35,928 nt of DNA from Rhodospirillales bacterium (lineage in GTDB: Bacteria > Pseudomonadota > Alphaproteobacteria > Reyranellales > Reyranellaceae): contig CANIRG010000009.1 in the NCBI GenBank assembly GCA_947469635.1, forward strand, positions 1-35,928, read 5' to 3'. Shown here piece by piece: positions 1-35,928 of the stretch. The notes beneath the pieces are model-generated. The model was not told the origin of the DNA, did not search any database, and worked only from the letters and a program-made list of their open reading frames with translations. Each line of letters begins with the position of its first letter. Position 1 is the first letter of the stretch. A program made the translations under genes and the position numbers.

Positions 1-63
1 AATCACATCATCGCGACAGCCTCAACTCGCGTATTGCCAAATAAACCAAAAGGCTCACACGCT

Positions 64-158
64 CTGAGGAGCACGCCGCAGGCGTGCGTCTCGAAGGATG
101 GGCACACACGGGGTGCTCGTTCCCACCCTTCGAGACGCGCCCTACGGGCGCTCCTCAG
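64..158. repeat. Large imperfect inverted repeat made of two hairpins (REP-doublet-like) 3' of the DUF4139 gene
   Basis: Arm 64-102 ctgaggagcacgccgcaggcgtgcgtctcgaaggatggg versus reverse complement of 122-158 ctgaggagcgcccgtagggcgcgtctcgaagggtggg. Outer and inner blocks match; central hairpins differ but each is self-complementary. Confidence 0.8.
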
Positions 159-192
159 GGTGAGGTTAGGTTTTGTGTCGCTAGGTCTTGAT

Positions 193-2229
193 CTATCCCA
201 GCTGCGCCACGAACGCCCGCAAGGCGTCGCGTGCGACCTCGACGCCCTTCTCGGCATCGGTACGGCGCTTGGCCAGGGCCTCGAGCTCCGTCTCCTGCTT
301 GTCGAGCGTGGCGAGGTAACGACGCTGCAGGTCGCTGTTTGCCGGCACGCGGGCAAGGTTCTCGCGCAGGCGGCCCTGCTCCTGCACGATCTGCGTCCGT
401 TCGGTGTCGGTCTGCGTCACCTTGAGCTGGGCCTGAGCGACCGTCTGCTGCAGCTGCAGGACCTTGATCAGGGCATCGCGGGTCTTGGCGTCGAATTCCG
501 TCGCCTGCGAGTACAGCCTGATCTGGTCGGCGGCGCCGTCCAGCAGGCGCAGCTCCTGAACCTGCACGCGCTCCTGCACGACGTCGTAGCTGTGGGTCTG
601 GTCGCCGCCAGGGAGCTGGAAGGTCATGCGATAGTTGCCTTCGCTGATCTCGACCCCCTTTGCCTCGGGCTTGGCCAGCGTCCAGCCGGCCAGGCGCTGC
701 TGGACGATGACGAGCTGTCGCGGCTCCTTCGCCGGGCCGCGCACGCGATAGGTCGTGGTCTGGCGCACCAGCCGCGAATAGCGCAGCACGCCCTGGACGA
801 TGCTGCCGGTGGCCAGACGATCCGTCTGCGTCGAGTCGCGCTCGATGATGATCTTCTCGTCGAGCGCATAGGCGAGCAGCCGAGTCTCGCCCGTGGGAAA
901 GCCCGAGAGGCGGGCATCGCCGACATAGGAGACGCTGCCGACCTTATCGCGTTCGTAGATCGTCAGGATCCCGGGCGGCAGGCCCGAATCGCCGTCGTTG
1001 GTGAGGCGCACCGCGGCCAGCGGATTGCGGCCCGACGTGTCGGCCGGATAGAGCGCCAGCCGCGCCACGGGCACCTGCCGGTCGAGGATCGGGATGGAGA
1101 GCGTGCGGCCGTTCTCCACGGTCACCGAGCGCGGGAACTTGAAGACGACCTGCGTTGCCGCATCGGTCGCCTCGATCTGCTCGGCGCCACCGGCCACCGG
1201 CGGCGGCGGTGCTGCGGCGGGCCTGCCGACGCTGCGCTCCTGCATCCGGTTCGCGGGCGCGGGCGGCGGCGGTGGCGGCATGATCGCCCCCAACACCGCC
1301 CCTGCCATGGCGCCCTTGGCCGCCACGCCGCCGCGATCGACGTTCGGCATCAGCCGGCCGGCGACTTCGACCGGCACTTCCGGCCGCGTGACGTAGTAGG
1401 CCTCGTAGAGCGCCTGACGGAAGGCGACCGGTCGGCCGGACACCAGCGTGAGCTCGACGTCGGTCCAGTCCTTACCGCTGAGATTCTCCACCGTCGCCCA
1501 GCCCTGGAGGGCCGAGCGCGGTGTCGCCGGATCGCCCGGCAGGGTCAGGCGATAGGACGCCTTCCACACCGGTGCCTCGACGATATAGGCGACGCGCACC
1601 GTGCGCTTGCCCTGACCGCGCGACGAAAGCTCCAGCGTGCGGGCTTCCTTGGCGCGATTGGCCTGGATGGCGAGCAAGGCCTGCCCGACCTTTTCGCGCA
1701 ACGTCGCATCAGTGAATTGCAGGTTCTCCGCGTCTTCGAGGATGAACTGCTGCAGGCCGCGCTCGGTGAACAGGGTCACGCGAGTCCGCTTGGTGGTCGT
1801 CTTGCCGTCTCCCAGCGCGACGGTCTCTTCCTCGACTGAGACAATGCGTCCCGACATGGCACGGCTGCCACCCGTCGAGATCTGTGCGCCCTTCAATGCC
1901 GACAGCAGCGCCGACGGCGATTCGAGCGACGCCTGGTCGAACGGCAGTTCCTTGAAGGCCTGCTTCAGCGGCTCGCGGCCGGGCAGGCTCAGCCCGCCGA
2001 CCGCGCCCTTGTCGTCGTAGACCACCAGGCTCTTCAGCACGTCGTCGACCTGCTCGAGCGACACCGTGAGCTTCAGGGTGGCGTCGTTTTCGACCACCGC
2101 CTCGTACTCGAAATAGCCGAGGCCGCCCGACGACAGCATGACGCGCTTCAGCGCAAGTTCCTGTGCCGCGGCAAGGGTGGGCCAAGCCACAAAGGCCGTC
2201 AGGATCGCAGCGATCAACCGTTTCGTCAT
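193..2229 (-). CDS. DUF4139 domain-containing secreted protein
   Basis: 678-aa ORF with signal peptide (MTKRLIAAILTAFVAWPTLAAAQ), DUF4139-like beta-rich body, Pro-rich linker (MPPPPPPAPAN) and C-terminal coiled-coil. Confidence 0.8.
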   Translation of the reverse strand: MTKRLIAAILTAFVAWPTLAAAQELALKRVMLSSGGLGYFEYEAVVENDATLKLTVSLEQVDDVLKSLVVYDDKGAVGGLSLPGREPLKQAFKELPFDQASLESPSALLSALKGAQISTGGSRAMSGRIVSVEEETVALGDGKTTTKRTRVTLFTERGLQQFILEDAENLQFTDATLREKVGQALLAIQANRAKEARTLELSSRGQGKRTVRVAYIVEAPVWKASYRLTLPGDPATPRSALQGWATVENLSGKDWTDVELTLVSGRPVAFRQALYEAYYVTRPEVPVEVAGRLMPNVDRGGVAAKGAMAGAVLGAIMPPPPPPAPANRMQERSVGRPAAAPPPPVAGGAEQIEATDAATQVVFKFPRSVTVENGRTLSIPILDRQVPVARLALYPADTSGRNPLAAVRLTNDGDSGLPPGILTIYERDKVGSVSYVGDARLSGFPTGETRLLAYALDEKIIIERDSTQTDRLATGSIVQGVLRYSRLVRQTTTYRVRGPAKEPRQLVIVQQRLAGWTLAKPEAKGVEISEGNYRMTFQLPGGDQTHSYDVVQERVQVQELRLLDGAADQIRLYSQATEFDAKTRDALIKVLQLQQTVAQAQLKVTQTDTERTQIVQEQGRLRENLARVPANSDLQRRYLATLDKQETELEALAKRRTDAEKGVEVARDALRAFVAQLG

Positions 2230-2302
2230 GAAGCCTCCCGCTCAAGTCTCGCGCGCACCCTGCATGCCGACTGTGACACAACCGGGGCAGGATTGGACGA
2301 AA

Positions 2303-2710
2303 CTAGGCCAACGCGTCCTGTAAAGCCTCGAACGGCAGGAGGACACATTCCTGGCGCGACTTGTGATCCTTCACCGGCGCGAAGGCCGCGAAGGGCTCGC
2401 CGGCCTCGCCCGCTTCGCGGCCGAGCGCGCGCTCGGCATCGTGGCGGATCTCGGCGATCCCCGATTTGTCGCGGCCGACGGCGACGGACGCCAGTGCCGC
2501 GGCCGACGCCTGGCAGAGCAGGCAGCCGCGCACCTGATGGGCGATCTCGGCAATGCGCTCCTGCCCGTCGAGGCGCACGTCGATGGTGACGCGATCACCG
2601 CAGAGAGGATTGTCGCGGCGCGCCGACTTGGTGGGCGTTGCGAGCTTGCCGGCACCGGTCTTGGACTTGGCCAGTGTCACGATGCGCTCCTGATAGAGCT
2701 GATCGCTCAT
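2303..2710 (-). CDS. SufU/IscU-like iron-sulfur scaffold or sulfur-transfer protein
   Basis: MSDQLYQERIV..., conserved Cys contexts NPLCGD, RGCLLCQASAA and RQECVLLPFEAL. ATG overlaps the stop of the upstream desulfurase gene (ATGA). Confidence 0.82.
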   Translation of the reverse strand: MSDQLYQERIVTLAKSKTGAGKLATPTKSARRDNPLCGDRVTIDVRLDGQERIAEIAHQVRGCLLCQASAAALASVAVGRDKSGIAEIRHDAERALGREAGEAGEPFAAFAPVKDHKSRQECVLLPFEALQDALA

Positions 2711-3927
2711 CGCAGGGTACGCGCGGCGTGCTGCACGCCCGTCAGCAATGCGTCGATGTCGCTGTTGTCGTTGTAGGGCGCGATCGACACGCGCGTCGTG
2801 CCGTCGAGGTCGAAACGCTCCATCAGCGGCTGGGCGCAGTGATGGCCGGCGCGCACCGCCACGCCGAAGGCATCGAGCGTCTGGGCGACGTCGTGCGGAT
2901 GCACCCCGTCCAGCGTGAAGGAGACGACGGGGTAGCGGTCCTGAAGGCCGGCCGGGCCGAACAGGTGTGTACCGTCGACCGTCTGCAAACCATCCATCAG
3001 GCGCTGGACCAGCGCCATCTCGTGCGCATGCGCTGCCGTCCAGTCGAGCCCTGCCATCCATTTGCAGGCGGCACCGAGGCCGATGGCCGGTCCGATCGGC
3101 GGCGTGCCCGCCTCGAAGCGGCGCGGCGGTGGCGCCCAGGTGGTTTCAGCCAGAGTCACGCGGCCGATCATCGAGCCGCCGCCATGGAACGGCGGCATGG
3201 CTTCGAGCAGCTCGGGCTTCGCCCACAGCACGCCGATGCCGTTCGGCCCATAGGCCTTGTGGCCGGCGAAGACATAGAAATCGATGCCCAGCGCCGGCAG
3301 GTCGAGCGGCCCGTGCGGGGCGCGCTGGGCGCCGTCGAGCATGACCTTGGCGCCGACCTGCTCTGCTGCCGCCACGACCGAGCGCACGTCGAGCAGCGCA
3401 CCGGTGACGTTGGAGATGTGTGCGAGCGAGATCAGCTTGGTGCGGGGCGTCAGGAGCTTCGGCAGGGTGTCGAGATCGATGCGGCCGTCGAGCGTCACCG
3501 GGATCATGTCGAGCTCGACGCCGCTCCTCTGCCGCAAGAGCTGCCAGGGCACGATGTTGGAATGGTGCTCGAGCTCCGACAGCAGGATGCGGTCGCCCGG
3601 CTTCAGCAGCGAGCCGTAGGAATAGGCCACGAGGTTGATGGCCGCGGTGCAGCCGCCGGTGAAGACGATCTCCATCGGCTTCACGCCCAGGAACCTCGCC
3701 ACCTCCTCGCGCGCGCCCTCGTAGGACTCGGTCGCGCGCTCGGCCAGGCGATGGACGCCGCGCAGCACGTTGGCACGGCCCGTCGTCTCGTAGGTGCGGA
3801 CGGCATCGATCACCGCGAGCGGCGTCTGCGCCGACGCGCCGTTGTCGAGATAGTGGATTGGCCGCCCGTCGATGATCTCGGAGAGGATCGGGAACTGCCG
3901 GCGGACGGAAGCGACGTCGAAGCTCAT
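2707..3927 (-). CDS. sufS: SufS-like group II cysteine desulfurase
   Basis: PLP-Lys motif FAGHKAYGPNGIG, catalytic Cys loop RAGHHCAQPLM, FEAGTPPIGPAIG. Start ATG overlaps the upstream stop by 4 nt. Confidence 0.9.
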   Translation of the reverse strand: MSFDVASVRRQFPILSEIIDGRPIHYLDNGASAQTPLAVIDAVRTYETTGRANVLRGVHRLAERATESYEGAREEVARFLGVKPMEIVFTGGCTAAINLVAYSYGSLLKPGDRILLSELEHHSNIVPWQLLRQRSGVELDMIPVTLDGRIDLDTLPKLLTPRTKLISLAHISNVTGALLDVRSVVAAAEQVGAKVMLDGAQRAPHGPLDLPALGIDFYVFAGHKAYGPNGIGVLWAKPELLEAMPPFHGGGSMIGRVTLAETTWAPPPRRFEAGTPPIGPAIGLGAACKWMAGLDWTAAHAHEMALVQRLMDGLQTVDGTHLFGPAGLQDRYPVVSFTLDGVHPHDVAQTLDAFGVAVRAGHHCAQPLMERFDLDGTTRVSIAPYNDNSDIDALLTGVQHAARTLR

Positions 3928-5579
3928 GATGTGCGTGCCCGCCATGCCGCCAGCGCCTCGGGGGTGTCGATATCGGTGATCGCGGCCTCCCCCGTCATCT
4001 CGACCTCGCAGACGAGATCGGCGTGCTCGCCGATCAGGTGCTTGGCGCCGCTGTCGCCCGCCAGCTTGCCCATGTCGGGGAAGAAGCGGCGCGCCCACAG
4101 CACGGGATTGCCGCGCTTGCCACCCACCGTCGGCACGCAGATCGAGCGGCCTTCGACGGGGCTGAAGGCTGCCATGAGGCGGTCGAGCAGAGGCGCACTC
4201 ACGCCCGGCATGTCGCCCAGCTGCACGATGGCGGCATCGATGTCGCTGCCGAGCGCCGCGATGCCGGCACGCACCGAGGTGCTGAGGCCGTCGGCGAAAT
4301 CCGGGTTGGTGACGAAGCGCAGCCGAGCCGCAGCCGGCACTTCCTTCTCGATGGCGGGCCTGACCTTGTCGGCCATGTGGCCGAGCACGACCACGATCTC
4401 GACCGCCTGCGAGGCGAGCGCCGCCTTGACCGCATGGACGACCAGCGGCTGGCTGTCGACATCGGCCAGGAGCTTGTTGGGGCCGCCCATGCGCGTGGAG
4501 CGGCCAGCGGCCAGCACCAGCACGGCGACGCGCGGCGCCTGCTGCGGGCCGGCATCCTCAGTGGCGGCGTCGCTGTCGTCGCGCGGCTGCGGGCGCGTGG
4601 GGATCTCGGCCAGCAGGCCGCCCGCGCCCATGCGCACGATCTCGGCGCGGCCCACCGTCAGGCCGGCGGCGAGACGCTCCAGCACCATGTCGAAGCCGTT
4701 GTACTTGGGCGACTTGGCGCAGCCCGGCAGTCCCAGCACCGGCTTGCCGTCGAGCTCGGCCGTGAGCAACAGATTGCCGGGATCCACCGGCATGCCAAAA
4801 TGGAGGAGCTTGCCGCCCGCCTGCTCGATGCCGGCCGGTATCACGTCCTGGCGATCGACGATCGCCGAGGCGCCGGCGATCAGGAAGATGTCGCAGCCCT
4901 CGTCCTTCAGCTCCTTCAGCGCGCCTGCGATGGCGCCTGCGTCGTGCGTCACGCGGCGCTCGCCCGTCACGGTACTGCCGAGCGATGTCAGGCGTTTGCC
5001 GGTGGTGCTGAGCGCCTTGTCCAAAACCTTGTCGCGCGTGCCCGGCAGTCGGGTCTGCACCAGCCCCGCCTTCATCGCCTTGAAGGGCGCGACCGAGATC
5101 ATCGGCCGGTTGGCCGACTTGGCGACATCGACGGCGCGATCCATCGCGGCGCGCGGCGCGCCATAAGGAATGATCTTCACCGTCGCCACCATCTGGCGCG
5201 GCGACACGCGGGCGAAGGGCGGCAGCGTGGCGACCGTCACCGATTCGTCGAGATCGTTCAGCACATCGATGCGCTCCTGGTCGATCACGGCCAGGCCTGC
5301 CTCGCGGGCGAAATGGTTGCAGCGGCCGGTGAAGGGCGCGGTGATCTCGATGCCCTCGCCCGCCAGCGCCTTGGCGACGGTGGCGGCCGCCAGATCCTCG
5401 TGAACATCGCCGGCACCCAACCGCGCCGCCACGATCTCCGTGACGCCGGCCGCCTTCAGCTTGGCGACATCGTCGCCCGACAACACCCGGCCCTTGGCGA
5501 AGTTGATTCCGCCCGCGCGCCAGCTGTGCGCCAGGATGGCGCCCGTGGCCTCGTCGATCGGGGTGTCGCCGAATTTCAC
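3924..5579 (-). CDS. Fusion of molybdopterin-binding (MoCF-like) domain and MobA/MocA-like nucleotidyltransferase
   Basis: GTG start overlapping the XdhC stop (GTGA). N-half has IFLIAGASAIVDRQDVIPAGIEQAGG...GKPVLGLPGCAKSP; C-half has VLVLAAGRSTRMGGPNKLLADVDSQPLVVHAV and QLGDMPGVS. Confidence 0.88.
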   Translation of the reverse strand: MKFGDTPIDEATGAILAHSWRAGGINFAKGRVLSGDDVAKLKAAGVTEIVAARLGAGDVHEDLAAATVAKALAGEGIEITAPFTGRCNHFAREAGLAVIDQERIDVLNDLDESVTVATLPPFARVSPRQMVATVKIIPYGAPRAAMDRAVDVAKSANRPMISVAPFKAMKAGLVQTRLPGTRDKVLDKALSTTGKRLTSLGSTVTGERRVTHDAGAIAGALKELKDEGCDIFLIAGASAIVDRQDVIPAGIEQAGGKLLHFGMPVDPGNLLLTAELDGKPVLGLPGCAKSPKYNGFDMVLERLAAGLTVGRAEIVRMGAGGLLAEIPTRPQPRDDSDAATEDAGPQQAPRVAVLVLAAGRSTRMGGPNKLLADVDSQPLVVHAVKAALASQAVEIVVVLGHMADKVRPAIEKEVPAAARLRFVTNPDFADGLSTSVRAGIAALGSDIDAAIVQLGDMPGVSAPLLDRLMAAFSPVEGRSICVPTVGGKRGNPVLWARRFFPDMGKLAGDSGAKHLIGEHADLVCEVEMTGEAAITDIDTPEALAAWRARTS

Positions 5580-6304
5580 GCCGCCGCGACCTTGGGCGCC
5601 GACAAGGCTTCGAGACGGCGCGCTCGCACCTCGACGATCTGGCCGAGGATGGAGACGGCGATCTCGGCCGGCGACTTGGCGCCGATGTTGAGGCCGATGG
5701 GACCGTGCACGCGGGCGAACTGCTCGTCTGTGATGCCGGCTTCGGCCAGGCGATCCTTGCGCTTGGCGTGGGTGCGCCGGCTGCCGAGTGCACCGATATA
5801 GAACACGTCCGTCTTGAGCGCGGCTTCGAGTGCGGGATCGTCGAGCTTGGGATCGTGGGTCAGCGTCACGACCGCCGTCGAGACATCGAGGCCCATCTCG
5901 TCGAAGGCCTCGTCGGCCCATTCCTGCACCACCTTGACGCCCGGGAAGCGCTGCCCGGTCGCCCAGGCACCACGCGGATCGACGACGGTGACGTCGAAGT
6001 CGAGCATCGCCGCCATCGGCGCCAGCGACTGCGCAATATGCACCGCGCCGACGATCAGCAGCCGTGCCGGCGGCACATAGACGTTGAGGAAGAATTTCTG
6101 TCCGCCGAGCTCGACCGTCTCGCTGCGGCCGATCGCCATGGCGCGCCGCGCCGCTGCTACGAGAGCAGCGTCATCGGCGAACTCGCCGTCGGCCTTGTCC
6201 GGATAGATCAGGGTCTCGGCAGCATCGTTCAGACGTGTCGCGAGCGTCACCGCCTGTCGTTGGGCACGAGCGGTCTGCAGCGCCGCCAGGGTTTCGCTTT
6301 TCAT
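5576..6304 (-). CDS. XdhC family protein, C-terminal Rossmann-like half
   Basis: PARLLIVGAVHIAQSLAPMAAMLDFDVTVVDPR, VTLTHDPKLDDPAL, YIGALGSRRTHAKR, GPIGLNIGAKSPAEIAVSI. Confidence 0.92.
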   Translation of the reverse strand: MKSETLAALQTARAQRQAVTLATRLNDAAETLIYPDKADGEFADDAALVAAARRAMAIGRSETVELGGQKFFLNVYVPPARLLIVGAVHIAQSLAPMAAMLDFDVTVVDPRGAWATGQRFPGVKVVQEWADEAFDEMGLDVSTAVVTLTHDPKLDDPALEAALKTDVFYIGALGSRRTHAKRKDRLAEAGITDEQFARVHGPIGLNIGAKSPAEIAVSILGQIVEVRARRLEALSAPKVAAA

Positions 6305-6308
6305 CGGA

Positions 6309-6629
6309 TCAATTCACCTTCTCGACGAACACCTGGACCTTGCCACCGCAGGCCAGGCCTACGTCCCAGGCCTGCTCGTCGGTGACGCCGAAGTCGAGCA
6401 GCCGCGGCTTGCCGTCGGCGATCGAGGCCAATGCCTCCTTCACCACGGCGCCTTCGATGCAGCCGCCCGAGACCGAGCCCATCATGGCGCCGCTGTCGTC
6501 GACGGCGAGCTGGCTGCCGACGGGTCGCGGCGAGGAGCCCCAGGTGACGATCACGGTGGCCAGCGCGACGCCCTTGCCGGACGCCTTCCACTTGCCGACC
6601 TGGTCGAGGATTTCGAGTGCATCGCTCAT
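6309..6629 (-). CDS. XdhC/CoxI-type N-terminal domain protein (separate ORF)
   Basis: TWGSSPRPVGSQLAVDDSGAMMGSVSGGCIEGAVV...VGLACGGKVQVFVE. Confidence 0.92.
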   Translation of the reverse strand: MSDALEILDQVGKWKASGKGVALATVIVTWGSSPRPVGSQLAVDDSGAMMGSVSGGCIEGAVVKEALASIADGKPRLLDFGVTDEQAWDVGLACGGKVQVFVEKVN

Positions 6630-6632
6630 GGT

Positions 6633-7868
6633 CTACTCCTTGCGCAATTCGGTCTGCCATCCTGCCAGCCGCCGGTCGGCCGGCCGAGGACCGGTGTCGA
6701 GGGCGGCGATCAGCCCAGCCAGGCTTTCGAGATTATGCACCGGCCGGAATTCGTCGACATAGGGCAGCATGGCCTTGTTGCCCTGGGATTTGGGTTCGTA
6801 GGCGCCATACCGCAAGAGCGGGTTCAGCCAGATGAGGCGGCTGCAGGATCTGTGCAGGCGGTCCATCTCCTCCGCGAGACCGGCCGCGCCCTCGCGGTCG
6901 AGCCCGTCGGTGATCAACAATACGACGGCGCCCTGCCCCAGCACGCGACGCGACCACTTGTTGTTGAACTCGTGCAGCGTCTGGCCGATGCGGGTGCCGC
7001 CGGACCAATCTTCCACCTGAGACGAGGCTTTGGCCAGCGCTATATCCACATCCCTATAGCGCAAGGCACGCGTGACGTTGCTGAGCCGCGTGCCGAAAGT
7101 GAAGCAGTAGACTCGGTCGCGGTCGTTGGTGATGGCGTGCATGAAATGCAGGAACATGCGCGTGTAGCGCGCCATCGAGCCCGAGATATCGCACAGCACC
7201 ACGAGCGGCGGTGGCCGGCGCCGCGGCTCGCGCCGGCGCAGCTCGATCAACCCTTCGGGGCGCAACGCACGACGCAGCGAGGCGCGGAAATCGACGCGTG
7301 GTCCGCGCCGCGCCGGCTGGAAGCGCCGCGTGCGCCGCTCCGGCACGGGCAGGCGCAGCCGGGCGATCGCGCGCAAGGCCTCGTCGATCTCGGCCTGGGT
7401 CATCTGCTCGAAGTCGCGGCCCTGCAGCACCTCGCGATCCGACACGGTGAAGGTTGCCTCGACCTCGACTTCCGGCGGTTCGTCGTCCTCGGCCTTGGGC
7501 GCTTCGCCGCGACCCGGCTGCAACGCGTCCTGCAGGCGGCGGCTCAGCTGCTTGGCTCCTTCCTCCGCCGGCATGCCGACCGACGGCAGCAGCATCTCCA
7601 TCATCTTCTCGAGCAGGCGCGGATTGCGCCAATAGACATGGAAGGCCTGGTCGAAGATCTCGCGCTGGTCGCGACGGTTCACGAACACCGAATGCAGCGT
7701 CCAGTAAAAATCATCACGCTTGGTGAGGCCGGCCGCCTCCACCGCTTCGATGGCGCGCAACACCTGCCCCGGCCCGACGCGAAGGCCTGCCGTGCGCAGC
7801 GTGCGGGCGAAGTGCACGAGGTTGGTGGCGAGCTTGCCCTCGCGCGGTTCCCCCTCACGCGGTTCCAT
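6633..7868 (-). CDS. coxE: VWA domain-containing CoxE family protein
   Basis: MIDAS-like DISGSMARYTRMFLHFMHAI, GGTRIG and ITDGLDRE; adjacent to CoxD-like ATPase. Confidence 0.9.
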   Translation of the reverse strand: MEPREGEPREGKLATNLVHFARTLRTAGLRVGPGQVLRAIEAVEAAGLTKRDDFYWTLHSVFVNRRDQREIFDQAFHVYWRNPRLLEKMMEMLLPSVGMPAEEGAKQLSRRLQDALQPGRGEAPKAEDDEPPEVEVEATFTVSDREVLQGRDFEQMTQAEIDEALRAIARLRLPVPERRTRRFQPARRGPRVDFRASLRRALRPEGLIELRRREPRRRPPPLVVLCDISGSMARYTRMFLHFMHAITNDRDRVYCFTFGTRLSNVTRALRYRDVDIALAKASSQVEDWSGGTRIGQTLHEFNNKWSRRVLGQGAVVLLITDGLDREGAAGLAEEMDRLHRSCSRLIWLNPLLRYGAYEPKSQGNKAMLPYVDEFRPVHNLESLAGLIAALDTGPRPADRRLAGWQTELRKE

Positions 7869-7877
7869 GCGGGCCGG

Positions 7878-8801
7878 TCAGCCCAACGGCTGGGCGGCGA
7901 TGTCGGCTTTCACCTTCTGCAGGATCTCGGCCGCCTCCGAGCCTTGCAGGCGCTGGATGTCGTCCTGGTATTTCAGCAGCACGCCCAGCGTGTCGTTGAT
8001 GGTCCGGGGATCGAGGTCCAGCGCGTTCAGCTCCGACAGCGCCGTCGCCCAATCGATCGATTCGGCCACGCCCGGCGACTTGAAGAGATCGAGCTTGCGC
8101 AGTTCCTGGACGAAGCCAACGACCTGCCGCGACAGCCGATCGCTGGCGCCCGGCGCCTTGACCCTGAGAATCTCCAGCTCGCGCTTGAGGTCGGGATAGT
8201 CGACCCAGTGGTAGTAGCAGCGGCGCTTGAGCGCGTCGTGGATCTCGCGCGTGCGGTTGGAGGTGATGATGACGATCGGCGTCTCGGCCGCCTTGATCGT
8301 GCCGAGCTCCGGGATCGTGACCTGGAAGTCCGACAGGATCTCCAGCAGATAGGCTTCGAACGGCTCGTCGGTGCGGTCGAGCTCGTCGATCAGCAGGATC
8401 GGCGCGCCTTGCGAGTGTGGGCTCAGCGCCTCGAGCAGCGGCCGGCGGATCAGGAATCGCTCGTTGAAGATGTCGCTGGAGAGCTGGCCGCGGTCGTGCA
8501 CGCCCTGCGCCTCGGCAAGGCGAATCTCGATCATCTGCCGCGCATAGTCCCATTCGTAGACCGCCGACGACACGTCGAGGCCTTCGTAGCACTGCAGGCG
8601 GATCAGCGGCCGGTCGAGCGTCTGGGCCAGCACCTTGGCAATCTCGGTCTTGCCGACGCCCGCCTCGCCTTCGCAGAACAGCGGTCGGCCGAGCTTCAGC
8701 GCGAGATAGAGGACGGTGGCGAGGCTGCGGTCGGCGATATAGTCGCCCTGCTTCAGCAGCTCGATGGTAGCGTCGATCGACGCCGGTTTGTCGGTGGCCA
8801 T
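7878..8801 (-). CDS. coxD: MoxR family AAA+ ATPase, CoxD-like
   Basis: Walker A GEAGVGKTEIAK, ILLIDELDRTDEPFEAYLLEILSDFQVTIPELGT, CYEGLDVSSAVYEWDYARQM. Confidence 0.92.
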   Translation of the reverse strand: MATDKPASIDATIELLKQGDYIADRSLATVLYLALKLGRPLFCEGEAGVGKTEIAKVLAQTLDRPLIRLQCYEGLDVSSAVYEWDYARQMIEIRLAEAQGVHDRGQLSSDIFNERFLIRRPLLEALSPHSQGAPILLIDELDRTDEPFEAYLLEILSDFQVTIPELGTIKAAETPIVIITSNRTREIHDALKRRCYYHWVDYPDLKRELEILRVKAPGASDRLSRQVVGFVQELRKLDLFKSPGVAESIDWATALSELNALDLDPRTINDTLGVLLKYQDDIQRLQGSEAAEILQKVKADIAAQPLG

Positions 8802-8855
8802 GTCTCTCCGATATGATGGGAAAACAGCGCCAGTTCAAGCGCTTGGGAGGAATCA

Positions 8856-9599
8856 ATGCAGGCGGGGTTGTTCAAGGGTAAGACCGCGATCGTCACGGGC
8901 GGTGCGCGTGGCATCGGATTGGCCTGCGCGGCCAGGATCGCGGCCGGTGGCGGCCGCCTGGCGCTGTGGGATCGCGACATCGATCGTGCGAAACAATCCG
9001 CCGCATCGCTGGGCGATGCGATCGCCGTCGAGGTCGACGTCACCAGCGAAGACTCGATCGCCAAGGCGCTGGCGACCACCGAGCTTCAGCTCGCTGCGCC
9101 GGACATCCTCGTCGCCAGCGCCGGCATCACCGGCCCGAACACCACGGTCGTGCAATATCCCGTCGATGCCTGGCGGCAGGTGATCGAGATCAACCTCACC
9201 GGCGTCTTCCTCAGCAATCGAGCGGTGGCCGCCGGCATGGTCAAGCGCGGCTGGGGCCGCATCGTCAACATCGCCTCGGTTGCCGGCAAGGAGGGCAACC
9301 CCAACGCCTCGGCATATTCCGCATCGAAGGCGGGCGTGATCGGCCTTACCAAGTCGCTCGGCAAGGAACTTGCTACGTCGGGCGTGCTGGTGAATTGCGT
9401 GGCGCCGGCGGTGGTGAAGACCGAGATGTTCAGCCAGATGACCGAGCAGCACATCAACTACATGCTGTCGAAGATCCCGATGAACCGCTTCGGCGAGGTC
9501 GAGGAGGTGGCCGAGCTGGTCTCCTGGCTCGCCTCGCCGCTCTGCACCTTCAGCACCGCATCGGTGTTCGACCTCTCCGGCGGAAGGGCGACGTATTGA
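8856..9599 (+). CDS. SDR family NAD(P)-dependent oxidoreductase
   Basis: TGGARGIG cofactor motif, SAYSASKAG (YxxxK), LVNCVAPAVVKTEM. Confidence 0.95.
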   Translation: MQAGLFKGKTAIVTGGARGIGLACAARIAAGGGRLALWDRDIDRAKQSAASLGDAIAVEVDVTSEDSIAKALATTELQLAAPDILVASAGITGPNTTVVQYPVDAWRQVIEINLTGVFLSNRAVAAGMVKRGWGRIVNIASVAGKEGNPNASAYSASKAGVIGLTKSLGKELATSGVLVNCVAPAVVKTEMFSQMTEQHINYMLSKIPMNRFGEVEEVAELVSWLASPLCTFSTASVFDLSGGRATY

Positions 9600-9600
9600 G

Positions 9601-11007
9601 ATGAACCTCCATGATCTTACCCTGACCGAGCTTGGCGCTGGACTGGCCGCCAAGAAATTCTCCTCACGCGACATCGTCGATGCCCTGCTCGGCCGCATCG
9701 AGAAGGCCGACGGCAAGCTGCATGCCTTCAACGAGGTCTATGCCAAGGAGGCGAAGGCGCTGGCCGATGCAGCCGATGCGGCGCGGGCGAGCGGCTTTCC
9801 GTTGCCGGTCCTGCACGGCCTGCCCATCGTCTACAAGGACCTGTGCGACATCAAGGGACGCATCGGCACCGGCGGTTCGAAGATGTGGGAGAAGCGCATC
9901 GCCACCGAGACATCGAACACTGTCGAGAGGTTGACGGCGGCCGGCATGGTGCCGCTGGGCAAGCTGCACATGGTCGAGTTCGCCTTCGGTGGCTGGGGCA
10001 CCAACCCGCTGATGGGCGCTCCGTGGAATCCCTGGGACCTGCAAACCCATCGCGTGCCCGGTGGCTCGTCGAGCGGCACCGGCGTCGCGGTCGCGGCGCG
10101 GCTCGCCCCGGCCGGCATCGGCAGCGACACGGGCGGCTCGGTGCGCATTCCCTGCGCCTTCAACGGGCTGGTCGGGCTGAAGGTCACGTTCGGCCGCATC
10201 GGTCTCTCCGGCACGATGCTGCTCGCCTGGACGCTCGACTCGATCGGGCCGATGGCGCGCTCGGTCGAGGATTGCGCGCTGATGCTGAACGCATTGGCCG
10301 GGCCCGATCCGCGCGATCCGACGACTCTTGGCCAACCGCTGGAGGATTTCGCCGCGGCGACCATGCACTCAGCGATCAAGGGCATGCGCGTCGCCATGCC
10401 GGACAAGAGCGCCCTGCCCGACTTCATGCACCCCGATGTCGTCGCGGCCTGGGAGGCCTCGGCGAAGGTGTTCGAGAATGCTGGCGCCATCGTCGAGGCG
10501 GTGAAGCTGCCGGAGTGGTTCTTCGACATGCAGCGCGGCGCCGGCATCATCTCGACCTCGGAGATGTTCTCCCTGCACCGCGCCTGGATCGAGGACACGA
10601 CCAAGGCGATCGGCCCCGGCGTGCGTGGCCGGGCGCTTGCCGGCAAGACTTTCGTCCCTGGCGCATACGCCGAGGAAATCCGGCGCATGGGCGAGCGGCG
10701 CGCCGTCTTCAACGAATGGATGCGTCCCTACGATGCGGTGCTTCTGCCGACGGTGGCGGTGCCGGCGATTCCCTTGACGGAAGTCGACGAGAATTCGCCG
10801 ATCCCTGGCTACCTCACGCGGCCCGGCAACTATCTCGGCCTCTGTGCGCTATCGATGCCCAGCGGGTTCTCGGGAGGATTGCCGCTCGGCATCCAGATCG
10901 TCGGCAAGCCCTATGCCGAAGGAACGGTGCTGCGGCTCGGCAAAGGCTTCCAGGACGCGACCGACTTCCACAAGAAGGCGCCGGATCTGGCGAGCATCGG
11001 ACTCTAA
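9601..11007 (+). CDS. Amidase signature family protein
   Basis: PGGSSSGTGVAVAARLAPAGIGSDTGGSVRIPCAFNGLVGLK amidase signature; VYKDLCDIKG upstream Lys. Confidence 0.95.
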   Translation: MNLHDLTLTELGAGLAAKKFSSRDIVDALLGRIEKADGKLHAFNEVYAKEAKALADAADAARASGFPLPVLHGLPIVYKDLCDIKGRIGTGGSKMWEKRIATETSNTVERLTAAGMVPLGKLHMVEFAFGGWGTNPLMGAPWNPWDLQTHRVPGGSSSGTGVAVAARLAPAGIGSDTGGSVRIPCAFNGLVGLKVTFGRIGLSGTMLLAWTLDSIGPMARSVEDCALMLNALAGPDPRDPTTLGQPLEDFAAATMHSAIKGMRVAMPDKSALPDFMHPDVVAAWEASAKVFENAGAIVEAVKLPEWFFDMQRGAGIISTSEMFSLHRAWIEDTTKAIGPGVRGRALAGKTFVPGAYAEEIRRMGERRAVFNEWMRPYDAVLLPTVAVPAIPLTEVDENSPIPGYLTRPGNYLGLCALSMPSGFSGGLPLGIQIVGKPYAEGTVLRLGKGFQDATDFHKKAPDLASIGL

Positions 11008-11008
11008 C

Positions 11009-11085
11009 GCTGGGGGCGCGCCACTCCGTGGCGCGTTCTTCGTCGATCGAACACAAGACGCGCCGCGGAGTGGCGCGCGCCCAGC
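11009..11085. repeat. Long inverted repeat between convergent genes; each arm is itself a hairpin (REP-doublet-like)
   Basis: Arm 11009-11035 gctgggggcgcgccactccgtggcgcg versus reverse complement of 11059-11085 gctgggcgcgcgccactccgcggcgcg (25/27). Internal cgcgccac-tcc-gtggcgcg hairpin. Confidence 0.85.
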
Positions 11086-11091
11086 AATGAA

Positions 11092-12012
11092 CTATCGTTG
11101 CGGCATTCCCTGCGGCACGATCGTCGCCACGATCGAGGCATCGAGCGCCTCGTACTCGTGGTAGCCGATCGTGGCGTAGAGTTCGGCGCGGGTCTGCATC
11201 TGGTCGACCATGCCCTGCGTGCCGCCGTCCCGTCGAAGCGCCGAGTAGAGCTTCTCCTGCGCCTTGTTGGCGACGCGCAACGACGAGACAGGCCAGATCA
11301 CCATCTTGTAGCCCATGGCCTCGAACTCGCTGGCGGTGAAGAACGGCGTGCGGCCGAACTCGGTCATGTTGGCGAGCAGCTTCACGCCGGGCATGGCCTT
11401 GGCGAAGGCGCGGAACATCTCGGCATTGATGAGCGCTTCGGGGAAGATCGCGTCGGCCCCCGCTTCCAGATAGCGCTTCGCCCGTGCCACGGTGCCGTCG
11501 ATGCCTTCGCTGGCGGCCGCATCCGTTCGCGCGATGACGAAGAGATCGCGACTCGCCTTTGCCGCGGCAGCGATCTTCGCCGCCATGTCGTCGACGCTTG
11601 CGAGCTTCTTGTCGTTGAGGTGCCCGCACTTCTTGGGCAGGAGCTGGTCTTCGATATGGACCGCCGCAGCCCCGGCCTCTTCGAACGCGCGCACCATGTG
11701 CATGACGTTCAGCGCTTCCCCGTAACCGGTGTCGCCGTCGACCAGCACCGGTAGGCCGGTGGCGCGGGCAAGCTGGCGAATGAAGAAGCAGACCTCGTCG
11801 ACGGTGATGATGCCGAGATCGGGCAGACCCATCGATGCCGTCATCGCCGCGCCGGAAAGATAGAGCGCATCGAAGCCCGCGGCCCGCGCCTGTAGGCCCG
11901 CGAGGCCATTGTGGGCGCCGGGCATCGGCAGGATGCCAGGGCGCTCCAGAAGGCCGCGCAGGCGTCGGCCCGCTGTGGCGAGCGGCAGGTCGTCGGCAAC
12001 GAGATAGGGCAT
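11092..12012 (-). CDS. Isocitrate lyase/PEP mutase superfamily protein (methylisocitrate lyase-like)
   Basis: GFDALYLSGAAMTASMGLPDLGIITVDEV, DGDTGYGEALNV, KKCGHLNDKKL active-site region. Confidence 0.9.
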   Translation of the reverse strand: MPYLVADDLPLATAGRRLRGLLERPGILPMPGAHNGLAGLQARAAGFDALYLSGAAMTASMGLPDLGIITVDEVCFFIRQLARATGLPVLVDGDTGYGEALNVMHMVRAFEEAGAAAVHIEDQLLPKKCGHLNDKKLASVDDMAAKIAAAAKASRDLFVIARTDAAASEGIDGTVARAKRYLEAGADAIFPEALINAEMFRAFAKAMPGVKLLANMTEFGRTPFFTASEFEAMGYKMVIWPVSSLRVANKAQEKLYSALRRDGGTQGMVDQMQTRAELYATIGYHEYEALDASIVATIVPQGMPQR

Positions 12013-12018
12013 GTGGCC

Positions 12019-12948
12019 TCAGCGGAGGATGAAGCGCGACAGCGATCCCATCAGGAGCGTGCCGGCGGTGGCGATGACGATGAGCGATGCGGCGATCGCG
12101 GTGACTCGACCGATCTCCCGGGACCGGCCATCGCCCACGATCAGGCGGTGGGCGACCATCGACGCCAGGCCGATCACCGCGAGCGTGACCGCCATGCCGA
12201 GAGCGATCGCCACCACGCCGATGATCCCGGCCCAGATCACGCCCAGCGCCATCGATAGCAGGATCACGATCAGCGCCCCGGCGCACGGTGCGATGCCGGC
12301 GGCGGTCAGCAGCAGCCAGCCGGCCAGGGTTCGCCGCGCACGCACGGGATGATGGTGGCCATGTTCGTGGGCATGATCGTGGCCATGCTCATGGTGATCG
12401 TGATCGTCGCCGTGATGATGCTCGTGCAGCCGCCCCGTCAGGCCGGCCCACAGCCGCCAGAACCCCACCATCAGGATCATGACGTAGGAGATCATCTCGA
12501 CGTTGCGTGCCTCGCGCAGCGCGCCGAACAGGCCTGCCGTGAAGAACAGTTTAAGGACCGCCACCAGCAGCAAGGCTGCCAGCGTGTGGGTGAAGGCGAT
12601 CCAGGCGCCGGCGAAGATGCCTTCCATCCAGCCGTAGGGACGCGAGCTGTCGAGGAAGTAGGCCACCACCACCGACTTGCCGTGGCCAGGCCCCAACGTG
12701 TGCACCACGCCATAGCCGAAGCAGATGATGACCAGCGTCCACAGCGCCAGCGAGCCGGAGCCCGACTTGACGTCCTGCAAGGCCGTCGACAGCGAGCGCT
12801 GGATGCGCTGCTGATACTCCGCCGAGAAGCGCGCCAGCTCCTGGAGGCCATCGCTGAAGATCAAGGCGCCGACCAGCCCGGCCAGGAGCGCCACCCCGAC
12901 CCACAGGAAGGGCGAGCGCAGGAGACGTGCCTTCACGGTGAGCGACAT
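12019..12948 (-). CDS. NicO/RcnA-type nickel/cobalt transporter
   Basis: Multiple TM segments, VVHTLGPGHGKSVVVAYFL, His-rich loop EHHHGDDHDHHEHGHDHAHEHGHHH, AAGIAPCAGALIVILL. Confidence 0.92.
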   Translation of the reverse strand: MSLTVKARLLRSPFLWVGVALLAGLVGALIFSDGLQELARFSAEYQQRIQRSLSTALQDVKSGSGSLALWTLVIICFGYGVVHTLGPGHGKSVVVAYFLDSSRPYGWMEGIFAGAWIAFTHTLAALLLVAVLKLFFTAGLFGALREARNVEMISYVMILMVGFWRLWAGLTGRLHEHHHGDDHDHHEHGHDHAHEHGHHHPVRARRTLAGWLLLTAAGIAPCAGALIVILLSMALGVIWAGIIGVVAIALGMAVTLAVIGLASMVAHRLIVGDGRSREIGRVTAIAASLIVIATAGTLLMGSLSRFILR

Positions 12949-13601
12949 GACACCACGCCCGCGAACACCGGATAGCCGCGCACGAACTCGGCCTTGTGCT
13001 TGGGATTCTGGCCGACCGTGCAGCCGGCCGGAATGGCCTTCTTGTCGACCTCGATGCGGATGAAATCCTCCGGGTCGTAGGTGACGATCGACACCGACGG
13101 CACTGGCTTCGGCAGCTCGAAACGCATGATATAGACCAGCGTGCGCGGCCCGCGCTTGCGCGGGATCGGCGGCTCGTTGACGCGCTTGTTCTCCGGCATC
13201 GGCATTCCAGCGTCGCCCGCGGCCTTGTCCCAATAGGGCGGCACGAAGCTCGCGGGATCGTCGATGCGGGCGCTGAAGGTCGGCCGCTTCGGCGGCCGGA
13301 AATCCTTGTCGCCTGTGTTGAGCCAGGTCATGTAGCCGGAGCTTTCGAGCTCCTTCATCATGTCGCCCGCGAGCGCCTTGGCTTCGGCCGGCGAGATCTT
13401 GCCGTCGCCATTCTCGTCGATCAGCGGGATCTCGATCTCGCTCGCCGAGGGATCGAAGCGCCATTCGAGCTCGACATGGGTGAGCTTGCCGTCCTTGCCC
13501 ACGACACGCACCTGCTGGGAGATCCAGATATGCGGATGGGCAAGCGCCGCCACGGGCAGGAGCAGCCCGAGCAGGCAGGAGAGGATTGCGAGCGTCTTCA
13601 T
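12933..13601 (-). CDS. DUF1007 family periplasmic protein
   Basis: Signal peptide then AHPHIWISQQVRV; overlaps the NicO start by 16 nt; contains an EF-hand-like loop DENGDGKISPAE. Confidence 0.9.
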   Translation of the reverse strand: MKTLAILSCLLGLLLPVAALAHPHIWISQQVRVVGKDGKLTHVELEWRFDPSASEIEIPLIDENGDGKISPAEAKALAGDMMKELESSGYMTWLNTGDKDFRPPKRPTFSARIDDPASFVPPYWDKAAGDAGMPMPENKRVNEPPIPRKRGPRTLVYIMRFELPKPVPSVSIVTYDPEDFIRIEVDKKAIPAGCTVGQNPKHKAEFVRGYPVFAGVVSCRSP

Positions 13602-13972
13602 GTTCCAATCGGTCGCGGTTTGCCGTCGTCGTCGATCGCCACGAAGACGAAGGTGCCATGGGTCACCTGGATTTCGGCGGCATCATGGCGTCGCTGCACG
13701 ATGGTCTCCAGGTCGATGGTGATCGACGTGCGCCCGATGCGCGCGACCTTGCCGTAGATCGACACGATGTCGCCGACCTTGATCGGCTGGACGAAGGTCA
13801 TGGCGGTGATGGCCACGGTGGCGACGCGCCCCTTCGCCGTGCGCGCTGCCAGCGTGCCGCCGGCGACGTCCATCTGCGACAGAACCCAGCCGCCGAAGAT
13901 GTCGCCGTTGCCGTTCATGTCGGCGGGCTGCGGCACGGTCCTTATGATCGGATCGCGCAGGTTTTCGGCCAT
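13598..13972 (-). CDS. Acyl-CoA thioesterase, YciA-like hotdog fold
   Basis: MAENLRDPIIRTVPQPADMNGNGDIFGGWVLSQMDVAGG...VATVAITAMTFVQPIKVGDIVS. Confidence 0.9.
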   Translation of the reverse strand: MAENLRDPIIRTVPQPADMNGNGDIFGGWVLSQMDVAGGTLAARTAKGRVATVAITAMTFVQPIKVGDIVSIYGKVARIGRTSITIDLETIVQRRHDAAEIQVTHGTFVFVAIDDDGKPRPIGT

Positions 13973-14083
13973 GTGGAACCCTGCCGGATGTTGTTGCTTT
14001 CCCACGATTTCCCTACCATACGAATGAAAGACCGGCCAATCAGCGATCCCCTCGCGCGGCCGTGGAAAGACAAAGAAAAGTCC

Positions 14084-16117
14084 ATGGCCAAGAACGGCGA
14101 TCTGTTCGACCGGTCGGGCGGCGGCAAGCGCGCCTCTGCGACCAAGGATACCTCCTACACGGCACGCGACATCGAGGTGCTGGAAGGGCTGGAGCCCGTC
14201 CGCAAGCGTCCCGGCATGTATGTCGGCGGCACCGACGAGCGTGCGCTGCATCATCTCGTGGCCGAGGTGCTCGACAATGCGATGGACGAAGCGGTCGCGG
14301 GCCACGCCGACACGATCCATCTCGAGCTGCTGGAAGGCAACAGGATCCTGGTGCGCGACAACGGGCGCGGCATCCCGACGGATCCGCATCCGAAGTTCAA
14401 GAACAAGTCGGCGCTGGAGGTCATCCTCACCACGTTGCATTCCGGCGGCAAGTTCAACGACAAGGTCTACGCCACCTCGGGCGGCCTGCACGGTGTCGGC
14501 ATCTCCGTCGTCAACGCGCTGTCGGATGATCTGCTCGTCGAGGTGGCGCGCGATCGTCAGTCGTGGACACAGGCTTTTTCGCGCGGCAAGGCGGTAGGCA
14601 AGCTCAAGCCCGCCGGCCCTGCCCCCAACCGCCGCGGCACGACGGTCACCTTCCATCCCGACCAGGAGATCTTCGGCAAGCAGGTCTTCTCCGCCGAGCG
14701 CCTCTACCGCATGGCGCGCTCCAAGGCCTACCTGTTCCGCGGCGTCGAGATCCGCTGGCGTTGCGACAAGGCCGCGCTGCCCAAGGACGGCAGCATTCCG
14801 GCGGAGGATTCGTTCCGCTTCCCCGGCGGGCTGAAAGACTATCTGACCTCCGAGATCGGCCAGCGCGCCACGGTCGTGCCTCAGCCCTTCGCCGGCGAGG
14901 CCAAGAGCGAGGCCAACGGCACGGCAGGCGGCAAGGTCGAATGGGCCGTCTGGTGGCCCAACGACGAGGAAGGCTTCGTCCGCTCCTACTGCAATACCGT
15001 GCCGACGATCGAAGGCGGCACGCACGAATCCGGCTTCCGCAGCGCTCTGTTGCGCGGGCTGAAGCGCTATGCCGAGTTGACGGGCAATCGCAAGGGTTCG
15101 CTCGTCACGGCCGACGATGTGATCGAAGGCGCGGCGGGGCTCGTGTCGATCTTCATCGGACAGCCGCAGTTCCAGGGACAGACCAAGGAGAAGCTGGTCA
15201 GTGTCGAGGCGACCAAGCTCGTCGAGACGATCGTCGGCGACAATTTCGAGCATTGGCTGATCGGCGACAAGGAAGCGGCCAACGTGCTGCTGGAGCATGT
15301 CGTTGCCAAGGCCGAGGAGCGCCTGCGTCGCAAGCAGGATCGAGAGCAGCAGCGCAAGACGGCGACGCGCAAGCTGCGCCTCCCGGGCAAGCTCGCCGAT
15401 TGTTCCAACAGCTCCTCGCAGGGCACGGAGATCTTCCTCGTCGAAGGCGATTCGGCCGGCGGCTCGGCCAAGGCGGCGCGCAACCGCGAGACCCAGGCTA
15501 TCCTTCCCCTGCGCGGCAAGATCCTGAACGTGGCCAGCGCCAGCGCCGACAAGCTGCGCGAGAACCAGGAAGTGCAGGACCTGATCCAGGCGCTGGGCTG
15601 CGGCGCGGGCGCCCACTACAACGACGAGCGGCTGCGCTACGAGCGGGTCATCATCATGACCGACGCCGACGTCGACGGCGCGCACATCGCCTCGCTGCTG
15701 ATGACGTTCTTCTATCGCGAGATGCCCAAGCTGATCGAGAATGGCCATCTGTTTCTCGCCCAGCCCCCGCTCTTCCGCATCACCAAGGGCGGCAAGACCG
15801 AGTACGCCCAGGACGACAAGCAGAAGGACGAGCTCATCCGCACCGAGTTCGGCGGCAAGGCCGACATCACGCGCTTCAAGGGCCTGGGCGAGATGCAGTC
15901 GATCCATCTGCGGGAAACGACCATGGACCCGACCAAGCGCGTGCTGCTGAAGGTCGATGTGCCGACGGCGGCCACGATCGGCGCCGACGGGACCGACGGA
16001 CGTCGCGAGGCGATGCGGACCGCGACGCTCGTCGAGGATTTGATGGGGCGCAAGCCCGAGAAGCGCTATGCCTTCATCCAGGAAAATGCCAAGTTTGCCC
16101 GCGATCTGGATGTGTGA
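14084..16117 (+). CDS. parE: DNA topoisomerase IV subunit B
   Basis: GHKL motifs LDNAMDEAVAGHAD, DNGRGIP, GGLHGVGISVVNALS; TOPRIM EIFLVEGDSAGGSAK and MTDADVDGAHI; C-terminal RFKGLGEMQ. Confidence 0.97.
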   Translation: MAKNGDLFDRSGGGKRASATKDTSYTARDIEVLEGLEPVRKRPGMYVGGTDERALHHLVAEVLDNAMDEAVAGHADTIHLELLEGNRILVRDNGRGIPTDPHPKFKNKSALEVILTTLHSGGKFNDKVYATSGGLHGVGISVVNALSDDLLVEVARDRQSWTQAFSRGKAVGKLKPAGPAPNRRGTTVTFHPDQEIFGKQVFSAERLYRMARSKAYLFRGVEIRWRCDKAALPKDGSIPAEDSFRFPGGLKDYLTSEIGQRATVVPQPFAGEAKSEANGTAGGKVEWAVWWPNDEEGFVRSYCNTVPTIEGGTHESGFRSALLRGLKRYAELTGNRKGSLVTADDVIEGAAGLVSIFIGQPQFQGQTKEKLVSVEATKLVETIVGDNFEHWLIGDKEAANVLLEHVVAKAEERLRRKQDREQQRKTATRKLRLPGKLADCSNSSSQGTEIFLVEGDSAGGSAKAARNRETQAILPLRGKILNVASASADKLRENQEVQDLIQALGCGAGAHYNDERLRYERVIIMTDADVDGAHIASLLMTFFYREMPKLIENGHLFLAQPPLFRITKGGKTEYAQDDKQKDELIRTEFGGKADITRFKGLGEMQSIHLRETTMDPTKRVLLKVDVPTAATIGADGTDGRREAMRTATLVEDLMGRKPEKRYAFIQENAKFARDLDV

Positions 16118-16123
16118 GGTCCC

Positions 16124-16681
16124 ATGACTTTCTTCGGTAAGATCCTCGCTGCAGTGCTTGCCTGCGCTCCCCTGGCCGCCGGCGCGGCAACGCTGGGCGG
16201 CGTCGATTACGCCACCCAGTACGACTATCGCGAGTTCTATACGGCTGCGGACGGCAAGAGCTTCCGGGTCGTCATGCAGGGCAATCCCTTCCCCGGCGTG
16301 CCGGCTGACGATGTCGCCCGGCGGCTGCTGTCGCAGATGCAGGCGAACAAGCCGCAGCCCCGCCTCACCTTCACTTACGACAAGCCCGCCACGGAGCAGC
16401 GTCCCGACTACAAGGTCGTGTTCGTCTTCGATCCTGCCGGCGACCTCGGCGCCGATGCGGCCTGCAAGGGTGGCGACCGGCACAAGGCCGCCACGGCCGG
16501 ACGCGTCTACGTCTTCGCCATCTACTGCCGCAACGACATGGCGCTGTCGCAGGTCACCGGCTGGACGGCCGCCGCCGGCCCCGACGATCCGCTGGTGGGC
16601 CAGCTCTTCAAGGACGTGTTCGCGACCCTGTTCAACTCCTCACCCGGCCTGAGGCCGCATCTCGGCGGCTCGTTCCGCTAA
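16124..16681 (+). CDS. Hypothetical secreted protein
   Basis: 185-aa ORF with signal peptide (MTFFGKILAAVLACAPLAAGAA), 6 nt after parE. Confidence 0.75.
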   Translation: MTFFGKILAAVLACAPLAAGAATLGGVDYATQYDYREFYTAADGKSFRVVMQGNPFPGVPADDVARRLLSQMQANKPQPRLTFTYDKPATEQRPDYKVVFVFDPAGDLGADAACKGGDRHKAATAGRVYVFAIYCRNDMALSQVTGWTAAAGPDDPLVGQLFKDVFATLFNSSPGLRPHLGGSFR

Positions 16682-16689
16682 CCGACGGC

Positions 16690-17685
16690 ATGGCCGCCTG
16701 GTACGCGCTCGCCGACCTCGCCCTCTCGCGCCTCGACGCTGAGGCCGCGCACGGGCTTGCCATTCGGGCGCTCAAGACGGGTCTGGTGCCGGGCGATCGG
16801 CGGCCCGATCCGCCGTCGCTGGGTGTCGAGGTCTGGGGTCGACGCCTGCCCAATCCCATCGGTCTCGCCGCTGGCTTCGACAAGAATGCCGAGGTGCCTG
16901 ACGCCATGCTCGGCATGGGCTTCGGCTTCGTCGAGATCGGCAGCGTCACGCCCCGACCGCAGGACGGCAATCCACGGCCGCGCCTGTTCCGGCTGCCCGA
17001 GGATCGTGGCGTCATCAATCGCATGGGCTTCAATGGGCAAGGCCTGGCGCCTGCTCTCTCCCGGCTCAAAGCACGCCCGCGCAACGGCTTCGTCGGCGTC
17101 AACATCGGCGCCAACAAGGACAGCGAGGATCGCACGGCCGACTACGTCACCTGTGCGTCGGCGCTGGCGCCGCATGCCGACTATCTGGTGTGCAACGTCT
17201 CCTCGCCCAACACGCCGGGCCTGCGCAACCTGCAGGGCCGCGAGCAGCTGGGCGACCTGCTGAAGCGCGTGCAGGATGCGATCGCCGGCACCCCCGTGCC
17301 GCTCGTCGTGAAGATCGCGCCCGATGCAACCGACGACGACCTCGACGACATCGTGGCCGTCGCCCGCGACTTGCGCATCGACGGCATCATCATCGGCAAC
17401 ACCACATTGTCGCGGCCGCCATCGCTTCGCTCATCGCGCAAGGACGAGACGGGTGGCCTGTCGGGCGCGCCTCTCATGAGCCTGTCGACCGAGGTGCTGC
17501 GCAAGACGGCCGAGCGGGTCGAGAAGCAGTTTCCTCTGATCGGTTGCGGCGGCGTGAGCTCAGGCGCCGACGCTCTTGCCAAGCTCCGCGCCGGCGCCAC
17601 GCTGGTGCAGCTCTATTCGGCGATGGTCTACGAAGGCCCGCCGCTCGTCCGCCGCATCAAGGACGAGCTCGCGGCGCTTCTTTAG
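16690..17685 (+). CDS. pyrD: Dihydroorotate dehydrogenase (quinone)
   Basis: NPIGLAAGFDKNAEVPDAMLGMGFGFVEIGSVTPRPQ, NRMGFNGQG, VNIGANKDS, VCNVSSPNTPGLRNLQ, IGCGGVSSGADAL. Confidence 0.97.
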   Translation: MAAWYALADLALSRLDAEAAHGLAIRALKTGLVPGDRRPDPPSLGVEVWGRRLPNPIGLAAGFDKNAEVPDAMLGMGFGFVEIGSVTPRPQDGNPRPRLFRLPEDRGVINRMGFNGQGLAPALSRLKARPRNGFVGVNIGANKDSEDRTADYVTCASALAPHADYLVCNVSSPNTPGLRNLQGREQLGDLLKRVQDAIAGTPVPLVVKIAPDATDDDLDDIVAVARDLRIDGIIIGNTTLSRPPSLRSSRKDETGGLSGAPLMSLSTEVLRKTAERVEKQFPLIGCGGVSSGADALAKLRAGATLVQLYSAMVYEGPPLVRRIKDELAALL

Positions 17686-17686
17686 T

Positions 17687-18865
17687 TCACGCCTCGTCGA
17701 GATACTGACCGGCGTCGAACTTCACGTAGGCGTCCTTCTCGTCGAACGCCGTGCCGACCGGATCGCCGCCCTTGGCCACGATGTCGAGCTGCTTCTGCAG
17801 CAGCACCCGCAGCATCGACACGCCCTGGTCGGACGACATCAGATGCTCCTCGGAGTGGAAGGTGATGGGCCCCTGTCCAACTTGCGCCTCGGCGTCGCCG
17901 GGGAACTTCTGGTGCTCCTCGGGCGTGAGCTCGGCCCAGGTCTTGCCGTTGTAGCGCGACTTGAACTTGGTGAGTTCGCCCTTCTCCTTCACCCGCCCGG
18001 CGACGTAGATGCGGTAGTGGGTATCGTCGATGGGCACGGTCCAGCCGATCGATTCGACCATGCCGTACTGCGCCACGCGCGGATTGGCGACGACGCGCAG
18101 CGTCGGGATCACCGCCTCGGTGACGCGCCGGAAACGCTTGCCGTCGGGGCCGGGACGGATCGAGGTCGCCTTCACGCCCATCGGGCCGTATTCGAACTTC
18201 ACCTTGGGAAAGCTGTTCATCTGCTCGACGAACTGCGGGCCGCTGAAGGTGCCGTGCAGGATCGGCACATGGTAGGGATCGACCACGTTCTCGAAATGTT
18301 GCAGCCAGTTGCAGGGCGCGATGGTGATGCCACCACTGCCGATGCTCGAATCGTCGGTCTCGACGAATTCGCCCGGCGCCATGACCTCGAGGCATTCGTA
18401 GCGCGGCAGGAGCGGTTTCTTCGCCGGCGGGCCGAGATAGGCGAAGACCAGCCCGTAGCGGTCCTCCGCCGGATACCAGGGCTGGCGCACGCGCTGGCAT
18501 TGCGCCCCCGTCGGGTTGGGCTCGCACGGCATCTCGAGGCACTTGCCTTCGATGTCGAACAGCCAGCCGTGATAGCAGCAGCGGATGCCGCGCTCCTCGA
18601 TCTTGCCGTAGTACAGCGTGGTGCCGCGGTGGCAGCAGCGCGGATAGACGAGGCCCGGCCGGCCCTGCCCGTCGCGAAAGAGGATCAATTCCTCGCCCAG
18701 GATCTTCACCGGCCGCGGCGTGCCGCCGGCATCGCTGCTGAGGCCCACCGGATGCCAGTAGCGTCGCAGCAGCTCGCCCATCGGCGTGCCGCGTCCCACT
18801 TCGGTCAGCTTCGCGTTGTAGGTGGGCGGCGGGAGATCGTAGGCGGAGCGGACGTCGAGGCTCAT
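17687..18865 (-). CDS. Rieske non-heme iron aromatic ring-hydroxylating oxygenase, alpha subunit
   Basis: Rieske CCH(R)...CCYHGWLFD and mononuclear iron site NWLQHFENVVDPYHVPILH. Confidence 0.95.
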   Translation of the reverse strand: MSLDVRSAYDLPPPTYNAKLTEVGRGTPMGELLRRYWHPVGLSSDAGGTPRPVKILGEELILFRDGQGRPGLVYPRCCHRGTTLYYGKIEERGIRCCYHGWLFDIEGKCLEMPCEPNPTGAQCQRVRQPWYPAEDRYGLVFAYLGPPAKKPLLPRYECLEVMAPGEFVETDDSSIGSGGITIAPCNWLQHFENVVDPYHVPILHGTFSGPQFVEQMNSFPKVKFEYGPMGVKATSIRPGPDGKRFRRVTEAVIPTLRVVANPRVAQYGMVESIGWTVPIDDTHYRIYVAGRVKEKGELTKFKSRYNGKTWAELTPEEHQKFPGDAEAQVGQGPITFHSEEHLMSSDQGVSMLRVLLQKQLDIVAKGGDPVGTAFDEKDAYVKFDAGQYLDEA

Positions 18866-18866
18866 G

Positions 18867-19829
18867 TCATTCCACCTTGGCGCCTGATTGCTTGATGAGA
18901 TCGGCCCAGATCGGCGTCTCGCGCGTCAGCACCGATGCGAGCTCGCCCGGCGTCGAGGCGATCGGCGTCTGGCCCTGCGCGACCAGCTTCTCGGCGACGG
19001 CAGGATCGGCCAGCACCGTCTTGATCTCGCGCTGCAGGCGGTCGACGATCTCCTTCGGTGTGCCAGCCGGTGCGTAGGCCGCCACGAACAGGCTGAGGTC
19101 GAAGCCCGGCACGAGCTGCTCGGCGAACGTGCCGAGGTCGGGCATCGAGGCCGAACGCTTGGCGCCGGCGGCGGCGAGCGCCCTCACGCGGCCAGCGGTG
19201 ATCTGGGCCTTGGCGCTGACGGGGCTGGCCCAGGTGAGGTCGAGCGTGCCGTTGGCCACGTCCTGCAGCGCCGGCACGTCGCCGCGATAGGGCACGTGGC
19301 TGTACATGCCTCCCAGCGACTTCTCGAACATCAGCCCGTAGAGATGGCCCGACGAGCCGATGCCCCAGCTGCCATAGGTTGCCGGCCGTCCCAGCCCCTT
19401 CACCCAGGCGGCCATGCCGCGCAGGTCGCCGAACGGGGCATCGGCCTTGACCGCGAGCAGGATGGTGCCGAGCGACACCAGTGACACCGGAATCAGGTCC
19501 TTCGCCGGATCGAACGGCAGCTTGTTGTAGAGGGTCGGGTTGTTGGTGTGGGTCGAGTTGGTGGTGATCAGGAAGGTCGAGCCGTCGGGCGCCGCCTTTG
19601 CGACGATATCGGAGCCGACGATGGTGTTGGCGCCGGGCTTGGGATCGACGAGCACCTGCTGGCCGAGGCGCGTCGACAGCCCATCGCCGATGACGCGCAC
19701 CAGGGCATCGATCGCGCCCCCCGGATTGAACGGCACGACGATGCGCACCGGCTTGGTCGGCCACGCATTCTCCGCCCGCGCCACGAACGGCGCAGCGAGC
19801 ATGGCGGCAAGCATTGCCCTTTTTGTCAT
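18867..19829 (-). CDS. Tripartite tricarboxylate transporter (Bug/TctC) periplasmic substrate-binding protein
   Basis: Signal peptide MTKRAMLAAMLAAPFVARA then ENAWPTKPVRIVVPFNPGGAIDALVRVIGDGLSTRLGQQVLVDPKPGANTIVGSDIVAKAAPDG. Start placed at ATG 19829, inside the repeat; the ORF track extends to 19853. Confidence 0.92.
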   Translation of the reverse strand: MTKRAMLAAMLAAPFVARAENAWPTKPVRIVVPFNPGGAIDALVRVIGDGLSTRLGQQVLVDPKPGANTIVGSDIVAKAAPDGSTFLITTNSTHTNNPTLYNKLPFDPAKDLIPVSLVSLGTILLAVKADAPFGDLRGMAAWVKGLGRPATYGSWGIGSSGHLYGLMFEKSLGGMYSHVPYRGDVPALQDVANGTLDLTWASPVSAKAQITAGRVRALAAAGAKRSASMPDLGTFAEQLVPGFDLSLFVAAYAPAGTPKEIVDRLQREIKTVLADPAVAEKLVAQGQTPIASTPGELASVLTRETPIWADLIKQSGAKVE

Positions 19830-19853
19830 CCTGAGCGTCGCGAAGGATCTCAT
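19824..19853 (-). repeat. Inverted-repeat copy A next to GIY-YIG gene
   Basis: TGTCATCCTGAGCGTCGCGAAGGATCTCAT; 26/30 identical to the reverse complement of copy B (20177-20206). Confidence 0.85.
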
Positions 19854-20152
19854 GGCGTCTCACCAATCTCAGGCATCAGGTCTTCCCACCTCGGATTGGC
19901 CGCACGCACCAACTCGTTCTTGCGAATGCGCTTCCAACCCTTGAGTTGCTTCTCTCGAGCGATGGCTTCTTCGATCTGCTCGAATTCTTCAGCGTAGCCG
20001 AGTCTCGTGATTTTGTATTTCTTCGCGAACCCGCTGCCTTTGCCGCTCCTGTGTTCGAAGATGCGACGACCGAGGTCGTTTGTAACACCAATATACATCG
20101 CGCTGAGCGAACTGCTCGTCATGATGGAGACCCAGTACCGGTGCTCTCTCAC
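19850..20152 (-). CDS. Small GIY-YIG nuclease family protein
   Basis: MYIGVTNDLGRRIFEHRSGKGSGFAKKYKITRLGYAEEFEQIEEAIAREKQLKGWKR...NPRWEDL. The first signature Tyr appears as Ser (YWVSIM). Confidence 0.88.
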   Translation of the reverse strand: MREHRYWVSIMTSSSLSAMYIGVTNDLGRRIFEHRSGKGSGFAKKYKITRLGYAEEFEQIEEAIAREKQLKGWKRIRKNELVRAANPRWEDLMPEIGETP

Positions 20153-20176
20153 GGAGCGTCACCGGCCACGGGGGCC

Positions 20177-20206
20177 ATGAGGTCCTTCGCTTCGCTCAGG
20201 ACGACA
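20177..20206 (+). repeat. Inverted-repeat copy B next to GIY-YIG gene
   Basis: ATGAGGTCCTTCGCTTCGCTCAGGACGACA; inverted relative to copy A (19824-19853). Confidence 0.85.
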
Positions 20207-20223
20207 GAACTTTTGGCTTGGCT

Positions 20224-21102
20224 TCATCTGGGACGCGAGCGGCCCGACACGGAGCAGAACACCAGGGAGACCGTCCCTGCCGCCTCGCGCACCTGGGTGC
20301 CGTGACGGCCATAGTCCTTGGGATCGATCGACGTGCCGCCGCGCGTCACGGTCGCCACGTCCTTGGGAAGGACGTCCTTTACGCGGGACATCGGCGTCGT
20401 CGTCAGCCGGGCGGAGCGCTCGGCGTAGAGGATGGTGACGCCCTGCACCGCGCCGGTGCGATCGACCTGCGGTCCGCCCGAGATGCCGCCCAGCGCACCG
20501 GAACCGGGCGGTGAGCGTTCCTGCTCGGCCCAGACCCATCCTTGTTCCACCGGCTTGCCCGGCTTTCCCTGGCGGATACGGGCCATGCCCACGAAGCGCG
20601 TATAGACTGAGGTTGGCTGCCCGTGCGGATAGCCGAAGTGGAAGCCCTCCTGGCCCATGACCGGCAGGCGCTCGGTGAGCTCGATCCTGGGCGGATCCTG
20701 CGGCGCGCCGGTGGTCGCGATGGCGACGTCCGCGACCGGATGCAGCGATTTGCCGGTGATCGGCCGCCATTCGTCGCGCACTCGGACATAGGACTTGGCG
20801 CAGGACTCGAGGACATGGGCGGCGGTGATCCAGGTGCCGGGAGCGACCAGGAACGCCGTGCCGATCGAATCCTCCGGCTTGCCCTCGTCGCCCTCCACGA
20901 GCATGTCGAAGCCGGGCTTGGTCGGCGTCTGGCCGGTGGGTGGCGCGGCCGGCACGGCGTTCGACCAGGCCTTGCTGTCGATCGGCGGCAGCGGCCGTCG
21001 CGGCGCCTCGTACTCGCCCTCGTCGCTGAACACCTCGTAGATCGCGTAGATCGACGCCACGATGACGATCCACATCACAAGCCGCCGGACGACGCTTCCC
21101 AT
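20224..21102 (-). CDS. Membrane-anchored trypsin-like serine protease
   Basis: N-terminal TM (VVRRLVMWIVIVASIYAIYEVF); triad contexts WITAAHVL, HPVADVAIA, GGISGGPQ. Confidence 0.88.
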   Translation of the reverse strand: MGSVVRRLVMWIVIVASIYAIYEVFSDEGEYEAPRRPLPPIDSKAWSNAVPAAPPTGQTPTKPGFDMLVEGDEGKPEDSIGTAFLVAPGTWITAAHVLESCAKSYVRVRDEWRPITGKSLHPVADVAIATTGAPQDPPRIELTERLPVMGQEGFHFGYPHGQPTSVYTRFVGMARIRQGKPGKPVEQGWVWAEQERSPPGSGALGGISGGPQVDRTGAVQGVTILYAERSARLTTTPMSRVKDVLPKDVATVTRGGTSIDPKDYGRHGTQVREAAGTVSLVFCSVSGRSRPR

Positions 21103-21112
21103 GACCGATCCG

Positions 21113-21529
21113 TCAGCCGGCGATGGCGGCGGCGTTGATGATGCCCACCGCGAGATGCGTCGACCCCAGGGCCAGGGCGGCCGCCATCTCGCCGCGCTCG
21201 ATGCGGGGCGTGAGGTCGCGGAACACGAAGCGGGCGACGAAGAAGGTGGCGAGCTGCACGATGAGCGCGACCACGCCCCAGACGATGATGTCGGGAATGC
21301 TGACGCTCCTGGCCAGGCACATGCCGAGCGGCAGGGCGAGCGACAGGATGGCCGCCCCGAAGGCCGTGGCCGCAGCGGCGTTGTTCTCGCGGATGAGGCG
21401 GGCCTCGTTCATCGGCGTCAGCGACTGGTAGATCAGGACGCCGCCAATCAGCATCAGCAGCGTCACGGCGAAATGGGCGCCGAACACCGGCATCGCGCGC
21501 AAGGCGCTGGTCAAGATCGCATCGAACAT
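21113..21529 (-). CDS. DUF350 domain-containing inner-membrane protein
   Basis: 138 aa, four hydrophobic segments, FVARFVFRDLTPRIERGEMAAALALGSTHLAVGIINAAAIAG. Confidence 0.85.
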   Translation of the reverse strand: MFDAILTSALRAMPVFGAHFAVTLLMLIGGVLIYQSLTPMNEARLIRENNAAAATAFGAAILSLALPLGMCLARSVSIPDIIVWGVVALIVQLATFFVARFVFRDLTPRIERGEMAAALALGSTHLAVGIINAAAIAG

Positions 21530-21575
21530 CGGTTCTCCCGCCCTGTCGTCCCTATTCTCCGCATCGCGGAAAACT

Positions 21576-22538
21576 ATGCCGCAGACGCGCCCCGAACGAG
21601 GTCATACACTGCCGCCCAAGGGAGACCAAGACGTGCCGCTCTGGATACCGATCACGATTTTCGCCGCGCTTTGCCAGAACATCCGTACGACGATGCAGCA
21701 GAAGATTCGCGGCATCCTGAGCGTCGATGGCGCCAATTTCGTCCGCTACCTCTACGGCGCCCCGCTGGCGCTGGGCATGCTGGCATTCCTGGTCTGGGGC
21801 ACCGGCCGGCAGGTGCCGACCCTCACGCTGGCCTTCCTTGGCCTCGTCGCCATCGCGGGCGTGGCGCAGATCGTCGCCACCTCGCTGATGATCCACGCCT
21901 TCGCGCTGCGCAACTACGCCGTCGGCACGGTCTACTCCAAGACAGAGACGGTGTTCGTGGCGCTGTTCGCCACCTTCATCTCGCTCGAGCCGCTGCATCT
22001 CCTGTCGTGGGCCGGCATCCTGGTCTGCCTCGGCGGCGTGGCGATCCTGAGCGTGCGCGGCAATTTCTCGAGCGTGCGCAGCGTGCTGGCCGACCTCACC
22101 CACAAGGGCGCGCTGTTCGGCATCCTGTCGGGCGCGATCTTCGCGGTCGCCGCCGGCACGATCCGCGAAGCCTCGAAGCTCCTGACCGAAGGCGACTTCC
22201 TGGTGCGCGGCATCACCACGCTCGCCTGCATGAACACCATCCAGATCGTGCTGATGGCCGCCTACCTCGCCTATCGCGACCGTCCGCAGCTCGGCAAGGT
22301 CTGGTTCAACTGGCGCTCGTCGATCTGGGTCGGCATCTTCAGCGTGCTGGGATCGGCCGGCTGGGCGCTGGCCATGACGCTGGAGAACGCCGCCTTGGTG
22401 CGCGCGGTCGGCCAGATCGAGCTGGTCTTCACCTTCATCGCCTCGCACCTCGTGCTGAAGGAACGGCCGTCGCCCGGCGAATGGTTCGGCAGCGTGCTCG
22501 TCGTCGGCGGCGTCGTCCTCATCCTCATTGGCCGGTGA
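21576..22538 (+). CDS. EamA/DMT family transporter
   Basis: About ten TM segments; SKTETVFVALFATFISLEPLHLLSWAGILVCLGGVAIL repeat signature. True start may be GTG near 21633. Confidence 0.88.
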   Translation: MPQTRPERGHTLPPKGDQDVPLWIPITIFAALCQNIRTTMQQKIRGILSVDGANFVRYLYGAPLALGMLAFLVWGTGRQVPTLTLAFLGLVAIAGVAQIVATSLMIHAFALRNYAVGTVYSKTETVFVALFATFISLEPLHLLSWAGILVCLGGVAILSVRGNFSSVRSVLADLTHKGALFGILSGAIFAVAAGTIREASKLLTEGDFLVRGITTLACMNTIQIVLMAAYLAYRDRPQLGKVWFNWRSSIWVGIFSVLGSAGWALAMTLENAALVRAVGQIELVFTFIASHLVLKERPSPGEWFGSVLVVGGVVLILIGR

Positions 22539-22542
22539 CACA

Positions 22543-23706
22543 ATGACCGAAACGCAGCCTCGCCCGCTCCAGGACCTTCGCGTGCTGGATTTCTCCACCA
22601 CCATCGCCGGCCCGCATTGCACCCGCCTGCTGGCCGACATGGGCGCCGACGTGATCAAGGTCGAATCGCCCGAGGGCGACCTCATGCGCAGCCGCATGGT
22701 GCTGCGTGATGGTGCGAGCACGATGTTCGGCCAGCTCAATGTCGGCAAGCGCTCGATCGTGCTCGACCTCAAGAAGCCCGAGGCGATCGCCGCGGTGAAG
22801 AAGCTCGTGGTCTCCGTCGACATCGTGCTGGAGAACTACCGGCCGGGTGTGATGAAGCGGCTGGGGCTCGACTATCCGGAGCTCGCCAAGATCAATCCGC
22901 GGCTCATCTATTGCGCCATCTCGGGCTATGGCCAGACCGGCCCGGGTGCCGGCCGGCCCGCCTATGCGCCGGTGATCCACGCCTCCACCGGCTATGACAT
23001 GTCGCATGCCTCCTACCAGCAGGGGCGCGAGAGGCCGGACAATTGCGGCATCTTCGTCGCCGACTATGCCAGCGGCGCCTATGCGCTGGCGGGCCTGCTC
23101 GCTGCCGTGCATCAGCGTCACGTCACCGGCCGGGGCCAGATGGTCGACGTGTCGATGTTCGAGACGCTGGTCGGCATGATGCTGGGCGAGGTCAGCCGGG
23201 CGCAGTTTCCGATCGAGATGCCGTCCCGGCCCATGTACGGCCCGATCGAGGCCAGCGATGGATACGTCATGCTGGCCACGGCGAGCGAGCGCACCTTCCA
23301 GGACATGGCGACCGCCGCCGGCCGTCGCGACTGGCTCACCGACCCGCGCTTCGAGAAGTACAACGACCGGCGCCTCAACTGGGGCCTGTTGATCGACGAG
23401 CTGGAGCAATGGTCGAAGACGATGAGCGTCGCCGAGGTGATGGTCGCGCTCGAGAAGCATGGCGTGCCCTGCTCGCCCTATCTCACCGTGGCCGAGGCGC
23501 TGAAGGACCCGCAGGTCGAGCACCGCGGCTCGCTCTGCACGATCGAGGATAGCGCCGGCCCCTACCAGTCGCCCGCCCCGCCTTTCCGCTTCTCAGGTTC
23601 GACGCTGCAGAGCGGTCCCAAGGTCGCCGGCCTCGGCGAGCACACGAGGAGCGTGCTTGCCGACGCCGGCCTCGGCGAGGCCGAGATCGAAGCGCTGCTC
23701 AAATGA
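22543..23706 (+). CDS. CaiB/BaiF family CoA-transferase
   Basis: LQDLRVLDFSTTIAGPHCTRLLADMGADVIKVESPEGD, NVGKRSIVLDLKKPEA, AISGYGQTGP. Confidence 0.95.
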   Translation: MTETQPRPLQDLRVLDFSTTIAGPHCTRLLADMGADVIKVESPEGDLMRSRMVLRDGASTMFGQLNVGKRSIVLDLKKPEAIAAVKKLVVSVDIVLENYRPGVMKRLGLDYPELAKINPRLIYCAISGYGQTGPGAGRPAYAPVIHASTGYDMSHASYQQGRERPDNCGIFVADYASGAYALAGLLAAVHQRHVTGRGQMVDVSMFETLVGMMLGEVSRAQFPIEMPSRPMYGPIEASDGYVMLATASERTFQDMATAAGRRDWLTDPRFEKYNDRRLNWGLLIDELEQWSKTMSVAEVMVALEKHGVPCSPYLTVAEALKDPQVEHRGSLCTIEDSAGPYQSPAPPFRFSGSTLQSGPKVAGLGEHTRSVLADAGLGEAEIEALLK

Positions 23707-25244
23707 TCGACCCGCGCACGCCCGTCCTGATCGGGTGCGGACAGATCACCGACACGACAGGAGCGCCGTCGAGCGAGCGCTCGCGCGTCGCCTTCTGCGC
23801 CGAGGCGGCGACCCTTGCGCTGGCGGACACACGGGCCTCGATCGGCGGACACGCGCTCGGCCACGAGATCGATGCCATCGCGGTGATGGAGTTCTTCAGC
23901 GACATCAGCCCGCGCTTCGCCTCGCCCTTCGGCCGGTCGAGCAACCCGCCGCAGAGCGTCGCCGACCGCCTGCACGCCGCGCCGCGGCAGCTGCTCTACA
24001 GCCATTCCGGCGGCAACATGCCCCAGTATCTCGTCAACCGCTTCGCCGAGGAGATCGCGCGCGGCGAAACCGAGCTGGCGCTGATCTGCGGCGCCGAGCT
24101 CCTGCGCTCGACGCAGAACGCCCGCAAGGCCGGCCTCGCGATCGACTGGAACGAAGATCCGGGCGGCGAACCCGAGCGCGTCGGCGACAGGCGCTTCGGC
24201 TTCAGCGATGAGGAGTCGCGGCACGAGCTCAGGGCCGCGATCCATTTCTACCCGCTGCTGGAGAACGCCATTCGCGGCGGGCTGAAGCGTGACGTGGCGA
24301 GCCACATGACCGCCATGGGCCGGCTGTTCGAGCGGCTGGCGAAGGTCGCCAGGGACAACCCGCTGGCCACGCGCCGCAAGGGCTACAGCGCCGGCGACCT
24401 CGCCACCATCTCCGACGACAACCGCTGGATCTGTTTTCCCTATCCGCGCCTCATGAACGCCAACGCGATCATCGACCAGGCGGCGGCGGTGCTGATGACG
24501 TCGGTCGAGAAGGCACGCGCGTGGGGCATCCCGCCCGAGCGCTGGGTGTTCCTGCACGGCTGCGCCGACGGCACCGACACCTGGGTCGTGTCGGAGCGCG
24601 AGCGGCTCGACGTCTCGCCCGCCATCAGGGGCTGCGCGCGGCTCGCTCTCGACATGGCGGGCAAGACCGTGACCGACGTGGCAGCCTTCGATCTCTACAG
24701 CTGCTTCCCCTCGGCGGTCGAGGTGGCGATGACGGAGATCGGCCTCGCCGAGGGCGATCCGCGCCCGATCAGCGTCACCGGCGGCCTGCCCTTCTTCGGC
24801 GGGCCGGGGAACAACTACGTCACGCACTCGATCGCCGAGATGATGAACGTGGTGCGGGCGCGACCCGGCTCCTTCGGCATGTTGACGGCCAACGGCAACT
24901 ATCTCACCAAGCACTCGGCCGGCCTCTATTCGACGACCCCGGTGGCAGGCCCTTGGCGGCGCGAGGATCCGAAGAAGCTGCAGGCCGAGCTCGACGCGCG
25001 GCCCAAGCGGCGGGTCGATACGGCCCCCGCTGGCGCAGGCTCGATCGAAACCTACTGCGTGGCCTATGGCAAGGACGGGCCCGAGAAGGCCTATGTCCTC
25101 GGCCGGCTCGATGGATCGGAAGATCGCTTCGTCGCCATGGCCAACGAGCCGGCGTTGCTGGCCGACATGATGACGCGCGAGCAGCTCGGCCGCCGCATCA
25201 CGGTCGGCCCCCGGGATGGCCGCAACGTCTTCACCCTCGCCTGA
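23703..25244 (+). CDS. Acetyl-CoA acetyltransferase / thiolase-like protein
   Basis: MIDPRTPVLIGCGQITDT, LYSCFPSAVEVAMTEIGL, TGGLPFFGGPGNNYVTHSIAEM; start overlaps the upstream stop (ATGA). Confidence 0.88.
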   Translation: MIDPRTPVLIGCGQITDTTGAPSSERSRVAFCAEAATLALADTRASIGGHALGHEIDAIAVMEFFSDISPRFASPFGRSSNPPQSVADRLHAAPRQLLYSHSGGNMPQYLVNRFAEEIARGETELALICGAELLRSTQNARKAGLAIDWNEDPGGEPERVGDRRFGFSDEESRHELRAAIHFYPLLENAIRGGLKRDVASHMTAMGRLFERLAKVARDNPLATRRKGYSAGDLATISDDNRWICFPYPRLMNANAIIDQAAAVLMTSVEKARAWGIPPERWVFLHGCADGTDTWVVSERERLDVSPAIRGCARLALDMAGKTVTDVAAFDLYSCFPSAVEVAMTEIGLAEGDPRPISVTGGLPFFGGPGNNYVTHSIAEMMNVVRARPGSFGMLTANGNYLTKHSAGLYSTTPVAGPWRREDPKKLQAELDARPKRRVDTAPAGAGSIETYCVAYGKDGPEKAYVLGRLDGSEDRFVAMANEPALLADMMTREQLGRRITVGPRDGRNVFTLA

Positions 25245-25251
25245 CGGTCGG

Positions 25252-26187
25252 CTACCTGGTCTCGAGCTTGAGCTGCTTGGTGATCGTCTTGCCGCCCAGG
25301 CCGGTCAAGGTGATCTGGATGTCGCCAGCCTGCTTGCTCTTCACGAGCTCCGTCCAGGCCTTGAGATCGGCGCTGTTCTGCGCCTCGTCCGGCACCTCGA
25401 AGGTGATCTTCTCGTAGGTGTGGGCCCGTACCACCGCGTAGTCGGCTGCGGCGAGGGGAAGCTCCTTTCCCGCGAAGGTGAGCTTCGCCCGGTTTGCGAC
25501 CACGCCGTCGGCATTTCCGTCGTTGAAGATGCCGACGACGAGGATCACCTCGCCGGAGCGCGACGTTCCGGCTTCGGTGCGCATCCGTTTCAGCTCGACG
25601 GCGATCTGCTCGAAGACTCGCAGCTGCGCCGCCGCCGGCAGGAGCGAGCTGCGCATGGAATCGAGCGCCGCCTGCTTGTTGCGCTGCGCCTCGTTCTGCA
25701 GCCTCTCGGCCGATACCTGGCTCGTCGGCTGGAGATAGAGCGGCGCCGGCGCTTCCCATTCGTCCAGGGTCTTGATGTTGTTGAGGACGGTCTTGATCGA
25801 GGCCTTTCGCCCGCCGATCAGGCCGTTGGTGATCTGCTGCATCGTCGGCAGGCAGTCGTCGTTCCAACCGGCGCCGTCCAGCCATTCGATGCAGACAGCC
25901 GGGGCCGCCAGCCTCTCGAGGTTGTCGCGATACGATGCCACCGCATCCTCGTCCCGATCGAGCGCCCTGAAGACCGCGTCGTTGAAGACGTGGCTCTCGA
26001 CCACGAAGATCTGGTCGACCTGCGCGATCTGCAGGTCCGGCCGCTGCAGGAACTGGTTGAGGTAATAGCCGATGCCGGCCGAGACCGGACACAGCAGCAT
26101 GGCGATCACGACGACGATGAACGCCCCGCGCCCGCTGTGCAGAGGGCCGTCCCGATGCAGCTTTTCGCCGTCTGAAGTTTCCGCCAT
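25252..26187 (-). CDS. Hypothetical inner-membrane-anchored protein
   Basis: Single N-terminal TM (GAFIVVVIAMLLCPVSAGIGYYL), extracytoplasmic domain with helical and beta-like parts; no family recognised. Confidence 0.7.
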   Translation of the reverse strand: MAETSDGEKLHRDGPLHSGRGAFIVVVIAMLLCPVSAGIGYYLNQFLQRPDLQIAQVDQIFVVESHVFNDAVFRALDRDEDAVASYRDNLERLAAPAVCIEWLDGAGWNDDCLPTMQQITNGLIGGRKASIKTVLNNIKTLDEWEAPAPLYLQPTSQVSAERLQNEAQRNKQAALDSMRSSLLPAAAQLRVFEQIAVELKRMRTEAGTSRSGEVILVVGIFNDGNADGVVANRAKLTFAGKELPLAAADYAVVRAHTYEKITFEVPDEAQNSADLKAWTELVKSKQAGDIQITLTGLGGKTITKQLKLETR

Positions 26188-26270
26188 GATCGCCTCCCAC
26201 AAGCCGATGCGATCATACGGCAATGTGTCGGGAACCGTGAACGTTCTCGTCCGCGCGCTTGGAGGAAACC

Positions 26271-27104
26271 ATGCCCAACATGCTCGACGCAGCCCAGGCC
26301 GCGGAGTTCGACGCCAAGGGGTTCACCTACGCCCGAGGGCTGTTCACACGCGATGAAGTGAGGCTGCTCACCGAGGCGATGGAGAAGGATCCAGCCGTGC
26401 GCGGCAGCATCCTCGATCGTCGCGACGGCGAGGGCCGCTCGACGCGCATTGCGCTCTGGAACCGTGCCGGGGACAGCATCTATGGCCTCGCCGCGCGTTG
26501 CCGGCGCATGGTCGACACGTCGGCCGCCCTGCTGGGCGGGCCGGTCTATCACTACCAGTCCAAGCTCACGGCCAAGGAGCCGGAGGTCGGCGGCGCCTGG
26601 GAATGGCACCAGGACTACGGCTACTGGTACTATAACGGCTGCCTCAGGCCCGACCTGCTGTCGGTCATGATCGCGCTCGACAAGACCACGCGCGAGAACG
26701 GCTGCCTGCAGATCGCCACGGGCTCGCACAAGCTCGGCCGCATCGACCACACACCGCTGTCGCCGACCCAGAACGAGGTCGACCCCAAGCGCATGCCGTA
26801 CATCCTCGAAAAGTGCCCTGTCGAACACTGCGAACTCGAGGCCGGCGACGCGCTGATCTTCCACAGCAACGCCATCCATCGCTCCGACGCCAACCGCTCG
26901 GCCAGCCGGCGCTGGACGCTCCTGATCTGTTACAACCGCGTCGACAACGACACGATCTTCAAGACCGACGACCGCTACTACGTGCCGCTCGACGCGGTCG
27001 ACGACGACGCCCTGCTCCGCGCCGGCGTGCGCTTCGCCAGCGGCGACAATACCGAGCATTTCACCTCACGGCCCTATGTGCCGGACCTGCGCAAGGCGTC
27101 GTAG
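26271..27104 (+). CDS. Phytanoyl-CoA dioxygenase (PhyH) family protein
   Basis: WHQDYGYWYYNGCLRPDLLSVMIALDKTTRENGCLQIATGSHKLG; GGAGG Shine-Dalgarno just upstream of ATG 26271. Confidence 0.92.
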   Translation: MPNMLDAAQAAEFDAKGFTYARGLFTRDEVRLLTEAMEKDPAVRGSILDRRDGEGRSTRIALWNRAGDSIYGLAARCRRMVDTSAALLGGPVYHYQSKLTAKEPEVGGAWEWHQDYGYWYYNGCLRPDLLSVMIALDKTTRENGCLQIATGSHKLGRIDHTPLSPTQNEVDPKRMPYILEKCPVEHCELEAGDALIFHSNAIHRSDANRSASRRWTLLICYNRVDNDTIFKTDDRYYVPLDAVDDDALLRAGVRFASGDNTEHFTSRPYVPDLRKAS

Positions 27105-27127
27105 GTGCGTTAGCAGGCCGCTCCTCA

Positions 27128-27192
27128 TCCGGACCGCGGGCCTCCAGGCCCGCTCATGCTCATGAGGTGGGCCTGGAGGCCCGCGGTCCGGA
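27128..27192. repeat. Perfect 24-bp inverted repeat between convergent genes; arms individually palindromic
   Basis: tccggaccgcgggcctccaggccc (27128-27151) and its exact reverse complement gggcctggaggcccgcggtccgga (27169-27192), 17-nt loop containing ctcatGCTCatgag. Confidence 0.92.
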
Positions 27193-27208
27193 AGACGCTT
27201 GCCGGATC

Positions 27209-29890
27209 CTACGCGCCCAATCGTTCCAGTGCGGTGCTGAGCCGGGCGCGGGTCTGCTCGGCCTGCTGGCGGCGCTCGCGCTGTTCCTCGACCACCTCCT
27301 CCGGGGCGCGCGACACGAAGGCTGCGTTGCCGAGCTTGGCGTCGATCTTGGCCACCTCGTCGGCAAGCTTCTTGATTTCCTTCTGCAGCCGCACGCCCTC
27401 GGTCTTGAGGTCGATGACCTCGCCCACCGGCAAGGCATAGGTCGCCTCGCCGACGACGATCTGCAGCGCAGCCTTGGGAGCGGTGGCGGCGGCCTCGATG
27501 CCCTCGATGCGCGCCAGCCGTTCGATGGCGGCGCCATGCGTGTCGAGACGCTTGGCGGTGACGTCGTTGCCGCCCACCACCAGAAGCTTGAGCTTCGCAC
27601 CCGCCGGCACGTTCAGCTCGGCCCGCGCGGAGCGGATGTCGGAGATCAGCTTCACCAGCCAGCCGATCTCGGCGTCGGCCGCCGCATCGGTCGCGGCCGG
27701 CGCGGGCCAGGGCTGGCCGATCAGCGCGCCATGGTCGGCGCGATGGCCGAGCTTGTCCCAAAGCTCCTCGGTGATGAAGGGCATCACCGGATGCAGCAGC
27801 TTCACCGTCTCGCGCAACACGAAGGCCGTGACGGCGCGGGTCTCGTCCTTGTCCGGCCCGTCGGTGCCCTGCAGCACCGGCTTGGAAAGCTCGACGTACC
27901 AGTCGCAGACGATGCCCCAGATGAATTCGTACAGTGCGGTCGCCGCCTCGTTCAGCCGGAAGTCCGTGAGCGCCTTGTCGATCGCCGTATTGGCGCGGGC
28001 GAGCTCACCCAGCACCCACTTGTTGACGATGAGCTTGGCGCTCGCCGGATCGAAGTCCTTGGGGAGCGCCGCCCCGTTCATCTCGGCGAAGCGCGTGGCA
28101 TTCCACAGCTTGGTGGCGAAGTTACGCGAGCCTTCAACGCGGGCCGAGGAGAAGCGCAACCGTCCCGCCGTGGAGGCCGCCAGCGACGTCATGGTGAAGC
28201 GCAGCGCGTCGGCACCGTATTTGTCGATCAGCTCCAGCGGGTCGACGACGTTGCCCTTGGACTTCGACATCTTCTGGCCCTTCTCGTCCGTCACCAGCCC
28301 ATGCAGGTAGACGGTGCGAAATGGCACGTCGGGCATGAAGTGCATGCCCATCATCATCATGCGCGCCACCCAGAAGAACAGGATGTCCCAGCCGGTCACG
28401 AGCACATTGGTCGGATAGTATTTGGCGAGGGCCGCCGTCTGGTCCGGCCAGCCCAGTGTCGAGAAGGGCCACAGCGCCGAGCTGAACCAGGTGTCGAGGA
28501 CGTCGGGGTCGCGTTCGAGCGCGACGTCCTTGCCGTAGTGCTTCAGCGCATCGGCCTTCGCCTCCTCCTCGGAGAGCGCCACGAACACCTTCTTGTCGGG
28601 TCCGTACCAGGCCGGAATCTGGTGCCCCCACCAGAGTTGGCGCGAGATGCACCAGGGCTCGATATTCTCCATCCAGCGGAAGAAATCGTCGCGTCCACGC
28701 TCGGGCACGAACGTCACGCGACCGTCGCGGGCCGCCGCGATCGGAGCCTCCGCGAGCTTCTTGGCGTCGGCATACCATTGCTCGGTGAGGAAAGGCTCGA
28801 CCGGCACGCCGCCGCGGTCGCCATAGGGTACCTGATGGGTGTGCGGCTCGATCTTGTCGAGCAGGCCAAGCTCCTCCATCTCGGCCACGATCTTCTTGCG
28901 GGCGTCGAAGCGGTCGAGGCCGCGATACTTCTCCGGCACCTTGTCGTTCAGGCGCGCGAACTTATCGAAGATCGAGATCGCCTCGAGCTTGTGCCGGCGG
29001 CCGACCTCGAAATCGTTGAAGTCGTGCGCCGGCGTGATCTTGACCGCGCCCGAGCCCTTCTCCGGATCGGAATATTCGTCGGCCACGATGGGGATGCGCC
29101 GGCCGACCAGCGGCAGGATCGCGTGCTTGCCGATCAGGTGCTTCCATTTGGGATCGTCGGCATGCACCGCCACGCCGGTATCTCCCAGCATGGTCTCGGG
29201 CCGCGTCGTCGCCACGGTGATGAACTCGTCCGGGCTGCCCTCGATGGGATATTTGAAATACCAGAGGCTGCCCCTCACCTCGCGCGATTCGACCTCGAGG
29301 TCGGAGATCGCCGTCAGCATCTTGGGGTCCCAGTTGACCAGCCGGTTGTCCTTGTAGATCAGCCCGGCCTTGTGGAGATCGACGAACACCTTGAGCACGG
29401 CCTTCGACAGGCCCTCGTCCATGGTGAAGCGCTCGCGGCTCCAGTCGCACGAGGCGCCGAGGCGCCGGAGCTGGCCGGTGATGGTGCCGCCCGAGTAGGC
29501 CTTCCACTCCCAGACCTTGGCCAGGAACTCCTCGCGGCTCAGCAGCTTCTTGTTGGCGTCGGTCTTTACGGCGCCCTCGACCGCGAGGCCGATGCCCTCC
29601 TGCTCGAGGTTGCGCACCACGACCATCTGGGTGGCGATGCCGGCATGGTCGGTGCCCGGCTGCCACAGGACGTCGTCGCCCTTCATGCGGCGCCAGCGGA
29701 TCAGTATGTCCTGCAGTGTGTTGTCTAGGGCGTGGCCCATGTGCAGGCTGCCGGTGACGTTGGGCGGCGGGATGACGATGCAGTACGGCGGCCGGGTCGA
29801 TTCGGGATGGGCCGTGAAGGCGCCGGCGCTTTCCCATTCCGGGTAGCGGCGCGCCTCGATCTCCTTGGGATCGTATGTCTTGTCGAGCAT
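27209..29890 (-). CDS. valS: Valyl-tRNA synthetase
   Basis: PPNVTGSLHMGHALDNTLQDILIRW (HIGH region), KMSKSKGNVVDPLELIDKYGADALRFT, C-terminal coiled coil. Confidence 0.98.
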   Translation of the reverse strand: MLDKTYDPKEIEARRYPEWESAGAFTAHPESTRPPYCIVIPPPNVTGSLHMGHALDNTLQDILIRWRRMKGDDVLWQPGTDHAGIATQMVVVRNLEQEGIGLAVEGAVKTDANKKLLSREEFLAKVWEWKAYSGGTITGQLRRLGASCDWSRERFTMDEGLSKAVLKVFVDLHKAGLIYKDNRLVNWDPKMLTAISDLEVESREVRGSLWYFKYPIEGSPDEFITVATTRPETMLGDTGVAVHADDPKWKHLIGKHAILPLVGRRIPIVADEYSDPEKGSGAVKITPAHDFNDFEVGRRHKLEAISIFDKFARLNDKVPEKYRGLDRFDARKKIVAEMEELGLLDKIEPHTHQVPYGDRGGVPVEPFLTEQWYADAKKLAEAPIAAARDGRVTFVPERGRDDFFRWMENIEPWCISRQLWWGHQIPAWYGPDKKVFVALSEEEAKADALKHYGKDVALERDPDVLDTWFSSALWPFSTLGWPDQTAALAKYYPTNVLVTGWDILFFWVARMMMMGMHFMPDVPFRTVYLHGLVTDEKGQKMSKSKGNVVDPLELIDKYGADALRFTMTSLAASTAGRLRFSSARVEGSRNFATKLWNATRFAEMNGAALPKDFDPASAKLIVNKWVLGELARANTAIDKALTDFRLNEAATALYEFIWGIVCDWYVELSKPVLQGTDGPDKDETRAVTAFVLRETVKLLHPVMPFITEELWDKLGHRADHGALIGQPWPAPAATDAAADAEIGWLVKLISDIRSARAELNVPAGAKLKLLVVGGNDVTAKRLDTHGAAIERLARIEGIEAAATAPKAALQIVVGEATYALPVGEVIDLKTEGVRLQKEIKKLADEVAKIDAKLGNAAFVSRAPEEVVEEQRERRQQAEQTRARLSTALERLGA

Positions 29891-29904
29891 CTGGAGCCTT
29901 CCAA

Positions 29905-29936
29905 CGAAAACGCCACGGGAGTGACCCCGTGGCGTT
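29905..29936 (-). terminator. Hairpin plus T-tract between popZ and valS (minus strand), terminator or attenuator-like
   Basis: Minus strand AACGCCACGGG-GTCACT-CCCGTGGCGTT-TTCG: perfect 11-bp stem followed by T-rich end, ~15 nt before valS ATG. Confidence 0.7.
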
Positions 29937-29957
29937 CGATTCTGAGGGTGCCTGGGG

Positions 29958-30698
29958 TCAGCGGCGGGTCAGCCGGACAATCTCGCGTTCGACCATCGAC
30001 GGCAGGTTCTTGTCGAGCCAATCCTTGAGCATAGGACGCAGCATCTCCTTGACCATGTCCTCGATGGTCTTGCCGCTGGCGCCGACGGGCGGGCCCGGGT
30101 TGGGTGCTGCCGGTGTCGGCACGCTCTCCTGCACGGCCTGGCTCAGCCGTTCCAGGGCGGAATTCGTGGCGCCGGCGACGGTCTTGCCGACCAAGGGCTG
30201 GTCGGGCGTCGGGTCGACTGGCGGCATTTCTCTGGCCCTCACTGGGTTGATGCGCTGCACCGTGGCTGTCGGTGCAGATGGCGCCACGCGCGTCACCGTC
30301 TCGATGCGTGTCACTGGCTCGGCGCGTGGTGCCGGTTCGACGCGCGGCACCGGCGCTGGTGCAGGTGCCGTCGTCGGCCGAGGGCCGGCAGCGCCGAGCT
30401 TCGGCTCCTCGATCAGGTCGGTGAGCAGAAGCACATCGTCGCGGGCCACGGGTGCAGGGCGTGCCGCCACCCCGGTCGACGGCTGCGCGCGCGTCATGAT
30501 CGAGGCGGGCCGCGGCGGCTCGGCTGGGGCCGGTGTCATGGGGATGACGGTGGAAGGAACCGGCCGAGGCGCCGAAGCCTGGGGACCGGGCGGACCACCT
30601 ACCTGCGCTCGTGCCTCGTCGTCGGAGATGATCTTGCGGATGGACGCAAGGATGTCATCCATCGATGGATCGTTGCCTGAACTCTTGGCATTGCTCAT
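29958..30698 (-). CDS. popZ: PopZ/DUF2497 polar organizing protein
   Basis: SMDDILASIRKIISDDEA N-terminal motif, Pro/Ala-rich linker, C-terminal TIEDMVKEMLRPMLKDWLDKNLPSMVEREIVRLTRR. Confidence 0.92.
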   Translation of the reverse strand: MSNAKSSGNDPSMDDILASIRKIISDDEARAQVGGPPGPQASAPRPVPSTVIPMTPAPAEPPRPASIMTRAQPSTGVAARPAPVARDDVLLLTDLIEEPKLGAAGPRPTTAPAPAPVPRVEPAPRAEPVTRIETVTRVAPSAPTATVQRINPVRAREMPPVDPTPDQPLVGKTVAGATNSALERLSQAVQESVPTPAAPNPGPPVGASGKTIEDMVKEMLRPMLKDWLDKNLPSMVEREIVRLTRR

Positions 30699-32092
30699 TT
30701 CTTGACCCCGGGGTCGCTGCTCCAATCGCCCAGCCAGCGGGAACCTACGTCGTTATAGTACTTCTCTTCGTCATAATATTCGACGGGCAATCCGAGGGAC
30801 CGGGCCGTGAGACGGCCGATGCCGGACAGGACGCCGTAGTAGCTCACCTGTACGTCATGGCGAGCGCCGATCAGGTTGACCTGGGAATTGAGCAGCTCCT
30901 GCTCGGCATTGAGCACGTCCAGGGTCGTGCGTGAGCCGACCAGGGCTTCCTGACGCACACCGTTCAGGGCGACGCCGTTGGCCCGGACCTGGGCCTCGAA
31001 GGAGGTCACGCGCGAGCGCGCCGAATCGAGGTTGCGCCAGGAGGCGATGACCGTCTGCGCCGCCGTGCGCCGGGCACTGTCGAGCTCGTTGCGCCGTTGG
31101 CCGACCAGCTCCTTGGCCTGGCGGATGGCCGACCATTCCGAGCCGTTCTGGTAGATCGGCACCGTCGCCTGGAGGCGCACGCCATACTGATAATACTGGT
31201 CGTACGGCAGCTGCACGTCGAGTTGCTGCTGGGCGTAGCCGACCAGGTTGATCTGTGGCAGCAGCACGCTCGTGGCGCTGTTGACGCCGTAGCTTGCCGC
31301 CGTGATGCGATGCTGGGCGCTGACCGCGCGCGGGCCGGCGTCCATGGCCAGCGCCACGCTTTCCTCCTCGCTGGACGGCAGGGCGCCGATCAGCGGGATC
31401 TCCCCAAGCCTGCCCGGCCGCTGGCCGACGGTGCGCTGGAACGCCGCCTCGTCGATACGGACCTGCGCCTCAGCCAGCACCAGGTCGGCCTTCGCCTGCT
31501 GAAGCCGCGCCTCGGCCTGCGACACGTCGGTGATGGTGAGCTCGCCCACGCGGAAGCGCTCGCGCGTCGCGTCGAGCTGCTGGAGCAGCACCCGCACGTT
31601 GTTGCCCCGGACCTCGACGATCCCGACGTCGCGCAGCAGGTCGGCGTAGGAGGTCACGGCCTGCAGCAGCACCGTCTGCTCGGTATCCGCGAGAGTCGCG
31701 CGCTGCGCCTGGATGTTGGCTTGCGCGGCCTTGGTGTCGGCGACCGTCTTGCCGCCCCGGAAGATCGGCTGAGTCACCGACAGAAGCGTCGTGCGTCCGT
31801 TCAGGACGAGATATCTCTGAACGCCGGTGTTCACAAATGAATCGGCCTGGATCTTGTTGAATTCGACCGAAAGCGACACGCGTGGCCGCCAGTTCGCCAT
31901 CGCCGCGGCGAGCGTCTCGTCGGTCTGACGCAGCAGCGCCCGTCCGGCCAGCAGGTCGGGGTTGCTGTTGTAGGTCGTCGACCAGGCCTCGATCAGGCTT
32001 TGCGCATGGGCAAGGGAAGCGGCACCCGGACCGGCTGCGAGCACGCAGACGAACATCGTGCAAGCATGCTTCAAAACGCGCCGGATACGCAT
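30695..32092 (-). CDS. tolC: TolC family outer-membrane efflux protein
   Basis: Signal peptide; SLIEAWSTTYNSNPDLLAGRALLRQTDE...; GSRTTLDVLNAEQELLNSQVNLIGARHD; stop overlaps popZ start. Confidence 0.94.
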   Translation of the reverse strand: MRIRRVLKHACTMFVCVLAAGPGAASLAHAQSLIEAWSTTYNSNPDLLAGRALLRQTDETLAAAMANWRPRVSLSVEFNKIQADSFVNTGVQRYLVLNGRTTLLSVTQPIFRGGKTVADTKAAQANIQAQRATLADTEQTVLLQAVTSYADLLRDVGIVEVRGNNVRVLLQQLDATRERFRVGELTITDVSQAEARLQQAKADLVLAEAQVRIDEAAFQRTVGQRPGRLGEIPLIGALPSSEEESVALAMDAGPRAVSAQHRITAASYGVNSATSVLLPQINLVGYAQQQLDVQLPYDQYYQYGVRLQATVPIYQNGSEWSAIRQAKELVGQRRNELDSARRTAAQTVIASWRNLDSARSRVTSFEAQVRANGVALNGVRQEALVGSRTTLDVLNAEQELLNSQVNLIGARHDVQVSYYGVLSGIGRLTARSLGLPVEYYDEEKYYNDVGSRWLGDWSSDPGVKK

Positions 32093-32178
32093 CGGGTGAC
32101 CTTCATGGGTGAACACGGATTACTTTCGTTGCGACCCTATCATCTGTCGAACCGCCAGTGGTAGTGCCTTAACTGACT

Positions 32179-32838
32179 TCAGAAGGTGAATCGCGGTGGC
32201 GGCGCGAAGCCGGGCAGCACGGGCGTCCCGGCGTCGAAGATCGGCCGGCTGGAGGTGACGCCGCCTTCCTTGACCACCAGCTCGGCCACGCCCATCGCCC
32301 CTTCCGGGCCGGCGACGACGGCCGCCAGGCGACCGCCTTCGTCCAGCTGGTCGAGGATCGGCTTGGGAATCTGGCGGACGGCGCCCTCGATCAGGATGAT
32401 GTCGTAGGGCCCCGATGTTGCCGCGCCGAGCTCGAGCTTGCCGATCCACTGGGCGGTGTTGGTGACCCCCAGCTCGTTCCAGGTCCGCTCGGCTGCCGTT
32501 GCCAGGGCCTCGTCGCTCTCGACCGCGATCACCGCCGTCACCAGCTGGGCCAGCAGCGCCGCGCCATAGCCGCGTCCCGACGCCACGACCAGCGCGCGAT
32601 CCCGCAGCTTCGGCTGCAGGATCTGGATCAGGCGCGCCAGAACCATCGGCTCCATCAGGAAGCGACCGCCGCCCAGGGGCACGTCCTCGTCGGCATAGGC
32701 CACCGAGCTCAGTCCCTCCGGAAGGAAGCGCTCACGCGGCAATTCGCCGATCGCCGCCAGCAATCCGGCATTGTTGACGCGGTTTGGCCGAAGCTGGCCG
32801 TCGATCATGTTGCGGCGGGCGAGCGCGTAATCCGTCAT
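32179..32838 (-). CDS. pcm: Protein-L-isoaspartate O-methyltransferase family protein
   Basis: MIDGQLRPNRVNNAGLLAAIGELPRERFLPEGLSSVAYADEDVPLGGGRFLMEPMVLARL. Confidence 0.88.
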   Translation of the reverse strand: MTDYALARRNMIDGQLRPNRVNNAGLLAAIGELPRERFLPEGLSSVAYADEDVPLGGGRFLMEPMVLARLIQILQPKLRDRALVVASGRGYGAALLAQLVTAVIAVESDEALATAAERTWNELGVTNTAQWIGKLELGAATSGPYDIILIEGAVRQIPKPILDQLDEGGRLAAVVAGPEGAMGVAELVVKEGGVTSSRPIFDAGTPVLPGFAPPPRFTF

Positions 32839-32957
32839 CGATTGACCTCAAAGATGCGGTGTTTATAGGCGGCCGGCGCTCGAAGCGTCAAAGGACGCTG
32901 CGTCGCGGCCACCTTGACCCGTGTGCCCGGCATGCCTATAGCACCGCCGCCCCGTGC

Positions 32958-33031
32958 GGCCTGGTGGCAGAGTGGTGATGCAGCGGATTGCAAATCCGTG
33001 AATGCCGGTTCGATTCCGGCCCAGGCCTCCA
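32958..33031 (+). tRNA. tRNA-Cys (GCA)
   Basis: Acceptor GGCCTGG/CCAGGCC, anticodon loop gattGCAaatc, T-loop GGTTCGATTCC, encoded CCA. Confidence 0.96.
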
Positions 33032-33084
33032 CAGCGGCGGCTTGCGTCTTGGGAGACGCTCTGTCAAAACACCGCGCCTTTTGA

Positions 33085-33159
33085 TCCGGAGTAGCTCAGC
33101 GGCAGAGCAGGCGACTGTTAATCGCCGGGTCGCAGGTTCGATCCCTGCCTCCGGAGCCA
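33085..33159 (+). tRNA. tRNA-Asn (GTT)
   Basis: Acceptor TCCGGAG/CTCCGGA, anticodon loop gactGTTaatc, T-loop GGTTCGATCCC, encoded CCA. Confidence 0.97.
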
Positions 33160-33163
33160 ATTT

Positions 33164-33198
33164 CTACGGCGCGCCCCCAAGGCGCGCCGTAGTCTTTT
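33164..33198 (+). terminator. Intrinsic terminator after tRNA-Asn
   Basis: Perfect 12-bp stem ctacggcgcgcc-cccaa-ggcgcgccgtag followed by tctttt. Confidence 0.88.
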
Positions 33199-33646
33199 GG
33201 GGCTTTTGGCCAAGCGCCAGCAGCTCGCCGCGCAGCTGGTCGGCCCCTTCGACGATCGTTTCCAGCTCGGCGTGCGTGCGTTCCCACAGGGGAACGGCGC
33301 GAAGCAGCAGGTCCCTGCCCGCCGCGGTCAGCTCCAGGCGGCGGCCACGGCGGTCATCGGGATCGATTGTGATCCGCAGCAGCCGGCGGCGTTCGAGCGG
33401 CTTCAGGTTGGCCGTCAACGTCGTGCGGTCCATGGCAAGCAGCGTCGCCACGGCGCCCATGGTCGCCGGTTCAGGCCGGTTCAACGAAATCAGCAGCGAG
33501 AACTGGCCGTTGGTGATGCCGACCGGACGTAAAGCCTCGTCGTATCTTCGCGCCACCACCCGCGCTGCGCGCTGGAGGTGCAGGCAAAGGCAGCCATCGC
33601 GCACCTTGCGCGTCACGTCGAACGACGGGGCTTTCGCCTTGGACAT
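33164..33646 (-). CDS. MarR family transcriptional regulator
   Basis: Winged-helix: GQFSLLISLNRPEPATMGAVATLLAMDRTTLTANLKPLERRRLLRITIDPDDRRGRRLELTAAGRDLL. Start at MSKAKAP. Confidence 0.92.
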   Translation of the reverse strand: MSKAKAPSFDVTRKVRDGCLCLHLQRAARVVARRYDEALRPVGITNGQFSLLISLNRPEPATMGAVATLLAMDRTTLTANLKPLERRRLLRITIDPDDRRGRRLELTAAGRDLLLRAVPLWERTHAELETIVEGADQLRGELLALGQKPQKTTARLGGAP

Positions 33647-33657
33647 CGCAACTATAC

Positions 33658-33671
33658 TGTTGATATCAACA
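33658..33671. promoter_or_regulatory. 14-bp perfect palindrome, candidate MarR operator
   Basis: TGTTGATATCAACA between divergent marR and NUDIX genes; TATACT (33653-33658, plus) and TTGACA (minus) promoter-like hexamers abut or overlap it. Confidence 0.7.
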
Positions 33672-33695
33672 TTTACTGTCAAACGCAGCGAGCAT

Positions 33696-34325
33696 ATGAC
33701 GGAGCGGATGACCAAGGATTCCCATCCCGCCCATGAGACCGTCGAGCTCGTCCGCCACGAGGTGGCATTCCAGGGTTATTTCAGGATCGGGCGCTACTAT
33801 TTCCGCCACTCCCTTCACAACGGCGGCACCAGCAAAGTGGTCCGCCGCGAGGTCTTCGAGCGCGGCCAGGCGGCGGGCGTGCTGCCCTACGACCCGCGGC
33901 GCGACGAGCTCGTCATGATCCGCCAGTTCCGTGCCGGCTCTTATGTCGCCGGGCGCCATCCCTGGACGTGGGAGGTGGTGGCGGGAATCATCGAGGAGAA
34001 CGAGACGCCGGAGGATCTCGTGCGTCGCGAGGCCGTCGAGGAGGCGGGTCTGCAGCTCGGCGATGTCATTCCGATGCACAGCGTCATGCTGACGCCGGGC
34101 GCCTGCTCGGAAAGCTGTGCCCTCTTCCTCGGGCGGGTCGATTCGACGAATGCGGGTGGTGTGTTCGGCCTCGACACGGAGGACGAGGATATTCTGGTCA
34201 AGGTCCTGCCCTTCGCCGAAGCCTACGCCATGCTGGAGCGTGGCGAGATGGACAACTCCATCAGCGTGATCGCCGTGCAGTGGCTGGCACTGCATCGCGA
34301 CGAGGTCCGCAGGCGCTGGACCTAG
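33696..34325 (+). CDS. NUDIX hydrolase, ADP-ribose pyrophosphatase-like
   Basis: Nudix box region GIIEENETPEDLVRREAVEEAGLQLG; AAGVLPYDPRRDELVMIRQFRAGSYV. Confidence 0.92.
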   Translation: MTERMTKDSHPAHETVELVRHEVAFQGYFRIGRYYFRHSLHNGGTSKVVRREVFERGQAAGVLPYDPRRDELVMIRQFRAGSYVAGRHPWTWEVVAGIIEENETPEDLVRREAVEEAGLQLGDVIPMHSVMLTPGACSESCALFLGRVDSTNAGGVFGLDTEDEDILVKVLPFAEAYAMLERGEMDNSISVIAVQWLALHRDEVRRRWT

Positions 34326-34393
34326 CAATTGCCTTCCTGCTTCGCTACCGTCCGGCCGGGAGCGAGCGCAGGGTCGAAAAAGGCGAGCAAGCA

Positions 34394-35395
34394 ATGAAGG
34401 TCCGGTCGGGTTTCATCGACAGCATCGGCAACACTCCGCTGATCAAGCTGCGCGCGGCATCGGCGGCAACTGGTTGCGACATTTACGGCAAGGCGGAGTT
34501 CCTCAATCCCGGCGGCTCGGTGAAGGATCGCGCCGCTCTCGCCATCATCCGGGATGCTGAGAAGAGCGGCCAGCTCCGGCCGGGCGGCGTCATCGTCGAA
34601 GGCACCGCCGGCAATACCGGCATCGGCATCACGCTCGTCGCCAATGCGTTGGGCTATCGCTCGGTCATCGTCATGCCCGAGACGCAGAGCCAGGAAAAGA
34701 AGGACATGCTGCGCCTGTGCGGCGCCGACCTTCGCCTGGTGCCCGCCCTGCCCTACTCGAATCCTGGCAATTACGTGCGCTACTCCGAGACGCTGGCCAA
34801 GGAAATTGCGGCAACGGAGCCGAATGGCGCGATCTGGGCCAACCAGTTCGACAATGTCGCCAACCGCGAGGGCCACTACCGCACGACAGGCCCGGAGATC
34901 TGGGACCAGACCGACGGCAAGGTCGACGGCTTCACCTGCTCGGTCGGCAGCGGCGGCACGCTGGGCGGCATCGCGCTCGCGCTCAAGGAGCGCAACAAGG
35001 GCGTGAGGGTCGCGCTCAGCGATCCGATGGGCTCGGCGCTCTACAGCTGGGTCACCAAGGGCGAGCTGAAGTCGGAAGGGAATTCCATCACCGAGGGCAT
35101 CGCCCAGGGCCGCGTGACGAAGAACCTCGAAGGCCTGCCGATCGATACCGCCTATCAGATCACCGACGAGGAGGCCCTCCCCGTCCTGTTCGACCTGATC
35201 GAGCACGAGGGGCTGGTGCTGGGCGGCTCGACGGCCATCAACATCGTGGGCGCCATGCGCCTCGCCCGCGAGCTGGGACCGGGCAAGATCGTCGTCACCA
35301 TCCTCGCCGACGGCGGCCAGCGCTATCAGTCCAAGCTGTTCAATCCGGCTTTCCTGCGCGAGAAGAACCTGCCGCTGCCGCACTGGATGAAATGA
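34394..35395 (+). CDS. cysK: Cysteine synthase A family, PLP-dependent
   Basis: IGNTPLIKL, EFLNPGGSVKDRAAL, EGTAGNTGIGI, GSGGTLGGIA. Confidence 0.92.
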   Translation: MKVRSGFIDSIGNTPLIKLRAASAATGCDIYGKAEFLNPGGSVKDRAALAIIRDAEKSGQLRPGGVIVEGTAGNTGIGITLVANALGYRSVIVMPETQSQEKKDMLRLCGADLRLVPALPYSNPGNYVRYSETLAKEIAATEPNGAIWANQFDNVANREGHYRTTGPEIWDQTDGKVDGFTCSVGSGGTLGGIALALKERNKGVRVALSDPMGSALYSWVTKGELKSEGNSITEGIAQGRVTKNLEGLPIDTAYQITDEEALPVLFDLIEHEGLVLGGSTAINIVGAMRLARELGPGKIVVTILADGGQRYQSKLFNPAFLREKNLPLPHWMK

Positions 35396-35405
35396 GCCCT
35401 CATAA

Positions 35406-35928
35406 ATGAGCAGGATCGTCGTCTGCGGCAGCCTCAACATGGATGTCGTCGTGCAGAGCGCACGGCGGCCGGCCAAGGGCGAGACGCTCCTGGGGGCGAA
35501 GATCTCCCTCCTGCCCGGCGGCAAAGGCCTCAACCAGGCGGTGGCGGCGGCGCGGCTTGCCATCCCGACGACGATGCTGGGCGCCGTCGGCGAAGACGCC
35601 TTCGGCCATACTTTGCGCGGCTTCCTCGCCGACAACGACGTCAATACGCTCGGCCTTTCCGTAGTCGCGGGTCATGCGACGGGCGTTGCCCTGATCCAGG
35701 TGGCCGGCGGCGATAACGCCATCACCGTGGCCTCCGGCGCGAACAGTCATTTCACCAAGGCTATGATGCGCGACACGCCGCATCGCGGCGATGTCTGGGT
35801 GGCGCAATTCGAGACGCCGGTCGCCACGACCCAGGCGATTTTGGCCGAGGCGCGCGCTGCCGGGGCGCGCACGGTGCTCAACCTCGCGCCCATGGCACCG
35901 CACCCGGTGAGCCTCCTGAAGCTGGTCG
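35406..35928 (+). CDS. Ribokinase / PfkB family carbohydrate kinase (truncated by window end)
   Basis: Direct translation: MSRIVVCGSLNMDVVVQSARRPAKGETLLGAKISLLPGGKGLNQAVAAARLAIPTTMLGAVGEDAFGHTLRGFL...; absent from ORF track because it is open at the end. Confidence 0.9.
   Translation, partial: MSRIVVCGSLNMDVVVQSARRPAKGETLLGAKISLLPGGKGLNQAVAAARLAIPTTMLGAVGEDAFGHTLRGFLADNDVNTLGLSVVAGHATGVALIQVAGGDNAITVASGANSHFTKAMMRDTPHRGDVWVAQFETPVATTQAILAEARAAGARTVLNLAPMAPHPVSLLKLV

Follow-up and report, generated by a model that had tools for sequence, protein, structure and literature searches.

Genes and repeats at the locus

We analysed a window of 35,928 nucleotides from contig CANIRG010000009.1 of a Rhodospirillales bacterium of the Reyranellaceae (assembly GCA_947469635.1). 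In its middle part, a TctC/Bug-family receptor ORF and a trypsin-like peptidase ORF are separated by two inverted repeat arms with a single ORF between them (Table 1). This ORF matches the GIY-YIG domain of Pfam (PF01541, E 1.1e-12), and its stop codon overlaps the left arm. The initial annotation, made from the sequence alone, had described 30-bp inverted repeats around one ORF of ~100 amino acids; the coordinates and the identity of the arms (26 of 30 positions) were reproduced. When extended, the similarity reaches 36 nt at 86%, and the number of such matches expected by chance in the window is 0.00. The stems of the two arms differ by compensated changes and each arm folds as a short hairpin, consistent with the partly self-complementary, REP-like character that had been claimed for them. 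The low GC content that had been pointed out also holds: the GIY-YIG ORF has 54.5% GC compared to 68.7% for the Bug/TctC gene and 69.3% for the protease gene, and only 0.14% of the 303-bp stretches of the window have GC as low.

Table 1. Features of the repeat-enclosed GIY-YIG locus (window positions)
Feature	Position	Strand	Remarks
Whole unit REP - gene - REP	19824-20206	.	REP pair with the gene in its spacer
Type-A CGTC-class REP arm	19824-19853	+	TGTCATCCTGAGCGTCGCGAAGGATCTCAT; tag TGTC, stem ATCCT..AGGAT, tail CTCAT; points inward
Second type-A REP arm	20177-20206	-	reverse complement TGTCGTCCTGAGCGAAGCGAAGGACCTCAT; tag TGTC, stem GTCCT..AGGAC; points inward
Small GIY-YIG nuclease gene, clade A	19850-20152	-	100 aa, GTG start, GIY Tyr changed to Ser
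TctC/Bug-family receptor ORF	18867-19853	-	first residues MRSFATLR encoded by the REP arm
Trypsin-like peptidase ORF	20224-21102	-	stop codon ~18 nt from the right arm

The left arm also reaches into the neighbouring gene. Between 19829 and 19853 it encodes the first residues of the Bug-receptor ORF in its longest form and contributes an ATG (GGATGACA). Because orthologues of the receptor align only from residue 9-11 of this ORF, we predict that the gene likely starts at the ATG at 19829, supplied by the arm. The arm may have replaced the native start region. Orthologous sites without the unit, which the initial annotation had suggested looking for, exist: in two relatives (G018 and G194) the Bug and peptidase genes are adjacent with neither unit nor REP between them. 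The intergenic sequence is too diverged in both to map the junction at the window's own site.

The repeats are dispersed and fit the CGTC class of REPs

The source genome (6.3 Mb in 585 contigs, about 88% complete) contains 46 copies of the window repeat at ≤3 mismatches, and the reversed control gave no hit, so that the dispersed repeat that had been predicted is real and not rare. This lax count mixes two repeat types, A and B. Thirteen pairs of these copies lie within 150 bp of each other; all 13 are inverted, and 8 are oriented in the same way as the arms around the gene. Using type-specific patterns, we counted 24 copies of type A, 29 of type B, 14 of type C and 114 of type D, or ~180 in total. 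Types A and B carry the tag TGTC, type C carries CGTC and type D carries CCTC. Two other small GIY-YIG genes of this genome are likewise placed between arms, one of type D (CCTCATCCTGAGGAG...TCTCGAAGGATGGG) and one of type C (CGTCATCCCGACCGGAG...GGAGGGACCT). The fourth GIY-YIG match of the genome is a 643-aa open frame, the size of UvrC.

Di Nocera et al. 2013 (PMC3733652) divided REPs into the GTAG and CGTC superfamilies. CGTC REPs have CGTC, TGTC or CCTC tags, AT-leading stems, tails and inverted dimers; they include Neisseria dRS3 and Rickettsia RPE-4 and RPE-6, and occur in five phyla, mainly in Alphaproteobacteria (PMC3733652). Compared by sequence, the window arms fit this description. 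The terminal unpaired tag is found in all of types A to D, the palindromic stem with AT first, the short loop and the tail are present, and the arrangement in mostly inverted dimers is met by the 13 of 13 close pairs. Types C and D differ from the published families in their inner stems, which are longer and variable rather than 8-9 bp (PMC3733652). The other difference concerns the enzyme. CGTC REPs "apparently lack a dedicated transposase", and that study found no tyrosine transposase gene with CGTC repeats at its flanks (PMC3733652), whereas here a GIY-YIG gene is linked to them.

Small GIY-YIG genes are enclosed by inverted repeats

We surveyed the enclosure of homologous genes by local alignment of the 250 nt on each side, taking a score ≥32 as inverted repeats. 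In Reyranella, 65 of the 67 deduplicated subfamily genes are enclosed, against 4 of 114 neighbour genes in the same loci, which places the flanking of homologues by matching inverted repeats far above chance, the point that the initial annotation had proposed to test. The proportions are 15 of 19 in the rest of the class and 33 of 72 in other phyla. Over all loci, 7 of 483 neighbour genes and 30 of 3915 displaced windows score as enclosed. UvrC loci were left out of the controls because the sequence beside the domain is coding there. Among control GIY-YIG loci below 60 bits, mostly YhbQ-like, 1 of 13 is enclosed, and that one (L171) is a frameshifted clade-D gene. Three of the low-scoring, YhbQ-like genes (L156, L160 and L177) have upstream a GGAGAGGTGGCCGAGCGGTCGAAGGCG-like sequence that resembles a tRNA-Ser gene.

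The same pattern was obtained with the repeats themselves. Consensus REPs of known type point inward on both sides of 56 of the 67 Reyranella genes and of 1 of 114 neighbour genes; a REP on one side is more frequent near neighbours (upstream in 8 of 114, downstream in 16 of 114). A general tag motif was found on both sides of 57 of 66 genes in Reyranella, 4 of 19 in the rest of the class and 33 of 71 in other phyla, versus 0.1%, 0% and 1.2% of the respective displaced windows. The low figure for the class indicates that actual tags and stems vary more widely than the motif allows. We note that loci from other phyla were sampled by similarity search with the window protein, and that about half of the homologues outside Alphaproteobacteria have no enclosing repeat under the criteria used. 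The same small gene occupies the REP-spacer position in Alpha-, Beta- and Gammaproteobacteria, Clostridia, Fibrobacter and Bacteroidota. Judged by enclosure, the gene and its flanking repeats form one unit. Two genomes (G144 and G005) have 13 and 11 GIY-YIG matches, mostly small genes.

Protein clades match repeat types and repeat abundance

The Reyranella proteins form four clades that correspond to the four repeat types. On a maximum-likelihood tree of the 67 proteins, the seven arm labels require 8 changes, where the minimum is 6 and the mean after shuffling is 41.5 (0 of 200 shuffles were as low). Type D is a single clade with a support of 100/100. Since co-inheritance of arm and gene alone could produce this match, we counted the dispersed copies in 41 genomes. 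Median copy numbers with and without the gene of the corresponding clade are 59 and 16 for type A (p 2.1e-4), 68 and 21.5 for type B (p 4.3e-4), 53 and 1 for type C (p 1.6e-5), and 61.5 and 13 for type D (p 8.1e-4). In a rank regression the 4x4 matrix is diagonal, the sole off-diagonal value below 0.05 being that of the D repeat on the C gene (0.03), and none of 2000 joint permutations reached the observed match of clade and copy number.

By these counts, every clade of the protein goes with a repeat type of its own, and whether a genome has the gene predicts how many copies of that repeat it contains. The supposed tie between gene and dispersed repeats is borne out, given that clade, arm type and copy number go together. 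We note that the genomes come from related species and are not independent, that assemblies are incomplete, that the arms were in part used to define clade C, and that the flanking copies are included in the counts. The causal direction of the association is inferred. Some repeat-rich genomes have no gene that we could find (for type D, G033 with 336 copies and G015 with 91), and these need gene loss, incomplete assembly or action in trans.

Occupied, REP-only and empty sites

Type-D units were found at unrelated loci of one genome, three in G034 and two in G027, with likeness limited to the gene and the REPs. In most of the 17 type-D units inspected, similarity starts at the CCTC tag; some also share an outer palindromic stretch around GAATTGAATCGATTC. 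Outside the tag, a palindromic stretch (GAATTGAATCGATTCAA..ACTTA) is common to the type-D units L098, L105, L149, L155, L163 and L178. The shared palindrome is perhaps a target or an outer end.

Two sites could be followed across relatives. At the site where G029 and G035 hold a type-B unit (dimer, gene, dimer), G025 and G031 carry a REP dimer without the gene, G008 a half-REP, and G023 is empty. Where G025 and G031 have a type-D unit, there is a gene-less D pair in G027 and G034, a C pair in G008 and a B pair in G029. A single intergenic spot (L149, L254, L256, L257 and L259) is occupied by a D unit or by a pair of type D, C or B depending on the Reyranella genome, and is a hot spot for these repeats. 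The finding that would have told against the proposal, a gene kept in relatives with unrelated flanks, was not met; the orthologous sites are empty or hold the repeat pair only. As far as the alignments go, these are discrete units at unrelated loci with occupied, REP-only and empty orthologous sites, and gene-less REP pairs are the dispersed form of the unit. Of the features of an insertion sequence or MITE, inverted ends are present, and no target-site duplication was recognised at the one empty site that was aligned, that of the type-B unit. Of those expected of homing, REP-only and empty alleles exist; the direction of change and cleavage are not established. Degenerate copies with frameshifts or stops are common among the small GIY-YIG genes.

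Maintenance of the hairpins

The stem position beside the tag is paired in all 44 copies of type A (25 A-T and 19 G-C). The variable pair is matched in all 46 copies of type D (32 T-A and 14 C-G) and in all 49 copies of type C. Chimeras with swapped halves fold worse than real copies in type D (mean minimum free energy -21.6 versus -27.3 kcal/mol); the effect is small in type C (-16.4 versus -17.6 kcal/mol). In types B and C, an A-C mismatch is frequent at the outer stem position. From this covariation and folding, the REP hairpins are conserved by compensatory changes.

The enzyme and its relation to known systems

Conservation of the catalytic residues in the subfamily is almost complete (Y of GIY 98%, Y and G of YIG 100%, R 99%, H 99%, E 99%). 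The window copy has a serine in place of the GIY tyrosine, a residue that aligned clade-A relatives keep. Because this tyrosine is lost, the window copy is probably impaired, a putative recently inactivated example, and it may be inactive. It also has a V to G change in the LVY motif. An AlphaFold2 model of an intact clade-A homologue from R. massiliensis, 84% identical to the window protein (L005; pLDDT 92), has UPF0213 (1zg2) and SLX1 (6seh, 7cq3) as its nearest folds, and 1zg2 and 1ywl are the nearest solved structures by sequence. The Rfam search gave only a weak, off-target match below threshold, and the NCBIfam search gave nothing above the cut-off. As cargo of a phage, the gene is an unlikely candidate, with no homologue in phage records.

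The initial annotation had called the unit RAYT-like. This stands as an analogy only. The similarities to the REPtron (RAYT/TnpA-REP, GTAG REPs and REPINs) are one enzyme gene flanked by inverted, dispersed REP hairpins, many dispersed and often paired copies, a correspondence between enzyme lineage and REP type, and compensated stems. The differences are that PF01541 is the only domain found in the window protein, a hydrolytic GIY-YIG enzyme in place of the HUH/Y1 tyrosine enzyme (PF01797) of RAYT, that the tags are TGTC, CGTC or CCTC and not GTAG (TGTC flanks the window gene), and that a genome can carry a GIY-YIG unit at several of its loci, as G034 and G027 do for type D. The system is REPtron-like in its inferred working and not a REPtron by membership, as enzyme domain and tag both fail. 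With GIY-YIG homing endonucleases (I-TevI and the free-standing Seg enzymes) the units share the catalytic domain, a selfish-looking spread and the existence of occupied and empty sites; they differ in that the proteins, of about 90-100 aa, lack a DNA-binding extension, that there is no intron, and that REP hairpins form the boundaries. The UPF0213/YhbQ-type proteins and SLX1 are the closest in structure, but no REPs flank the low-scoring YhbQ-like genes of these genomes, and SLX1 is eukaryotic and needs SLX4.

Interpretation and alternatives

We consider it likely that the window unit is a copy of a widespread nuclease-repeat system, in which a GIY-YIG gene occupies the spacer of an inverted CGTC-class REP pair. 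The cutting of hairpins is inferred, without any biochemistry. SLX1 and similar GIY-YIG enzymes cut branched DNA. By analogy, the protein would recognise its own type of REP hairpin, either in extruded form or in single-stranded DNA at the replication fork, and would nick or cut at the base of this hairpin. DNA hydrolysis by GIY-YIG enzymes involves no covalent intermediate, and these enzymes cannot join strands themselves, for which reason host repair or replication would have to complete re-insertion and copying, unlike the strand transfer of RAYT/TnpA-REP.

The main rival, which is not excluded and which we regard as unlikely, is homing. The nuclease would cut gene-less REP pairs, and repair, with a gene-bearing copy as template and REP homology as guide, would place the gene in the spacer. 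The gene would then spread among REP pairs that already exist, without spreading the repeats. GIY-YIG is a classical homing-nuclease domain, and the gene-less dimer in G025 and G031 at the site where G029 and G035 hold dimer, gene and dimer is what homing would predict, as is the gene-less D pair of G027 and G034 at the type-D site. However, such REP-only alleles could equally arise by recombination between flanking dimers that deletes the gene, and homing alone leaves the link between gene presence and dispersed copy number unexplained. We find it considerably harder to accept that another, unidentified enzyme moves the repeats and that the gene is mere cargo in a REP pair. Gene-less pairs do far outnumber units and some repeat-rich genomes have no gene, but a passenger would not be expected to be the same small gene in the same place from Alphaproteobacteria to Clostridia and Bacteroidota, to match the type of both arms and their copy number by clade, or to conserve its catalytic residues.

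Mobilisation in trans by RAYT/Y1 transposases, as for GTAG REPs, would leave the GIY-YIG gene unrelated to mobility. RAYT-type genes do occur in 21 of the 41 genus genomes, yet a PF01797 search detected none in the source genome (88% complete) despite its ~180 copies of the four repeat types, and none of 30 RAYT loci has the tested CGTC repeats on both sides, to which the absence of CGTC-flanked tyrosine transposase genes in Di Nocera et al. 2013 (PMC3733652) adds. We therefore hold it to be very improbable. Some inverted repeat encloses 10 of these 30 RAYT-type loci (L304-L333). Least credible of all is that common intergenic hairpins, such as terminators or insulators, border a horizontally acquired gene by chance. 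The one-sided REPs near neighbour genes (8 and 16 of 114) make this conceivable, but enclosure by inward REPs on both sides (56 of 67 GIY-YIG genes versus 1 of 114) and the matching of repeat type to protein clade and copy number do not fit with it.

Homologues in other phyla and the wider CGTC superfamily

The gene probably encodes the enzyme that has long been missing from a large repeat family thought to have none. More broadly, we favour, with less assurance than for the window unit, the idea that CGTC REPs across phyla, dRS3 included, have small GIY-YIG nucleases as their dedicated mobilising enzymes and make up with them a second, independently evolved, non-HUH class of REPtron. CGTC repeats are one of two large REP superfamilies, and their means of spread has been open since 2013; now that each repeat type has a nuclease clade that matches it, the question can be tested directly. 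If the idea is correct, REP/REPIN systems have arisen two or more times around unrelated enzymes, and many genes labelled only "GIY-YIG nuclease family protein" would acquire a function. In the literature searched, which did not cover preprints or the majority of subscription journals, no paper connects GIY-YIG genes with REPs, RAYTs, dRS3 or palindromic repeats; an earlier report elsewhere is possible.

Further homologues came from records filed as plasmids. A Neisseria gonorrhoeae gene is enclosed by arms that contain dRS3 (score 106), and a gene of Azospirillum lipoferum 4B on AZO_p3 lies between sufB and sufC with the arms CGTCATCCCCGCG...CGGGGATCC (score 90). Genes of S. meliloti pSymB, N. 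aromaticivorans, Rhizobium, Neorhizobium, Shinella, Sphingobium and A. caviae are also enclosed, with scores of 46 to 167. In these plasmid-filed records, the inverted-repeat score did not show enclosure for the Photobacterium homologue and was marginal for Planktothrix and Spirosoma. Control windows in these loci score up to 57, with 5 of 120 at ≥32, and scores near 32 are weaker evidence there.

Some of these loci have further features. The gonococcal homologue (NZ_CP119142.1, 1880219-1883485) lies in a dRS3 array, and the PLSDB gene table lists no feature for it; the record, of 2.17 Mb, is filed as a plasmid and looks like a chromosome. The Azospirillum unit, with its REP, gene and REP, is situated inside the suf gene cluster. 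The homologue on Planktothrix agardhii p1 (L301) has an MmeI-type restriction enzyme gene on one side and a DISARM helicase gene on the other.
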